Translations under genes and position numbers: made by a program
NCBI GenBank assembly: GCA_029260715.1
Contig: JAJDCS010000014.1
Span: 1 to 64,000 of the forward strand
Reading direction: 5' to 3'
From: Phycisphaeraceae bacterium
GTDB taxonomy: Bacteria > Planctomycetota > Phycisphaerae > Phycisphaerales > Phycisphaeraceae
Length of the DNA: 64,000 nt
Notes under the pieces: model-generated
Told to the model about the DNA's origin: nothing
The model's input: the letters and a program-made list of their open reading frames with translations, nothing else
The model's database searches: none
Shown: in pieces, positions 1 to 64,000 of the stretch
Layout: every line of letters starts with the position of its first letter
Numbering within the stretch: the first letter of the stretch is position 1

Positions 1-837
1 AACAACGAGCCAAGCCTCCGGGGCCGGCGGCCGATAGTCCAGCGACGAGTGTGGACGAACTGTGTTGTAATGCACCCGCCAGCGTTCAATCAAGACCTTG
101 GCTTCGTACAGCGTGTCAAAGATTTCACGCTCCAGCAACTCATCTGCCAGCTTCCCGTTGAAGCTCTCGATATAGCCGTTCTCCCACGGGCTTCCGGGGG
201 TGATATACAACGTCTTCACGTCCACACGTTTGAGCCAATCACGCACGGCGGTCGCCGTAAACTCGCTACCGTTATCGCTGCGGATGTGATCCGGCACACC
301 TCGTGTCGTCATCAGCCACGACAGCCGTTCCAGCACATCGTCGTGATTGAGCTTCCGCGCCACGTCGATCGCCAAACATTCACGTGTGAACTCATCGATC
401 AACGTCAACATTCGGAAGCTACGGCCGTCCCGCGTCTTCGCCTGCACGAAGTCGTAGCTCCACACATGGTCTTTACGCTCGGGACGCAACCGAATACATG
501 ACCCATCGTTGAACCAAAGCCGGCCGCGTTTGGGTTGTTTCTTGGGCACTTTCAAGCCTTCCTGTCGCCAGATCCGCTCCACCCGTTTGTGGTTAACCCA
601 CCAGCCTTCGAGACGCAGCAGCCCGTGGATCATCCGATAGCCATAACGCCCGAACATCGACGCCAACTCAATGATCCGACGCGTCAATGGCATCTCGTCG
701 TCACGCACTTCGGGCAGGTAACGTTGTGTCGCCCGAGGCTGTTTCAACAACTTACACGCCCGCCGCTCGGAAGATCCAAAACGATCCCGGAGTACCCGGA
801 CCGCTTCACGCTTCCGACGCGGGCTCAGAAGTTTCCC
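1..837 (-). CDS. IS3-family transposase OrfB (DDE integrase core), 3' end outside window
   Basis: This is the catalytic half of an IS3 transposase, a DDE enzyme that cuts and joins element ends. The minus frame is open from the frameshift site at 831-837 to the window edge. The acidic triad is visible: D in WSYDFVQAK (about 421-480), D in IRSDNGSEF (about 241-300) and E in NGYIESFNGK (about 121-180). The D-D-35-E spacing and the C-terminal stretch HYNTVRPHSSLDYRPP are diagnostic. There is no independent start, so it is expected to be made as an OrfAB fusion by -1 frameshifting from OrfA. It appears intact as far as it can be read and may be active. Confidence 0.93.
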
Positions 838-1103
838 GAGGCGACCTCCTGCAGCATCTGTTTATCCAAACTCAATTCCGCCACCAGCCGTTTTAGCCGG
901 GCGTTCTCTTTCTCCATTTCTTTGAGCCGTTTGGCCTGATCGACCTTCAGCCCGCCGTATTCTTTACGCCAACGGAAATAACTCTGAACCGAAATCTCTT
1001 CACGACGGGCCGCCTGCTCAGACGTCATCCCCGTGTTGAGATGCACCTCGATCGCCCGAAGTTTGCTGATGATCTGTTCTGGTGTGTATCGCTTCCTAGC
1101 CAT
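825..1103 (-). CDS. IS3-family transposase OrfA (HTH and leucine zipper)
   Basis: OrfA is the DNA-binding regulatory half of the IS3 transposase. The start chosen is the ATG at 1103 (MARKRYTPEQI), because AGGAAAGG lies about 6 nt upstream. An in-frame ATG at 1130 has no such site. The protein, about 92 aa, has an N-terminal helix-turn-helix (KLRAIEVHLNTGMTSEQAAR...) and a C-terminal coiled-coil (LKEMEKENARLKRLVAELSLD), the usual IS3 OrfA arrangement. It ends with TGA at 825, just past the slippery heptamer shared with OrfB. Confidence 0.92.
   Translation of the reverse strand: MARKRYTPEQIISKLRAIEVHLNTGMTSEQAARREEISVQSYFRWRKEYGGLKVDQAKRLKEMEKENARLKRLVAELSLDKQMLQEVASGNF
831..837 (-). other. 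Programmed -1 ribosomal frameshift heptamer GGGAAAC
   Basis: In the OrfA frame the minus strand reads tcG GGA AAC TTC TGA, which is the X XXY YYZ form of a -1 slippery site two codons before the OrfA stop. Shifting back one base at this point continues directly into the long OrfB frame (GGG AAA CTT CTG). This matches how IS3 elements are known to make the OrfAB transposase. A downstream stimulatory structure was not worked out. Confidence 0.8.
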
Positions 1104-1181
1104 CGTCTGACCTTTCCTGAATGTGTCCATGATCGTGAGTTTATCTCACAAATCTTGGGCTGGTTTTCAGGGGGCAGGTCA

Positions 1182-2032
1182 GTGTTTGGGCCGTTTAAGG
1201 CGATGTTTGGGCCGGAGAGATTCAGGCCGCCGTCACCCGTGATGGCGCCGTCATAGACGCCTGCGGTTAAGGTACTGTTTGCTTGCAAGTCAATGGTACC
1301 GCCAAAGGTGCCGCCCCCGATTCTCCCGCCGTTTAGCAGGATTTTTTCAGAATCCAGCTTGACGCCCGTAGCGAGTGATAGCGAGCCTGCGGGGTTTACA
1401 ACGGTGCCGTTAGCGTCGCTTCCCCCCGCGCCCAAAGCTTGGTTGTTGGTCACGTATAGATTGCCGCTGTTGACTTCGACAAGCCCGAGAAAAGTGTTGG
1501 TGTTATTTAGGACCGCCCCGAAGCCTTCTATAACCATGCCGCCCGCACCGTTGATGTTTGCACTAACGCTCACACTATTGAAGAAGCTACGCGAAGCCAG
1601 ATCGATCTGACCGCTGGCGCCGCCGGCTATGGATGACTCCGCGAGCCTGCCGCCGTTAAGGCGGTACGTGCCGGATTCTAAATCGAAGACGCCCGACACC
1701 GTCAGCGCCCCTGCGTTGTGCTCAATCAACGCGTCCGGCGAATCCACTGTGAGGCCGTTGATAGCGATATCTGAATCGAGCGTCACCGTGTAGGGGCTGC
1801 CCGTGGCGTCGATCACCGCGTCGTAGGTGTCGGCGGGGTCTGGTTGGCCGTTGTTGGGGAATGCCGTTCCGCCGATCCATTGGGTCGGGTCTGTCCAGTT
1901 TCCATCAGCAGGGAATTGCCACTGTAGTGCGGTTTGGGCACGAATGGGCAAGGCGTTGACGCCCATTGATACGGATACGATTGCAGTGATCATCGCGTTA
2001 CATGGCTGATATAAAGCTCTAGCTATTTGCAT
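1182..2032 (-). pseudogene. Autotransporter-like beta-repeat surface protein, 5' half, split by the IS
   Basis: The minus-strand gene starts at ATG 2032 with AGAGG just upstream. An N-terminal signal peptide is visible (hydrophobic MITAIVSVSMGVNA followed by an AQA-type cleavage region). The rest is a Gly/Asn-rich parallel-beta passenger (for example GTYRLNGGRLAESSIAG, NTFLGLVEVNSGNLYVTNN), like autotransporter-associated or PEP-CTERM exported proteins. The reading frame is cut at about residue 283 by the IS end at 1181 and then runs into IS sequence to a chance stop at 1025. The 3' half should lie beyond the other IS end, outside the window. The role is probably cell-surface or exported; the specific function is unknown. 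Confidence 0.72.
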
Positions 2033-2405
2033 CTCTGACCTCTGAGTATTACTGGCACAGAAGTGGCCGGGCCGTTTTTGTGACACAAAGTATGAGCTGA
2101 CATATCTCCTGCCCTTTTGGGTATTGCGAGGCCGATTCAAACCCAAAATAAGACAACGCAATGATAACAAAAACATTAATGCTAGCGGAGTTGCCTGCGG
2201 AAGTGGCCTTCCCCGCGTTTGGTGGGCGTGGGGAGGGGCAAGGTGTGAAGCGATCCGGGTTGGGATATTGGCGTTGGTGAAGCCTAAATAACGAATCTGT
2301 GGGGGCGGGTCACAGTTTCCGAGCGGTAATTTTAGTAATTAGTAGCACTTTTGGCCTATTATATTGCACTGTGGCCTATGGGGTTGAAACCTGGATCGGT
2401 TTTGA
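2033..2405. other. Gap of about 370 bp with no recognisable gene
   Basis: Both strands carry frequent stops. The stretch must contain the promoter of the split surface-protein gene, but no convincing -35/-10 pair or terminator was seen. Confidence 0.4.
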
Positions 2406-2657
2406 ATTACTCGCTCCATTGAACGTTTAGCTTTCGATGGCACTTCACTTGGGACAATACCTGTAACGGATGCAGCGGATGTCATCACAGTCGTGGGAAA
2501 CAAAGTGTGGGTTGGTTTCGACGGTTCTCGCAACGTCGATCGCTACGACTTTGATGGTATGTTCATCGGAGCACTCCCTACTACCATCTTTGCTGAATCA
2601 ATGGCGGTAGTTGGCCTGGAGGAAATTTCCAAAAACAACCGACCCTTAGACCAGTGA
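2406..2657 (+). pseudogene. Remnant of a beta-propeller-like repeat protein
   Basis: An open plus frame of 83 codons begins right after a TGA, has no start codon with a ribosome site, and ends at TGA 2655-2657, just before the kinase gene. It reads like the C-terminal blade of an NHL/SMP-30-like propeller, with the repeating pattern ...LAFDGTSLGTIPV..., ...VWVGFDGSRNVDRYDFDGMF. The lack of a start and an upstream partner suggests a gene relic. It could instead be chance coding; no function is assigned. Confidence 0.4.
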
Positions 2658-2664
2658 GGCATTC

Positions 2665-5142
2665 TTGAGTCAGAGCAATCGGTACAAGTCGACGATAGCC
2701 GTCCGGCGCGTCAATCTTTTCTACTCAGCGTTGGCAGGCCTGGCTGTCGCTGTTGTAGTCGCACTGGTCTGGTACATCCTGGACACTCGGGAACGGGCAC
2801 TCATCGACAGAGTCACCGAATCCACTGGTCGTGGCGTTGAAGCGTTAATTCAGAAAGACATCGAGGATCGAGTCATCCTGCTCTCGGGACTTGCGCATCG
2901 GTGGGAGCAGCCGGCGGGAATACCGCGTGTGGATTGGGAAGCGGCAGTCAGAAACATTCACGAGACTCAGCCAGGGTACGAAGCAATCGGGTGGGTAGAC
3001 ACCTCGCTGCACGTTCGTTGGGTGTTGCTACCCGATGGCAGTGAACCCGTCCCGGATGTTGATCTTCGATCTCGTCCGCCCGCACTGGCGGCAGCACAGG
3101 CGGCGCGAGATCTCGACACGGTTGTTTTAAGCGTCCCCCTTGAATCGGTTCATGGGTTTAAAGGTTTTGAGATGTACCTTCCCGTATATCGTCCCAGCCC
3201 CGATGGCCGGAAATTTGATGGTCTTATGATTAGCGTGCTTTTGATTGATCCGTTGCTGAAAACCCTTCTTCCTCTGGATCTGATGGCTGAGCATGAGGTA
3301 ATCGTATCTATCAATGGGCAGACTCTGTTCTCAACGGATCCTGAGCACCTGGTAGCAGACCAACGTTGGGCCCAACAGCGGCGATTTGAGCTGTACGATT
3401 TGAACTGGCAACTGGAGGTTGCCCCGAAAGCGGAATTCCTTTTAGAGGCTTACTCCAGGTTCTCGAGCGCCATGCTGACGCTGTTGGTGTTGCTCAGTAG
3501 CCTGACGGCGTTGACCGTCTATTCCGTGTTGACTTCGCGTGGGCGGGCTAGACAAGTTCGCAACGCCGCACGCCGACTTGACCGGTTGTTCAAGAATCTC
3601 CCGGGTATGGCTTACCGGTGTCAAGCCCGCGATCCCTGGCCAATGGAATTCGTTAGCGACGGTTGCCGGACACTGTGCGGCTACGACCCGGATGAATTGG
3701 AAACACAGCGAGTCTTGTGGGGTGAGCTGATACACCCCGATGATCAAAAAATGGTGAGACAAGCGGTACAGTCCAGTGTCGCTGAACAAAGACAGTTTCA
3801 GATTATTTACCGGATCCGCCATCGCGACGGTGGTGAGCGTTGGGTCTGGGAACAGGGGCAAGGCGTATTTGTCGATGAGAAAGCTGTCGCAATCGAGGGT
3901 TTCATTACCGACATTACTCATCGTAAACGGGTCGAAGAGACATTAAGGGTTCATAACGAGGTACTCGAACGTCTAGCAACGGGTGGTACTTTTGAACATA
4001 TTCTGTTGCATCTTGTCGAGGGTATGGAAAAAATTCGTCCGGGGATCGTTGGGTCGGTGCTGCTATTGGACTCAAAAACCGGTAGCCTTCGGCACGGGGT
4101 TGCTCCAAACCTACCGGACTTCTTCAACGAGGCGATTAACGGTGTTGAGATCGGCCCGTGTGTTGGGTCGTGCGGGGCCGCTGCATTTTTGGGTAAACGC
4201 GTGGTTGTTGAGAGTATCGCGACTCACCCATACTGGGAAAAATACCGGGCACTGGCTCAGAAGGCTGGTCTGATGGCGTGTTGGTCTGAACCGATCATAT
4301 CCTCTACCGGCAGGGTACTGGGCACGTTTGCGATGTATTACCGTAAGGCGCAAAGTCCAACTTCAGCGGATTTGGAACTGATTCAGAATGCCGCGCACCT
4401 GGCTGGTATCACAATCGAACACAATAAAACGGAACAGGAATTACTGACCTATCAGCGACAACTGCGAGATCTAGCTTCTGAGTTGGCGATTACCGAGGAG
4501 CGTGAAAGGAGAAAGATCGCCACTGAACTGCACGATGAGGTCGGGCAATCACTGGCGGCCACCAAGATCAAGTTGAGCACGCTGCGGCAATCTGGGAAGG
4601 CAAATGAGTTGGCTCAAGAACTTATAGAAGCCGATCAGCTTCTTGAAGCAACAATCCAAGTGGCAAGGAATCTGACATTTGAGCTGGTCTCACCCGTACT
4701 CCATGAGTTGGGTCTCGAAGCAGCGATCGAGAGCTTGATTGAGGACGCAAAACGCCGCGATGGTATCAGTTACAGATTTGACGACGATGGCCGAGACAAG
4801 CCCATGGGTGAGGCCCTGAAGGTCGTGTTATTTAAAGCCGTTCGGGAGTTGCTCTTTAACGTATTCAAATATGCGCAGGCCGATTCCGTCTACGTGAAGA
4901 TCGCGCGGGATGACGGCCAAGTGAAGGTTTGTGTTGAAGACGACGGTGTCGGCTTCGTTTTACCCGAGACGGGTTTCCATATATCTACCCAAGGGGGATA
5001 CGGTCTATTTAATATCAATGAGCGGTTGGATTACCTGGGTGGACGCCTTGAGATTGAGTGTAAACCAGGCCAAGGAACGCGCGTGACACTCGTCGCGCCA
5101 TTAGACATCCAACCTCCTAACATGGAAGGTGAAGGGATATGA
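2665..5142 (+). CDS. CHASE-PAS-GAF sensor histidine kinase, NarX/DegS-type core
   Basis: An 825-aa membrane sensor kinase that should autophosphorylate and pass phosphate to the overlapping response regulator. Order: TM1 about 18-40, a CHASE-like extracytoplasmic sensor about 60-230, TM2 about 268-290, PAS about 305-420, GAF about 430-590, HisKA_3 with ERRKIATELHDEVGQ (His623), and HATPase_c with the N-box ELLFNVFKYA (Asn732) and the G-box DDGVGF. The start is TTG at 2665 with GTGAGG about 5 nt upstream. The stop overlaps the next ATG (ATGA), so the two are translationally coupled. The ligand of the CHASE domain cannot be told from the sequence. Confidence 0.93.
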   Translation: MSQSNRYKSTIAVRRVNLFYSALAGLAVAVVVALVWYILDTRERALIDRVTESTGRGVEALIQKDIEDRVILLSGLAHRWEQPAGIPRVDWEAAVRNIHETQPGYEAIGWVDTSLHVRWVLLPDGSEPVPDVDLRSRPPALAAAQAARDLDTVVLSVPLESVHGFKGFEMYLPVYRPSPDGRKFDGLMISVLLIDPLLKTLLPLDLMAEHEVIVSINGQTLFSTDPEHLVADQRWAQQRRFELYDLNWQLEVAPKAEFLLEAYSRFSSAMLTLLVLLSSLTALTVYSVLTSRGRARQVRNAARRLDRLFKNLPGMAYRCQARDPWPMEFVSDGCRTLCGYDPDELETQRVLWGELIHPDDQKMVRQAVQSSVAEQRQFQIIYRIRHRDGGERWVWEQGQGVFVDEKAVAIEGFITDITHRKRVEETLRVHNEVLERLATGGTFEHILLHLVEGMEKIRPGIVGSVLLLDSKTGSLRHGVAPNLPDFFNEAINGVEIGPCVGSCGAAAFLGKRVVVESIATHPYWEKYRALAQKAGLMACWSEPIISSTGRVLGTFAMYYRKAQSPTSADLELIQNAAHLAGITIEHNKTEQELLTYQRQLRDLASELAITEERERRKIATELHDEVGQSLAATKIKLSTLRQSGKANELAQELIEADQLLEATIQVARNLTFELVSPVLHELGLEAAIESLIEDAKRRDGISYRFDDDGRDKPMGEALKVVLFKAVRELLFNVFKYAQADSVYVKIARDDGQVKVCVEDDGVGFVLPETGFHISTQGGYGLFNINERLDYLGGRLEIECKPGQGTRVTLVAPLDIQPPNMEGEGI

Positions 5143-5795
5143 GTAGCACAATTGTCCTCGCCGACGATCACCAAATTCTTCGCAATGGGTTGCGTGCCCT
5201 GCTAGAGAAGGAGCACGATCTCGAAGTTGTCGGCGAGGCCGATAATGGGCGCATCGCGGTAGAAATGGCAAAGAAACTCTCACCCGCTTTGGTCGTGATG
5301 GATATCGGGATGCCCGATCTCAACGGCGTTGAGGCCACGCGGCAAATCATCGCCAATGGTTTAAAGACAAGGGTAATCGCGCTGTCAATGCATTCTCAGT
5401 CGCAGTTCGTCGGCAGAATGCTCGAAGCGGGTGCGACGGGATACCTACTCAAGAATTGCGCTGCCAAAGAGTTGGTAAAAGCCATCCGCACTGTGTTGGC
5501 GAACCGTATTTATTTGAGCCCATCAATCGCGGGCGTCGTTGTCGAGGATTACGTTTCGTTCCGTCGAACGCCAGCCAATCATTCAGCGGGGACCGGCCTC
5601 ACCGCCAGGGAGCGAGAGGTCCTTCAACTCATGGCTGAGGGAAATAGCACGAAGGAGATTGCCGCGAATCTGCACTTGAGTGTGAAGACCATTGAGACCC
5701 ATCGCCAGCACATCATGGAGAAGCTCGATATCCATAGTGTTGCCGGACTGACCAAATACGCGATCCGTGAGGGGATCACCCCCTTCGAGGTCTAA
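5139..5795 (+). CDS. NarL/FixJ-family response regulator
   Basis: A 218-aa DNA-binding response regulator, cognate to the upstream kinase by its 4-nt ATGA overlap. The receiver domain is complete: acidic pair Asp9-Asp10 (VLADDH), phospho-acceptor Asp55 (VVMDIGMPD) and conserved Lys105 (GYLLKN). A LuxR-type HTH follows at about 151-210 (LTAREREVLQLMAEG, STKEIAANLHLSVKTIETHR). All residues needed for phosphorylation-controlled DNA binding are present. Its targets are unknown. Confidence 0.95.
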   Translation: MSSTIVLADDHQILRNGLRALLEKEHDLEVVGEADNGRIAVEMAKKLSPALVVMDIGMPDLNGVEATRQIIANGLKTRVIALSMHSQSQFVGRMLEAGATGYLLKNCAAKELVKAIRTVLANRIYLSPSIAGVVVEDYVSFRRTPANHSAGTGLTAREREVLQLMAEGNSTKEIAANLHLSVKTIETHRQHIMEKLDIHSVAGLTKYAIREGITPFEV

Positions 5796-6004
5796 AAGGC
5801 CGACCACCGGTCGAAACCACCAGATCTGACGCGGCGGACTCCCAATCCATCAGCCGTGTCGCAATTGCCATCAGGTATTTCGAAGTGTTGAATCAGGACT
5901 CCCCCGATGGTGAGCGGGTCTGTCGTAGTGGATACTAATGTTGTGTTCATGAGAGGGTCTGGTTCCTCGATAGGTAATGAACCTCGTGCATTGGGACAAC
6001 AACA

Positions 6005-6544
6005 TTGAACCCGCCCAAAACATATGGAACGAGGATTAGGGTCATTGTTAACGACGGGTACGACGCTTTTCTAGACAGCGTCTATGCCTTGCTGAAGAAC
6101 CAAGATGACATCGACGTGGTGGCTGTCACAACCCATATCAGCAACGTGGTTGAATTAGCCCAAGAATTAAATCCTGACCTGATCGTATTGGATATTGGGT
6201 GGTCCATCAAAGCCGATACGGACGCTATTCGCAGACTCATTCGCAAGATCCCGGGTGTGATGGTGTTGGCACTGGGCATGGACACGAGCGCGATTGTGAT
6301 GAATTATGTTCTCGAAGCCGGTGCGGCGGGATATATACGCAAGGACCTCGTTTACGAAGAATTGGCGCCTGCCATTCGCGCCGTGGTAGCGGGCTGTGAT
6401 CCGATCGATGTGTGTTCACGAGCCACCGATAACAAAGAACAACACAAAGAAATCAGGGATTTGGAGGACCCAAATCAGGGGATACCCGATTTCAACTCCG
6501 TCCAGGATCGGGAAAATATTGAACGGGACAGTGAAGCGGAGTGA
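6005..6544 (+). CDS. Stand-alone receiver-domain protein with diverged active site
   Basis: A 179-aa protein with one receiver domain (residues about 10-130) and an acidic, low-complexity tail of about 50 aa in place of an output domain. The acceptor Asp63 (LIVLDIGWS) and Lys113 (GYIRKD) are kept, but the first acidic position is Asn16 (VNDGYD), so metal binding may be weakened. The start is TTG at 6005 with only a GGGA-like site upstream, so the exact start is uncertain. It lies 210 bp after the NarL-type regulator and resembles it (LEAGAAGYIRKD versus LEAGATGYLLKN). It may be a decayed duplicate that acts as a phosphate sink or competitor; that role is inference. Confidence 0.75.
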   Translation: MNPPKTYGTRIRVIVNDGYDAFLDSVYALLKNQDDIDVVAVTTHISNVVELAQELNPDLIVLDIGWSIKADTDAIRRLIRKIPGVMVLALGMDTSAIVMNYVLEAGAAGYIRKDLVYEELAPAIRAVVAGCDPIDVCSRATDNKEQHKEIRDLEDPNQGIPDFNSVQDRENIERDSEAE

Positions 6545-6640
6545 AAAGGCCCAGGGAGAAACGGGGCAGAGGTGTGAGGAAGAGGAATAGCGAAAGAGGG
6601 AGGTACAAAGGGGGGGAGAGAGATTTTTGTAAATGCGCGG
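6545..6640. other. Purine-rich tract after the receiver gene
   Basis: From about 6545 to 6630 the plus strand is almost entirely A and G, broken by only a few pyrimidines, ending in a T-run near 6632. There is no hairpin. It could form a triplex-prone or single-strand-prone segment. No gene is visible up to 6750. Confidence 0.4.
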
Positions 6641-6752
6641 CAATGGCGAAAACAGTGCTAGGTCAAACGGATCTACCTATGGGGACGCATTTGACCTGCC
6701 CTCAGTGATTGAGGTTCCCTATAGCACGTTGCATTTATAAATTTGATTGACT

Positions 6753-6816
6753 GGGTGGCACGGCTTGCTTGCAAGCCGTGAAATGCGGGTTCGCCATGTC
6801 AACGACCACCGAACAT
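6753..6816 (+). repeat. REP-like dispersed repeat, copy 1
   Basis: The first 33 bp (6753-6785) are identical to 48228-48260, and the next about 30 bp are similar. It contains the palindrome CGGCTTGC-TT-GCAAGCCG. The outer motif GGTGGCAC...GCCGTGAA also occurs in the ends of the IS4-like element at 35082 and 36534. Confidence 0.8.
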
Positions 6817-6841
6817 CCATCAAAGATAATCACGCCAGGTG

Positions 6842-7005
6842 CTCTAAAGAAAGTGACGGTCGCAACAGCCGGGTATTATGCCTGGCGAAAGGAGTCCACG
6901 GGATATCGCATTCAACGGACGATGGGAAAGGGCGTAAGCGGCACGGCTGCGAGTTCAAAGCCGGCGCGGTGCGGATGGTCACGGACCAAGGGCTCTCCCA
7001 ATGCT
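6842..7005 (+). pseudogene. Scrambled IS3-family transposase relics
   Basis: Two short fragments in different frames recall IS3 proteins. One, at about 6842-6905, reads KKVTVATAGYYAWRKESTG, like the OrfB N-terminal GYYAWR motif. The other, at about 6931-6993, reads RKRHGCEFKAGAVRMVTDQG, like the start of an IS911-type OrfA. Their order is reversed relative to an intact element (OrfB piece before OrfA piece), so this is rearranged debris. It is not the same element as the one at the left edge. Confidence 0.6.
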
Positions 7006-7007
7006 GG

Positions 7008-7037
7008 GGACCGGTTACACTAACCGGTCCTTGTTTT
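7008..7037 (+). terminator. Rho-independent terminator
   Basis: A perfect 10-bp stem (GGACCGGTTA / TAACCGGTCC) with a CAC loop is followed by TTGTTTT. It reads on the plus strand. It may end readthrough from the IS relic or from the 2665-6544 signalling genes. Confidence 0.75.
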
Positions 7038-7090
7038 GGGTTACGGCCGCTCCGCCGCGAGGCGGGTATCCCGAACAGCGGGACTTAGAC

Positions 7091-7137
7091 AAGTGGGCGA
7101 TATAGGACTCGAACCTACGACCTCACGGGTGTGATCC
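7091..7137. repeat. attL: 47-bp tRNA-Val 3' fragment
   Basis: Identical to 20752-20798. It covers the tRNA from the anticodon stem-loop to just past the 3' end. The rest of the tRNA is missing here, so this is the displaced end of the target gene after integration. Confidence 0.93.
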
Positions 7138-7156
7138 ACTAGCGAGTCCTACTGCC

Positions 7157-7169
7157 AAAGCCCTAAGTT
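7157..7169 (+). repeat. 13-bp island-end motif AAAGCCCTAAGTT, left copy
   Basis: The same 13 bp occur in inverted orientation at 20678-20690, near the other island end. Such inverted subterminal motifs could be integrase arm-type or excisionase sites; this is inference. Confidence 0.5.
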
Positions 7170-7241
7170 CTTATATAACATCATATCAGCGTTGCACTCG
7201 ATAGCAACCGTTACGTACTATTTTAGTCGTTTTCAACCCAT

Positions 7242-7260
7242 TTCCGGTAGACTACCGGAA
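7242..7260. promoter_or_regulatory. Perfect palindrome before the helicase operon, probable operator
   Basis: TTCCGGTAG-A-CTACCGGAA is a perfect 9+1+9 palindrome lying 41 bp before the helicase start. A weak promoter (TTGCAC at 7192, TACTAT at 7216) would lie just upstream, so a bound repressor could block the cassette. A closely related palindrome precedes the integrase (20661-20674), which suggests one regulator for both. Confidence 0.6.
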
Positions 7261-7301
7261 TTGGATTCAGGTGTGATCCTGCTCGCGTCAAGGAAAGTCT
7301 C

Positions 7302-10172
7302 GTGACAACCCCCTATCACTGCAAGTATTTCGCACATGAGCTAACGAGGCAGGCACAATACGGGGACATAGACCGCCTATCAATGGCATTATTCGATGCG
7401 TGCGTGGACCTGAACCCACATCAGATCGAGGCGGCGATGTTCGCGCTCCGTAGCCCCTTGTCGAAAGGAGTAGTGCTGGCCGATGAAGTCGGCCTTGGAA
7501 AAACCATTGAGGCGGGCCTCGTGCTGTGCCAGTACTGGGCTGAGCGAAGACGAAAGCTGCTCGTCATAGCGCCCGCAAGCCTGCGTAAACAGTGGAGCTT
7601 AGAACTCTCTGAAAAATTCAATCTACCCAGCGTGGTTCTTGACTCAAAAACGTACCGACAAGCCCAACGAGATGGGAACACTCAACCGTTTGACAGTGAC
7701 AAGGTGGTCATCACGTCGTTCCATTTTGCCAGCCGATTCCGAGCAGACATCCGTGCCGTCCCATTTGATCTAGTTGTAATAGATGAAGCCCACAAGCTGC
7801 GCAACGCTTACCGCCCCAGCAATAAAATGGGTCAGAACATCAAATGGGCCATCGAGGACCGCAGAAAGTGCCTACTTACGGCGACGCCTCTTCAGAACTC
7901 CCTCCTAGAACTTTATGGGTTATCGACGATCTTGGATGACCTGATTTTTGGCGACGTGAACTCATTCCGCGCACAGTACACGAACATCGAGTCTGATCTG
8001 GATGCCTTACGAAAAAGATTGCAATCGTTCTGTCAGCGAACGCTCAGACGCCAGGTCGTTGAGTACATCCAGTACACCGAACGCCGCCCAATCACGGTAC
8101 AGTTTCACCCGACAGACGACGAACAGAGGCTTTACGAAACTGTTTCAGATTTCCTCAGCCGCGAAGACACCTTTTCGATTCCGCAGAGGCAGCGGCATCT
8201 CACGGCATTGATTCTGCGAAAACTGTTGGCCTCTTCGTCTCACGCCATTGCCAAGACGCTAGAAACAATGAAAGCTCGGCTTGAGGAGATGCAGTCAGCA
8301 CAGAAGCCAGAAGATGGCGATGGATTCATGGAGGCAATCATCGAGGCCGAGGAGATTGAAGAGGATTACCTCGACGAGATTCTAGAAGGTACGAACGATG
8401 AGGTGGACCCAAGCGACAAGGCAACAATAGACATCCAGAAGCTCAAGAACGAAATTGACGAACTAGGTCGGTACGCTCAGTGGGCACGCAGCGTAGGTAT
8501 CGATACCAAGAGCCGGTCCCTGCTAAAAGCCCTGGACCTCGGTATTGCCGAGATGGAGAAGATGGGTGCAAATCGAAAGGCCCTCATCTTCACAGAGTCT
8601 CGCCGCACACAGGACTACCTGAAAGACTTTCTCGAATCCAACGGATACGGTGGGCAGGTTGTGCTGTTTAACGGCACCAATTCGGACCCCGATTCTCGTG
8701 GCATTGTCGCAAAATGGACGGAGAACAACGCCGGAACGGGCCGGGTAACCGGCTCACGTCCGGTCGATAGCCGCACGGCTTTGATTGAGCATTTTCGGGA
8801 CAACGCCACCGTGATGATCGCCACGGAAGCCGCTGCCGAAGGCGTGAACATGCAGTTCTGCTCGCTGGTGGTGAACTATGACCTGCCGTGGAATCCACAG
8901 AGGATTGAACAACGGATCGGCCGCTGCCACCGTTACGGTCAGAAACATGACGTGGTCGTTATCAACTTTCTTAACGAACGGAACGAGGCCGATCGCCGTG
9001 TGCAGGAACTTCTGGCTGAAAAGTTCAATCTGTTTAGCGGGGTGTTTGGCGCTTCGGATGAAGTGTTGGGTCAGATTGAATCCGGTGTCGATTTTGAAAA
9101 GCGCATTCTTGCCATCTACCAGCAGTGCCGCACACCGGAAGAGATGGACGCCGCATTCAAACAGCTTCAAGAGGAAATGGACGAAACGATCCAGTCCAAG
9201 ATGAAAGACACCCGTCAGATGCTCTTGGAGCATTTCGATGAAGACGTCCACGCTCTGTTGAAAATGCGGCTGGACGACGCCCGAGCGAACCTTGACCGTA
9301 TTGGGCGGCTGTTCTGGACACTTACGAAGTTTGTATTGAATGATCACGCCACCTTTTCTGACGACACGCTTACATTTGATCTGAGCCGATCGCCGATTTC
9401 CACAGCGCGGCCTGGCCAGTACCACCTAATCTCGAAGAAGCAGCAGAACGTCACCGGAGATTTCCTCTACCGTCTTTCACACCCATTGGGTGAATGGGCG
9501 ATCGATCAAGGCAAGCAATGGGCTGCCCCGATGGCAAAAGTCACCTTTGACGTGGCCAACTATCCAGCAAAGGTGTCGCTGGTCGAGGCCCTGCAGGGTC
9601 GGTCGGGCTGGATGACGCTTCAGCACCTTACGGTTCATTCGTTTGAGCGGGAGGAGTATCTGCTTTTTTCGGCAATCGATGAGATGGGTAAATCACTCGA
9701 CCAGGAAACTTGTCAAAAGCTATTCTACTGTGCGGGAACTGTAGCCGCTTGCGACGACCTTTCGGATGCCGTGAAAGAACGACTGCGGCAAGAGGCCGGG
9801 CAACACGCCCAAGCGACCATTGCCTGTTCACTGGAGGGCAACAACCGTCTATTCAATGAGGAGCGGGAACGGATGGAGAAGTGGGTTGACGATATGGTGG
9901 TCGCTGCCGAGAAGAACCTTGCGGACACCAAGAGCCAGATAAAATCCACCCGTCGCCAGTCACGCCTGGCCGCGACACTGGACGAGCAAAATGAACTACA
10001 ACAAAAGCTGCGGGACTTGGAGAAGAAGCAGCGGAAACAGCGCCAGCAGATATTTGAGGTCGAGGACGAAATCGCCGAACGACGGGACTGCCTCATTGAC
10101 GGCCTCCAAAGACGCATGAGCCAAAAGACGCACAGCACCCACCTCTTCACGATTCAGTGGAAAGTGGTTTGA
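7302..10172 (+). CDS. SNF2/RapA-like DNA helicase-translocase, first gene of the defence cassette
   Basis: A 956-aa superfamily 2 ATPase. Motif I is LADEVGLGKTIEAG (Lys67-Thr68), motif II is VVIDEAHKLRN (Asp161-His164), motif III is LLTATPLQN, and motifs V-VI are EAAAEGVNMQ and QRIGRCHRYGQ (about 536-552). A C-terminal coiled-coil follows (about 870-940, Lys/Gln/Glu-rich). The start is GTG at 7302 with AAGGAAAG upstream. The methyltransferase begins 20 nt downstream, so both are likely in one operon. Such ATPases move along duplex DNA; in a defence setting it could track foreign DNA or gate the nuclease. All core motifs look intact. Confidence 0.92.
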   Translation: MTTPYHCKYFAHELTRQAQYGDIDRLSMALFDACVDLNPHQIEAAMFALRSPLSKGVVLADEVGLGKTIEAGLVLCQYWAERRRKLLVIAPASLRKQWSLELSEKFNLPSVVLDSKTYRQAQRDGNTQPFDSDKVVITSFHFASRFRADIRAVPFDLVVIDEAHKLRNAYRPSNKMGQNIKWAIEDRRKCLLTATPLQNSLLELYGLSTILDDLIFGDVNSFRAQYTNIESDLDALRKRLQSFCQRTLRRQVVEYIQYTERRPITVQFHPTDDEQRLYETVSDFLSREDTFSIPQRQRHLTALILRKLLASSSHAIAKTLETMKARLEEMQSAQKPEDGDGFMEAIIEAEEIEEDYLDEILEGTNDEVDPSDKATIDIQKLKNEIDELGRYAQWARSVGIDTKSRSLLKALDLGIAEMEKMGANRKALIFTESRRTQDYLKDFLESNGYGGQVVLFNGTNSDPDSRGIVAKWTENNAGTGRVTGSRPVDSRTALIEHFRDNATVMIATEAAAEGVNMQFCSLVVNYDLPWNPQRIEQRIGRCHRYGQKHDVVVINFLNERNEADRRVQELLAEKFNLFSGVFGASDEVLGQIESGVDFEKRILAIYQQCRTPEEMDAAFKQLQEEMDETIQSKMKDTRQMLLEHFDEDVHALLKMRLDDARANLDRIGRLFWTLTKFVLNDHATFSDDTLTFDLSRSPISTARPGQYHLISKKQQNVTGDFLYRLSHPLGEWAIDQGKQWAAPMAKVTFDVANYPAKVSLVEALQGRSGWMTLQHLTVHSFEREEYLLFSAIDEMGKSLDQETCQKLFYCAGTVAACDDLSDAVKERLRQEAGQHAQATIACSLEGNNRLFNEERERMEKWVDDMVVAAEKNLADTKSQIKSTRRQSRLAATLDEQNELQQKLRDLEKKQRKQRQQIFEVEDEIAERRDCLIDGLQRRMSQKTHSTHLFTIQWKVV

Positions 10173-10192
10173 CATAGGAGACATGATTCAAC

Positions 10193-13276
<3,084 letters not shown>

Positions 13277-13285
13277 GAGGGGAAC

Positions 13286-16200
13286 ATGGCCAAGCGAAGA
13301 ACATCACGATCCGGTAATGCCGCACTGCTTGCCGAATCCTTGCCGTTACGGTTCGACCAGAAGCTGGTGCTGAACCAGTGGATGCTGCAGCTATTCGATA
13401 AGACGGGCTTTGAGCAACTGGCCGAACCGTTCAAGTCGGCGGAACTCGAAGGGCTGGACGAGGACAACAACCACAAGTACCTGGCCGTGTTCCGAGCATT
13501 GTGGGAGTTGGAGGAATTCCCCGGCGAGACGCTGCGGGGCTATGACCAGAACATCGTCAAACACACCCTGAAGCTAAACGAGCGCCGGGCCGAGCCGATC
13601 CGCTGGAAGTATTTCCAGTGGCTTTCGCTGCTGTTCGCTGAGGTCTACCTCGACCGCTTCTTCAGTGACCCGAACAAGCTGCTGGCCGATCTGAACACCT
13701 TCGTGGATAAGTTCAACACCGACAAACTCGACAAGGACAAGATTCCGGCCTACGAGTCCGCCGACCTGGGCAAGGTTGCTTTCTGGAACGCCACCGGCAG
13801 CGGCAAGACGCTGCTGATGCACGTCAACATCCTTCAGTACAGGCACTACCTTGAGCTTCACGGGCTTGGCCGGGAACTGAACCGGATCATCCTGCTGACA
13901 CCCAACGAAGGGCTTTCCAAGCAACACCTCGACGAGTTCCGCGCGGCCGGGATGAACGCCGACTTGTTCACGAAGGACGGCGGATCGCTATTTACGGGGG
14001 GGGCTATCGAGATCATCGACATCCACAAGCTGCGGGAAAAGATGGGCGAAAAGACCGTCGCCATCGACGCCTTCGAGGGCAACAACCTCGTGCTGGTGGA
14101 CGAAGGGCACCGAGGTTCTAGCGGGGCGGAAACAGGCCGATGGATGGACGCCCGCCGCAGGCTGTGCGAGCAGGGCTTCTCTTTCGAGTACTCCGCTACG
14201 TTCGGGCAGGCAATGAAGGCCAGCAGCAACAAGAAGCTGGCGCAGGAATACGCCAAGTGCATCCTGTTCGACTACTCATACAAGTATTTTTACCGGGACG
14301 GCTTCGGGAAAGACTACCGCATCCTGAATTTGGCTGACGACACGGATGAGGACAAGCGACGCCTCTACCTGACGGCCTGTCTACTGGCGTTCTACCAGCA
14401 GCAGAGGCTCTACCGGGACAAGAGCGCCGAGTTTCTCCCGTTCCTGCTGGAGAACCCGCTGTGGGTGTTCGTCGGTGGCAGCGTGAATGCCGTTCGTTCG
14501 GAGAACAAGAAGAAAGTCTCCGATGTGGTGGACATCCTGCTGTTCCTGGCCGAGTTCGTGAAGGACCGCCCACACTCGATCAAGCTGCTTGACCGGCTAC
14601 TCAGCGGCAAGCCCGGCCTACACGACCAGCAGGGCAGAGAAATCTTCGCCATGGCGTTCGGTTATCTGAGCACTTGCGGCTTGAACGGCGAAAGAGCCTA
14701 CGACAGCATCTTAAAGATTTTGTTCAACTGCCCGGCCCAGGCCGCACTTCACGTTGAAAACCTCAAAGGAGCGGATGGTGAGATCGCCCTGCGGATCGGC
14801 GAGAACGAGCCGTTCGGCCTCATCAATGTCGGCGATGCGCCGGCCCTCTGCAAGCTCTGCAAGGAACGCCAAGAACTAATTGTCGTGGATAAGGAGTTTT
14901 CAGGTTCACTCTTCCAACGTCTCGACGACAACGATTCAACCGTCAACATGCTGATCGGCTCAAAGAAATTCACCGAAGGGTGGAACAGTTGGCGGGTCAG
15001 CACGATGGGCCTGATGAACGTCGGCAAGAAGGAAGGCTCGGAGATCATCCAGCTTTTTGGAAGGGGCGTGCGGCTCAAAGGGCGCGGCATGTGCCTCAAG
15101 CGGAGCAGCCGGATCGACGGGATAACCAAGCCCCGGCACATCGGCCTGCTTGAAACGCTGAACATCTTCGGCATCCGCGCCCAATACATGCAGCAGTTCA
15201 AGGAGTACCTGGAAGATGAAGGCCTACCGACAAACGAGGACCGGATAGAGTTTATCCTGCCTGTGGTGAAGAACTTGGGCGGGAAGAAGCTTACGAGCAT
15301 CCGACTCAGAGAAGGCATTGATTTCAAACGGCAAGGTCCAAAACCGACGCTGGATGAGCCGAGTGAATACCTAATCAAACACCCTGTGATCTTAAACTGG
15401 TATCCCAAGATTTGGTCACGACAGAGCAAGGGCGTAGCCCCAACCAGCGATACCGCAGTGCTCGATCGGTGTAGCTTCGAGGAACGGCACCTGGCCTTCA
15501 TGGACATTAATTCGATCTGGTTCGAGTTACAGCGTTTCAAGAACGAACGGGCATGGTTTAACTTAAATCTGCCACCGGAGAGCATCCTAAAACTTCTGCG
15601 TCGGTCGGATTGGTACGTTTTGCTCATCCCCACCGCTGAGATGGAGTTCACCCGCTTCGACCGGGTACGGCGCTGGCAGGAGATCGCCGTCGCTCTGCTG
15701 AAGAAGTATTGCGACCGCTACTACAAGCACCGCAAGCAGGAGTGGGAAGCCGACCATTTGGAGTACCACGAGCTTCGGGAAGACGACCCGAACTTTGTCC
15801 ACGAGTACCGCCTGCTGATCGAACAGTCTGCCGACGCCATCAAGACGAACCTTGACACGCTCAAGGAGATGATCGGCAACGGCACCTTCAATAAAGATTG
15901 GATGTTCGGAAACCTTAGCGCCATGTGGTTCGGGAGACACCTCTACCAGCCCTTGCTTCATTTCAAGAGCGATCTGGTGGAAGTCACCCCGGTATCGCTG
16001 AACGATGGTGAACGAGATTTTGTCCTCGACCTGCGGCGATATTTTGACCAGAACAAGGACTTCTTCAAAGACCGGGAGCTATACCTTCTACGCAACATGA
16101 GCCGGGGCCGAGGCATCGGGTTTTTCGAGGCAGGAAACTTTCATCCCGACTTCATTCTCTGGTTGGTTACGGGTGACAAGCAATACGTCACGTTCGTTGA

Positions 16201-16483
16201 CCCCAAGGGCATCAGAAACCTCGAAGGGCCAGACGATCCGAAGATTCGTTTCTACCGCACAATCAAAACCATCGAAGACCGGCTAAGCGCCCCCAACGTG
16301 ACGCTAAATTCATTCATCATCTCCAATACACCTTTTCAGTCAGTCCGTGGGTGGACTGAAGAGATGTCAAAAGAGGCATTCTCGAAGGCACATGTTTTGT
16401 TTCAAAACGATGATAAAGAGACGTACATCGAGCAATTGTTGACAACGGCATCAAGCAAAGACCAAGTTGTGGCCACGGTGTGA
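13286..16483 (+). CDS. Type III Res-like DEAD/DEAH helicase with C-terminal nuclease
   Basis: A 1065-aa superfamily 2 protein. Walker A is NATGSGKTLL (Ala169-Thr175), motif II is VDEGHRGSS (Asp272-His275) and motif VI is QLFGRGVRLKG (about 587). A C-terminal PD-(D/E)xK-type site is visible: HPDFILW (Asp955) then FVDPKG (Asp972, Lys974). This is the arrangement of type III Res subunits. The start is ATG at 13286 with GAGGGG close upstream, 9 nt after the methyltransferase stop. It is likely the cleaving effector of the cassette, opposed by the methylation mark. No truncation is seen. Confidence 0.9.
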   Translation: MAKRRTSRSGNAALLAESLPLRFDQKLVLNQWMLQLFDKTGFEQLAEPFKSAELEGLDEDNNHKYLAVFRALWELEEFPGETLRGYDQNIVKHTLKLNERRAEPIRWKYFQWLSLLFAEVYLDRFFSDPNKLLADLNTFVDKFNTDKLDKDKIPAYESADLGKVAFWNATGSGKTLLMHVNILQYRHYLELHGLGRELNRIILLTPNEGLSKQHLDEFRAAGMNADLFTKDGGSLFTGGAIEIIDIHKLREKMGEKTVAIDAFEGNNLVLVDEGHRGSSGAETGRWMDARRRLCEQGFSFEYSATFGQAMKASSNKKLAQEYAKCILFDYSYKYFYRDGFGKDYRILNLADDTDEDKRRLYLTACLLAFYQQQRLYRDKSAEFLPFLLENPLWVFVGGSVNAVRSENKKKVSDVVDILLFLAEFVKDRPHSIKLLDRLLSGKPGLHDQQGREIFAMAFGYLSTCGLNGERAYDSILKILFNCPAQAALHVENLKGADGEIALRIGENEPFGLINVGDAPALCKLCKERQELIVVDKEFSGSLFQRLDDNDSTVNMLIGSKKFTEGWNSWRVSTMGLMNVGKKEGSEIIQLFGRGVRLKGRGMCLKRSSRIDGITKPRHIGLLETLNIFGIRAQYMQQFKEYLEDEGLPTNEDRIEFILPVVKNLGGKKLTSIRLREGIDFKRQGPKPTLDEPSEYLIKHPVILNWYPKIWSRQSKGVAPTSDTAVLDRCSFEERHLAFMDINSIWFELQRFKNERAWFNLNLPPESILKLLRRSDWYVLLIPTAEMEFTRFDRVRRWQEIAVALLKKYCDRYYKHRKQEWEADHLEYHELREDDPNFVHEYRLLIEQSADAIKTNLDTLKEMIGNGTFNKDWMFGNLSAMWFGRHLYQPLLHFKSDLVEVTPVSLNDGERDFVLDLRRYFDQNKDFFKDRELYLLRNMSRGRGIGFFEAGNFHPDFILWLVTGDKQYVTFVDPKGIRNLEGPDDPKIRFYRTIKTIEDRLSAPNVTLNSFIISNTPFQSVRGWTEEMSKEAFSKAHVLFQNDDKETYIEQLLTTASSKDQVVATV

Positions 16484-16501
16484 CTGGAAAGCCATCAAGC
16501 A

Positions 16502-16522
16502 CTTCAGCGAAAATCGCTGAAG
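16502..16522. terminator. Hairpin between convergent genes
   Basis: Perfect 9-bp stem CTTCAGCGA / TCGCTGAAG with an AAA loop, 18 bp after the Res-like stop and before the converging DUF5681-like gene. There is no clear T-run, so it may act as a weak terminator or an mRNA 3' end. Confidence 0.55.
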
Positions 16523-16581
16523 GTCTAAGATGTGGATCAATCGGCTAAGACTCAAAAATCACTTTATGTGTGCGTTACGGG

Positions 16582-16998
16582 TTATCCCTCCGCCACCACC
16601 ACCTCGTTTGGGGGTGTACCCCTCGGCAGCATATTTAGTCCCAGCATCGCCGCCAGTTGCTGGCCGATCCCGGGGTTTGTCTGAATCAGTGCCCGCAACT
16701 CCGCTTTCATGTCCTCCGTGCTCCTCTGAGGTTCTGTCTCCACAGCCACTGTGGCCTTTGCTTTGCCGAGCAAACGATCTAGCAACTCTTTGATCGCCGC
16801 TACGTCTCCGCCCTTAGCTCGCTTTATCAATGACTGAGCAACCTCGACCAAGTCCTCGTCTGTAACAGCTGACATCAACGTCCTGCGAATATCCGCCGTC
16901 CTTCGGGCGTGGGGGTTGCCGCTGCCACCTTTCCAACCCACTGTGAACCGTCCCGTAACCGTATCACGACCATTATCGCCTTTTGGTGATGGGAGCAT
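16582..16998 (-). CDS. DUF5681-like protein, possibly small-terminase related
   Basis: A 138-aa protein with the N-terminal pattern GRFTVGWKGGSGNPHARR, which recalls the DUF5681 GxFxxGxSGNPxGR motif of phage and mobile-element proteins, followed by helices (EDLVEVAQSLIKRAKGGDVAAIKELLDRLLG). It has a strong ribosome site (AGAAGGAGATAAGCG before ATG 16998). Its start overlaps the end of the upstream 327-aa gene by 26 nt, so the two are coupled. The function is unknown; DNA binding in element packaging or replication is a guess. Confidence 0.65.
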   Translation of the reverse strand: MLPSPKGDNGRDTVTGRFTVGWKGGSGNPHARRTADIRRTLMSAVTDEDLVEVAQSLIKRAKGGDVAAIKELLDRLLGKAKATVAVETEPQRSTEDMKAELRALIQTNPGIGQQLAAMLGLNMLPRGTPPNEVVVAEG

Positions 16999-17956
16999 CG
17001 CTTATCTCCTTCTGCTGATTTTTTGCCTTTTCAAACGCATCCTCACAACCTTCAGCTGCCTTGTCCAGAAACATAGGGTCCACCGACACATTGAAAAGGA
17101 ATTCCGTCGCCTCACTCAGGCCAGTCGAGCGAAATCGGTGGGCCTTGACTTCGACAAGGAATCCATCTTTCTCGGCTAGCTGACGCAGCCGAGAGACCTG
17201 CATCTTTGAGCCGAATTGCCCCGCCAGCTTCTCGCACGGCAACAGGATGTTACGATTGCCCACACCGACCTGGAGCCACCCGGCAAAACTGACAAAGTGT
17301 GCGTACTGGGACATCCTCCCGCCCATACAGATCGGCGGTGAGTATGGATATTTATCCGCCTGCTCTTGAGCATAATCCAGAGGTGACCACCCCGGCGCGA
17401 AACGCACCTTGTCCCACGTTGTGAGGAACTCCAGCCGAGAACCGGAGTCGTATTGGTTTCCAATGGCCCCGAAGGGGTCTTCCAGGTTGTCAAAATCTTC
17501 GTTCGCTGCGTATTGCATTAACACGGGTTCAATCCGTTCCATAGCGTCGGCCGCGGTTAAGTCTTTCAATTCGGGGTAGTCTTTCGCCAACCGGATGAAG
17601 TGCCACAATGGGGTCATCCATGGATCGCCGTACTCCCGGCACGAAAATCGTTCTTCGGCCACACCGGCGGCCGTCCAAATGTACCGATTCAGAGGCTGTT
17701 CAACTGAGAGCGAATCGCTGACGTCCGTACATGGTTCAAACACACACGTTGGTTTTCTTTTTTTTCGTTGGGAATCTTGGGTCTCATGTATTTCTTGAGT
17801 CTCCTGAGTATCTGTGTCTCTTGTGTAACAAGATTCTGAATTAAGTAAGCCACCAACTTGAACGCCATTTTCGAGCTTGACCCCTAACGCCTTACGTCGT
17901 CGCTCCAATCGTTCCTGCGCGTCAACAGCGTCTTGGTCATGGTAACATTCTGACAT
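16973..17956 (-). CDS. Island protein of unknown function (327 aa)
   Basis: I do not recognise the family. The first about 80 aa are polar and include a Thr/Gln/Glu-rich stretch (DTDTQETQEIHETQDSQ). The middle has aromatic segments (MSQYAHFVSFAGWLQVG), and a region about 245-270 (CEKLAGQFGSKMQVSRLRQLAEKDGFL) looks like a winged-helix DNA-binding segment of primase/replication type. It has a good ribosome site (AAGGA, 7 nt before ATG 17956). It is coupled by overlap to the DUF5681-like gene. The position suggests element replication or regulation, but that is inference. Confidence 0.7.
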   Translation of the reverse strand: MSECYHDQDAVDAQERLERRRKALGVKLENGVQVGGLLNSESCYTRDTDTQETQEIHETQDSQRKKRKPTCVFEPCTDVSDSLSVEQPLNRYIWTAAGVAEERFSCREYGDPWMTPLWHFIRLAKDYPELKDLTAADAMERIEPVLMQYAANEDFDNLEDPFGAIGNQYDSGSRLEFLTTWDKVRFAPGWSPLDYAQEQADKYPYSPPICMGGRMSQYAHFVSFAGWLQVGVGNRNILLPCEKLAGQFGSKMQVSRLRQLAEKDGFLVEVKAHRFRSTGLSEATEFLFNVSVDPMFLDKAAEGCEDAFEKAKNQQKEISDAPITKRR

Positions 17957-17971
17957 CGTAAATCCTTGTTC

Positions 17972-18006
17972 AGCCAGGCCGGGTTGACGGACCCGCCTGG
18001 CTTTTT
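17972..18006 (+). terminator. Stem-loop with T-run in the island minus-strand operon
   Basis: AGCCAGG/CCTGGCT and CGGGT/ACCCG pair around a TGACGG loop with one bulged C, then TTTTT on the plus strand. It lies between the DUF1580-like gene and the 327-aa gene. The plus-strand orientation has the T-run; on the minus strand it would be a stem before the 327-aa gene leader. It could separate the two minus-strand units. Confidence 0.6.
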
Positions 18007-18048
18007 GTTCACACGGTGCCTGAGTTCGCTACACAAGCCTGTAGATGC

Positions 18049-18363
18049 TTAAATCCCGGCATCTGTGAGTTCGCGTTCAGCGGCGGCAAGGCTGCTGTCC
18101 TGACTCGCCTTCGTTGGTGAGGTATGACTTGGCTGTATTGGGTGGCGGTCGGCGTAGGCCGCCTGGTCGGCCTCGGTGATCCGCTCGAAGAACCGGTCCA
18201 GGGCTTCCCGGCTGGTCACGATCCGGCGGCCGACCTTGAGATATTCGAGCCGTACACCGTGCAGGCCTTCGCGGCACCAGCGCCAGAGTGTGCTTGCGTG
18301 TGGGTGGTCAGGAACGTGTTTCGATGCGGCTGAAAGTCCGAGTTTTTCTTCGTCGCGTAGCAT
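18049..18363 (-). CDS. DUF1580-like excisionase/HTH protein
   Basis: A protein of about 104 aa with the DUF1580 pattern: MLRDEEKLGLSAASKHVP, ...PHASTLWRWCREGLHGVRLEYLKVG..., TSREALDRFFERIT. This is a MerR/excisionase-type winged helix common in planctomycetes beside integrases. It would bind att DNA and promote excision or set its direction. The start is ATG at 18363 with GGAGA upstream; a GTG at 18396 extends the frame but lacks a site. It lies in the same orientation as the integrase, separated by one gene. Confidence 0.75.
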   Translation of the reverse strand: MLRDEEKLGLSAASKHVPDHPHASTLWRWCREGLHGVRLEYLKVGRRIVTSREALDRFFERITEADQAAYADRHPIQPSHTSPTKASQDSSLAAAERELTDAGI

Positions 18364-18442
18364 GGGCAAAGTCTCCAATAAATGCGTTTTTTGCACTCAC
18401 TGGAAGTATTGCCAATGGATTTCAGACAATGGAGAGAATTGT

Positions 18443-19195
18443 CTAACTTTTCTTGGGCAAAGAGGTGTGCCTTTTTATGGTCTTGTAGCTCACGGGCTTA
18501 CCGGTGGAGGGATTTTTGAATCGCTCACCGACGGCAACAAGGCGGCTTGCTTTGTCGTGAGAGATGCCTGGGTTACTAGCGGTTACCTCGTTTATGGCAG
18601 CTTGAAACTGCGGGTAGAGATGGGCGAATTTTTTCCCCTTACCCCGCCCGCCCTTACTCACCCCTGCCCGCACGGGATGTCCGGTCATCGCCGCAGGTAC
18701 GGCGTCACACACTAGCATCCACTGAAATGTTGTGCCCAGCCTCAAGGCCGTACTGGCGGCACCTGTGGCGTCGTTACCCTTGAGCCGGTGTTCTAGCTCA
18801 TCACACAACTGTATGGCTTTCTGTGCTAGCCCTTTTTTATGAGCGTCGTGTTTAGGTTGTTCAGTGATACGCAGGCATGTCGCTTTAATTCCTTTTGCTA
18901 CTTGAGCAACCTGGCCTGGCGGTAGAAACCTGCTAAGCGATGAGTCAATGATTGACGTAAATTCGTATAGCTCGAAATTGAGAGGTACGGGCTTGGTCTT
19001 GTTGTCAGGATGTAATAGGAGAAGCTGGCTGTTGACCAATCTGAAGGGGCCTTTGACGCCTCGTGGGGTTTTCAGTCCCGATTTAGGGTTCTTAAACCGT
19101 ATCTTGCCTGTGATGGTGTGTAGAGCTGGCTTTTTCTTCGTAGTGGATGTTCTTTTTTGTTTCGGTTTGGTATTTGCAGATTTTTTCGCTGTCAT
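18443..19195 (-). CDS. Island protein of unknown function with basic N-terminus (250 aa)
   Basis: Not recognised. The N-terminal about 35 residues are rich in Lys/Thr (KKSANTKPKQKRTSTTKKKP), which suggests nucleic-acid contact. The C-terminal part about 215-250 (HDKASRLVAVGERFKNPSTG) ends in a possible HTH (VSYKTIKRH). AAGGA lies 9 nt before ATG 19195. It lies between the integrase and the DUF1580-like gene. GC and codon choice look lower than in the flanking chromosomal genes, in keeping with transfer. Confidence 0.65.
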   Translation of the reverse strand: MTAKKSANTKPKQKRTSTTKKKPALHTITGKIRFKNPKSGLKTPRGVKGPFRLVNSQLLLLHPDNKTKPVPLNFELYEFTSIIDSSLSRFLPPGQVAQVAKGIKATCLRITEQPKHDAHKKGLAQKAIQLCDELEHRLKGNDATGAASTALRLGTTFQWMLVCDAVPAAMTGHPVRAGVSKGGRGKGKKFAHLYPQFQAAINEVTASNPGISHDKASRLVAVGERFKNPSTGKPVSYKTIKRHTSLPKKS

Positions 19196-19414
19196 CGTGG
19201 TAATCCTTCAGATAGGTCGATCCTCTATGCAATGGGCATTGTATTCCATACATTCTTGCAACCGACCGCACAGAGACGCGACCCAATGCAACCCAACAAA
19301 AATCCGCCGCCTGTGTGGAGGAGGATATTCCCGCCACGCACAACACCGATTGGGGGCATACCCCCCCAACGTGATGGAGCGCAGAAAATAATGGCTTCAC
19401 GTCGACACACATAG

Positions 19415-20635
19415 CTATCCAATTCTCTGTATGACCTCCAAGGCCTTCCGGGTGTCCTGCTCGGCGTAGACCTCGGTCATGCCAAGTGATCGGTGGCCAA
19501 GGATGATGCGGGCGACCTCGATGCCCTCCTCCCGGCGGATGTGTGTCGCGGCGTTGTGGCGCAACTGGTGCGGGTGCCAGCGGTGCTCTTTCCTCCACTG
19601 CCTCATTTCCTCACCCTCCATGCCATCCGGTGGCGGGAAGGCTTTGTCACACGCCCGTTGGATCGCCCGCCTGTAGCTGGCCACGGTATAGTGATCACCT
19701 ACCGTGCGAGCGGTAGCTCGACGATTTGGCTGTTGTTTTGGCCGACGGTGACTGGGTGCTTCTATGGCCTTTTCGGCTACGGCATCGCGTGGAGAAAGTA
19801 GGGGTGTGGTGACGGCCCGACCGGGCAGGAAGGGCTTAATCACGCTCTGTGCTTTAGGGCCGATGTAGATCGTCCTGGCGTGGCCGTGGTGCGCTGTTTT
19901 GTGTGACGCGGGTGCGTAGACCCATACTTGGCCTGCCGTGTCCAGGTCCACGGGTCGCATTCCAACAAGCTCTCCGGCTCTGGCCCCCGTCAGAAGTTGT
20001 AACTGGATTAACGCCCACACTTGGCGAGAGACATAGGGGCGGATCGCCTCTATTAGACTCTCAGGCACCGGGCGGATCGGATCGGTATCTCTTGCTTCTG
20101 TCCTGCCTCTGGCAAGCCCCCTCACGGCTCTAAGCCGTTCGTGTACAGGGGTATCAATAATCTCCTGCTCCAAACCCCAGCGGAACACTGTGCGGACCCG
20201 CGAAATCTGTTTGTTGATGTTCTTCCGAGACCACCCAAGGCGTATCATCTCCTGGCGTACCGACTGAAGATCAAGCGGCCCGAATTGGGCGGCAGGTGTT
20301 GATCCATACAGCCGCCGCAGGGGCCGTAGAGCCTGTTTGTAGTTGCTCAATTCGCTGGTGGCCGTGCCATCGGGCTTACGGTAGTAAGCTTGTGCGTATC
20401 GCCAGAAAGCTGCGATAAGTTCTGTGACCGTACTCTGGCGATTGGAACGGTGGAGATCGCGCAGCTTGCGGTTGTTAGCAAGCCACTTAGCGATGAGTCG
20501 GTCGTAGCGCTCTCTGCTGGCGGGGACTCCGTGCTGACCGAGATAGATGTCTCGGCCACACAGCGTCACAACGGCCTGCCCAGTGGGCTTGTGTAGCCGG
20601 TAAGACGGGATTTTTCGGGGGTTCTTTTCGAGCAT
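19415..20635 (-). CDS. Tyrosine recombinase (island integrase)
   Basis: A 406-aa phage-type integrase that would recombine attP with the tRNA-Val gene. Catalytic motifs: the Arg in LLTGARAGELVGM (about 218), HQLRHNAATH (about 355, HxxR), ILGHRS, and the nucleophile Tyr in MTEVYAEQD (about 390). An N-terminal SAM-like core-binding domain is at about 65-170. The start is ATG at 20635 with AGGAG 8 nt upstream. It ends the island beside attR and the tRNA. The palindrome at 20661-20674 is 26 nt before the start and may control it. Confidence 0.95.
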   Translation of the reverse strand: MLEKNPRKIPSYRLHKPTGQAVVTLCGRDIYLGQHGVPASRERYDRLIAKWLANNRKLRDLHRSNRQSTVTELIAAFWRYAQAYYRKPDGTATSELSNYKQALRPLRRLYGSTPAAQFGPLDLQSVRQEMIRLGWSRKNINKQISRVRTVFRWGLEQEIIDTPVHERLRAVRGLARGRTEARDTDPIRPVPESLIEAIRPYVSRQVWALIQLQLLTGARAGELVGMRPVDLDTAGQVWVYAPASHKTAHHGHARTIYIGPKAQSVIKPFLPGRAVTTPLLSPRDAVAEKAIEAPSHRRPKQQPNRRATARTVGDHYTVASYRRAIQRACDKAFPPPDGMEGEEMRQWRKEHRWHPHQLRHNAATHIRREEGIEVARIILGHRSLGMTEVYAEQDTRKALEVIQRIG

Positions 20636-20660
20636 GGTGCGGTCTCCTGAAAGCCGAATC

Positions 20661-20674
20661 CGGTAGTACTACCG
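20661..20674. promoter_or_regulatory. Palindrome before the integrase, probable operator
   Basis: CGGTAGTACTACCG is a perfect palindrome. Its half-site CGGTAG/CTACCG matches the one before the helicase operon (7242-7260), with a 2-nt instead of a 1-nt spacer. It is 26 nt from the integrase start codon. Confidence 0.55.
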
Positions 20675-20677
20675 AGA

Positions 20678-20690
20678 AACTTAGGGCTTT
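20678..20690 (-). repeat. 13-bp island-end motif, right copy
   Basis: Reverse complement of AAAGCCCTAAGTT at 7157-7169. It sits 61 bp inside attR, while the left copy sits 19 bp inside attL. Possible integrase or excisionase arm site. Confidence 0.5.
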
Positions 20691-20751
20691 CGACCGCACC
20701 ACCCGACGAGGGTGGGTATCGCTAACAAGCGATTCGGCAAAAGGTTAAATT

Positions 20752-20798
20752 AAGTGGGCGATATAGGACTCGAACCTACGACCTCACGGGTGTGATCC
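20752..20798. repeat. attR: 47-bp repeat within tRNA-Val
   Basis: Identical to 7091-7137. The island carries the 3' part that restores a complete tRNA gene at this end. The recombination core would be near the anticodon stem-loop, as is common for tRNA-targeting integrases. Confidence 0.93.
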
Positions 20799-20828
20799 GT
20801 GCGCTCTAGCCAACTGAGCTAATCGCCC
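20755..20828 (-). tRNA. tRNA-Val (anticodon CAC)
   Basis: A 74-nt cloverleaf on the minus strand. Acceptor GGGCGAT/ATCGCCC with A73, D-arm GCTC...GAGC, anticodon stem CACGG/CCGTG with loop ATCACAC (anticodon CAC, reads GTG), and T-arm GTAGG TTCGAGT CCTAT with one G-T pair. CCA is not encoded. It is the integration target of the island. Confidence 0.95.
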
Positions 20829-20894
20829 GGCGGAATTCTCTCACTGAAAAACATACCACTTGGCGGTCGCTATTGCCAGCGGTGCCGTCGTGCT

Positions 20895-21179
20895 TCATGA
20901 GTCGGTGTGTGTCGGCTGCTTGGAGGAATCCGACGCGGTCGTGGGGGAGTGGGGCGGGGGTGCGTCGTGGTGCTCCAGGTGCTTGGTGTGCGTTGCGCCT
21001 GGCTGAGCGGCTTGATCGGCGTCGTCTTCGATGCCCGACAGGCCTTTCTTGAACTCGACGATCCCTTTGCCCAGGCTCCTGCCCACTTCGGGCAGGCGCT
21101 TGCCGAAGATCAACAAACCGATCGCGCCTAAGACAAGCAATTCTCCCCAACCCGGTGCGCCGAATATAAAACCTAGCAT
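20895..21179 (-). CDS. tatA: Twin-arginine translocation protein TatA/E
   Basis: About 94 aa. One N-terminal membrane helix (MLGFIFGAPGWGELLVLGAI), a hinge, an amphipathic helix with FGKRLPEVGRSLGKGI, and a polar Pro/His/Thr-rich tail. This is the TatA fold, which forms the pore for folded proteins with twin-arginine signals. The ATG at 21179 is chosen because AGTAGG lies just upstream and it gives the usual short N-terminus. An upstream in-frame ATG at 21203 would add eight residues. tatC was not seen in the window. Confidence 0.9.
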   Translation of the reverse strand: MLGFIFGAPGWGELLVLGAIGLLIFGKRLPEVGRSLGKGIVEFKKGLSGIEDDADQAAQPGATHTKHLEHHDAPPPHSPTTASDSSKQPTHTDS

Positions 21180-21270
21180 GGGCCTACTCACTTTAACAGG
21201 CATCGGGTGTTTCGCGGTCGGGCTGTCTTGCTAACCGCTCGCTCTGAATCATTACCGCTGCCCGCAATAC

Positions 21271-21296
21271 ATTATATATCGACCTGAGTATCAGGT
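21271..21296 (-). promoter_or_regulatory. Possible tatA promoter with adjacent hairpin
   Basis: The minus strand carries a perfect TATAAT (21271-21276) about 92 bp before the tatA start, with no good -35 box. Directly upstream is a small hairpin, ACCTGA-TAC-TCAGGT, which may end fabF transcripts. Confidence 0.35.
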
Positions 21297-21369
21297 TCTA
21301 TTGGCCTTATCGGCCGATTTGTGCATAGCCATTGAAACTCAATGCGGTGGGATTGGACGCTCAAACCGC

Positions 21370-22611
21370 CTATACCTTGCCCAAGACCAAGCTGACGTTG
21401 TGGCCGCCGAATCCGAATGAGTTGCTCATGGCGATTTTAACGTCTTGCTGGCGGGCGGTGTGGGGGACGAAATCCAGGTTGCTGCATCCGTCGTCGGGGT
21501 TGTCCAAGTTGATGGTGGGGGGGATGGTGCGGTGGCGGATCGCCAGGGCGCAGAACATCGCCTCTATCCCGCCCGAAGCGCCCAGCAGGTGGCCCGTCAT
21601 GCTCTTGGTGGAGCTGATCGGGATTTTGGCCGCGTGGTCGCCGAACAGGTTTTTGACCGCCCGGGTCTCAGCCAAATCCCCCAGGGGTGTGCTGGTGCCG
21701 TGGGCGTTGATGTAGCTCACTTGATCGGGGTTGACCTTGGCGTCGCGCAGGGCGGCTTCCATGGCGTAGGAGGCGCCGCGGCCTTGCTCGTCGGGCGCGG
21801 TGATGTGCGAGCCGTCAGCCGATTGACCATACCCAAGGATCTCGGCGTAGATTTCGGCCCCGCGGGCTTTGGCGTGCTCGTATTCCTCGATCACGATAAT
21901 GCCCGCGCCCTCCGACAGGATAAACCCGTCGCGGTCGCGGTCGAACGGGCGAGAGGCGGCGGCCGGGTCGTCGTTTCGCCTTGATAACGCTCGCATGGAG
22001 CTAAACGAAGCCAGGCACAGGGGTGTCAGGGCTGCCTCTGTGCCGCCGGTGACGATCACGTCCGCGGCGTTGAGGCGGATGGTGTTGGCCGCTTCGCCGA
22101 TGGCGTGGCCGGCGCTGGCGCAGGCGGTGGCGATTGCCGAGTTAGGGCCACGCAGGCCGAACCGGATCGACACATTGCCCGACCCGGCGTTGCACATGGT
22201 CTTGGGGATTACAAACGGGCTGACGCGCCCAGGCCCTTTCGCGATTAGCGTTTTCGAGCCTTCGAAGGTGGTGTCGATCCCGCCGATGCCCGTGCCGATG
22301 ATCGCGCCACACCGCCAGAGGTCTTCTTTTTCAAAGTCTAGCCCGGATTCTTTTACCGCGTCCACCGCACCGTGGATGGCGAACTGGGCGAAGCGGTCCA
22401 GCCGTTTGGCCTCCGCTTTTTCCAGGTGTGGGCCGCCGTCCCATTCGGACACCTCGCCGCCGAACGTGGTTTTAAAATCAGCCGTGTCGAACGTCCGGAT
22501 ATGACGCACACCGCTGGTGCCGGCCGTGATATCGCGCCACACCTGATCAACAGCGATCCCCAAGCTGGTGACACAGCCCAGCCCTGTAATCACAACTCTG
22601 CGTTGACTCAT
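21370..22611 (-). CDS. fabF: 3-oxoacyl-ACP synthase II (FabF)
   Basis: A 413-aa elongating ketoacyl-ACP synthase of type II fatty-acid synthesis in the cytoplasm. It condenses acyl groups with malonyl-ACP. The catalytic Cys is in ATACASAGHAIG (about 166), and the two His are in NAHGTSTPLGD (about 304) and TGHLLGASGG (about 340). The start VVITGLGCVTSLG and the C-terminal SFGFGGHN are typical. It is full length and is the last gene of the fab cluster, about 100 nt after acpP. Confidence 0.97.
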   Translation of the reverse strand: MSQRRVVITGLGCVTSLGIAVDQVWRDITAGTSGVRHIRTFDTADFKTTFGGEVSEWDGGPHLEKAEAKRLDRFAQFAIHGAVDAVKESGLDFEKEDLWRCGAIIGTGIGGIDTTFEGSKTLIAKGPGRVSPFVIPKTMCNAGSGNVSIRFGLRGPNSAIATACASAGHAIGEAANTIRLNAADVIVTGGTEAALTPLCLASFSSMRALSRRNDDPAAASRPFDRDRDGFILSEGAGIIVIEEYEHAKARGAEIYAEILGYGQSADGSHITAPDEQGRGASYAMEAALRDAKVNPDQVSYINAHGTSTPLGDLAETRAVKNLFGDHAAKIPISSTKSMTGHLLGASGGIEAMFCALAIRHRTIPPTINLDNPDDGCSNLDFVPHTARQQDVKIAMSNSFGFGGHNVSLVLGKV

Positions 22612-22714
22612 TGCGGAAATCTCGCTGGCGATGGGGGTAGCACCGCTGTCGCTGTGCCCTTAGGCATAAAGAGGAGACCTGGCCGATCGAACACGCGCCT
22701 AGTGCCGAGCCGTT

Positions 22715-22975
22715 CTAGGAGGTCTTGGATTTGTCGCTGATATGCTCGCAGATGTATTCCACAGCCTGCCCCACGGTCTGGATCTTCTCGGCCTGCTCGT
22801 CGGGGATCGAGGTTTCAAACTCGTCCTCGAACTCCATGACCAGTTCCACCGTGTCCAGGCTGTCCGCGTTGAGGTCGTTGACAAAGTTAGTCTCAAGCGT
22901 GACTTCGCTCTTGTCGACACCCATCTGTTCAGCCACGATCGAAATGACCTTTTCCTCGATCTCTTTGGCGTCCAT
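22715..22975 (-). CDS. acpP: Acyl carrier protein
   Basis: An 86-aa acidic four-helix protein. Ser39 in [13 protein letters not shown] is the phosphopantetheine attachment site. It carries acyl intermediates between FabD, FabH, FabG and FabF, whose genes surround it. The start has AAGGAGATAC-like spacing (GGAG before ATG 22975). It is slightly longer than usual at the C-terminus (SDKSKTS). Confidence 0.97.
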
Positions 22976-23058
22976 TAAGTATCTCCTTCAGGTTAATTTA
23001 CAACTTTACACGGCATTGTGGCCTGGGCCATCTGGCTTAAAACCTGTATACCCGTGTC

Positions 23059-23082
23059 GCCGGGTTCTTACAACAACCCGGC
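23059..23082 (-). promoter_or_regulatory. Hairpin between fabG and acpP
   Basis: Perfect 8-bp stem GCCGGGTT/AACCCGGC with an 8-nt loop in the 199-bp gap, with no T-run. It may be an attenuator or mRNA-processing stem that allows acpP to be expressed more strongly than the genes before it. The gap may also hold an acpP promoter. Confidence 0.45.
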
Positions 23083-23174
23083 TGTGTTCTTCGGGGAATA
23101 TAGCTTCCTGTGCTGTCACTGCAAGGCCGGTCCGCGCCACAGCCGGGCCAGCCAGCGGTGTTCATATCTATTTA

Positions 23175-23924
23175 TTAACACATGGTCATGCCGCCGTCCA
23201 CGGTCAGCACCTGCCCGGTGGTGTACCCAGCCTGCTCCGACGCGAGGTACGCCACCGCCGCGGCGATCTCTTCTGGCTTGCCGAACCGGCGTAGGGGCGT
23301 GGCCGCCGCGGCCATGTCCTTCACCTGCTGGGGCAGCACGTCGGTCATGTCCGTCTCGATAAACCCGGGCGCCACCACGTTCGCGGTGATGTTCTTCGCG
23401 GCCATTTCCTTGGCGATCGACTTGGTCAGCCCAAGCAGCCCCGACTTGGCGGTGGCGTAGTTGGCCTGCCCGGCGTTGCCCACAAGCCCAGACACGGAGC
23501 CGATGTTAATAATCCTGCCCCACTTGCCGCGCATCATCGGCCGCAGCGCCGCACGGCAAGCCACAAACACGCCTCGTAGGTTCGTGAGGATCACCTCGTC
23601 GAACTCCTCGTCGGTCATGCGCAGCATCAGGTTGTCCCGTGTGATGCCCGCGTTATTCACCAAGATATCCAGCCGCTTGTGGTCCGAGGCAACCTTGTCG
23701 ATCGCCTCTGTCAGCGCCGCCTGATCTGACACGTCACAAGCCAGCGTTGACGCCGCCCCGCCTTGGGCTTCGATCTGCCCCTTCACCGCGTCTAGCTTCT
23801 CTTGGCTTCGTGACACCAGCACCACGTGCCTGCCCTGGTTGGCCAGTGCCACCGCGATCGCCGCGCCGATGCCGCGCGACGCGCCGGTGACAATGGCTAC
23901 ACGGGTGGGGGGGGTATCGGTCAT
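23175..23924 (-). CDS. fabG: 3-oxoacyl-ACP reductase (FabG)
   Basis: A 249-aa short-chain dehydrogenase/reductase that uses NADPH to reduce 3-oxoacyl-ACP. Cofactor motif TGASRGIG (13-20), NNAG (90-93), catalytic Ser143, Tyr156 and Lys160 (IGSVSGLVG, YATAKSG). The PGFIETDMT and C-terminal VDGGMTM motifs are typical of FabG. It lies in order after fabD, 58 nt downstream. Confidence 0.97.
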   Translation of the reverse strand: MTDTPPTRVAIVTGASRGIGAAIAVALANQGRHVVLVSRSQEKLDAVKGQIEAQGGAASTLACDVSDQAALTEAIDKVASDHKRLDILVNNAGITRDNLMLRMTDEEFDEVILTNLRGVFVACRAALRPMMRGKWGRIINIGSVSGLVGNAGQANYATAKSGLLGLTKSIAKEMAAKNITANVVAPGFIETDMTDVLPQQVKDMAAAATPLRRFGKPEEIAAAVAYLASEQAGYTTGQVLTVDGGMTMC

Positions 23925-23982
23925 GAAAACAATCTCCTGGCGTCACGGCCTGCTCGCGACCGGCGGCGGGCTGTGTTGTTGC

Positions 23983-24972
23983 TTATTGGGGTTCCGCGAA
24001 GTTCGTCACTTTAGCCGACCGGTCGATCCGCCGCATCAGCCCCGTGAGCACCTTGCCCGGGGCTAGCTCGATGTACCGCCCACGCAGTTGGCCGATCATC
24101 CACTGCATCGACTCCGACCAACGCACCGGGCTGGTCAGTTGGTCAATTAAACGGCTCTTGATTGAATCGATGTTTTGGGCGTCGTGCGGGTTGGCTGTGA
24201 CGTTCGACAGCACCGGCACGGTGGGCTGGGCCCAGTCGACGTTTTCGATAGCCTCTTGCAATTTCTCCGCGGCGGGCTGCATCAGCGGCGAATGGAACGC
24301 CCCGGCGACGCTCAAGGGCGTGGCGCGGAGGCTCATTTTCTCTGCGACCGTGACCGCTGCATCACACGCTCCCTGGCTACCGCTGATGACGACCTGGCCC
24401 GGGCAGTTGTAGTTCGCGGGCACTAATACGCCTTCGCCCACGGCTTTGACGGCTTGTTCGCACACCAACTTGGCCAGTTCCTCGTCGGCGCCGGTCAGCG
24501 CGACCATGCCGCTACCGCCTGGTGTGGTGTCAGCGGCTTGTTGCATGGCCTGCCCCCGCAGGCGCACCAGCTTCAGCCCGCTCACAAAGTCAAATGCGCC
24601 CGCCAGGTGCAGAGCGGTAAACTCGCCTAGGCTCAACCCGGCAACGGCCCCTAATGTGCCCAGCGAGCCGGCTTCTTCCAACGCGCGGTAGCTGGCGATC
24701 GAGGCGACGTAGATCGCCGCTTGGGCCAGGTCTGTCCGGTTGAGCGTCTCGGCGGGCCCCTCAAACGACAAACGGCTTAACTCAAAACTCAGCGCCTCGT
24801 CGGCGATCTTGTACGTTTCCTTAGCCGCGTCAGAGCGGTCGAACCAGCTCTTGCCCATGCCCACGTGCTGGGCGCCTTGCCCGGGGCAGAGCACGAGGTC
24901 GGCTTCTTGACTCGCGACTTTATTTGGTTCAACCGGCACAGGTTGCTCGTGTGTTTTGGTTTGGTTCGTCAT
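23983..24972 (-). CDS. fabD: Malonyl-CoA:ACP transacylase (FabD)
   Basis: A 329-aa acyltransferase that loads malonate onto ACP. Motifs: CPGQGAQHVGMG (29-40), nucleophile Ser114 in GLSLGEFTALH, and the His in AGAFHSPLM (about 228). A polar extension of about 22 aa precedes the usual start. It lies 47 nt after fabH and is followed by fabG, the common fab order. Confidence 0.96.
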   Translation of the reverse strand: MTNQTKTHEQPVPVEPNKVASQEADLVLCPGQGAQHVGMGKSWFDRSDAAKETYKIADEALSFELSRLSFEGPAETLNRTDLAQAAIYVASIASYRALEEAGSLGTLGAVAGLSLGEFTALHLAGAFDFVSGLKLVRLRGQAMQQAADTTPGGSGMVALTGADEELAKLVCEQAVKAVGEGVLVPANYNCPGQVVISGSQGACDAAVTVAEKMSLRATPLSVAGAFHSPLMQPAAEKLQEAIENVDWAQPTVPVLSNVTANPHDAQNIDSIKSRLIDQLTSPVRWSESMQWMIGQLRGRYIELAPGKVLTGLMRRIDRSAKVTNFAEPQ

Positions 24973-25019
24973 CGATCAATTAAACATTTGTTTATCGTAG
25001 TTTTATTGTCGGCGCCCGT

Positions 25020-26030
25020 TTATAACCGCCACAGGCTCGAAGCCCAAGTCAGCCCGCCGCCCAGTGCCACAAACAGCACCAGGTCGCCTTTCTTGAGCCT
25101 GTCCGCTTCCATCAGTTCGTGCAAACAGATCGGCACGCTCGCCGCCGACGTGTTGCCGTACCGGTCGATATTGATATACATTTTTTCATCTGACAGCCCG
25201 AGTTTTTCACGGGTGGACTCTAGGATCCGCTGGTTCGACTGGTGCGGGATGATCACCGCCAGGTCCGAGGCTTTGATCCCACACTCGTCCAGCGTCTTGT
25301 CGATCATCATCCTCAGCGTGGTCACCGCGAATTTGTACACCTCGCGTCCGTTCATCTGAAGCGTGTTGTAGTTGCCGTTGAAGACGTCGCTGTCGGCGGG
25401 TAGGTCCGACTCTTGCCGTGGGACAAATAGCTCCCGCCACCCCTCGCCGTTGCTGCCCATGGTCTGGTGCAGGCAGCCCTGCTCGGAGTCGTCGCTAGCG
25501 GTGAAGATCGCAGCGCCCGCGCCGTCGCCGAACAGCACGCACGTGCGTCGGTCTTTCCAGTCGATGATCTTGCTCAACGCCTCGGTGCCCACGACCGCTA
25601 CCGTCCGGCAGGCGCCCGTGGCGATCATGCTCGACGCGAGGTTGATCCCGTAAACAAACCCGCTGCACGCGGCGCTGATGTCGATCGCCCCGGCGGGGGT
25701 AGCGCCGATCTCCGTCACCAGCCTCGCCGCCGTGCTGGGGCAGCACATCTCCGGTGTCATGGTCGCGCAGATGAGCATGTCGATCTGCGTGGGGTCGATT
25801 TTTGCGTTTTGGATCGCCTGGTCCAAGGCCTGTTTAGCCAGGTGACGCTCGGACAAACTTTCGTCCAGGATATGGCGCTGGCCAATGCCGGTACGTTTCC
25901 TGATCCACGGGTCGTTGGTGTCGATGGTTTTGGCTAGCTCGTCGTTGGTCACGACGCGCTGGGGCACAGCCATCCCCGTCCCGATCAGTCTCGCCCCAGC
26001 CAGCCGGTGGGCGGCGGGTTGATGTTTCAT
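25020..26030 (-). CDS. fabH: 3-oxoacyl-ACP synthase III (FabH)
   Basis: A 336-aa initiating condensing enzyme that joins acetyl-CoA to malonyl-ACP. Cys122 in DISAACSGFVYG is the nucleophile; His in IIPHQSNQRI (about 261) and Asn in YGNTSAASVP (about 291) complete the triad. Its ATG overlaps the plsX stop by 4 nt (ATGA), so the two are co-translated. Confidence 0.97.
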   Translation of the reverse strand: MKHQPAAHRLAGARLIGTGMAVPQRVVTNDELAKTIDTNDPWIRKRTGIGQRHILDESLSERHLAKQALDQAIQNAKIDPTQIDMLICATMTPEMCCPSTAARLVTEIGATPAGAIDISAACSGFVYGINLASSMIATGACRTVAVVGTEALSKIIDWKDRRTCVLFGDGAGAAIFTASDDSEQGCLHQTMGSNGEGWRELFVPRQESDLPADSDVFNGNYNTLQMNGREVYKFAVTTLRMMIDKTLDECGIKASDLAVIIPHQSNQRILESTREKLGLSDEKMYINIDRYGNTSAASVPICLHELMEADRLKKGDLVLFVALGGGLTWASSLWRL

Positions 26031-27058
26031 ACAGCGCCCTCTTGCACAGGCGTGTACTTGCTCAAGGCCTCAACGATCCCCTCGTTCACCCCAAGCCGGG
26101 CGTAGGCCATGGTGGTCCGGATTGCGGCTGTGATCGTACGCGCCTCGCTCGAGCCATGACAGATCATGCAGATGCCGTTGGCGCCAAGCAGGGGGGCGCC
26201 GCCGAATTCGTGGTAGTCGTGTTTCTGGTAGATCTGCTTGATGATCGGCCCAAACTGTTGGGCTAGACCAGGATCAATCTGTTTGATCTCATGGGCGATC
26301 GTGCGGAACAACCCGGCGGCCACAGACTCAGCTAGTTTGATTGCCACGTTGCCCGTGAAGCCCTCGGTGATGATCACATCGGCGCGGTCCTCGAACAGGT
26401 CTCGGCCCTCGGCGTAACCGATGTAGTTCAGGTCGCTGTCGGCGCGGATCAGCTTGGCTGTTTCCCTGACCAGGGTGTTGCCCTTGCCCTCTTCGCCGCC
26501 GATTGAGAGCAGCGCCACGCGCGGGTTTTTGATATTAACGACCTTCTCCGCGTAGACGCGCGCCATGTGGGCGTATTGATAAAGGTGGTGCGGCTTGGGT
26601 TCGGGGTTAGCCCCCACGTCGCACAGCACTAGCGGCCCGTGGAACGTGGGCATGGTCACGGCGATGCCCGGCCGGTTCACGCCCGGCAGCCTGCGCATCG
26701 CCATCTGAGCTGCGGCCACGCACGCGCCGGTGTTCCCGGCGCTGATAATCACATCGCAGTATTTCGCGCCGGCCTTGGCTTTGCCCAACTCAGCCATGCG
26801 CACAATCGAGCTATCCGGCTTTTTGCGCAGGGCGTCCACCGGCTTCTCGTCCATGGCGATGACCTGGGTGGTCGGCTCGATATCGATTCGGCCGTCACCC
26901 TCCAGGCCGTGCTGAGCCAGGTAGTCGCGGATCACCCGGTCGTCCCCGATCAACACCAGTTGATCGCCGGGGCCCAGCAGATCGACCGCGCCCAGACTGC
27001 CCGCCAGGATCGCGTCCGGGGCGTGGTCACCGCCCATGACGTCAATGGCGATTCGCAC
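26027..27058 (-). CDS. plsX: Phosphate acyltransferase (PlsX)
   Basis: About 343 aa. Makes acyl-phosphate from acyl-ACP, the first step of phosphatidic-acid synthesis by the PlsX/PlsY route. Recognised by the start RIAIDVMGGDHAP and by GNTGACVAAAQM, ALLSIGGEEGKGN and TEGFTGNVAIKL. The GTG start at 27058 is chosen because it gives the family N-terminus and shares one base with the rpmF stop (TAGTG). A longer frame from 27109 would lie inside rpmF. Confidence 0.94.
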   Translation of the reverse strand: MRIAIDVMGGDHAPDAILAGSLGAVDLLGPGDQLVLIGDDRVIRDYLAQHGLEGDGRIDIEPTTQVIAMDEKPVDALRKKPDSSIVRMAELGKAKAGAKYCDVIISAGNTGACVAAAQMAMRRLPGVNRPGIAVTMPTFHGPLVLCDVGANPEPKPHHLYQYAHMARVYAEKVVNIKNPRVALLSIGGEEGKGNTLVRETAKLIRADSDLNYIGYAEGRDLFEDRADVIITEGFTGNVAIKLAESVAAGLFRTIAHEIKQIDPGLAQQFGPIIKQIYQKHDYHEFGGAPLLGANGICMICHGSSEARTITAAIRTTMAYARLGVNEGIVEALSKYTPVQEGAV

Positions 27059-27240
27059 TACTGTTCCTTGGATAAAGCCAGCTTCAGGCCGGGACGGACA
27101 TAACCACAATCACCACACGCCGCGTGTGGCTGCTTGGCCGAACCGCAATTCGGGCAACGCACCCATTGCGGCGCCCGGTATGACTTGTGTGCACGGCCCA
27201 TCTTACTCTGCGACCGGGTTTTTCGTTGGCATGGGAGCAT
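27058..27240 (-). CDS. rpmF: Ribosomal protein bL32
   Basis: A 60-aa zinc-ribbon protein of the large ribosomal subunit. Basic N-terminus (RKTRSQSKMGRAHKSYRAP), then CPNCGS and CGDCGY, the two Cys pairs of the zinc-bound form. AGGATGG lies about 10 nt before the ATG. It leads the plsX-fab operon, a conserved link between ribosome and lipid synthesis. The stop shares a base with plsX. Confidence 0.95.
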   Translation of the reverse strand: MLPCQRKTRSQSKMGRAHKSYRAPQWVRCPNCGSAKQPHAACGDCGYVRPGLKLALSKEQ

Positions 27241-27284
27241 AATTGATTCACCATCCTATTCGGTGTTAATCCCACATGTTAGCG

Positions 27285-27339
27285 GCAAACCTAAAGGCTC
27301 GCTCCGCTATGATACACTCGGATTTTAGGTTTGCGAGCC
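27285..27339. promoter_or_regulatory. Interleaved inverted repeats in the divergent rpmF promoter region
   Basis: Two complementary pairs interleave: GCAAACCTAAA (27285-27295) with TTTAGGTTTGC (27324-27334), and GGCTCGC (27296-27302) with GCGAGCC (27333-27339). The order A-B-A'-B' would give an H-type pseudoknot in RNA. A -10-like TATGAT lies at 27308-27313 between them on the plus strand. It could be a regulated divergent promoter or a leader element for the L32 operon. Confidence 0.45.
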
Positions 27340-27412
27340 TCGATGCCGCAAACCCACACGAGAATACATACTTACCACACAACGCCCAGTCAAGCCGCCA
27401 GCCACATTCTAA

Positions 27413-28147
27413 ATGATGGATAACACCGCCGCGAGCATCACCCCGATCATGGAACACGCCAGCCAATTGCTGGCCAAGATGGACTATTTGGGCTGCGAAG
27501 ACCGTTGCCTACAGGCGATGTCGATCGCCTGCTCCCAAGACAAATGGGCCGATTACGCCCGTATCCTGCTGCCTTTACAAGAGGCCCGGCGCCAGCGACG
27601 CATGACCGCCGCCGAGGGCGTCGTCCGTCTGGGCACCACCGACCTGCCCGGCAACCCCGTGCCCTGGCTACGCAGGCTCAACCCCGGTTGCATCGTCGTG
27701 ACCCACCCCCACACCGCGCGCACCGCCGACCAACTCGCCCAAGCCGTCCGCCGCCAATCGCTCTATGTCGAGATACTTTTTGCGGATAACGCCGCTTCGG
27801 TTGGGCAATGGGTGCTGCGTTCCTTCGCGGGCCCCAGCGTGGCCTGTGTGGTGGACGCACCCCCGCGCCAGTGGATCGACGCATGGCTAAACCCCCCAGC
27901 CGCCCGGCAAGAACCCGCCCCGGCTGATCAAACCGCCAAACAGCCCGCCGATTGGTTCCTCGACGCCTGCGAAGCCCTGGGCGATGCGGCTCTGGCAGAG
28001 GTGAATGTGCCCATGGGCGACCGGCGTCGCGTTCGGCTATTGGAGCGGTGCCTGCGCGTGGTCACCGATCACGAAATTCTCCACCAGACATTAGGCCAAG
28101 CCGCACGGGCGTTACAAGCTACCCCCCAGCGGCAACAAAGCGGTTGA
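27413..28147 (+). CDS. Conserved-looking protein of unknown function (244 aa)
   Basis: Not recognised. The first about 60 aa form helices like a TPR-type repeat (ASQLLAKMDYLGCEDRCLQA, DKWADYARILLPLQEARRQ). The middle has alternating hydrophobic strands (NPGCIVVTHPHTARTADQLA, VEILFADNAASVGQWVL), perhaps a Rossmann-like fold. The C-terminus is helical. Codon use is high-GC and matches the chromosome. It is divergent from rpmF and has no clear ribosome site at the ATGATG start. Soluble; no signal peptide. Confidence 0.7.
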   Translation: MMDNTAASITPIMEHASQLLAKMDYLGCEDRCLQAMSIACSQDKWADYARILLPLQEARRQRRMTAAEGVVRLGTTDLPGNPVPWLRRLNPGCIVVTHPHTARTADQLAQAVRRQSLYVEILFADNAASVGQWVLRSFAGPSVACVVDAPPRQWIDAWLNPPAARQEPAPADQTAKQPADWFLDACEALGDAALAEVNVPMGDRRRVRLLERCLRVVTDHEILHQTLGQAARALQATPQRQQSG

Positions 28148-28181
28148 AAAAGCACTTTTCGTTGTGGTGCAGCGGACCAAT

Positions 28182-28212
28182 ACGAGCCGCGACCGTGAGG
28201 GAGCGGTCTCTT
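28182..28212 (+). repeat. Dispersed repeat, copy with GCGACCGTGA centre
   Basis: Between recO and the 244-aa gene. It shares ACGAGCCG and AGGGAGCGGTCTCTT with the copy at 29087-29126 but has a different centre. The 14 bp CGCGACCGTGAGGG recur at 43238-43251. Confidence 0.65.
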
Positions 28213-28240
28213 GCCGCACACGAGCCGGCTCGCAAAATTT

Positions 28241-29026
28241 TCAACCATCGTCATCCAGCACATACCCCATCGTCGGCAACTGCCGATCCAGGATCGCCCG
28301 CGCGTAAGCGCACAACAGCCGGTTGGCTCGGTGCAGCGTGTCGCGCCCGTCCACATCAGCGCTGGGCTCGTGCCCGGTTTTTAGATTCTGCAACAGCCGC
28401 ACCGTCGCCCCACGCACTCGCCACGTGCCGTTGCCGCTTAGGTCAGCGGTCAGCCCGCCGCCTTGCGCGTCAAATATGTAAACCGGTGCTTTCGGGGTAT
28501 CCGACGGCCCACCGTTTTGACCCACCCGCAGCGGCTCGCCGGTCCTCACGTCCTGGTCGAGCTGCGGGCGGTACCCGCAGTCTTCGAGTATCCGCCACTG
28601 GAACGCCAGCAGCGCCGCCTCGTGTTGGGCGGGGTCGGCCAGGTCAGCCAGCAGCCGTGTGAGCGCGTCGAACACGTTCGGGTGCGGGTCGTGGTCCTCC
28701 ACCAACGCGCCGGTCAGGTCAGCCCCGTACATGCCGAGCCGCTGGGCACGCAGGTTCTGTCGCAAATGCCAGTGCGGCTCTTGCAGGTCCCACTCGGTCA
28801 GCGTCGCAAGCTCAGCCGTCGGCTTGCTGATCCCCACCACCTGCCCCAGCGTCAGCAACTCGAACCCGCCGCAGTAACTGGCCACCGCCGCCGGGCTGGT
28901 CCGCTTCGACCCCTTGGCAAGCCCGCGCAGCTTGCCGTGCTCCCGCGTCATCATTGCCACAATCTGGCTGGTCTCCGACCAGTCGATCAGGCGGATGCAG
29001 ACGGCTTGGTCCTTAAAGCGGGGCAT
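28241..29026 (-). CDS. recO: DNA repair protein RecO
   Basis: A 261-aa recombination mediator that helps load RecA at single-strand gaps. It has an N-terminal OB-fold (CIRLIDWSETSQIVAMMTREHGKLRGLAKGSKR) and a helical C-terminal domain (FQWRILEDCGYRPQLD). The usual zinc cysteines of some RecO proteins are not evident beyond this. It lies downstream of valS, with a 135-bp gap holding a dispersed repeat. Confidence 0.88.
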   Translation of the reverse strand: MPRFKDQAVCIRLIDWSETSQIVAMMTREHGKLRGLAKGSKRTSPAAVASYCGGFELLTLGQVVGISKPTAELATLTEWDLQEPHWHLRQNLRAQRLGMYGADLTGALVEDHDPHPNVFDALTRLLADLADPAQHEAALLAFQWRILEDCGYRPQLDQDVRTGEPLRVGQNGGPSDTPKAPVYIFDAQGGGLTADLSGNGTWRVRGATVRLLQNLKTGHEPSADVDGRDTLHRANRLLCAYARAILDRQLPTMGYVLDDDG

Positions 29027-29086
29027 GGGGCGTGCGGTCGGGTTGGAGTAATAATGCAGGTCCTGATGAACTCACAGCCATCCGCT

Positions 29087-29126
29087 ACGAGCCGTCCGCC
29101 TCAGGCGGATCAGGGAGCGGTCTCTT
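29087..29126 (+). repeat. Dispersed palindromic repeat, intergenic copy
   Basis: 34 bp (29087-29120) are identical, inverted, to 30931-30964 inside valS. The core CCGCCT-C-AGGCGG is a perfect palindrome. The right part AGGGAGCGGTCTCTT matches 28198-28212. Confidence 0.85.
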
Positions 29127-29161
29127 CTAGATTGCACTTCGACGAAAATAATACAGCCGGG

Positions 29162-32100
29162 CTATTTTAGCGCCGCCAACTGCTGGCGCAGCGCGTCGGC
29201 TTCTTTTTCGACATCGGCCAGTTGGTCGCGCGTCTGCTGCACCAGGTGAGCGGGTGCTTTGTCCACGTAAGACTTGTTCGACAGCCGCCCCTTGAGCGCG
29301 GCGACGCTCTTGGCGATCTCTTCGAGGCGCTTGTTGAGGCGTGCCTGCTCAGTCTCCGCGTCGATGAGTCCATGAAGGAAAAGCTGGGCATCACCCACGA
29401 GCGTCGCCGCCGCGTCGGCCGGCTTGTCCACGTGCGGGCCAACCTCGGCTGTCTCGACGTTGGCAAGCGTCTCGATCAGCTTGCTTTGTTCAAGCAACCG
29501 CTGGGCCAGCTTGGCCGGCGCCTGGGCGGAGAAGGTTACTTTTTGTCGCGGCGGGGTCTTGTGTGTCGTACGCACCTGGCGCAACGCCCCGACCACAGCT
29601 TGAATTTCGGCGAACGCTTTTTCCGTGCGCGGGTCGATCAGCCCCGACGCCACCTGCGGCCAAGACGCGACCACTAGCAGCCCGCTGGGGAACAGCGACA
29701 CACCGCTTAGCTCGCGGATGGGTGCTACGTTGTTAAGGCTCTCCCACAGTTTTTCGGTGATAAACGGCATCACCGGGTGAAGCATGCGTAGGCTGGCGTC
29801 CAGGCACAGGGCCAGCACTCGCCGCTGCACCGGGTCTTGAGCCACCGTGGGCTTGATCGCTTCGATGTACCAGTCGCACAGGTCGCGCCAGAAGAAGTCG
29901 TACAGCCCCTGGGCGTAGGCGCTAAACTCGAACTGCTCTAGGGCTTTGTTCGTGTCGCGCACCGTCGCGGCTAGGCGAGACAAAATCCACTTATCCGCAA
30001 GCCCCCAGTCGCCGATCGACGAGTCCGTGGCGTGCTTTTCAGCCTCCGGGGGCAGCTTCGTTTCTAAATTAGACAGGGCGAAGCGCGTGGCGTTCCACAA
30101 CTTGTTGGCGAAGTTGCGGCCCAGGTCGAACTTGTCGCTGGTGTTGTGCCCGGTTTCGGGGTCACGCGCCACGGGCAAGCGAACGTCCTGCGTCTGCGTG
30201 GTCATGGCCGCCAACGTGTAGCGCATCGCGTCCGACCCGTGGCTAGCGATGATGTCCAGCGGGTCCACGCCGTTGCCCAGGCTCTTGGACATCTTGCGAC
30301 CCTCGCCGTCTTGGATCATCGCATGAATAAACACGTCCGTGAACGGCAGATCACCGCGGAAGTAGAGATTAAACATCACCATCCTGCTCACCCAGAGCGT
30401 GATGATCTCACGGGCTGTGCACAGCACGTTGCCGGGGTTCCAGGTTTGTAGCGCGGCGTCGCCCTCTTTCTCAGGGAATTGGTCTGGAAACTTCCGGGGA
30501 TCGGGCCAGCCGAGTGTGCTGAAGGGCCAGAGGGCCGAGGAGAACCATGTGTCGAGAACGTCGGGATCGCGGGTGTAAGAATGTGATTCTAAAAAGCGAA
30601 TAACTTCTTCATCGTCAGCGTTTTTGACGCATATAAAAGAACCAGGATCAGACTGCGTGTCTTCAGTGCCGCTTACTAAGCGTCCGGCTCCTTGATAAAC
30701 AATTCGTTCTTGATTTGCCCATTCAAAAATTTTTGAAAGAAACTCACTGTGCTCGCCTGGCCCGGTTTCTGCTGGCAAACCCGGTGAACTCCACACCGGT
30801 ATCCGGTGCCCCCACCACAGTTGTCTGCTGATGCACCAGTCGCGGATGTTTTCGTGCCACCCCCGGAAGGTTTTTGCGTAACGCTCGGGTGTGAAGCGTA
30901 GCTTGCCCTCCCAAGGCGGGCGCGATGAATCCGCTCCCTGATCCGCCTGAGGCGGACGGCTCGTTGTGGGCGATTCTTGTGCCATGGCGCGTAGGGCCGC
31001 GTTGGCTAGGCGGTCGTCGGTCACCTTCACGTACCACTGATCGCTCAAGTACGGCTCAATCGGCACGTGGCTGCGGTAGCTGTGGCCAACGGAGTGGCGG
31101 TACGGGCGTTTATCTTCAAGCCGATTGTTCTTATCAAACCAATCTACGATGGCCTTGCGCGCCTCGTAGCGGTCCAACCCCAGGAGGGTGTGGGCAAAAT
31201 CATTCACCTTGTTTTGATCCCACTCATCGCTAGGCCACCTGTGGTCCTTGCTGATTGCACCGTCCGGGCCCATGACGTTGATCACGGGCAGGTCGTGGCG
31301 CAGGCCGATCTCCCAGTCGTTGGGGTCGTGGGCGGGCGTCACCTTCAAGAACCCGGTGGCGAACTTGGCTTTGGGGTCGTCGCTGTCGGGGTCGGGCAGG
31401 ACGACGTAGTCGTCGGCGATGATCGGGATCGGGCGGTTGACGATGGGCAGCAGCGCCATTTTGCCCACCAGGGCCGCCGCGCGTGGGTCGTTGGGGTTCA
31501 CGGCCACAGCCGTGTCGCCGAGCATGGTCTCGGGCCGCGTCGTGGCGACGGTGACGTGCTTGACCTCTTGCCCGTCGATCACCACCGGCTCACCGCCGGG
31601 AGTTAACGGGTATTGCATGTACCAGAAGTGCCCGTCGATTTCGCGCATCTCGACTTCGTCGTCGGCTAGGGCGGTCTGCGTGGCTGGGTCCCAGTTCACT
31701 AGCCGCTTGCCGCGGTAGATCAGCCCGTCTTTGAATAGCCGGAAGAAGGCTTCGCGCACGGCGCGGGCGCACACCTCGTCCATGGTGAACCGTTGGCGGT
31801 CCCAGTCGCACGAGCAGCCCATGAGCATGAGCTGCTCGGTGATGCGTGCTTCGTATTCGTCCTTCCACGCTTGGATCTTGGCGACGAACTCGTCGCGCTG
31901 GAAGTCCGTGCGTTTTTTGCCCTGCTCCGCGAGCACACGTTTTTCCACGACCGTCTGCGTGGCGATGCCCGCGTGGTCCGTGCCGGGGATCCAGACGGTG
32001 TTGTCGCCGAGCATCCGGTGCCAGCGGATGAGGATGTCCTGGAGCGTGTTGTTCAGCGCGTGGCCCATGTGCAGGGCGGCCGTCACGTTGGGCGGGGGGA

Positions 32101-32239
32101 TGACAATGCAATACGGCCCGCGCCCCTTGGCTACGGGGGCGGTAGGGTCGCCGCGGAACGCGCCGGCCTGCTTCCACTTGCCCGCCACGTCCGGCTCGAT
32201 TTCAGCGGGGCTGTAGGTTTTGGCTAGTTCCTGGGTCAT
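29162..32239 (-). CDS. valS: Valyl-tRNA synthetase with an in-frame repeat insertion
   Basis: A 1025-aa class I synthetase. HMGH at 57-60 and KMSKS at 649-653; the editing domain lies between; a C-terminal coiled-coil arm (NKRLEEIAKSVAALKGRL) is present. Two oddities. First, residues about 420-440 (TTSRPPQADQGADSSRPP) are encoded by a dispersed palindromic repeat inserted before LRFTPERYAKTFRGW. Second, the segment about 491-555, between the WWGHRIPVW and DVLDTWFSS motifs, is AT-rich and lacks the cysteine pairs often seen there. The gene is open throughout and essential, so the insertion must be tolerated. It follows ffh and the SMR gene on the same strand. Confidence 0.96.
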   Translation of the reverse strand: MTQELAKTYSPAEIEPDVAGKWKQAGAFRGDPTAPVAKGRGPYCIVIPPPNVTAALHMGHALNNTLQDILIRWHRMLGDNTVWIPGTDHAGIATQTVVEKRVLAEQGKKRTDFQRDEFVAKIQAWKDEYEARITEQLMLMGCSCDWDRQRFTMDEVCARAVREAFFRLFKDGLIYRGKRLVNWDPATQTALADDEVEMREIDGHFWYMQYPLTPGGEPVVIDGQEVKHVTVATTRPETMLGDTAVAVNPNDPRAAALVGKMALLPIVNRPIPIIADDYVVLPDPDSDDPKAKFATGFLKVTPAHDPNDWEIGLRHDLPVINVMGPDGAISKDHRWPSDEWDQNKVNDFAHTLLGLDRYEARKAIVDWFDKNNRLEDKRPYRHSVGHSYRSHVPIEPYLSDQWYVKVTDDRLANAALRAMAQESPTTSRPPQADQGADSSRPPWEGKLRFTPERYAKTFRGWHENIRDWCISRQLWWGHRIPVWSSPGLPAETGPGEHSEFLSKIFEWANQERIVYQGAGRLVSGTEDTQSDPGSFICVKNADDEEVIRFLESHSYTRDPDVLDTWFSSALWPFSTLGWPDPRKFPDQFPEKEGDAALQTWNPGNVLCTAREIITLWVSRMVMFNLYFRGDLPFTDVFIHAMIQDGEGRKMSKSLGNGVDPLDIIASHGSDAMRYTLAAMTTQTQDVRLPVARDPETGHNTSDKFDLGRNFANKLWNATRFALSNLETKLPPEAEKHATDSSIGDWGLADKWILSRLAATVRDTNKALEQFEFSAYAQGLYDFFWRDLCDWYIEAIKPTVAQDPVQRRVLALCLDASLRMLHPVMPFITEKLWESLNNVAPIRELSGVSLFPSGLLVVASWPQVASGLIDPRTEKAFAEIQAVVGALRQVRTTHKTPPRQKVTFSAQAPAKLAQRLLEQSKLIETLANVETAEVGPHVDKPADAAATLVGDAQLFLHGLIDAETEQARLNKRLEEIAKSVAALKGRLSNKSYVDKAPAHLVQQTRDQLADVEKEADALRQQLAALK
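30931..30964 (-). repeat. Dispersed palindromic repeat inside valS
   Basis: 34 bp identical to the reverse complement of 29087-29120. In the valS frame it encodes TSRPPQADQGA. It lies at a loop between the editing and catalytic segments and adds about 20 residues relative to what I expect for the family. Confidence 0.85.
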
Positions 32240-32289
32240 GGCGGGTGTAGTTTATAGAGGATCGGCCGGGCGTGGTGAGCGGCCGGCGA

Positions 32290-32613
32290 TCACGCGTGGT
32301 TCCCCAGCAGGTATAGCCCGACCACGCCCGCGATGATCATGGTCAGGCAGGCCATTTTGACGGCTGTCACGGGCTCTTTGAAGTATGCCACCCCGATCAC
32401 CGCGACGATGGCGGTGCCCATGCCCGACCACACCGCGTACGCCACGCTCAGGGGTATTTTCTTTAACGCCATCGCCAGGGCTGAGAAGCTTAAGCCGTAG
32501 AGCACGAACATCAGCACGGTCGGCCCCAGGCGCGTAAGCCCCTGGGACAGCTTCATGCACGTGGTGCCGCTGACCTCCAGGACGATGGCCACGAACAGGA
32601 TCACCCAGCTCAT
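32290..32613 (-). CDS. Small multidrug resistance (SMR) transporter
   Basis: A 107-aa protein with four membrane helices and the key acidic residue Glu13 (AIVLEVSGTTCMK), as in EmrE/SugE proteins. WSGMGTAIVAVIGVAYFKEP is the conserved helix 3-loop. As a dimer it would exchange protons for cationic drugs or guanidinium; EmrE versus Gdx/SugE type cannot be settled. It starts 6 nt after the ffh stop, so it is likely co-transcribed. Confidence 0.9.
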   Translation of the reverse strand: MSWVILFVAIVLEVSGTTCMKLSQGLTRLGPTVLMFVLYGLSFSALAMALKKIPLSVAYAVWSGMGTAIVAVIGVAYFKEPVTAVKMACLTMIIAGVVGLYLLGNHA

Positions 32614-32619
32614 GGTCGG

Positions 32620-34113
32620 TCACCTGCTCTTGCGCTTGCGCTGCCGGAAGCGGCTTTGTGTTTTGGTTGATTTCTTCCCCGACCCGAACCCCGGAAGCCC
32701 CGGCATGCCGCCCCCGCCCATCGCAGCTGGGTCCATCTGCCCCATGCCCGTCAGGGCCTTCATCCGGTCCATCATGCCCATGCTTGACACCTGCTTACTC
32801 ATCTTCAACACCATCTCAAACCCCTTGACCACTTGGCTGACAGCCTGGGTGGACGTGCCAGACCCTCGCGCGATGCGCCGCCGCCGTGAGTTGTCCAGCA
32901 GGGTGACGTCTGCCCGTTCTTTCTTGGTCATGGACTGGATCACCGCCTCGGTGCGGTTGAGTTCTTTCTCGTCTAGGTCCAAGTTCTTTAGCTGCTGGCC
33001 CACGCCCGGCAGCATGCCCAGCAGCGACTTCATGGACCCCATCTTGCGCACGCTCTTGAGCTGCGCCAGGAAGTCGTCCATGGTCATCTTGCCCTTGGCC
33101 ATCTTCTCCTGAAGGGCCAGGGCATCTTCTTCGGAGACCTGCTCCTGGGCTTTTTCGACGAGACTCAACACGTCGCCCATGCCCAGGATGCGCGACGCCA
33201 AGCGCTCCGGGTGGAACTCCTCGATCGCGTCGAGCTTCTCGCCCGTGCCGATGAACTTGATGGGTTTGCCCGTGACGTGCTTGACGCTAAGCGCCGCGCC
33301 CCCGCGCGTGTCCGAGTCGAACTTGGTGAGGATCACCCCGTCGAGCTCGAGTTGCTCGTTGAACGCCTTGGCCGAGTTGACCGCATCTTGCCCGGTCATG
33401 GCGTCGGTGACAAGATATATCTGGTGGGGCGTGACGGCTTGATTCACGGCTCGCAGCTCACCCATGAGCGCGTCGTCGATGTGCAACCGCCCAGCCGTAT
33501 CAAGCACGAGCACGTCGCTGCCGTTTTTCTTAGCCGCGTCCAGGGCCCGCCTTGCCACGCCCACGGCTGCGCCGACGGCTTTGCCGTATTCAGCCACCTT
33601 GTCAGGCTCAGCGTAGAAGTGAACTTGCCCGGGGCCGGGCATGTCACCCTCCACCTGCTTAGCCAGCGTCTCAAGCTGTGCCACCGCCGCGGGGCGTTGC
33701 AGGTCCACGGCGGCCAGGGTCACCGACTTGCCGTTTTTCTTGAGATAGGCGGCGAGTTTGCCGCAGGTGGTCGTCTTGCCCGATCCTTGCAGCCCGCACA
33801 TCATGACCACGGTCGGCCCCGGCTGGACGTACATCAGGTGTGTGTCCACCGGGCCCATCAGGTCGACCAACTCGTCGTGGACGATCTTGACCATCTGCTC
33901 GCCGGGTTGGAGGCTGGCCAGCACCTCCGTGCCCAGGGCTTTTTCCTGGATGCGTTGGGTGAACTGCTCGACCACGCCGTAGTTCACGTCCGCTTCGAGC
34001 AGGGCCGTGCGCACCTCGGCCATCGCCTCGCGCACGTTGGCTTCAGTGATCTTGCCCCGCCCCGACAGCTTGCGGAACAGGCCGGAGAACTTGTCGGTCA
34101 GTGAGTCGAACAT
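32620..34113 (-). CDS. ffh: Signal recognition particle protein Ffh
   Basis: A 497-aa GTPase that, with 4.5S RNA, targets nascent membrane proteins to FtsY and SecYEG. N domain about 1-90; G domain with P-loop GLQGSGKT (107-114), DTAGRLH and TKFDSDTRGGAAL; and a Met-rich M domain (GMMDRMKALTGMGQMDP). Ser/Arg/Lys-rich C-terminus (RFRQRKRKSR). Full length. First gene of the ffh-SMR-valS-recO run. Confidence 0.97.
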   Translation of the reverse strand: MFDSLTDKFSGLFRKLSGRGKITEANVREAMAEVRTALLEADVNYGVVEQFTQRIQEKALGTEVLASLQPGEQMVKIVHDELVDLMGPVDTHLMYVQPGPTVVMMCGLQGSGKTTTCGKLAAYLKKNGKSVTLAAVDLQRPAAVAQLETLAKQVEGDMPGPGQVHFYAEPDKVAEYGKAVGAAVGVARRALDAAKKNGSDVLVLDTAGRLHIDDALMGELRAVNQAVTPHQIYLVTDAMTGQDAVNSAKAFNEQLELDGVILTKFDSDTRGGAALSVKHVTGKPIKFIGTGEKLDAIEEFHPERLASRILGMGDVLSLVEKAQEQVSEEDALALQEKMAKGKMTMDDFLAQLKSVRKMGSMKSLLGMLPGVGQQLKNLDLDEKELNRTEAVIQSMTKKERADVTLLDNSRRRRIARGSGTSTQAVSQVVKGFEMVLKMSKQVSSMGMMDRMKALTGMGQMDPAAMGGGGMPGLPGFGSGKKSTKTQSRFRQRKRKSR

Positions 34114-34449
34114 GGAACGATCGCCTGGGTGTTGGCCGCTACAGCGGCAAAAATTTTATCGTACGGGTTTGGCTGTGTGGCCGCAAAGGCGAGATTCCCT
34201 GGCCAAAGGAACAACCCTTGGTACGTGTGTGAACCAGCCAGCTAAGCCAGGCAAGATCCCTGACACACGGCGGTTCGGTGCGCGGCCGTGTTGCCTATCC
34301 CGCCCGCCTACAGGGGATTGTGGCTGTGATGGGGGTTGATAGAATCGATACCCGCGCGGCGGCGGCCAGGCCGATTGCCGCCACTGGATGGAAACCCGAG
34401 CAGTCCATAGGAGCCGTGGGCGTGAGTCTCTTTTACCGAGTGACGCAGG
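34114..34449. other. Divergent intergenic region, no gene seen
   Basis: 336 bp between ffh and the UPF0316-like gene. It should hold promoters for both directions, but no clear boxes, repeats or RNA structure were recognised. Confidence 0.4.
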
Positions 34450-35013
34450 ATGGAACTGGCGTGGTATATCCCGGTGTTGATCTTCTCGGCCCGTATCGTT
34501 GACGTGTCGTTGGGCACTGTCCGCATGCTCTTTACGCTGTCGGGTTGGCGGTGGGTGGCCGCCGGGTTGGGTTTTCTAGAGGTCGTTGTCTGGGCGATGG
34601 CGGTCGGGGGGTTGATCCACTTTATTACCCACCCCGTGGCGCTGCTGTCGTACGCGAGCGGCTTCGCCACCGGCACACTCACCGGCATGATGATCGAAGA
34701 GAAGCTGGCGGTCGGTATTCGCCTGGTGCGGGTGATCAACCCGGACCTATCGAAAGACGTGTCGTCGGACCTCCGCAGCCACGGCTACCGCGTCACGCGT
34801 GTCGAGGGCACGGGCCAGCAGGGGCCGGTTGAGATCGCTTTCGTGGTCGTGAAAAGAAAGTCGCTGGCGCAACTGTTGGAAGAGACCGAACGCCTGGCCC
34901 CGGAGGCTTTTGTCACGGTCGAGCGAGCCGAGTCCGCTTCGTCCATGGCTTTGACAGGGAGTTTGGGCTTCCGTCAGCGCATGCGGCTCGCTCTCAACGG
35001 CGTGCGGAAGTAG
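34450..35013 (+). CDS. UPF0316/DUF2179-type membrane protein
   Basis: A 187-aa protein with three N-terminal membrane helices (about 4-25, 35-58, 62-82) then a soluble domain (VRVINPDLSKDVSSDLRSHGYRVTRVEGTG, VEIAFVVVKRKSLAQLLE) like DUF2179, as found in UPF0316 and the C-terminus of YitT proteins. Probable ligand-binding, ACT-like fold; function not known. GCAGG lies just before ATG 34450. It is followed by an IS element. Confidence 0.8.
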   Translation: MELAWYIPVLIFSARIVDVSLGTVRMLFTLSGWRWVAAGLGFLEVVVWAMAVGGLIHFITHPVALLSYASGFATGTLTGMMIEEKLAVGIRLVRVINPDLSKDVSSDLRSHGYRVTRVEGTGQQGPVEIAFVVVKRKSLAQLLEETERLAPEAFVTVERAESASSMALTGSLGFRQRMRLALNGVRK

Positions 35014-35081
35014 CCGAGTCACCACGGCTTCAGGCGGAGTGAGGCCCGGAGGTAGCGAAAACCTAAATAACACACCGACTG

Positions 35082-35107
35082 GGTGGCACCCAACGCCGTG
35101 AACTATG
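35082..35107 (+). repeat. Left terminal inverted repeat of the IS4-like element
   Basis: Begins GGTGGCACCCAACGCCGTGA and matches the reverse complement of 36509-36534 at 25 of 26 positions. Confidence 0.85.
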
Positions 35108-35319
35108 TTTGAATTTGGCTTTGAGTAGGGTGTTGGGTCGATAAAAAAGATCGCCTTGCCGGCAAGTGTGTTCAGATTATTCACCGACAAGGAGATCCTC
35201 ATGTACAGCACGGATGCTTCTGATGGTATCGGTATGTCAATACCATCACGATCAATTTCAGCGGTTCTCGGCACGTATTTCCAAGCCCCTTTTTTTCCGC
35301 TTATCGCCCACGCCCGCGT

Positions 35320-36513
35320 TTGTGGTGGACGCCACGGCGGTTGATCACCACGCTGATTCTCATGGCTTGGGGGCACGGATCGACCGGGCTAACCGAACGA
35401 TTCGATCAAGCGAGGGCGGCGTGGACAGGCCCCACCACTGCGACGACTTACCAGGGGTTTGTCAAAGCCCTCCAACGTGTGGGCCTCGATATCATCGACG
35501 CGGCGGGGACGCGGTTACGCAAACAGATGCAATCGATCGCCGGTCGATGGTGGCGCCGCGAAGGTTGGTGTGTCATTGCGGCCGACGGCAGCCGGTTCGA
35601 ACTGCCACGCACCCAATCGCACGAACAGTCATTCGGGGTTAATGGCCAAGCCGCCAGCGGCCCGCAAGCATGGGTGACGATGCTGTGGCACATGGGCTTG
35701 GGTTTACCGTGGGATTGGCGAATTGACCGGGCGCGGGCCAGTGAGCGTGGCCACTTGGCCGATATGCTCGGCGACACACCCTACCGTGCGTTGATCGTCG
35801 CCGACGCGGGGTTCACCGGTTATGGGTTGATTAAGCAAGTGACCGATTCGGGCCGGCACGTGCTGCTTCGTGTTGGGGGCGGGGTGAAGCTGTTGGCGGG
35901 CTTGGGCTACGGCGAACAGGTCGACAAACAGACGGTGTATCTCTGGCCCGATCGGGCTCGGAAGTGTCAACAACCGCCGTTGGTCCTACGGCTGATCGCG
36001 GTGCGATCTACCGGTGACCGCCGCCGCAAGGTGTACCTCCTGACCAGTGTGACCGATCCCGATCAATTATCCGATGAACAGGCGTCGGTGTTGTACCGAA
36101 TGCGGTGGGGTGTCGAGCTGTGCTACCGATCGCTCAAGCAAACGCTCCAAGCCCGAAAATTGCGGGCCCATTCCTCCACGGTGGCGCGGTTCGAATTGCA
36201 CGGGCTATTGCTGGGGCTGACGTTGTTGGGCTTGATCAGTATCCGTCCGATCCTCGCCGACGGCCACGACCCATTGAGTTGGTCGGTCGCCTGCTCGCTA
36301 CGCATCGTCCGCCAAGCGATGCGCACACCGGGCCGATCCAACGATTGGCAAACGGCTCTGGCCCAAGTGGTTAAAGATCCCTACATCCGCCAACGGAAAA
36401 CACGCCAACGGTGGCCACGAAAAAAACAAGCCGATCCGCCACCGGGCAAACCAAAAATCAGGACCGCTACAAAAATCGAAATCACATGCGCAAAATACCT
36501 ACAAAACGCATAG
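35320..36513 (+). CDS. IS4-family transposase, 5' part probably frameshifted
   Basis: 397 aa with a DDE core: Asp in IAADGSRFELP, Asp in IVADAGFTGYG, and Glu in YRMRWGVELCYRSLKQTL, the Y-R-E-K signature of IS4. The only start for this frame is TTG 35320, without a ribosome site. Upstream, a strong AAGGAGATCCTC-ATG at 35201 begins a short frame, and a transposase-like N-terminus (YHHDQFQRFSARISKPLFFR) lies in a third frame. This suggests frameshifts near a T-run at about 35290 and near 35317. The core is complete, but the gene may be inactive. Confidence 0.8.
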   Translation: MWWTPRRLITTLILMAWGHGSTGLTERFDQARAAWTGPTTATTYQGFVKALQRVGLDIIDAAGTRLRKQMQSIAGRWWRREGWCVIAADGSRFELPRTQSHEQSFGVNGQAASGPQAWVTMLWHMGLGLPWDWRIDRARASERGHLADMLGDTPYRALIVADAGFTGYGLIKQVTDSGRHVLLRVGGGVKLLAGLGYGEQVDKQTVYLWPDRARKCQQPPLVLRLIAVRSTGDRRRKVYLLTSVTDPDQLSDEQASVLYRMRWGVELCYRSLKQTLQARKLRAHSSTVARFELHGLLLGLTLLGLISIRPILADGHDPLSWSVACSLRIVRQAMRTPGRSNDWQTALAQVVKDPYIRQRKTRQRWPRKKQADPPPGKPKIRTATKIEITCAKYLQNA

Positions 36514-36534
36514 TTCACGGCGTTGAGTGCCACC
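36509..36534 (-). repeat. Right terminal inverted repeat of the IS4-like element
   Basis: Inverted match to 35082-35107 with one mismatch; it lies just before and beyond the transposase stop at 36513. Confidence 0.85.
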
Positions 36535-36644
36535 TGCCGCTGCCGCCGCCGATTATTATGTGGTGGGTTTCTGATTGTAAGCGAGCATGTCAACGGTGGT
36601 ATGCTCTACGAAACATCCGTAAGCGGTCCAATGGAGCATGCAGA

Positions 36645-36881
36645 ATGACCAAAGTAGGCGAAACCCGTAATCAATACGACAAGCCGAACGCGGAGAGCCT
36701 AGACCGCGTAGCTGGACGCCTTGAGGCTACGCATTCCCAGCTAGAAAAGATCGGCAAATCACAGGAGGAACATGGAAAGAAGATGTTTTGGGTGACGTTG
36801 GTTGTAGCCATAGCCACTTCAGTAGGTGCCATTGCCGCGATCCTGACCACGTACTGGACTATCTTCAAAACGCATCCCTAG
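36645..36881 (+). CDS. Small tail-anchored membrane protein (78 aa)
   Basis: Starts at ATG 36645 (MTKVGETRNQYDK) with GGAG 8 nt upstream. A helical soluble part with heptads (ESLDRVAGRLEATHSQLEKI) is followed by one C-terminal membrane helix (MFWVTLVVAIATSVGAIAAI). I know no function. Similar small coiled-coil/TM proteins occur near mobile elements. A longer frame from 36411 begins inside the IS and is not used. Confidence 0.6.
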   Translation: MTKVGETRNQYDKPNAESLDRVAGRLEATHSQLEKIGKSQEEHGKKMFWVTLVVAIATSVGAIAAILTTYWTIFKTHP

Positions 36882-36891
36882 CCGAATGCCA

Positions 36892-36940
36892 CGGCCAGCC
36901 GGGTGCCACGGCCAGCGAGCGTTAGCGAGTCGGCCGTGCC
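36892..36940 (+). repeat. REP-like hairpin
   Basis: CACGGCC (36907-36913) pairs with GGCCGTG (36932-36938) around AGCGAGCGTTAGCGAGTC. The unit GCCACGGCCAGC is also repeated directly just before it. It lies between the small membrane gene and the converging rsmD. Confidence 0.6.
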
Positions 36941-36979
36941 GATCTCGATGTGAGGCCTTCGTCATTTGATGGCAGACGC

Positions 36980-37567
36980 CTACGCATCTAGCCCCGCCTC
37001 ATAAAAATGCACCGCCATCGAGCCGTACCCATGCGTATCCGGCCCGTGCCACCCCGCCAACGCCGGCCCTTGCACGTGACCGTCCGTGCGCAAAACCAAG
37101 ACCGCCCCGTCCGACACGGTTTTGCGCAATGCCTCCAGGGCCTCAGCTAACCGCTTCAGCGACTCCGCATCCCCCGTCATCTTGTACGGCGGGTCGCAGA
37201 ACACCAACCCAACCGGCTCGTCCCGGCTAAGCCCCAACAAGCCCAACGACAGCACGTCAACGCCGAGCACCGTGGCCCGGTCCGACAACCCCAAGGTATC
37301 GAGGTTCTTCTCCAGTAGTTGCCTGGCCGACCGGTCGCGCTCGACGAATGTGCAGTGGGCCACCCCGCGAGATAACGCCTCGATCCCCAAGCTGCCCGTG
37401 CCCGAAAACAGGTCCAAAGCCGCGGCTGACTCGTCATCAAACACGCCCATCGACCACAGCCGATCGAACACGCTCTGTTTCACGCGGTTGGTGATCGGCC
37501 GAGTGACCTGGTCGCCCTGAGGCCCTAAAAGCTCGCGGCGGCGGTGTGTCCCAGCGATTACGCGCAT
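36980..37567 (-). CDS. rsmD: 16S rRNA (guanine966-N2)-methyltransferase RsmD
   Basis: About 195 aa. S-adenosylmethionine-dependent methyltransferase with LDLFSGTGSLGIEALSRG (motif I) and VFCDPPYKM (motif IV), and the family start MRVIAGTHRRREL. ATG 37567 is chosen to give that start; the frame extends to 37624 without a better one. Divergent from the YkgJ-like gene. It modifies G966 of 16S rRNA in the 30S subunit. Confidence 0.92.
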   Translation of the reverse strand: MRVIAGTHRRRELLGPQGDQVTRPITNRVKQSVFDRLWSMGVFDDESAAALDLFSGTGSLGIEALSRGVAHCTFVERDRSARQLLEKNLDTLGLSDRATVLGVDVLSLGLLGLSRDEPVGLVFCDPPYKMTGDAESLKRLAEALEALRKTVSDGAVLVLRTDGHVQGPALAGWHGPDTHGYGSMAVHFYEAGLDA

Positions 37568-37649
37568 CGTCTCATTGAACCTATCATGACTCACTCTTAC
37601 AATCGCCCACGCACGGTAGACCACTATTTTAGCCTAACAGGAGCCCGCC

Positions 37650-38207
37650 ATGTCTGAGGAATGCCTTTGTGACCGCTGCACCGCCCTGTGCTGCCGATAC
37701 TTCGCGTTGGGCATCGACGACCCCGAGACGGCTGAGGACTACGACGACATCCGCTGGTACCTGGCCCACGAGAACGTCCACGTCTTCATCGAAGACGACG
37801 AGTGGTACCTCTCCATCCAGACCCGCTGCCGCAACCTGCAGGACGACAACAAGTGCGGCATCTACGAAGACCGCCCCAAGATCTGCCGCGAGTACAGCAC
37901 CGACAACTGCGACTACTACACCGGCAGCTACGACTTCGATCAGTACTTCACCGAGCCCGAGCAGCTCGAAGCCTACGCCCAAGCCATCCTGGGCGATACC
38001 TACAAGCGGTACGCGATGCGTCAACGACTGAAGAACATCGGCATGGCCAAGGACCACCCCGAGAAGCCCAGCGGCAAGCAGGTGTTGGCCGCGCGCGTGC
38101 GCCCATCCGTGAAAGGCCACCCCAGCCGCCACCCCAAGCGCCGGCACAACGCGCCGTCCGGCCCGGCCGCGCTGGTCGCGCTTTCCGTGAACACCCCCAA
38201 GCGCTGA
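37650..38207 (+). CDS. YkgJ-family cysteine-cluster protein
   Basis: A 185-aa protein with Cys motifs CLCDRCTALCCRYF (residues about 5-18), CRNL, KCGIYEDRPKICREY and NCDYY, the pattern of the YkgJ/UPF0153 family, thought to bind zinc or an iron-sulfur cluster. The C-terminal about 40 aa are basic and Pro/His/Arg-rich. Ribosome site AACAGGAG before ATG 37650. The exact reaction is not established. Confidence 0.9.
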   Translation: MSEECLCDRCTALCCRYFALGIDDPETAEDYDDIRWYLAHENVHVFIEDDEWYLSIQTRCRNLQDDNKCGIYEDRPKICREYSTDNCDYYTGSYDFDQYFTEPEQLEAYAQAILGDTYKRYAMRQRLKNIGMAKDHPEKPSGKQVLAARVRPSVKGHPSRHPKRRHNAPSGPAALVALSVNTPKR

Positions 38208-38250
38208 AACCCCCCGGAACCCGGCCTTGGTCCCCGGCCCCACACTACCC

Positions 38251-39540
38251 ATGAAAATCCAAGCCCCCAAAGGCACGCGCGACTTCTACCCCAAGCAGAT
38301 GGCCTGGCGGAACTACATCCTCGACGCCTGGCGCCGCGTGTCCGTGCGCAACGGGTTCGACCATGTGGACGGCCCGATCTTCGAGCTTTTGGACCTCTAC
38401 AAAATCAAAAGCGGCGATGGGATCGTCAGCGAGCTATTCAACTTTGAAGACCGTGGCCAGCGCCAGCTCGCCTTGCGCCCCGAGTTCACGCCGACGCTGG
38501 CGCGCATGGTCGCCGCACAAGCCCACGCCTTGCCGAAACCCATCAAGTGGTTCTGCATGCCCAACCTCTGCCGCGCCGAGCGCCCCCAGCGCGGCCGCCT
38601 GCGCGAATTCTTCCAGTGGAACGTCGACCTGCTGGGCTGCGACGAGCCGATCGCAGACGCCGAGTGCATTTTTACCGCCGTGGACTTGCTGCGAGAGCTG
38701 GGGCTGGGCCCCCACCAGGTGCGCGTGAAGATCAGCCACCGCCAGACCGTGCGCCACGTGCTGGTCAAGTTGGGCGTGGCCGAAGACAAGATCATCGACG
38801 CGTTCAACCTGTTGGACCGTCGCGACCGCCTCGAGCGCAAAGAATTTGTGGCCAACGCCGCCGCGCTTGGCCTGGACGAGACACGCGTCCAGCGGCTCGA
38901 CGAGATCGGGCGCATGGTGTTTCCAGCCGGGCGCATCGACCAGATGCGCACGCAGATCGGCGTGGACGACGAGCTTGGTGATCTGGCTGGGCTCGACCGC
39001 GAGCTGACCGCGTTCGGCATCAGCGACTGGTGCGAGTACGACCTGGGCATCGTTCGCGGCCTGGCTTACTACACGGGCATCGTGTTCGAGATCCACGAAG
39101 CCAGCGGCGCAGAGCGCGCTATGGCTGGCGGCGGGCGGTACGACGGGCTGATCAAGCTGTTCGGCGGGCCGGACACACCCGCCGTGGGCATGGGCATGGG
39201 CGACGTGGTGCTCATGAACGTGCTGACCGACAAAGGGCTCATGCCCGAAGACGCCAGCCCCCGGCCGGACGTGTTCGTCATCGCCGCGTCCGACGCCGCG
39301 GCCGGGCGCGTGTCCAGCGTCGCCGCAGCGCTGCGAAGACGGGGCCTGCACACGCGGTTTAGCTACAAGTCCACGCGCAACGTCGGCAAGCTACTCAAAG
39401 ACGCCGCAGCCGCTCAGGCCCGCCACGCGGTCATCCTCGACGACGAGGCCAGCCAGGGCGTCGCAAGTGTCAAAGACCTAGCTTCCGGGGGCCAGACCCA
39501 GGTCGCCATCGCCGACCTGCCCGCACATTTCACAGGCTGA
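38251..39540 (+). CDS. hisS: Histidyl-tRNA synthetase
   Basis: 429 aa, class II synthetase that charges tRNA-His. Start MKIQAPKGTRDFYPKQ at ATG 38251 is the family start; an upstream in-frame start at 38227 is unlikely. Motif 2 is around FCMPNLCRAERPQRGRLREF, the histidine-specific LVRGLAYYTG-like segment is IVRGLAYYTGIVFE, and motif 3 is GGRYDGLIKLFGG. An anticodon-binding domain is at the C-terminus. The leader is C-rich with no visible Shine-Dalgarno site. Confidence 0.96.
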   Translation: MKIQAPKGTRDFYPKQMAWRNYILDAWRRVSVRNGFDHVDGPIFELLDLYKIKSGDGIVSELFNFEDRGQRQLALRPEFTPTLARMVAAQAHALPKPIKWFCMPNLCRAERPQRGRLREFFQWNVDLLGCDEPIADAECIFTAVDLLRELGLGPHQVRVKISHRQTVRHVLVKLGVAEDKIIDAFNLLDRRDRLERKEFVANAAALGLDETRVQRLDEIGRMVFPAGRIDQMRTQIGVDDELGDLAGLDRELTAFGISDWCEYDLGIVRGLAYYTGIVFEIHEASGAERAMAGGGRYDGLIKLFGGPDTPAVGMGMGDVVLMNVLTDKGLMPEDASPRPDVFVIAASDAAAGRVSSVAAALRRRGLHTRFSYKSTRNVGKLLKDAAAAQARHAVILDDEASQGVASVKDLASGGQTQVAIADLPAHFTG

Positions 39541-39602
39541 CAGCCCACGCCGTAGCGAATAGGTGTTTGGTCTTTGTTGTGGTGTCAGGTATACTCCTGT
39601 GC

Positions 39603-40148
39603 ATGGCCCAGCGGCGCTTCCACTACGACCAAGCATTCGAGGTCTACCTGCGTCAGCGCGCCATCCCCTACGTTGCGGTAGACGAAGCCAAGCGCGCCTT
39701 GCACGCCCACAAGCGGTCGCCCGTGGGACCGCTCAAGAGTTTTGATTTTGTCGTGTATAGCGACACCGGCCCGAATCTGCTGGTGGACGTCAAGGGGCGT
39801 AAGCACACCGGGCGGTCTAACCGGTCGCTTGACAACTGGGTGACTCAGGCCGATGTGGAGGGCATGACCCGCTGGGAGGGCCTGTTCGGCCACGACTTCG
39901 AGGCCGCGTTCGCGTTTTTGTATTGGTGTGAAGAACCCCCGCCCGACGCGCTATTTCAAGACGTCTTCGAGTCGGGCGGTCGTTGGTACGCGGCGCTGGC
40001 TGTGAAGCTAGCTGACTACCGCTTCCACGCGCGCCGTCGTAGCCCACGCTGGGGCACCGTCTTCATGCCCTCCGAAGCTTTTCACCGCCGGGCTGTGCCG
40101 CTACACCAACTGCTCACGCCCCAGGCCCCGTTACAAACCGCGTCGTAG
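39603..40148 (+). CDS. HYExAFE-family protein, nuclease-like fold
   Basis: 181 aa. The N-terminal motif HYDQAFEVYLRQRAIPYVAV matches the planctomycete HYExAFE family. SFDFVVYS followed by NLLVDVKGRK looks like a PD-(D/E)xK nuclease core (Asp ... Asp-x-Lys). Start ATG 39603 (MAQRRFHYD); a start at 39567 would add a hydrophobic stretch and is less likely. Its function is not known. The DNA or RNA cleavage suggested by the motif is inference. It lies between hisS and ileS. Confidence 0.85.
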   Translation: MAQRRFHYDQAFEVYLRQRAIPYVAVDEAKRALHAHKRSPVGPLKSFDFVVYSDTGPNLLVDVKGRKHTGRSNRSLDNWVTQADVEGMTRWEGLFGHDFEAAFAFLYWCEEPPPDALFQDVFESGGRWYAALAVKLADYRFHARRRSPRWGTVFMPSEAFHRRAVPLHQLLTPQAPLQTAS

Positions 40149-40178
40149 CCTCGCTGGCTTCAACTCCCGGGAATTTTC

Positions 40179-40206
40179 GGGGGCCGGGGACTTCCGGGGG
40201 CGGGGG
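40179..40206 (+). promoter_or_regulatory. G-quadruplex motif in the ileS leader
   Basis: Four G-runs (5, 4, 5 and 5) separated by CC, ACTTCC and C fit the G3+N1-7 rule on the sense strand, 24 nt before the ileS ATG. No Shine-Dalgarno sequence is visible between it and the start. It could control ileS transcription or translation. Confidence 0.6.
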
Positions 40207-40230
40207 TTTTCCTGTTAAACTCCCCACACC

Positions 40231-43119
40231 ATGGCCCAGCCCACACAGGAAAAACGCTCGTACCGCGACACGCTCAACCTGCCCAAGACGGCTTTCCCCA
40301 TGAAGGCCAACCTGGTGCAGAACGAGCCGGCCACGCTCAAGCGATGGGCCAAGCAGGGGCTGTACCAGAAGCTGCGCCAGCGTGAACACCCCAAAGGTCG
40401 GTACACCTTCCACGACGGCCCGCCTTACGCCAACGGCGCGATTCACATCGGCCACCTGCTCAACAAGGTGCTCAAGGACATGGTCGTGCGCTCCAAGACC
40501 ATGGCTGGGTACGACTGCCCGTATATCCCCGGCTGGGACTGCCACGGCCTGCCTATCGAACACAAAGTGATGCAGGAACTCGGCGACAAAGCCAAGGGTA
40601 TGGAGCCTTACCAGGTCCGTCGCAAGTGCAAGACCTACGCCGAAAAATTCGTCAAGCTCCAGTCGGGTCAAATGCAACGGTTGCTGACGCTAGCCGACTA
40701 TGACGACCCGTACCTGACCATGGCCCCGGCTTACGAAGCAGCCGTGCTAGAGGTCTTCGCGGATCTGGTCAGCCAAGGCTTGGTCTACCGCGCGCTCAAG
40801 CCAGTGCATTGGTCGATCGCGAATCAGACGGCGTTGGCCGACGCGGAGTTGGAGTACGAAGACCGGGAAGATACGAGCGTGTACGTGCTGTTTGAGGTGG
40901 TAAATAAAAAATACTTTCAAACTAGGGGTGTCGATACGTCAGTCCCACTGTATTTAATGATTTGGACGACGACTCCTTGGACATTACCCGCGAACCTCGC
41001 AGTGGCGATAGCCCCTAGAGCAGATTATGGGGTATACCGCATCAAACTTAAGGGGAAAGAGTGTTTTGTTGTGGTGGCTTTGGAGGTCGCCGGTAAGGTA
41101 TTCGCAGCGGCTGGTATTGAACCAAGTTCTTATTCAGTTGTTACTCATTTCAGGGCCGATGATGAGGATGGAACGGATGAATGGGAACGATTCGGCGACA
41201 TAACCTACCGCCACCCGTTCATCGATCGCACCGGGCCCGTTGTCACCGCTGACTACGTCACCCTCGAAGACGGCACCGGCTTGGTCCACACCGCGCCCGG
41301 TCACGGCGTGGAGGACTACCAAACAGGCCTGCGCGAAAAACTCGACGTGTACTGCCCCGTGCAAGCCGACGGCACGTTCGACAGCACCGCCCCCGACTGG
41401 CTCCAAGGCAAAGACGTCTGGAAAGCCAACGAACTGGTCGTCAAACACCTGCACGACTCGCAGCATCTGTTCCACCAAGAGACCATCACCCACAGCTACC
41501 CGCACGATTGGCGGTCCAAAACGCCCGTCATTTTCCGCGCCACCGAACAGTGGTTCGTAAGTGTCGAGCAACCCACCAAGCACAACCAGTCGCTGCGCGA
41601 TCTAGGCCTGCAACAAACCGCTAATGACGTGCGCTTCTACCCCGAGTGGGGGCGCAACCGCATGCGTGGCATGCTTGAGTCGCGCCCTGATTGGTGCCTC
41701 AGCCGCCAGCGCGTCTGGGGCCTGCCCATCCCCGCATTTTATGGCCCGGATAAAGACCAAGCCTTACTCACCGCTGCGTCCGTGCGCGCCGTGTCAGCCA
41801 ACATCCGCAAGCACGGATCGGACTATTGGTTCAAAGCCACGCCCCAAGAGCTACTCGAAGGCTACGACCCCGCCAGCGACCCCGCCGCGCCAAGTTGGTT
41901 TTACACAAAGGGGCTCGACCCCGATTACTCAAAGTTGCAGAAAGCCAACGACATCTTCGACGTCTGGTTCGAGTCCGGCTCGTCGTGGCACGCGGTCTTA
42001 CGCCAGCGCGACCAGGGCTACCCAGCCGACCTGTACCTCGAAGGCTCCGACCAGCACCGCGGGTGGTTCCAGCTATCGCTATTACCGGCTTTGGGCGTCA
42101 CCGGGCAACCCCCTTTCCGGGGGGTGCTCACACACGGGTTCATGGTCGACAAGGACGGCCGCAAGATGTCCAAGTCCGGCGGAAACGCTTTGGAGGTAGA
42201 CACCCTGCTCAAAGACTTCGGAGCCGACGTCTGCCGCTGGTGGGTCAGCTCGCTTAACTCCGACAACGACATCAAGGTGGACCCGGAGTTTTTCCGCCTC
42301 GCCGGCGAGGAGTACCGCAAGGTGCGTAACACCCTGCGGTTTTTGCTAAGCAACTTAGACAGCCCCCGGAAGGATGGTGGTGGCGAGTATGAGTTCACCG
42401 ACACCGACGCCACCAGTATCGACGCCTGGGCCCTGGGCCAACTTAATGCCTTGATCCAGCAAGCCCGCAATAGCTACGAAGGGTTCCAGTACCGCAAAGT
42501 CCACGAAGCCATCTTCCACTTCTGCAACGACACCATGTCCGCGATCTACCTAACCGCGGTGAAGGACCGGCTGTACTGCGACGCGCCCGATAGCCCGCGC
42601 CGCCGCCGCACGCAGGCCGCCATACACCGCATCACCGACGCGTTGATACGCTTGGTAGCGCCCATCCTGCCACACACCGCAGAGGAAGCCTGGCTCGCCC
42701 TGCACGGCGATGAAGCCGAATCGGTCCACCTAGCGGTGTTCCCCGACCCGGACGCAACGCCCGCGGATGCCGCGTGGGACCGGCTAATGGAGCTGCGCGA
42801 CCAAGCCATGAAGCAGATCGAGGACGCGCGCGCCACTCGCGACATCGACAACCCCCTAGACTGCGGGCTGCGCATCACCCCCGGACAAGACGACGCTGAA
42901 ATCTTGACCCGGTTCGACCTTGTCGACCTAGCCGACCTGTGCGGTATCAGCCGCGTCGAGATATCGGACGCCCACACGGCTCAAACCGCGTTCGAGGTCC
43001 TCGACCTCCGCGACCAGCCGCGTTGCGAGCGGTGCTGGAAACGCGACGGCACCGTCAAGCCGCGCAGCGACGGCGGCTTGTTATCAGACCGCGACGCATT
43101 GGCTCTGAGTCTGGTGTAA
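40231..43119 (+). CDS. ileS: Isoleucyl-tRNA synthetase
   Basis: A 962-aa class I synthetase with editing. HIGH at 72-75 (ANGAIHIGHLLNK) and KMSKS at 645-649. The editing domain includes WTTTPWTLPANLAVA and TAPGHGVEDY. The C-terminal zinc region keeps only RCERCWK; the second Cys pair is missing. A stretch of about 300 bp (40890-41200) is clearly AT-richer than the rest. Start ATG 40231 has no clear ribosome site. The frame is intact. Confidence 0.96.
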   Translation: MAQPTQEKRSYRDTLNLPKTAFPMKANLVQNEPATLKRWAKQGLYQKLRQREHPKGRYTFHDGPPYANGAIHIGHLLNKVLKDMVVRSKTMAGYDCPYIPGWDCHGLPIEHKVMQELGDKAKGMEPYQVRRKCKTYAEKFVKLQSGQMQRLLTLADYDDPYLTMAPAYEAAVLEVFADLVSQGLVYRALKPVHWSIANQTALADAELEYEDREDTSVYVLFEVVNKKYFQTRGVDTSVPLYLMIWTTTPWTLPANLAVAIAPRADYGVYRIKLKGKECFVVVALEVAGKVFAAAGIEPSSYSVVTHFRADDEDGTDEWERFGDITYRHPFIDRTGPVVTADYVTLEDGTGLVHTAPGHGVEDYQTGLREKLDVYCPVQADGTFDSTAPDWLQGKDVWKANELVVKHLHDSQHLFHQETITHSYPHDWRSKTPVIFRATEQWFVSVEQPTKHNQSLRDLGLQQTANDVRFYPEWGRNRMRGMLESRPDWCLSRQRVWGLPIPAFYGPDKDQALLTAASVRAVSANIRKHGSDYWFKATPQELLEGYDPASDPAAPSWFYTKGLDPDYSKLQKANDIFDVWFESGSSWHAVLRQRDQGYPADLYLEGSDQHRGWFQLSLLPALGVTGQPPFRGVLTHGFMVDKDGRKMSKSGGNALEVDTLLKDFGADVCRWWVSSLNSDNDIKVDPEFFRLAGEEYRKVRNTLRFLLSNLDSPRKDGGGEYEFTDTDATSIDAWALGQLNALIQQARNSYEGFQYRKVHEAIFHFCNDTMSAIYLTAVKDRLYCDAPDSPRRRRTQAAIHRITDALIRLVAPILPHTAEEAWLALHGDEAESVHLAVFPDPDATPADAAWDRLMELRDQAMKQIEDARATRDIDNPLDCGLRITPGQDDAEILTRFDLVDLADLCGISRVEISDAHTAQTAFEVLDLRDQPRCERCWKRDGTVKPRSDGGLLSDRDALALSLV

Positions 43120-43499
43120 CCGCCGCGTTTGAGTCAACACCTCACTGTCCGCAGCCGAAACAAACACTTCGCACCGCCCCGCGCCGCCGCATCTGATAAT
43201 ACAGCTTTCACAGAATCAACAATGACCGGCCATGCGTCGCGACCGTGAGGGTCGGTTGATGGTTTCAGTTCGCAGAAGTGCCTAAGTAAATGCAAGCGGC
43301 CTCAATCACCAACCCCACATAGCCGATTTTCATATAGCAGGTGTGCGCCTGTGGTTAGAATCGCCCACGCCCGCACACGCTCGCCGCGGCGATAGTCGTT
43401 GGTCTGGGGGCATGCGCATGTTGTACCTATCGATACAACCACAACCCGCGTTCAGGGATTGGTCCTCGCTCATGGCTGAAGAAGGGTGGGGGCGTTTAT
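43120..43499. other. 380-bp gap before amt; one repeat fragment
   Basis: No gene is seen. CGCGACCGTGAGGG at 43238-43251 matches 28188-28201, a partial member of the dispersed-repeat family. The amt promoter should lie in the second half; no clear boxes were found. Confidence 0.45.
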
Positions 43500-45080
43500 A
43501 TGCATGAGATTGCCCGCGACGTCGACATCCTCTGGGTGATGTGCTGTAGCGCCCTGGTCATGCTTATGCAGGCTGGGTTCTGCTGCTTGGAGACGGGGCT
43601 GGTCCGTTCCAAGAACAGCATCAACGTCGCGATCAAGAACTTGTGCGATTTCTGTGCGGCTTCGGTGATTTTTTGGGCGTTGGGCTTCGCGGTGATGTTC
43701 GGCGCTAGCAAGGCCGGCCTCATCGGCACGTCAAACTTTTTCTTTGACGGCATGAACCAGCCGCACCTCTTGGTGTTTTTCCTGTTTCAGATGATGTTCT
43801 GCGGCACGGCCACGACGATCATTTCCGGCGCCGTGGCCGAGCGCATGCGGTTCTCCGGCTACCTGGTCGTCGCGGTGATTGTGTCGGGGCTGATCTACCC
43901 CGTTTTCGGGCACTGGGCGTGGGCGGTGGGCGAAGGGGGTGGCCCGGCCGGTTGGCTTGGCGTGCGCGGATTCGTCGATTTCGCGGGCTCCACCGTGGTC
44001 CACTCCACCGGCGGGTGGGTCGCCCTTGCCGCGGCGATGGTCGTCGGCCCCAGGATCGGCCGGTTTGAGTCCAAGCAACCCATCCGCGGGCACAACCTAC
44101 CTATCGCCACGCTGGGCGTCCTGTTGATGTGGTTCGGTTGGTTCGGGTTCAATGGCGGCAGCATGCTGAAGATTAGCGGTGCGGTGCCTCTAATCCTGAT
44201 CAACACGTGTCTGTCGGCGTCGGTTGGCGGCCTGACCGGGTTGGCGCTGTCCTCGCTGACGAAGGGCCGAGCGCTCGTCGAGCCGCTGATTTGTAGCGTC
44301 ATTGCCGGGCTGGTGGGTGTGACCGCTTCGTGCCACATCATTACCCCCGCGTCGGCGGCGGTCATCGGTTTGGTCGCTGGGTTCGTCTATTTTTCAGCTT
44401 CGATCTGCATCGAACGCCTGAAGATCGACGACGCCGTGGGGGCGGTGGCCTCGCACGCGTGCGCCGGGGTCTGGGGCACGCTGGCGGTGGCGTTGTTCGG
44501 CGACCCCGCGTCTTGGGGCACGGGCCTGGACCGGTGGGGGCAGTTTGTCGTTCAGCTAGAGGGGGTCGGTGTGTGTTTCGCGTGGTCGTTCGGGGTGGGC
44601 TTTATTTGCTTGTGGCTCGTTGACAAGGCCGTGCCGCTACGGGTGGATGCGGATCACGAGCGCATGGGTCTGAACATGGCTGAGCACGACGCGACAACGG
44701 AAACCATCGGGCTGTTGACGGACATGGAACTGCACCGCCGCACGGGCGACTTCTCCAAGCACGTATCCGTCGAGCCCCACACCGAGGTCGGCCAGATCGC
44801 CACGCAGTACAACCGTGTCTTGGACGAGGTAAACGCCAAGGCCACGGCCATGGTCGCCGCCCGCAACGATGCGCTGCAAGCCAACAAAAAGCTCGAGCGG
44901 ACCGTCGATCAACTCCAGGAGTTCAACCGCGTGGCTGTGGGCAGAGAGCTGCGCATGATCGAGATGAAGCAACAAGTCAACGATCTGGCCCAAGCGGCGG
45001 GCCAGGAGCAGCCCTACGACTTGTCATTCACCACACGACCCCAGCCGGAGAAGCCCGCCGAACCAGAGCCGTCGCCATGA
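43500..45080 (+). CDS. amt: Ammonium transporter Amt with a C-terminal coiled-coil extension
   Basis: 526 aa. About 11 membrane helices (residues about 8-375) with the pore-lining His in VVHSTGGWVALAA and the second in VASHACAGVWG, and the Amt signature FGWFGFNGGS. After the last helix comes about 150 aa of soluble sequence: a HAMP-like or linker segment (HTEVGQIATQYNRVLDEVNAK) and a coiled-coil (RNDALQANKKLERTVDQLQEF). Such tails link Amt proteins to signalling. The stop overlaps the kinase start (ATGA), so transporter and kinase are made together. Confidence 0.94.
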   Translation: MHEIARDVDILWVMCCSALVMLMQAGFCCLETGLVRSKNSINVAIKNLCDFCAASVIFWALGFAVMFGASKAGLIGTSNFFFDGMNQPHLLVFFLFQMMFCGTATTIISGAVAERMRFSGYLVVAVIVSGLIYPVFGHWAWAVGEGGGPAGWLGVRGFVDFAGSTVVHSTGGWVALAAAMVVGPRIGRFESKQPIRGHNLPIATLGVLLMWFGWFGFNGGSMLKISGAVPLILINTCLSASVGGLTGLALSSLTKGRALVEPLICSVIAGLVGVTASCHIITPASAAVIGLVAGFVYFSASICIERLKIDDAVGAVASHACAGVWGTLAVALFGDPASWGTGLDRWGQFVVQLEGVGVCFAWSFGVGFICLWLVDKAVPLRVDADHERMGLNMAEHDATTETIGLLTDMELHRRTGDFSKHVSVEPHTEVGQIATQYNRVLDEVNAKATAMVAARNDALQANKKLERTVDQLQEFNRVAVGRELRMIEMKQQVNDLAQAAGQEQPYDLSFTTRPQPEKPAEPEPSP

Positions 45081-47287
45081 ATCCCAGCCCCGCTTCACAA
45101 AGCCGCCACGACGAAGGCACCAAGGCCGAAGGCTTCTGGGCAGGGTGTATCCGGTTTGTGGTGAACCATCCCGCCCTTGTCTTGGGCACGTTCCTCTTGT
45201 GCGGGTTCAGCGCCGTGTTGTGGCACATCTCACGCCAGGGCGATCAGTTGATCGAGTTAACATCCCTGCAGCACGCGCGCAGCATTTCCACAACGATCAG
45301 CGAGTTTCGCTCGCTCTACACGTCCGAGGTCGTCAACGCCGCCGGCGCCCACGGCATGGAGATCACGCACGATTACAAAGACAACCCCAACGCCCTGCCC
45401 CTGCCAGCCACGCTGAGCATGCTGCTGGGCGAGCGTATCGGCCAGCACGCCGACGGCGTCGCCACCCGGCTCTACAGCCCCTACCCGTTTCCTTGGCGAC
45501 GCGACAAAGGCGGGATCAAAGACGCCTTTGCCCGTGACGCGTGGCGCAGCTTAAATGACAACCCCGCCGTGCCTTTCTGGCGCGTGGACAAAGTCGACGG
45601 CCAAGCGTTCATGCGCTACGCCATTGCCGATCGCATGCAGGCTAGTTGCGTCCAGTGCCACAACACCCACCCGGACACGCCCAAGAACGACTGGCAAACG
45701 GGCGACGTGCGTGGGATTTTGGAAGTCGATTACCCTCTAGACATCGCCGTAGCCGAGTCGAAAACTTTTCTGCGCGACACGGCCGCCCTGATGGCTGGGC
45801 TGGCGATTATCGGGATAGTGGGCACGGGCTTTGCTATCGGTGGGCTGAGGCGGTCGGCTACGCAGCTCGGCGGGTTGAACCGGAAACTGACCACCGCCAA
45901 CACCGAGCTGGCCGGTCAGCAAAACTCGCTGCACCGGCATAACACCGAGTTGTCCTTAGCCAAAGCACAGACCGAAGCCGCCATGGCCACGCTTGAAGAG
46001 CGCGCCCAAGAGCTCGAAGACGCCCGGCTGGCAGCGCTGAACATGATGCAGGACATGGAAGTCGCCCGGTGCACCTCCGTGGCCGCCGCTCAGGCTAAGA
46101 CCGATTTCCTTGCCAACATGAGCCACGAGATCCGAACGCCCATGACCGCCATCCTTGGCTACACCGACCTGTTGCTGGAGTCTCAGGACGAGAGCGCCCC
46201 GCCCGCCAACGTCCAAGCGATCAAAACGATCCAACGCAACGGCCATCACCTGCTCATGGTGATCAACGACATCCTCGACATCTCCAAGATTGAAGCGGGC
46301 AAGATGACCGTCGAGCACATCCCCTGCTCCGTGTCCCGGGTCGTCGCGGAGGTTGCGTCCTTGATGCGACCCCGCGCCATCGAGAAAGGGCTAAGCCTCC
46401 ACGTCGAGTACACCAGCCGGATTCCCAAAGCCATCCACAGCGACCCCACCCGCCTGCGGCAGGTCTTGATCAACCTTATCGGCAACGCCATCAAGTTCAC
46501 CAAGGAAGGACGGATCAGGATCGTCACCAAGCTGGCTGATCAGACAGAAACAATCAGCCCACGGATGGTGTTCCAGGTGATCGACACGGGCATCGGCATC
46601 ACCCAAGAGCAGCAGAACCACCTGTTTCAGGCCTTCGCGCAAGCCGACACGTCCATGACACGCAAGTTCGGTGGCACGGGCTTGGGCTTGATGATCTCCA
46701 AACGGCTTACGCAGATGCTCGGGGGCGATATCACGGTCTCCAGCCAACCCGGCGAGGGCAGCACCTTTACGGTGACCATTGATCCCGGTTCGCTAGCCGG
46801 GGTGGAGATGGTCGAATTCACGGACGAAGCGACCGACGCCAACCCCGTGGGCAGTCAGGCCACCACCGCGACTCAGAAGCTACCCGGGAAGCTGGATTGC
46901 CGCGTGCTGTTGGCTGAGGATGGGCCGGATAACCAGCGGCTGATCGGCTTTATCCTCAAGAAAGCCGGTGCGGACGTCACCATCGCCGAGAACGGCCTCG
47001 TCGCTTACGACAAGGCCATCGAAGCGTGGAAAGCCAGCCAGCCGTTTGACGTCATCCTGATGGATATGCAGATGCCCGAACTCGATGGCTACGGCGCCAC
47101 CCGCAAGCTCCGCAACGACGGCTACAAAGGGTCGGTCGTCGCCCTGACCGCCCACGCCATGAGCAGTGACCGTGACAAATGCCTCAACGCCGGCTGCGAT
47201 GACTACGCCACAAAACCCGTCGACCGCGCCAAGCTGATCGCGTTGGTTCACCAGTGGGCGTCGAAGTCGGCCACAGCCGCCCCGTAA
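45077..47287 (+). CDS. Haem-binding (Tll0287/DUF3365-like) hybrid histidine kinase
   Basis: 736 aa. TM about 28-52, an extracytoplasmic DUF3365/Tll0287-like sensor with a c-type haem motif CVQCHN (Cys191, Cys194, His195), TM about 232-258, a coiled-coil about 280-340, HisKA with NMSHEIRTPM (His350), HATPase with GTGLGLMISKRL, and a C-terminal receiver with Asp663 (VILMDMQMPELDGYG). It has all parts of a phosphorelay kinase but no output domain. It is translationally coupled to amt by ATGA, so it probably reads redox state or ammonium flux. No response regulator gene follows. Confidence 0.93.
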   Translation: MNPSPASQSRHDEGTKAEGFWAGCIRFVVNHPALVLGTFLLCGFSAVLWHISRQGDQLIELTSLQHARSISTTISEFRSLYTSEVVNAAGAHGMEITHDYKDNPNALPLPATLSMLLGERIGQHADGVATRLYSPYPFPWRRDKGGIKDAFARDAWRSLNDNPAVPFWRVDKVDGQAFMRYAIADRMQASCVQCHNTHPDTPKNDWQTGDVRGILEVDYPLDIAVAESKTFLRDTAALMAGLAIIGIVGTGFAIGGLRRSATQLGGLNRKLTTANTELAGQQNSLHRHNTELSLAKAQTEAAMATLEERAQELEDARLAALNMMQDMEVARCTSVAAAQAKTDFLANMSHEIRTPMTAILGYTDLLLESQDESAPPANVQAIKTIQRNGHHLLMVINDILDISKIEAGKMTVEHIPCSVSRVVAEVASLMRPRAIEKGLSLHVEYTSRIPKAIHSDPTRLRQVLINLIGNAIKFTKEGRIRIVTKLADQTETISPRMVFQVIDTGIGITQEQQNHLFQAFAQADTSMTRKFGGTGLGLMISKRLTQMLGGDITVSSQPGEGSTFTVTIDPGSLAGVEMVEFTDEATDANPVGSQATTATQKLPGKLDCRVLLAEDGPDNQRLIGFILKKAGADVTIAENGLVAYDKAIEAWKASQPFDVILMDMQMPELDGYGATRKLRNDGYKGSVVALTAHAMSSDRDKCLNAGCDDYATKPVDRAKLIALVHQWASKSATAAP

Positions 47288-47344
47288 GGGCATGCCCCGC
47301 GGCTGTTCATCCACACATGTTTGTTTGGTGTAAGCTGGCTCTGG

Positions 47345-48163
47345 ATGGCTAGTCCGTTGCTGCATCACGAGCGAATCACGGCTGATAACGAGTCGCCCAG
47401 CCGCTGGGTGCTGTTTTTGCACGGGGTGTTCGGTTCCGGTCGCAACTGGGCGGGCGTGGCGAGGCGGGTGGTGAAAATGAAGCCAACCTGGGGCGCGGTC
47501 ACGGTCGACCTCCGCGCCCACGCCGGCTCCGCCAAGCTCCAATTGGCTTCCCCCCACACCATCGAGGCCGCCGCCGCCGATCTGCACGACCTAGTCAGCG
47601 CCTTGGGGCTGCAGGTGGCTGTGGTGGTGGGACACTCCTTTGGCGGCAAGGTGGCTATGGCGTACGCAGCGGGCGTGCTATCGCCTCTTGACCGGGTATG
47701 GCTGGTGGATGTCTCACCCCAGGCCAAACGCCCCGGCGGGCTGCCCTGGCAGGTATTGTCGATCCTCAAGAGCCTGCCCAATACCTTTGAGTCGCGTGAA
47801 CAGCTTCAAAACCTGCTCATCGGCTGCGGGCTGGACGCCCCGGTGGCGGCGTGGCTGGCGTCGAATGTCGCCGAGTCAGGCGGCGGGTATGCGTGGCGGT
47901 TCGACTTAAGCGCGATCGAGTCGTTACTGGTTGGCTACTTCCAAGCCGATTTGTGGCCGGTGGTCGGCTGCCTGGTGGAACAGTGCCCGGTCCATTTCAT
48001 CAAAGCCCGTAACTCGGACCAACTCGACGGGCAGGCCTTGGCCAACATCGAGAAACTCGCAACCGCCACCGGACGCGTACACCTGCACACAGCCGACGGC
48101 GGCCACTGGCTCAACGCCGATAACCCCGATGCGGTGGCCGCCCTGCTGGCTGAACACTTGTGA
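47345..48163 (+). CDS. Alpha/beta-hydrolase
   Basis: 272 aa. Start ATG 47345 (MASPLLHHERITADN). Oxyanion region FLHGVFGSGRNWAGV, nucleophile Ser in VVGHSFGGKVAMA, and the C-terminal His in ADGGHWLNADNP; the acid is probably Asp in ARNSDQLD. It resembles YbfF/BioH-like esterases. The substrate is unknown. Soluble, no signal peptide. Confidence 0.88.
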   Translation: MASPLLHHERITADNESPSRWVLFLHGVFGSGRNWAGVARRVVKMKPTWGAVTVDLRAHAGSAKLQLASPHTIEAAAADLHDLVSALGLQVAVVVGHSFGGKVAMAYAAGVLSPLDRVWLVDVSPQAKRPGGLPWQVLSILKSLPNTFESREQLQNLLIGCGLDAPVAAWLASNVAESGGGYAWRFDLSAIESLLVGYFQADLWPVVGCLVEQCPVHFIKARNSDQLDGQALANIEKLATATGRVHLHTADGGHWLNADNPDAVAALLAEHL

Positions 48164-48227
48164 CCTACGCGATTGCCGCGCGCCGCGCCCGCCTTAGAGC
48201 AAATGGTGTGATTAATCGCCATTCGTC

Positions 48228-48290
48228 GGGTGGCACGGCTTGCTTGCAAGCCGTGAAATGTGGCTCCGCCATGACACCTGTCACCGAATA
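48228..48290 (+). repeat. REP-like dispersed repeat, copy 2
   Basis: 33 bp identical to 6753-6785 and a similar continuation. Contains the CGGCTTGC-TT-GCAAGCCG hairpin. It lies between the hydrolase and the small membrane protein gene. Confidence 0.8.
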
Positions 48291-48335
48291 GGATGGCAGA
48301 TCATGACGCCAGTTGATCTAGACCGCCTACCCCAC

Positions 48336-48584
48336 CTACACCCGCTCGGCCCATTCGCTTAGCAGCACCCAGACCCGTCGGCTAAGCGGCAGGCAAGCGA
48401 TCGGGAGGATCACCGCCATCAACAGCGCCACGATTAACACTGTTTTGAAACTCGCCAGCCACGGCCCAACAAAAAAACACCACACCCCTACCGGCGTCAT
48501 TGACAGGATCATGTTGACGGTGATCGCGCCGGTCATCTCACCGTGTCGGTCTTCTTGGCCGTCTTGAGCTTGGTAGCGAGTCAT
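48336..48584 (-). CDS. Small two-helix membrane protein, possibly DUF2798
   Basis: 82 aa. Two hydrophobic segments (TVNMILSMTPVGVWCFF and TVLIVALLMAVILPIACLP) linked by VGPWLASFK, ending LSRRVWVLLSEWAERV. This layout recalls DUF2798 proteins, but the match is from memory. The N-terminus is polar (MTRYQAQDGQEDRHGE). Function unknown. Confidence 0.6.
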   Translation of the reverse strand: MTRYQAQDGQEDRHGEMTGAITVNMILSMTPVGVWCFFVGPWLASFKTVLIVALLMAVILPIACLPLSRRVWVLLSEWAERV

Positions 48585-48647
48585 GGTGGTTTACGCTTTG
48601 ATGTTAGCAGGCGCTATTTTAGGCTGATTGTTCGTCCCGCATAATCA

Positions 48648-48682
48648 AAGAACAACGCCGAGACTCGCTCGGCGTTGTTCTT
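48648..48682. terminator. Strong bidirectional terminator after the H1-like gene
   Basis: Perfect 15-bp stem (48648-48662 with 48668-48682) and a 5-nt ACTCG loop; the arms end in AAGAA / TTCTT, giving T-runs on both strands. It lies 25 bp beyond the H1-like stop (48707). Confidence 0.85.
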
Positions 48683-48706
48683 ATTTTCAAGATGTCAGGG
48701 TGCCGA

Positions 48707-49501
48707 TTAGGCTGCCCGGCGCAAGCGGCGTGTCGAGCTGCTGCGGCGAGTAAGCTTGAACGGCCGAGCCGCTGATGCGGTGGACGCACGGCGGCGGCGC
48801 TTCGCGGGAGCGGCCGAAGCCCGACGCTTCGTAGCAGCCGAGGTGCGGCGCTTCGCAGCAGCCGAAGTACGGCGCTTGGCGGCGGCTGAAGTCCGACGCT
48901 TCGCAGCGGCTGAGGTGCGGCGCTTGGCGGCGGCTGAAGTCCGACGCTTCGCAGCGGCTGAGGTGCGGCGCTTCGCAGCGGCCGAAGTGCGGCGCTTCGC
49001 AGCGGCTGAAGTGCGGCGCTTCGCAGCGGCTGAAGTGCGACGCTTGGCGGCGGCTGAGGTGCGACGCTTTGCAGCGGCTGAGGTGCGGCGCTTCGCGGCG
49101 GCCGAGGTACGGCGCTTCGCAGCGGCCGAAGTGCGACGCTTCGCGGCGGTCGAGGTGCGGCGCTTCGCAGCGGCCGAGGTGCGACGCTTCGCAGCGGCTG
49201 AGGTGCGGCGCTTGGCGGCGGCTGAAGTCCGACGCTTCGCAGCGGCTGAGGTGCGGCGCTTCGCAGCGGCTGAAGTGCGGCGCTTCGCAGCGGCTGAGGT
49301 GCGACGCTTCGCAGCGGCCGAGGTGCGACCCTTCGCGGCGGCTGAGGTGCGACGCTTCGCGGCAGCCGAAGTGCGGCGCTTCGCGGCGGCTGTGGTACGA
49401 CCCTTCGCGGCAGTGGTGCTGCGACGGCGTCGTTTGGCCGGAGCGCTGGCTTTGGACCGGCTAGCTCTAGCGCTGCTCTTGCTCTTGGTTCTGGTTGCCA
49501 T
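48707..49501 (-). CDS. Histone H1-like repeat protein
   Basis: 264 aa, very basic. N-terminus MATRTKSKSSARASRSKASA, then about two dozen repeats of AAAKRRTS (24 bp each, about 48860-49420), with a few variants such as AAAKGRTS and TAAKRRTS, and a C-terminus KLTRRSSSTRRLRRAA. It lacks a globular domain, as in bacterial H1-like proteins (Hc1, AlgP-like). It would coat and compact DNA. Good GTAAGGAGAAG site before ATG 49501. The repeats can change number by slippage, so length may vary between strains. Confidence 0.85.
   Translation of the reverse strand: MATRTKSKSSARASRSKASAPAKRRRRSTTAAKGRTTAAAKRRTSAAAKRRTSAAAKGRTSAAAKRRTSAAAKRRTSAAAKRRTSAAAKRRTSAAAKRRTSAAAKRRTSAAAKRRTSTAAKRRTSAAAKRRTSAAAKRRTSAAAKRRTSAAAKRRTSAAAKRRTSAAAKRRTSAAAKRRTSAAAKRRTSAAAKRRTSAAAKRRTSAAAKRRTSAAAKRRTSAATKRRASAAPAKRRRRASTASAARPFKLTRRSSSTRRLRRAA
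48830..49430. repeat. 24-bp tandem coding repeats
   Basis: Tandem units with the plus-strand pattern GCGGCTGAGGTGCGGCGCTT, variable at third-base positions. They code for the AAAKRRTS repeats on the minus strand. The variation is mostly synonymous, which suggests protein-level selection. Confidence 0.85.
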
Positions 49502-49655
49502 GGCGACTTCTCCTTACGGTACGGGGATTGAATCAACAATGCCTGCGCGATCAACGCCCCGTGTCCCGCGCAAGCAAACGCTTCTAACAAGACTTGAAGT
49601 ATCGGCACCGAAATCACAAATGATTAATATCAAATACTTAGGAACCGACGGGTAG

Positions 49656-50412
49656 CGCCTTATCGGAACAAATTCACACCGCGGCCACGGGGTGTGATAG
49701 GCTCGGGTGAAGCTTCCCCGCGGCTTTGATGCACGCCGTCATAAACGGCTCCGCCGAGGCGAGCGCCGGGGACACCGTGAGTCGCTTATCTGAAAACGGA
49801 TCGGGGCGGCCCGCCTGCTTGAAAGGCATTAGTTGTTTTTAAAATAGCATTTATGGCTGCCGCCCATGCCGGGCCATCAGCCCCTTCACGAGCGATGGCG
49901 AACAAACGCCGATGCGGCGCGCCACACTTGAGGCGCAGAAACGACGCCGATTGCACCGCGTTGTGCGTCTTGATTCTGGTAACGGATAAACGGTTTTTTT
50001 CGGTAAGCGCATCTGTGCGCGTGGTCAAAATTTTTTTTCAACAATGTCAACAAAAATTTGTAACGGCGCTTCAATCGGCCAAAAAATGCGCGTCCAAGTC
50101 TGCCCCGGAAGCGCCGGGGCTTGCGGCGGCGACGGCGTTGCATGCGGGGTAGGCTTGTCGGCGGCGCGGCACTGTGCTCTAGCAAACCCTGACTTAGAAG
50201 TTGGATTGTGACGATCCACTAATAACGCGGCGAAATGGCCGATTCAAAAATACAGCGCGGCCTGTCGCTGCGAGCCTGGCTGGCTTTATATGGTAAGCCA
50301 GGGCCCTGGGTGGGAGGATTGGGCGTGGCTAGCGAGGATGGGGTGGGCCGTAACAAGCCCGGGCTGCTGGGTTTTTCGGCGTGCGTGCCTTAAAGTATCG
50401 CCAAGAGGTTCT
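49656..50412. other. Long gap of about 750 bp before the first GspE gene
   Basis: Frames are open in places on both strands, but none has a start with a ribosome site or recognised protein. It holds an AT-rich part (50028-50070, with an 8-T run) and, on the minus strand, a short 51-codon frame (49674-49829). It probably includes the pilus-locus promoter. Confidence 0.4.
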
Positions 50413-52170
50413 ATGGCTCGTACCAAACGCAAGCTCGGTGAGATCCTCCAGAAGTGGGGCGTTGTCAACGACGCCCAAATCGAGGAAGCGTTGGGGCTAG
50501 GCCAAGCCAGCCGCCAACGCATCGGTGAAGCCCTGGTCGAACTGGGCTACGCCCAAGAAACCGACGTGGCCAAGGCCTTGGCCTACCAGTTCGACATGGA
50601 ATATATCGATCTGGACCGCCCCGGCGCCATCAAGAAGGAAAGCCTGGGGCTGTTGCCCGACGATATCGTCAAGAAATACAAGGTGTTGCCGCTGGAGAAG
50701 GTCAACGGGCGGCTGAAGATCGTCATCCACGATCCGATGGATTTCGCCACGCTCGACGACATCCGCTTTCGCATGAGTTGTGAGATCGACACCGCGATCG
50801 CCGCCCGAGACAAGATCAAGCAATACATCAGCAACACCCTCAGCGACCACACGGTCCGCAGCATGACCATCGATACCTATAACCAGTCGATCGACGCGTA
50901 CAACCAGTCGATCGATATCCAGGTTTCATCCGCCGAGCCGGTCGAGGGCGGGGCCAGCGACGCCATGGACGCCCAGCAGGCGCCGATTATCAGGCTGGTC
51001 AACAAGATCATCAGCGCCGCGGTCGGCATGCGCGCCAGCGACATCCATATAGAGCCGTTTATTGACCGCGTCCGCCTGCGGTACAGGATCGACGGGGTCT
51101 GCCACGAGCGGGACCGCATCCCCAAGCGGACGCAGTCGGCGGTGGTCGCCCGGCTGAAGATTATGGCCGGCGTGAAGGTCGAGGAGAAGCGCATCCCCCA
51201 GGACGGGCGGATCAAGATCAAGATCGGCCAGGAGTCGATCGACATCCGGTTTAGCGTCTGCCCGTCTTATTACGGCGAGAGCTGTGTGATGCGTATCCTG
51301 CGGGCCGAGTCGGCCACGCTCGGCCTAGCCAACCTGGGGCTGCAGGAAGACACCAGCCAGCAGTTTGAGCGGATGATCCGCCGCCCCAACGGCATCTTCC
51401 TGGTCACCGGGCCCACGGGTTCGGGCAAAACTACAACACTCTACACCGCGCTGGACGTGCTCAATCGGCCGGATCGGAAGATTATCACCGCTGAAGACCC
51501 GGTGGAATACAACATTAAAGGGATCAACCAGTGCCAGGTCCACGAGCAGATCGGCTTGAGCTTTTCGCGGATTCTCCGGTCGATGCTGCGTCAGGCGCCC
51601 AACATCATCCTGGTGGGCGAGATCCGTGATAAAGAAGTAGCGGACGTGGCGATCCAGGCGGCTCTGACGGGGCACTTGGTGTTCTCAACGCTGCACACCA
51701 ATGACGCCCCCTCGGCGGTCACACGCTTGGTGGACATGGGGGTCAAGCCGTTCCTCGTGGCCAGCTCCATTCAGGCGGTCTTGGCGCAGCGGCTCGTGCG
51801 CGTGTTGTGTGACAACTGCAAGCAGCCGGACCTTTCCCCGAGTTCGCGGCTGCTGAAGCTCTGCGGGTTCAAGCCTCAAGACCTCCAGGGAAAGACCATC
51901 TACCAGGCGGTGGGGTGCGACCGTTGTTCGGGTACAGGGTTTTTCGGACGCAAGGGGATCTATGAAATGATGGCGATGAATTCAGACTTACGGGAGTTGT
52001 CTTTCAAGCAAGCGCCGCTGAACCAGGTCCGCGCCGCGGCCATCGCCTCGGGCATGCGGAACCTGCTTGGAGACGGCCGCCTTAAAATACTAGAGGGCGT
52101 GACCACGCTTCAGGAGATCGTCAGGGTCTGCCAAGCGGAAATGATGTTTGATGACGGTCGCGACGAGTAA
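50413..52170 (+). CDS. GspE/PilB-family assembly ATPase 1
   Basis: 585 aa. Start ATG 50413 (MARTKRKLGEILQKWG) with AGAGG upstream. N-terminal MshEN-type domain (about 1-140, IGEALVELGYAQETDVAKAL), then the AAA+ secretion ATPase with Walker A TGPTGSGKTTTLY, the Asp/Glu boxes, VGEIRDKEVADVAIQAALTGH (Walker B/His box) and a zinc tetra-Cys (CDNCKQ, CDRCSGTG). Powers pilus or pseudopilus assembly. A Gln-Ser-Ile-Asp stretch (NQSIDAYNQSIDIQ) links the two domains. First of two paralogues here. Confidence 0.93.
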   Translation: MARTKRKLGEILQKWGVVNDAQIEEALGLGQASRQRIGEALVELGYAQETDVAKALAYQFDMEYIDLDRPGAIKKESLGLLPDDIVKKYKVLPLEKVNGRLKIVIHDPMDFATLDDIRFRMSCEIDTAIAARDKIKQYISNTLSDHTVRSMTIDTYNQSIDAYNQSIDIQVSSAEPVEGGASDAMDAQQAPIIRLVNKIISAAVGMRASDIHIEPFIDRVRLRYRIDGVCHERDRIPKRTQSAVVARLKIMAGVKVEEKRIPQDGRIKIKIGQESIDIRFSVCPSYYGESCVMRILRAESATLGLANLGLQEDTSQQFERMIRRPNGIFLVTGPTGSGKTTTLYTALDVLNRPDRKIITAEDPVEYNIKGINQCQVHEQIGLSFSRILRSMLRQAPNIILVGEIRDKEVADVAIQAALTGHLVFSTLHTNDAPSAVTRLVDMGVKPFLVASSIQAVLAQRLVRVLCDNCKQPDLSPSSRLLKLCGFKPQDLQGKTIYQAVGCDRCSGTGFFGRKGIYEMMAMNSDLRELSFKQAPLNQVRAAAIASGMRNLLGDGRLKILEGVTTLQEIVRVCQAEMMFDDGRDE

Positions 52171-52315
52171 GCGGTTGCAATGGCCTAAACGATAAGTGTT
52201 TAGGCCGTCGCGGCCGGCTAACCGATAAAACACTGGCGGGACGACACGCCCGCTTAATACGGATTTGGACGGGGTTTGGACGCTTTTTAGACAGAAAGAT
52301 AACAACGGGGCAGAC

Positions 52316-53419
52316 ATGTCAACGATTCAGATCGATCGGCTACTCGATACCGCTATCAAGCAGGAAGCAAGCGATGTCCACCTGGTTGTGGGCAAAGTGC
52401 CGACGCTGCGCATCCGTGGCCGACTCAAGGAGATCAAAACAAAAGTCTTGGAGCCGGCCGATACCGACGCGCTGATGAAATCGCTGGCACCGGAGCACTC
52501 ACAAGCAGAGTTGCATGAGCAGGGCGGGTCGGATTTTGCCTACGCATTTCAAGACAAAGCCCGCTTCAGGGTGTCGATTTTTAAATCAAAAGGCCATATT
52601 TCGATTGTTTTAAGGCTGATCCCGTCGAAGCTGTTAACCTTGGAGCAGATCGGGTTGCCTGAGATCGTCGCCGATCTGTGCCGCCGCCCGCAGGGGATGT
52701 TTCTAGTGACCGGGCCGACCGGCTCGGGAAAGACCACCACGCTGGCGTCCATGATCGACTTCATCAACCAGACCATGGATCGGCATATCGTGACCGTTGA
52801 AGACCCGATCGAGTATTACCACAATCACAAGAAGTGCGTGGTGAATCAGCGTGAAATAGGGGGTGACGTTTCCACATTTGCCGAGGCGCTGAGGCGGGCA
52901 TTGCGTCAGGACCCCGACGTAGTCATGGTGGGGGAGATGCGCGACCTTGAAACGATCGAGTCGGCTGTGCGTGCGGCTGAGACGGGGCACTTGGTTTTCG
53001 CCACGCTCCATACAACCGGCGCCGCGGGGACAATCAGCAGAATTATCGATGCGTTCCCAGTGAACCAGCAAGCACAAATCCGCGTTCAGCTTTCTACAAG
53101 CCTGATGGCGGTGCTTAGCCAGCAACTACTGCCCCGGGCGGACAGCGATCAAATGGTGGCAGCATATGAATTTATGGTCGTTACGCCGGCCATTGGTAAT
53201 ATGATCCGTGAAGGAAAATCCTCGAACCACCTCGATTCCGCGATCCAGACAGGCAGCAAGTTCGGCATGCAACTGCTTGATGAGCATCTCTGGAACCTTT
53301 ACCTCCGAGAAATGATCAAAGCCGATCAGATGATCGATAAAGCCCGCGATACTGAAAGTCTGATTCAGCGTGTCCATAAAGCCGGTGGAATGGTCGAGCG
53401 AGTTGAGCTAGATCAATAA
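52316..53419 (+). CDS. pilT: Twitching/retraction ATPase PilT
   Basis: 367 aa. Start ATG 52316 (MSTIQIDRLLDTAIKQEASD), with GGGGC upstream. Walker A TGPTGSGKTTTLASMID, Asp box EDPIEYYHNHKK, Walker B VVMVGEMRDLETIESAVRAAETGHLVF, and the C-terminal retraction-associated part. It would depolymerise the type IV pilus. It lies between the two assembly ATPases, so the system is a retractable pilus rather than only a secretion system. Confidence 0.93.
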   Translation: MSTIQIDRLLDTAIKQEASDVHLVVGKVPTLRIRGRLKEIKTKVLEPADTDALMKSLAPEHSQAELHEQGGSDFAYAFQDKARFRVSIFKSKGHISIVLRLIPSKLLTLEQIGLPEIVADLCRRPQGMFLVTGPTGSGKTTTLASMIDFINQTMDRHIVTVEDPIEYYHNHKKCVVNQREIGGDVSTFAEALRRALRQDPDVVMVGEMRDLETIESAVRAAETGHLVFATLHTTGAAGTISRIIDAFPVNQQAQIRVQLSTSLMAVLSQQLLPRADSDQMVAAYEFMVVTPAIGNMIREGKSSNHLDSAIQTGSKFGMQLLDEHLWNLYLREMIKADQMIDKARDTESLIQRVHKAGGMVERVELDQ

Positions 53420-53705
53420 CTTAAATCAAGAGAAGATGGTCTATAAACGCATAAATACGAACGCGATGACCTAATTGAAATGCCATAATACATATGTCTT
53501 TAATATAAAGTCTCATTCATTTGGCTATTATGGGGTGTTACGTTGTGCCGATATTTCGTATATCATGATAGAATAACTTTCGTAATGCATGCGTTAAACA
53601 GTAAATTATATAAGACAAATAGAATATGGTGCGTAAAATGCTTGGCTTTAAGACGATCTTTATGAAAGACGAAGTTACATAACGCTCTTATATATGGTGT
53701 TTTAA
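53420..53705. other. AT-rich gap before the second ATPase
   Basis: 286 bp, much lower in GC than the flanks, with many TATA-like runs. No gene. It may hold a separate promoter for the 53706-60213 genes; the exact boxes are not clear. TATCATGATA near 53564 is a small palindrome. Confidence 0.45.
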
Positions 53706-55472
53706 ATGTCTGAGTCAAGTTCCCATTCAGTGAGTGGATCAGCTTCGCTAGGTGATATCCAAAGTAGACGCCTAGGGAGAACTTTGCTGAAGATGGGGAA
53801 GGTCTCACGGCCGCAAATCCAAGAAGCCCTTCAAATTCAATCGCAGCGAAAGATGCCAATTGGGCAGATTTTCATTGAATTGGGCTATATTACTGAAAAA
53901 GACCTAAATCTCGCCTTGGCAATGCAAGCGGGCATGGAGGTTCTTGATTTAGAACGCTTGGACATCCCCGATTCGGTTATCCACATTCTCCCTGCCGAAA
54001 CAGCCCAGGCGTACCAGGTCTTACCGGTAAAATACGACGAACCCAGCAATACCCTGACGGTCGCGTTGAAAAGCGCCAATAACTTCCGAGCGATCGACGA
54101 TCTGCGGCTGTTGATGGGTTACAACATCAAATCCGTGATCGCTGACGCGGATCAAATCGACACCCTCCTGGAGCGGTTTTATAGCTCCGATCATGAATCG
54201 TTGACCTCTCTGATCGGCGAGTTGGAAGACGACGCCGACCTTGAACAGGTCAAAGACCGCGGCGAATCGATCGACCTGGAGGCGTTGGTCCAGGCAGCGG
54301 AGTCCAACAAGGTCAAGCGTCTGCTCAACTTGGTGTTGATGCAGGCGATCAAAGACAAAGCCTCGGACGTCCACTTCGAGCCGTTCGAAGACGAGTTCAA
54401 GATGCGGTACCGGATCGACGGGACGCTTTACGAGATGGTCCCGCCCCCGGTCCACTTGGCGGTGCCGATTGTTAGCCGTATCAAGGTGATGGCCAATCTC
54501 GACATTGCCGAGCGTCGCCTGCCCCAGGACGGCCGGATCGAGCTGATCGTCAACAGCAACCCCGTGGACCTGCGTGTGTCGGTGCTGCCGACGATCTACG
54601 GCGAGTCGGTCGTGATGCGTGTGTTGGACCGTTCCAACGTGTCGCTGGACCTTGACAAGGTGGGCATGAGGCGTGACGACTTGAGCCTGTTCCGCCAACT
54701 GGTCAGTAAGCCCAACGGGATCGTCATCGTGACGGGCCCGACCGGCTCGGGCAAGACAACCACGCTCTACTCAGCCCTCAACGAGCTGAATAAAATCGAT
54801 ACGAAGATATTAACCGCGGAAGACCCCGTCGAGTACGACATCGACGGGCTGGTGCAGGTGCAGATCAACCCCGAGGTGGGCCTGACGTTCGCCTCAACGC
54901 TCCGCAGCTTCTTGCGGCAAGACCCCGACATCATCCTGGTCGGCGAGACCCGCGACCTAGAGACCGCTCGGATCGCCGTGCAGGCGTCGCTCACCGGGCA
55001 CCTGGTTTTTACAACGCTGCACACCAACGACGCGCCCAGCTCCATCGCGAGGCTGCTGGACCTGGGGCTCGAGTCGTTTTTGGTCACCGCGACGATCGAG
55101 GGCGTGGTGGCTCAGCGCCTGGTCAGGAAAATCTGCGCCAAGTGCAAGGAGCAGTACCAGCCCACCGAGGAGCAGTTGATGGAACTGCAGCTTACCCCTG
55201 AGGACCTTCAGGGCCGGGCGGTCTACCACGGGCGGGGCTGCGAGTACTGCAACCACAGCGGCTACAAGGGCCGGCTCGGGCTGTTCGAGATTATGACGCT
55301 CGACGACGAGCTGCGGGAGCTGATCATGAAAAACACCTCGACCCAGTTGCTGCGTGCCCAGGCGCGCAAGCGGGGCATGCGCACGCTGCGGCACAGCGGG
55401 TTGCTGGCGATTTTTGACGGGCTGACCACGATCGACGAGGTCGTGCGTGAGACGCTGATGGAAGAAGCGTAA
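53706..55472 (+). CDS. GspE/PilB-family assembly ATPase 2
   Basis: 588 aa, paralogous to the gene at 50413. N-terminal MshEN-like domain (IGQIFIELGYITEKDLNLALAMQ, about 45-70), Walker A TGPTGSGKTTTLYSAL, Asp box EDPVEYDIDGLV, Walker B ILVGETRDLETARIAVQASLTGH, and a zinc tetra-Cys (CAKCKEQ, CEYCNHSG). The first about 300 bp are AT-rich like the gap before. Only a weak ribosome site precedes ATG 53706. With the next gene it probably forms the main assembly motor. Confidence 0.93.
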   Translation: MSESSSHSVSGSASLGDIQSRRLGRTLLKMGKVSRPQIQEALQIQSQRKMPIGQIFIELGYITEKDLNLALAMQAGMEVLDLERLDIPDSVIHILPAETAQAYQVLPVKYDEPSNTLTVALKSANNFRAIDDLRLLMGYNIKSVIADADQIDTLLERFYSSDHESLTSLIGELEDDADLEQVKDRGESIDLEALVQAAESNKVKRLLNLVLMQAIKDKASDVHFEPFEDEFKMRYRIDGTLYEMVPPPVHLAVPIVSRIKVMANLDIAERRLPQDGRIELIVNSNPVDLRVSVLPTIYGESVVMRVLDRSNVSLDLDKVGMRRDDLSLFRQLVSKPNGIVIVTGPTGSGKTTTLYSALNELNKIDTKILTAEDPVEYDIDGLVQVQINPEVGLTFASTLRSFLRQDPDIILVGETRDLETARIAVQASLTGHLVFTTLHTNDAPSSIARLLDLGLESFLVTATIEGVVAQRLVRKICAKCKEQYQPTEEQLMELQLTPEDLQGRAVYHGRGCEYCNHSGYKGRLGLFEIMTLDDELRELIMKNTSTQLLRAQARKRGMRTLRHSGLLAIFDGLTTIDEVVRETLMEEA

Positions 55473-55796
55473 ACATTGTTTGCCACGGGGCGGGTGGCTG
55501 ACGCCCGGCCGCTTGTTGAGAGGTCACGGATGACGGGTTTGATTCCAACTTACGCCGCCGCGTGGGCAACGGGAGAAAGGCTCTGTGTGATGGGTTTGTC
55601 ACGAGCGATGCGGGTTGATGGGGTCATTTCTTCCGGGGCATTGCGGGCGGCGTGGGCCGTGACGTTTTTAGGATCGCGGCTTCGGCTGCGGGGAGCGGGG
55701 CAACACCGGCCTGTGGTGGGCCGAATGAAATGAGACGCACGGGGCACGCCGTGGCGCGTGCTTGAGACGCATGGTTGACCAGTCCAGGAGCGAGTC
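55473..55796. other. Gap of about 320 bp between ATPase 2 and PilC
   Basis: No gene is supported on either strand. The stretch is high in GC and open frames there are compositional. AGGAG appears just before the PilC start. Confidence 0.35.
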
Positions 55797-57098
55797 ATGC
55801 CGACGTACATTTACGAAGCGTTGAACAAGAAAGGCCAGCCCAGCAAGGGCGAGATGCAGGCGGGCAGCAGCGAGGAAGCGATCGCCAAGATCCGCGGCAT
55901 CGGGCTGTTCCCCTCATCTGTCCGGGAGCAGAAGGTTCGCAAGGGCCGTGCCCGCGCGGGGGCGCCGGCCGCGGCGGCCGATGAGCCTAAAAAGAAATGG
56001 GGCGAGATCACAATCACGATCGGCGGGGTGAACACCAAGACGCTCACCGCGTTCACCCGCCAGTTCGCCACGCTCCAAAACGCGGGCCTGCCGATCCTCA
56101 AATCCCTGGGCATCCTCGAGAAGCAGCAGAGGCCGGGGCTTATGAAGAACGTGTTGCGGGGTGTTCACGAAGACGTGTCGGGCGGGATGACGCTGTCGGA
56201 CGCGATGGCCAAGCACCCCAAGGCGTTCAGCAAGCTGTACACGAAGATGATCGCCGCCGGCGAAGTCGGCGGCGTGCTGGACCTTATCTTGCAGCGGCTG
56301 GCCGAGTTCCTCGAGAAGGCGGCCAAGCTCAAGCGCCGCGTGCTGGGGGCGATGATCTACCCCGCGGTGGTGTTGAGCGTGGCGGCGCTGATCGTGCTGG
56401 GCATCATGTACTTCATCGTGCCCAAGTTCGAGCAGATTTTTAAGGATTTCGAGACCAACCTGCCCTGGCTGACCGTCGCGCTGATCGACACGAGCAAGTG
56501 GCTTGGCGGTACGCTGTACGAGGGCCAGATCGTGCCGGGCGCGGTGATCATCTTGATGATCCCCTTCTTTGTCTTCGGTGCGATCAAGCTGGCGCGCAAG
56601 GCGACGACCGGGCGGTTGGTGCTGGACACGGTGGCTCTGAAGTCGCCGGTCTTCGGGGCGCTGATCGCCAAGAGCGCCATCGCGCGGTTCACACGGACCC
56701 TGGGGACGCTGATCGGGGCGGGCGTGCCCATCCTCGACGCGATCCTGATCACACGCGACACCACGAACAGCGAGGTGTATTACCGGGCGCTTAACCGCGT
56801 GCACGACTCGGTGCGCCAGGGCGAGAGCTTCGCCGAGCCGCTGCGCACATCCAAGACCTGCGACGAGGTAGTGGTGAACATGATCGACGTGGGCGAGCAG
56901 AGCGGTGACTTGGACAAGATGCTCTTGAGGGTCGCCGACAACCACGACGAGCAGGTGGACGCCACGGTGTCCAGCTTGGTGTCGCTGCTCGAGCCGATCA
57001 TGGTCATGCTGCTGGGCGGGATAGTGGGCTTTATTGTTGTCGCCTTGTTTATGCCGCTGGTGTCGCTGATCCAGTCGGTGTCGATGCGGGGCGGTTAA
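55797..57098 (+). CDS. pilC: PilC/GspF inner-membrane platform protein
   Basis: 433 aa with two T2SSF domains (about 60-190 and 260-390), each followed by hydrophobic helices (VVLSVAALIVLGIMYFIVPK; IMVMLLGGIVGFIVVALFM). Start ATG 55797 has AGGAGCGAG upstream. It would transmit ATPase motion to pilin subunits. The motifs QFATLQNAGLPILKSL and YTKMIAAGEVGGVLDL are family-typical. It lies between ATPase 2 and the pilins. Confidence 0.95.
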   Translation: MPTYIYEALNKKGQPSKGEMQAGSSEEAIAKIRGIGLFPSSVREQKVRKGRARAGAPAAAADEPKKKWGEITITIGGVNTKTLTAFTRQFATLQNAGLPILKSLGILEKQQRPGLMKNVLRGVHEDVSGGMTLSDAMAKHPKAFSKLYTKMIAAGEVGGVLDLILQRLAEFLEKAAKLKRRVLGAMIYPAVVLSVAALIVLGIMYFIVPKFEQIFKDFETNLPWLTVALIDTSKWLGGTLYEGQIVPGAVIILMIPFFVFGAIKLARKATTGRLVLDTVALKSPVFGALIAKSAIARFTRTLGTLIGAGVPILDAILITRDTTNSEVYYRALNRVHDSVRQGESFAEPLRTSKTCDEVVVNMIDVGEQSGDLDKMLLRVADNHDEQVDATVSSLVSLLEPIMVMLLGGIVGFIVVALFMPLVSLIQSVSMRGG

Positions 57099-57116
57099 AT
57101 AGACGGGTTATCCGCA

Positions 57117-57674
57117 ATGACAGGCAAACACTCACAACACGTATCGGCCCCGACGCCTCTTGGCGAGCGAGGCGCCGGCGCCAGGCGGTTAAGCCGGACG
57201 GGGGGCATGGGCGCGATCGAGTTGGTTGTGAGCATGGCGGTGGTGGGGGTCTTGCTGGGCGGGGTGGTCTTGGTCAGTGAGTCGCTGCGTGTGAGCACGT
57301 CCGACCAGCAGACGCGTCAGACGCTCCGCCGCCTGTCCATGGCGACGGACGCCTACCGCCGGGCGCACGGCGATTGGCCGCCTTGTTCGTCCACCGCCCG
57401 GTGCGTCGGGGCGTTGCTTGCCGACCCAGTGTCGGCGCCGATGGTCCGGTCGCTGCGGCTGAGCACCGACTCGCAAGGGGTGATCCACGTTCACGACGGG
57501 TACGGGCAGCCGATCCGCTGCATCAGCGGTGATAAGAGCCAGACCGCCAAGCCGGATTTCGTCTCGGCCGGGCCCGACGGGCGGTTCGGCGACCTGTCCT
57601 CTTCACGGGAAGACCAGTTCAACGCAGCCATGGACAACCTGTATAGCTCCGACCTGGAGGAGCCCACGCCATGA
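57117..57674 (+). CDS. GspG-like pseudopilin
   Basis: 185 aa. Class III prepilin signal with Gly at -1 and MGAIELVVSMAVVGVLLGG after it; Glu is at mature position 5. Then a globular domain with DAYRRAHGDWPPCSS and the GspG-type C-terminus DFVSAGPDGRFGD. It should be cut and N-methylated by PilD. It overlaps the next gene by 4 nt (ATGA). It could be a major or minor pilin. Confidence 0.85.
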   Translation: MTGKHSQHVSAPTPLGERGAGARRLSRTGGMGAIELVVSMAVVGVLLGGVVLVSESLRVSTSDQQTRQTLRRLSMATDAYRRAHGDWPPCSSTARCVGALLADPVSAPMVRSLRLSTDSQGVIHVHDGYGQPIRCISGDKSQTAKPDFVSAGPDGRFGDLSSSREDQFNAAMDNLYSSDLEEPTP

Positions 57675-58354
57675 GACACACAACGCGACAACAGAATGGC
57701 AGCCGCTCTGCCCGCGCACGTCGGCAAGCCCGTGCCAAAGCGCGGCGTGGGTTTACGCTGACCGAGATCATGGTCACGATCAGCATCATCGCGATCCTCA
57801 TGGCTGTGGGCGCCGCGGGCGTCTTGTCGGTCCAGGGTGTAGCCGCCAAAAACCAGACGCTCGCCACCATGGCCGCGCTCAAAGCCATCGCCGACGAGTA
57901 CAAGCGGCAGGCCGGTGATCCCGTCAACGATTTAACGCCGCCACCCAACGAGCCGATCGACTGGAACATCTCCAAACCAAGAAACGCAACAGGCGCAGCC
58001 GGCTCGGCAGTGGTTAATGACTCCATCGAGCGGTTCGTGTGGGCGGTGGATCAAGACCCGCTGACCCGGAAGATGGTCTACGCGCTGGGGGCCGGTGTTT
58101 TTGTGGACGACAAAGCGGGCATCGACAATAAATTCGGCGACCGCGACGGCTTCAACGAGGTTGTCGACGGGTGGGGCAGGAGGTTGGATTATTTTCAATC
58201 CAATTCGTCTGGCCCAATCAGACCTCACGCCCGTCCTTTTTTTGTATCGGCTGGCCAAGACGGTGAGTGGGGCGACTACCGGTCCTCCGCCTCCACCGCC
58301 GCGCAAAAGCAAGCCAAAGACAACCTCTACAGCCCGGGAGTAAAGGTAGAGTAG
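57671..58354 (+). CDS. Type II pseudopilin with GFTLTEIM signal
   Basis: 227 aa. A basic leader ends RRG, and after the cleavage site is FTLTEIMVTISIIAILMAVG (Glu at position 5). The C-terminal part has the FVSAGQDGEWGDYR pattern of GspG/H-like proteins with a calcium-type loop. It overlaps the preceding gene (ATGA), and the next begins 2 nt after its stop, so all three are co-translated. Confidence 0.87.
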   Translation: MRHTTRQQNGSRSARARRQARAKARRGFTLTEIMVTISIIAILMAVGAAGVLSVQGVAAKNQTLATMAALKAIADEYKRQAGDPVNDLTPPPNEPIDWNISKPRNATGAAGSAVVNDSIERFVWAVDQDPLTRKMVYALGAGVFVDDKAGIDNKFGDRDGFNEVVDGWGRRLDYFQSNSSGPIRPHARPFFVSAGQDGEWGDYRSSASTAAQKQAKDNLYSPGVKVE

Positions 58355-58356
58355 CC

Positions 58357-59226
58357 ATGAAGAACCACGCAAACATGACAACCAGACACCGCGGCATCAC
58401 CCTGCCCGAGTTGATCGTGGTGATATCCGTGGCCATCGCGTTGCTGGCCGCGACGATCCCCAGCATCTCAGCGGTACGCAGGGCCATCCAAGACGAATCG
58501 GGGACCAACGCGATCACCGCGGCGGTCACCGCAGCGCGCTCGCACGTCGCCACCGGGCAAGCCAACTTGCAGGACATGGGCTCACTGACCGGCCCGTACG
58601 AAGGGATCACCTACCAGGGCGTGGCTGTGCTGTTCACGCCCGCCGGCGAGTTGCGCCTGGTGCAACACTTCCAGAAAGCGAAAGACAGCGACCCCAAGCT
58701 AATCGCCCCGAATTATAACGGGTATCGCGACATCCCCGACCAGGAATACATCGAACTTCCGTCGGACGTGGGCGTGGTGGGCATCGCCCGCGGCGCTAGC
58801 CTTTTCCTTTTCACCCCGCCGTTCGCGGTGCGGTATAACTCAGAGGGGAACTTGGTCGCGGGGATCACGGACGCAAATGCTCGTTTGGTCTACTACGACA
58901 GCGATCGGGACGGCGAGTTTGATGTCGCCGACGCCCGCACCAGCGGCTACAACCCAGACACCTTCGCCGCACTCGGAGGTGATGTGGACGGTATCTACAC
59001 ACTCCCCTTCGATCAGATCGAGACCGTCATCGGCGTGGTGACTTACTCGAAAAAAGACCTGTACGAAGCCGGAAAAAACCTCAATTCGACCACCAGCGGC
59101 CGCTTCCCCCTGAACAGCAACGCCGCGCAGTGGCTGCTTGACCCCGACGGCAACCCCGCCACCGACGACGGCCACGGCCAAGTTATGTTTTTCAGCCGCT
59201 ACAGCGGCGCGCGATTGATGAGGTGA
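58357..59226 (+). CDS. Prepilin-like protein with GITLPELI signal
   Basis: 289 aa. Start ATG 58357 (MKNHANMTTRH). The leader RHRG precedes ITLPELIVVISVAIALLAAT (Glu at position 5; the first mature residue is Ile, not Phe). A long globular domain follows, with an acidic loop DSDRDGEFDVADA that could bind calcium. It starts 2 nt after the previous stop. Probably a minor pilin. Confidence 0.82.
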   Translation: MKNHANMTTRHRGITLPELIVVISVAIALLAATIPSISAVRRAIQDESGTNAITAAVTAARSHVATGQANLQDMGSLTGPYEGITYQGVAVLFTPAGELRLVQHFQKAKDSDPKLIAPNYNGYRDIPDQEYIELPSDVGVVGIARGASLFLFTPPFAVRYNSEGNLVAGITDANARLVYYDSDRDGEFDVADARTSGYNPDTFAALGGDVDGIYTLPFDQIETVIGVVTYSKKDLYEAGKNLNSTTSGRFPLNSNAAQWLLDPDGNPATDDGHGQVMFFSRYSGARLMR

Positions 59227-59232
59227 CCCCGA

Positions 59233-60213
59233 ATGCCACGCACGACGATCCATCCCGATCAACACCTTCGCGCCTCGGTGAGGCGGCGGGGCTTCTCCTT
59301 GATGGAGGTCGCCGCCGCGATGGGGGTCTTCGCGCTGGGGTTCGTGGCGATCGCGGCGATCTTCCCGATCGCCGCGATGATCCAGAAGCAGACCGCGCGC
59401 CAGTTCCTGGGCGCCGAAGCGGCCAACAACGTCGTGGCGATGATGGAGATGAGGAAGTTCACTACCGACTTTCTTGAGAACGGTGTCACTGGAAGTGCAT
59501 TCACCGGGATCCCGGACGATAGCATGGATGTTTTTACAATTCTTCGGAACCTTGACCCGCCGGGCGTCTTGCGGGATCTGTCACCTCCGAACAGGATTTT
59601 CGAGCACTGGATGCTCGCCGACCGCAGCTTCCCGTCGGGGCCGCCATTCTTGGTAGAGCCGATACCGTCGATACCAGAGACAGAGGAATTGTATTTGCAG
59701 AGCCTGCGAAGCCGTGATGTCTACGCTGTGCCGCTGGTGCGTCGTGCCAAGCTGCCTACTTCCCCATCCGACTGGCAGGTGTTCGTGTTCATCCTCAAGC
59801 GGGACAGCGGCACTTACACGCGCGCGCCGTTCAGCGCTTTTTCCGGCTGGGCTAACTATGACGGGTACGATGTCTCCGACCCGTCGAATCCGGTCTGGCG
59901 AGTCCCCGGCGTGCGTGGCGTGTCGGTGGGGATGCCCGCGACCAACCGCTTTACCTTCTCCAACACCTGGGGCAGCGGTTTAGAGATCGACCGGGGCGAC
60001 CTGGTGCTCGACAGCAACGGGAACATCCACACCGTGGAATCAGCCGACAACGGCGGGATATACGTGGTCGGCGACATCCCCGTGCCGATGGAGTGGAACG
60101 GGTCGGACCTCGTCGCCAACCCGCCCAGCGCGTTGTGGTACGGCCGGCGCTCGGGGCCGGAAATGGACAGCCCGACCATTCAGATCCTTGTCCTCGATGA
60201 CGCCGTGGAGTAA
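59233..60213 (+). CDS. Prepilin-like protein with GFSLMEVA signal
   Basis: 326 aa. RRRG then FSLMEVAAAMGVFALGFVAI, with Glu at position 5, the PilV/GspI pattern. A large C-terminal domain. GAGGTGA lies before ATG 59233, 6 nt after the previous stop. A local AT-richer patch is at about 59460-59720. Minor pilin by context. Confidence 0.85.
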   Translation: MPRTTIHPDQHLRASVRRRGFSLMEVAAAMGVFALGFVAIAAIFPIAAMIQKQTARQFLGAEAANNVVAMMEMRKFTTDFLENGVTGSAFTGIPDDSMDVFTILRNLDPPGVLRDLSPPNRIFEHWMLADRSFPSGPPFLVEPIPSIPETEELYLQSLRSRDVYAVPLVRRAKLPTSPSDWQVFVFILKRDSGTYTRAPFSAFSGWANYDGYDVSDPSNPVWRVPGVRGVSVGMPATNRFTFSNTWGSGLEIDRGDLVLDSNGNIHTVESADNGGIYVVGDIPVPMEWNGSDLVANPPSALWYGRRSGPEMDSPTIQILVLDDAVE

Positions 60214-60218
60214 TCGCT

Positions 60219-61478
60219 GTGACCCGATGGAACCACTCATTCAGTTGCAGCCGCAACGCCCGGCCCGGGGCGCGGGGGTTCACCATCATCGAGTTGCTCA
60301 TGGCCACGTTTATCATGGGCATCTTGATGTTCCTGATCAACCGCCTGTTCTTCGACACAGCCGGCGCGGTCAGCCACGGCATGGCCTTAAACCACATCCT
60401 CAGCGACAGCCAGACCGTCAGCGAACAGTTCCGCTCGGACGCAGACTACATGGTCGGCCCGTCCGATGGCGGGTTCCTGGTGATTATCAACCAGGTCATC
60501 CCCAACGTGACAATCCAGACGCAGAAAGGCCCGGTCACCCGCGACGTGCGCAGCGACCAACTCGTGTTCATCCGCAACGCGGAAGGCGTCGAGCCGTTGG
60601 CGCCTGGCTACACGACCGCTTTCAGCAACAGCACCGACGCGACGCACGCCAAGGTCTGGTACGGTCACGCGCTACGCACCGATCCGGGCGGCTCCGGACC
60701 GACTGTGGTTGGGCTGGGCGCTGTTAACGGTCCTAATGAGGTCGCGTCGAACTGGATTTTGGGGCGGCACGCGCTGTTCTTAGATGGAACGTTTAGCTCT
60801 TTGGGGTGGCCTCCATCCCCACCATCGATTCAAGTATTTGCAAGGGATGCGGCTTTTGATTCGCCAGTAAATTATGGCAACACGACGCCGCCTGTGGCCA
60901 ATTCGCTGTATATGGGCCTCACCGATGTTTGCGCCGAGGTTCTGGAGGACATTAATGCCAAGTTGCTAGGCGCGACAGATTATAACGATCAGGCCTATCT
61001 CTACGCGTTTCCCGACACGCGCGTTTCCCCGGTGACAACCACACAGGAGCAGCGACTACGCGTCAATCCCAGACCCGCGGGCAACACCTTTGAGAGCTGG
61101 CGTATTGCGCAGATGCACCCTTATTTTGTAGAAAATGTCAGCGATTTTATTGTGGAGTTCGCTGCGGATACGGATCAAACGGGCGATATTGACTTTCACA
61201 GCGGCCAGGGCAGCGTCGTCTGGCGCAGCATCAACGACGTGCCCGGTTGGGCGGCGGGTTACAAGTCCAGTCCCAACTATGTGCTTCCCGGTGGCCTTGA
61301 AGCCCGTTTTACCTTCCGTCACGACGACCCAAACTACTGGCCGTACATGATCCGCATCCGCTACCGCGTGCACGATCCCAGGGGGCGGTTCACCGAGCGC
61401 GTGCGAGACGCGGGCAACAACGTCAACACCGAGCCGGGCATGTGGTTTGAGCAGGTGATCAAGGTAAACCGCCGGTAG
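60219..61478 (+). CDS. PilW/GspJ-like minor pilin
   Basis: 419 aa. Start GTG 60219 (read as Met). GARG then FTIIELLMATFIMGILMFLI with Glu at position 5. The large C-terminal domain (DFIVEFAADTDQTGDIDFH and others) resembles PilW. A local AT-richer segment spans about 60780-61010. It lies 5 nt after the previous stop. Confidence 0.83.
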   Translation: MTRWNHSFSCSRNARPGARGFTIIELLMATFIMGILMFLINRLFFDTAGAVSHGMALNHILSDSQTVSEQFRSDADYMVGPSDGGFLVIINQVIPNVTIQTQKGPVTRDVRSDQLVFIRNAEGVEPLAPGYTTAFSNSTDATHAKVWYGHALRTDPGGSGPTVVGLGAVNGPNEVASNWILGRHALFLDGTFSSLGWPPSPPSIQVFARDAAFDSPVNYGNTTPPVANSLYMGLTDVCAEVLEDINAKLLGATDYNDQAYLYAFPDTRVSPVTTTQEQRLRVNPRPAGNTFESWRIAQMHPYFVENVSDFIVEFAADTDQTGDIDFHSGQGSVVWRSINDVPGWAAGYKSSPNYVLPGGLEARFTFRHDDPNYWPYMIRIRYRVHDPRGRFTERVRDAGNNVNTEPGMWFEQVIKVNRR

Positions 61479-61511
61479 CGGGGGGGATAGTGGGGGCCGA
61501 AGGAGCGAGCC

Positions 61512-64000
61512 ATGAAGTGGACTATGTGTAACAAAACCGATCAACGCAACGGGCGTGAGTCAACCGCGAAACCGGGCACGGCTGTGGGTGTTGCCATGCG
61601 CCTCGCCGCGCCGCACCGCCGCAACCGCGGCACCGCGCTGATCCTTACGGTTGTGTCGCTGATGCTCATGGCTGTGCTGGGCATGGCCTACATCCAGTCC
61701 GCCCGCGCCAGCCGCCAAGCGAAACACAACGTGGCCACCAGCGGCAACCTGGATATGGTCGTCAAAGCGACGCTAACCCAGATCGGCAACGTCTTAAAGG
61801 AAGACCTGCTCGACAACGACGGCGATGAAGACGGCAGCGCTCGGTTTTTCAACGGGAACGTCCCTGACCTCGTAGATTTCGATAAACCCACGGACCCCGA
61901 CGCGGGTGGCGGCGACGAGCCGTACGATTACCCCTGGACCAATGATCAGGTGGGGCGGACGGTTGTCTTGTACGACGGCACAGTTGTGCCGCACGATGAC
62001 GCCGCCGCGGCCAAAGGCGGCCAGCAAGACGACGCTTGGCTGGCGGCCACCGCGCCGGTTATGTCAGACGCGACGGAAACCAACTGGACTTGGCCGCACA
62101 TCACGAACCTCAATGGGATTTTTCTTACCAGTGTCCAAGACGGCAGCCTAACGAAACCCACGGAGGTCGTCGTTAATTACCAATCCGCTGACGAGAAAGA
62201 CAGCGATGTTCGTTTCTTGACAAACGGTTCCAACAATACGCTGTTGGACAACGGCGACCTGGTCGACGCCGACGGCGACGGCATCGCCGACAGCCGCTGG
62301 ACCTGGGCGCCAGTCCGCAAAGTCGGCGGTGTGGTGTACGTCATGGCTGTACGCATCATCGACAACAGCTCGCTGATCAACGCGAATGTCGCGCTGAGCA
62401 CATTAGGTGATTATTCAGGGACATATAAATACGACGATTCCTCCAGCGGCGCAGACTCCCCACGCTGGTGGTCGCCGGCGGAATTGGACTTGGGGAATTT
62501 TGTTTATAGCCATGCGGGCGTTTCAACAACAATTACAAACGAACTTAAAGCCCTTCTGGATGAGCGCGTCGGCACCGATGCGCTACCCACACCGTGGGGG
62601 GAATCCAGCGGTCAGCGCCACCATTTCTGGCGAAACGGCCCGGCTATGTACGGCAACTTCGATTCAACCTACAAGCACCTGACCATCGACGATGAACTGG
62701 AGCTTCGCTACCGCAACGGGCTCAACGACGACGGCACTGTGAGCGGCCTTGAATCGGTGATGCCGGATTTTCTCCGCGGCAGCGCTACTGGCGAGTATCG
62801 ATACTCAAATGTCCCCGGCGTGCCTGACGCCTCGACGGCTACTTCTGACGTTGATGCGTATTTCGAGAAGAACCCGCGTCTGTGGATGACCGCTGTTAGC
62901 GGTGCTGCGGTCTACGCGCCACCGTTCTCGGAGAACGGCGACGCGTCGTTGAGCCGGAAGACCGACTTGAATCAAGCAAACTTAACAACGCTCTCCAACG
63001 CTATACGCGACGTTCTTGACGCGGGTGCTGCGGCGTACCCCATCCCCGTCGCCTACGCGGATACAACCGAATTCGCCGACCAGTTCGCCGTGTGTATTAA
63101 GGATTACGCCGACACCGACAACAAGCTGACCGAGCACAACGGGCGATACGGCATGGAGGCGCTGCCGGCCATCGCCGAGGTGTATGCCCAAGGCCGGTAC
63201 GTGGCGACGTCGGCGTCGGCCTTGGCGTCTCCGCCCGCAGCGGCAAACAGTTGGGACGTCGATTGGGATCGGGTGGGCATTGCCGGTTTTGCGATTGAAA
63301 TCCGCAACCCGTTCCCCATGCCGATCAAGCTAACCGACGTGAATTTATGGGTGGGTGGAAGTGATTGGGGCTCACTGGACACGCTTGCCGGGCAGACGGA
63401 GCTAGATGTGGATGAGGTTTTGATCTTTTACCGCCATTCACGCGACACCAATTCAGGCGATGACAAGGTGGACTCGCTGTGGTCAAGCGGAAACATTACG
63501 CCCGTAGTGCTCACATCCCAAACCTGGCCGGACACAGATGGCGCGATCACCGTGGAGCTGCGCGTCAAAGACGACGGAGATAACGCCATGGTCAAGCCGT
63601 ATGCCGCGGCGGAGTCTGAGGGCTTGCCTATCCAGAAGACGCTGACAGAGGTGAGCCCCGTCGATCCAGCCGGCACCGTTGACTATTGGCAGATCACCGC
63701 GATCGGCAACGGCAACGGCCTAAACACACTGACGATTAAACCTGATGAGTTTGTACCGGGCGGGAAAAACCCAAGCCCCGTTCCCGCGCCTGTTAGGAAC
63801 GCAAGCTTCGTCGATCTTGGGGAGGCGATCAAGAGCAACGGCGCCGTTGATAAAATTAATTTAGCGACCAACCCCAGCCAGATCTTGATCAGCGATGAGG
63901 GCGACATCAACCAGGTCGGCGAGTTGGCGCACATCGCGATCATCGGGCCTGTGCCCGGCAGCAGTAAGACCGTGGCGGATGTGTGGGACACCGCATCCGA
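61512..64000 (+). CDS. PilX/GspK-like large protein, cut by the window end
   Basis: At least 829 aa, open to the edge. Strong site GAAGGAGCGAGCC before ATG 61512. After a polar leader, RRNRGTALILTVVSLMLMAV is a PilX/GspK-type membrane segment without the Glu at position 5, as is known for GspK. The rest is exported and acidic, with calcium-like DNDGDEDG and DADGDGIAD loops. It is much longer than common PilX proteins and probably forms a tip or surface module. The end and any further domains are outside the window. Confidence 0.82.
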   Translation, partial: MKWTMCNKTDQRNGRESTAKPGTAVGVAMRLAAPHRRNRGTALILTVVSLMLMAVLGMAYIQSARASRQAKHNVATSGNLDMVVKATLTQIGNVLKEDLLDNDGDEDGSARFFNGNVPDLVDFDKPTDPDAGGGDEPYDYPWTNDQVGRTVVLYDGTVVPHDDAAAAKGGQQDDAWLAATAPVMSDATETNWTWPHITNLNGIFLTSVQDGSLTKPTEVVVNYQSADEKDSDVRFLTNGSNNTLLDNGDLVDADGDGIADSRWTWAPVRKVGGVVYVMAVRIIDNSSLINANVALSTLGDYSGTYKYDDSSSGADSPRWWSPAELDLGNFVYSHAGVSTTITNELKALLDERVGTDALPTPWGESSGQRHHFWRNGPAMYGNFDSTYKHLTIDDELELRYRNGLNDDGTVSGLESVMPDFLRGSATGEYRYSNVPGVPDASTATSDVDAYFEKNPRLWMTAVSGAAVYAPPFSENGDASLSRKTDLNQANLTTLSNAIRDVLDAGAAAYPIPVAYADTTEFADQFAVCIKDYADTDNKLTEHNGRYGMEALPAIAEVYAQGRYVATSASALASPPAAANSWDVDWDRVGIAGFAIEIRNPFPMPIKLTDVNLWVGGSDWGSLDTLAGQTELDVDEVLIFYRHSRDTNSGDDKVDSLWSSGNITPVVLTSQTWPDTDGAITVELRVKDDGDNAMVKPYAAAESEGLPIQKTLTEVSPVDPAGTVDYWQITAIGNGNGLNTLTIKPDEFVPGGKNPSPVPAPVRNASFVDLGEAIKSNGAVDKINLATNPSQILISDEGDINQVGELAHIAIIGPVPGSSKTVADVWDTAS

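Follow-up and report, generated by a model that had tools for sequence, protein, structure and literature searches.

Inteins and homing endonucleases are selfish enzymes that sit in frame in an essential protein and are thereby protected from loss. The persistence of REP sequences and their transposases in genomes still awaits an explanation, and transposases residing inside a synthetase suggest a testable one: mutations removing the transposase would mostly destroy the host enzyme, too. Two parts of this picture were known before, as far as the consulted portions of the sources go, namely REPs inside genes, tRNA synthetase genes among them (PMC3733652), and class 3 RAYTs (REP-associated tyrosine transposases) accompanied by repeats (PMC6006769). 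According to the same portions, the latter study set aside a small number of proteins that were longer than expected, regarding them as gene fusions or annotation errors; the word "synthetase" does not occur in its text. Among the open-access literature matches listed, there was no report of a RAYT/Y1 transposase inside ValRS, LeuRS, HAM1 or other genes, and searching the open-access literature for the letters of the repeat described here or of a flanking peptide likewise brought up no such report.

The analyzed window comprises the first 64 kb of its contig (G000:C6:1-64000) in a Phycisphaeraceae genome of 3.32 Mb (44 contigs, 96.5% complete; hereafter the own genome). An initial annotation had noted in valS an in-frame insertion of a dispersed palindromic repeat, and this description was confirmed. 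The 34 bp ACGAGCCGTCCGCCTCAGGCGGATCAGGGAGCGG occur twice, letter for letter identical and inverted relative to each other (Table 1); the valS copy is translated as TSRPPQADQGA, as had been stated, and the 1025-aa ORF reads through the insert, leaving the host gene open. The wider family has one more member in the window, downstream of the neighboring gene, which we take from its ORF to be recO. Since the 15-nt palindrome of the repeat, TCCGCCTCAGGCGGA, has four matches in the window at up to two mismatches (two sites on both strands) versus 0.18 expected, and the 24-nt core of the repeat has 71 copies genome-wide at up to three mismatches versus 0 for the reversed control, the palindrome is not present in the window by chance. 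Further along the window (35082-36534), a transposase-like ORF (35320-36513) lies between 26-bp inverted repeats that are 96% complementary.

Table 1. Features of the window at and around the repeat in valS.
Feature	Position	Strand	Evidence and remarks
REP-like repeat, type 1, in frame in valS	30931..30973	-	Exact match 30931-30964; encodes (S)PTTSRPPQADQGA
Identical type 1 copy in the intergenic stretch that separates the end of valS from recO	29087..29120	+	Exact match
Type 2 (parent-type) repeat ACGAGCCGCGACCGTGAGGGAGCGG in the intergenic region downstream of recO	28182..28206	+	Third member of the wider family in the window
valS (valyl-tRNA synthetase; 1025 aa), reading frame uninterrupted by the insert	29162..32239	-	ORF; Pfam tRNA-synt_1, Anticodon_1, Val_tRNA-synt_C; 1gax E 7.2e-157
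Hypervariable ValRS loop QESPTTSRPPQADQGADSSRPP; site of in-frame RAYT insertion in relatives	30914..30979	-	Comparison of relatives

The conserved unit exceeds the 34 bp. The type 1 copies, when aligned, have some 43 nt in common, CCRCNA-CGAGCCGTCCGCCTCAGGCGGATMAGGGAGCGGTC, extending from core position -6 to +36 and corresponding to approximately 30931-30973 in valS. Four sites with the same arms as type 1 copies and another center revealed a parent repeat, ACGAGCCGCGACCGTNAGGGAGCGG, with 99 copies in the own genome (up to three mismatches; reversed control 0). Type 1 equals this parent with the 15-nt palindrome replacing 6 nt; as the net gain is 9 nt, the variant is frame-neutral. Several reading frames of the repeat contain no stops. 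The parent repeat occurs in 10/294 Planctomycetota genomes (up to one mismatch, own genome included) with 1 to 146 copies each, seven of the ten holding 20-146. In named genomes, at least 109 stretches were found, all titled Planctomycetota groups except one acidobacterial. In these other organisms the parent repeat has no common flanks and often forms inverted pairs (e.g. L172, L175, L183, L193) as in a BIME or REPIN, and in the own genome it is mostly single. At L188 3123-3579 (PNC21), the parent repeat and close variants of it stand in tandem with a spacing of about 36 nt.

For type 1, the scan of public genomes, which possibly did not include records near the own genome, gave no exact-pattern match. 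Five of 60 relatives showed one or two matches at three mismatches, which we attribute to chance since the reversed control gave one as well (in another genome). Within these 60 relatives and the exact public scan, the type 1 variant thus appears specific to the own genome. Being imperfect palindromes of 20-40 bp at high copy number (71 and 99 copies, controls 0), both repeats look like REP sequences. Their foot is CGAG, neither of the terminal REP tetranucleotides GTAG and CGTC, and therefore we label them "REP-like".

The placement of the copies was determined using a codon-usage gene caller written for this analysis. The genome-wide count, which the initial annotation had proposed, placed 67 of the 71 type 1 copies between genes and few inside them. 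The gene on the 5' side of these 67 was co-directional in 42 cases, opposite in 23 and uncalled in two; for 28 of the 42 copies behind co-directional genes, the distance to the stop codon is no more than 33 nt. Among the 30/99 parent-type copies examined, 29 were intergenic (19 co-directional, nine opposite, one uncalled) and one (L141) lies at an ORF end. Both types are therefore mainly extragenic and located downstream of genes, as REPs are. The type 1 copies inside genes are those in valS, in murF, at the end of a radical-SAM protein and, with uncertainty, at L008; calls near ORF starts (e.g. L009, L021) were dropped because the recognizable protein begins further in. In murF (named by eye; L099 2420-2580, G000:C42:53369), an in-frame antisense copy encodes TAPLSASGGRL, which forms part of some 37 residues missing from 29/29 relatives. 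Its center base is G, a minority state (5/71); the usual C would give a stop in that frame. At L068 2480-2530 (G000:C21:5893), the C-terminal tail ATSRPPQADKGAVTK of a radical-SAM ORF (HpnH-like by eye) is derived from the repeat.

The initial annotation had located the valS insert before LRFTPERYAKTF, probably in a loop, and had suggested comparison with relatives and with a structure; both comparisons agree with it. The loop between LRAMA and LRFxPxRYAKTF is variable in length and sequence in the 29 relatives first aligned, none of which (0/29) carries the peptide TSRPPQADQGA, and the aligned loop of Thermus thermophilus ValRS (1gax) is 15 residues shorter, or 25 including the helix before it. 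In total, valS was read in 49 of the 60 relatives (the loops of 11 were unread, and L036 is without the anchor motif). Nine of the 49 have 237-291 residues between the anchors, containing a Y1 transposase domain. Given alone, all nine domains pass the PF01797 (Y1_Tnp, IS200-like) cut-off, the weakest with 23.5 versus 23. In three whole fused ValRS (limit 1e-4), Pfam detected tRNA-synt_1 and Anticodon_1 in 3/3 and Val_tRNA-synt_C as well as Y1_Tnp in 2/3; at this limit, the whole-protein search gave no Y1_Tnp in L358 (ValRS) and L383 (HAM1). Among the matches listed for the nine carrier genomes there was no second ValRS of comparable score, that of G048 being split over two contigs. A search for RAYT remnants in the loops of 39 relatives without RAYT gave nothing convincing, and the loose matches L032 and L056 were assigned to chance. 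In one further valS (L318, G020), the anchors lie 126 residues apart, and no RAYT was recognized between them. The ValRS loop is an insertion hot spot.

In the relatives' valS, the embedded RAYTs are flanked by inverted repeats that are themselves translated. The left flank, ACG AGC CGC GAC CGT NAG GGA GCG, is read as TSRDR(E/K/Q)GA, and the right flank, its reverse complement, as PLPHGRGS; the peptide TSRPPQADQGA of the own valS is the TSRDR(E/K/Q)GA reading frame of the variant repeat. In 16 of the 17 class-3-like ValRS fusions described below, PLP(H/D)GRGS follows the transposase and the repeat peptide precedes it in one of three frames, and the remaining one (G044) has a different repeat family. 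The hairpin repeats flanking these class-3-like RAYTs carry the foot CGAG. The two flanks covary between genomes (CCCC/GGGG in G004, CCAC/GTGG in G027), and five repeats stand in series before the transposase in G048. G040 and G052 hold another kind of RAYT with other repeats. In G388 and G518 (L336, L347), a third-frame repeat (RAATVRERS/T) lies inside the embedded transposase domain, representing a nested insertion.

The RAYTs embedded in proteins are a larger finding than the valS repeat itself. Using a class-3-like query, 93/400 genomes of the order matched at 1e-10. Reading of the DNA placed seventeen of the matches inside ValRS, each with host sequence before and after it, and no other class-3-like match has a frame above 900 aa; four more in frames of 620-846 aa look like spurious overlapping frames. 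A second query, composed of a different RAYT and the ValRS segment behind it, matched 62 of the 400 genomes at 1e-25, and in 32 of them a single alignment reaches the ValRS end of the query. Other RAYT kinds were read in ValRS, with both sides in one frame, in 26 genomes (23 of those 32 and three more), and nine further genomes show a RAYT in ValRS by one spanning alignment alone. No genome belongs to both sets, so that at least 52/400 genomes of the order (17 + 26 + 9) carry a RAYT in ValRS, which is a lower bound at the limits used (1e-10; 1e-25).

Further hosts were identified. HAM1/RdgB with an in-frame RAYT was read in eight genomes of the order (L383-L390), the insert being located before G(T/S)F(E/D)GRIG; the host GRI(G) follows it in 8/8 and ARFVC-like sequence precedes it in six, and Pfam on two of these fusions detected Ham1p_like in both and Y1_Tnp in one. 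Six genomes (L393-L398) have the RAYT in frame in LeuRS, where it adjoins the editing domain on the N-terminal side; five were recognized by TTRPDT(L/I)FGATYMV and one by YARFWHKVL; in the two analyzed with Pfam, both the LeuRS editing domain and Y1_Tnp were found. Outside the order, a class-3-like RAYT with several translated repeats lies in a methylase-like (by eye) frame of 1614 aa (L298, G341:C1:7397782). Repeats beside a RAYT were thus found in the relatives' valS, not in the own genome, and in six repeat-rich genomes at 3/30 loci fetched (of 42 matches; parent repeat within 1.5 kb), including an in-frame ValRS copy (L288) and the methylase-like copy. Of the at least 109 public parent-repeat stretches, four have a RAYT by the queries used, and one of these (L180) is inside ValRS.

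The embedded domains retain the features of their class. H-x-H and the tyrosine column are kept in 17/17 class-3-like ValRS copies, as in the class 3 signature, and H-x-H is recognizable in 25/26 of the other ValRS copies (L399 is without it). Of the 25 closest domain pairs, 19 (one of them from HAM1) gave a dN/dS of 0.09-0.28, five were saturated and one was near-identical; this purifying selection speaks for live domains but could reflect no more than the folding need of the fusion. The domain of G052 (type B) scores 96.9 on the NCBIfam model REP_Tyr_transpos (NF047646; cut-off 80). The class-3-like L180 and L201 reach 30.6 and 27.5 bits on this model, below 80 and also below the IS200 cut-off, which is in keeping with the position between the IS200 and REP groups given to class 3 in the portion of PMC6006769 consulted. 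A model of one embedded domain (OFTM204), built from a three-row alignment with a mean pLDDT of 73.5 and poor at residues 15-44, had 30 PDB matches at E <= 0.001. All are Y1 transposases with a TM of about 0.5, and the third is 4er8, a RAYT with a REP hairpin.

In view of these results, we consider it probable that the valS insert is a REP-like repeat of a hairpin-forming family, likely a RAYT (HUH/Y1) substrate, with RAYTs occupying the same loop in relatives. A RAYT would mobilize the repeats in single-stranded form, either by themselves or together with the RAYT gene. Insertion into a gene would usually be lethal, and the insertions that survive would be those that leave the frame open and lie in a loop able to tolerate them; landings in genes could be bearable because several repeat frames are stop-free. 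Since a frameshift or stop in the embedded transposase would also cost the host gene, an essential synthetase gene could serve as a refuge. Three points are inferred from the sequences: the repeats are mobilized by RAYTs, the fused domain functions as an active enzyme, and the RAYT is protected by its residence in an essential gene. We also lean, if slightly, towards a broader reading in which the RAYTs of the Phycisphaerales and related groups are mobile elements embedded in proteins: complete HUH transposases and their repeats would reside in frame within essential enzymes (chiefly ValRS, also LeuRS and HAM1/RdgB), be translated as internal domains and remain active, the host gene serving as refuge in an intein-like manner without splicing. 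The own valS repeat would then be a solo mark of this process.

The embedded Y1 domain might instead be a domesticated domain, belonging to ValRS in particular lineages and serving the cell (e.g. by linking the handling of single-stranded DNA to translation); it would then have been passed on vertically, have disappeared from the own genome and not be a mobile element. The retained active-site motifs would fit such a role, as would the dN/dS of 0.09-0.28. In the RAYT tree, moreover, the class-3-like embedded copies form nearly one group (2 changes versus 12.0 in shuffles), in which five f2 copies group with a support of 99/98 and the two f6 genomes also group; the fork uniting the embedded copies is weak (91/74) and contains the methylase copy and one free-standing gene. 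However, several RAYT kinds use the one ValRS loop, and LeuRS, HAM1 and the methylase (by eye) are further hosts. RAYT and ValRS distances are uncorrelated over the 17 copies (Mantel r 0.07, p 0.31), which argues against simple vertical inheritance, and the distribution on the ValRS tree is patchy: in this tree of 50 rows, the seven type A (RAYT) rows need at least five changes, and the own ValRS falls in a supported clade with the type A carriers G004 and G032 and the empty relative G010. We read this pattern, as far as the trees go, as repeated gain and loss of ValRS-loop RAYTs, and domestication appears unlikely to us. On the other side, against mobilization by RAYTs, stands that no target duplication and no strain pair with and without the insert were found.

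Concerning the repeat itself, it could be assumed that it belongs to a MITE, an element of about 120 bp that is bounded by terminal inverted repeats and mobilized by another transposase, RAYTs then having no role. Six of the 71 type 1 copies indeed show arm pairing above every shuffled control, the left arm is common to 13, one full armed copy folds into a 120-nt hairpin (z -5.2), and the same arms occur on four parent-type copies. In most copies, including that in valS, arm pairing is not significant, and terminal inverted repeats were rejected as a general feature. The parent repeat lacks common flanks elsewhere and flanks RAYTs in relatives' valS, and REPs within longer palindromes have been reported (PMC3733652, in the portion consulted), all of which makes a MITE improbable. 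An RNA or 3' UTR element under selection, acting as mRNA stabilizer or terminator and present in valS by accident, would explain why 42/67 intergenic copies stand behind a co-directional gene, 28 of them close to its stop codon, and why the core is kept while the flanks diverge. Downstream placement is, according to PMC3733652, general for REPs, and the copies in valS and murF are in frame. The 71 copies are distributed over 70 loci, and Rfam, run on 20 of these, gave no match over the repeat, the sole match being to an RNase P unrelated to it; if CCRC pairs with GCGG, the sense strand has an A-C mismatch in 32/71 copies. We therefore give this explanation little credence. The likeness to Rickettsia palindromic elements (RPEs) drawn in the initial annotation, whose interpretation is partly supported as a whole, stood with regard to behavior, the insert being palindromic and in frame in an essential gene, and RPEs have themselves been termed REP-like (PMC3733652). 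By copy number, placement and relatives, the element is REP-like: the organism is a different one, copies are chiefly intergenic (67/71) and the family is tied to RAYTs in relatives. A true RPE is accordingly very improbable.

Within the probable REP-like family, the copies of the own genome are orphans, since this genome, at 96.5% completeness, gave no class-3-like RAYT match at 1e-10. Three own Y1_Tnp matches (two over the cut-off) were rejected as partners: this repeat does not flank them, and by eye other repeats surround them. The exception is one repeat copy at a distance of about 0.36 kb from one match, the two being separated by a stretch that looks 5S-like by eye. The own valS repeat may represent a non-autonomous allele of the hot spot, either by a separate landing or as the remnant of a lost RAYT. 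The ValRS loop repeatedly accepts some 200 extra residues, a property of use in work on synthetases, and long ORFs of synthetases or HAM1 may be real even where they resemble fusions or annotation errors.

Compared to the described systems, the in-frame palindromic repeats in valS and murF resemble the Rickettsia RPEs as portrayed in the consulted portion of PMC3733652, a likeness at the level of that description; unlike RPEs, they occur in another organism, are mostly intergenic and are linked to RAYTs in relatives. The embedded class-3-like domains agree with class 3 TnpA_Y1, as far as the consulted text of PMC6006769 describes it, in the 155-aa profile, NHVH, W[TA] and the YV..EQ motif, in the occurrence in Planctomycetes and Acidobacteria and in the high-copy secondary structures that flank them; the foot reported there, CnGA, appears to differ from the CGAG read here. 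With REP/REPIN/BIME sequences and their RAYTs (TnpA_REP), the elements share the short palindromic form, the high copy number, the location mostly downstream of genes, the inverted pairs and the link to HUH/Y1 enzymes, and they differ in the foot CGAG and in a RAYT gene that lies in frame within a host protein. Unlike inteins and homing endonucleases, these insertions use a variable loop and not a catalytic motif as their site, and several kinds of transposase use it.
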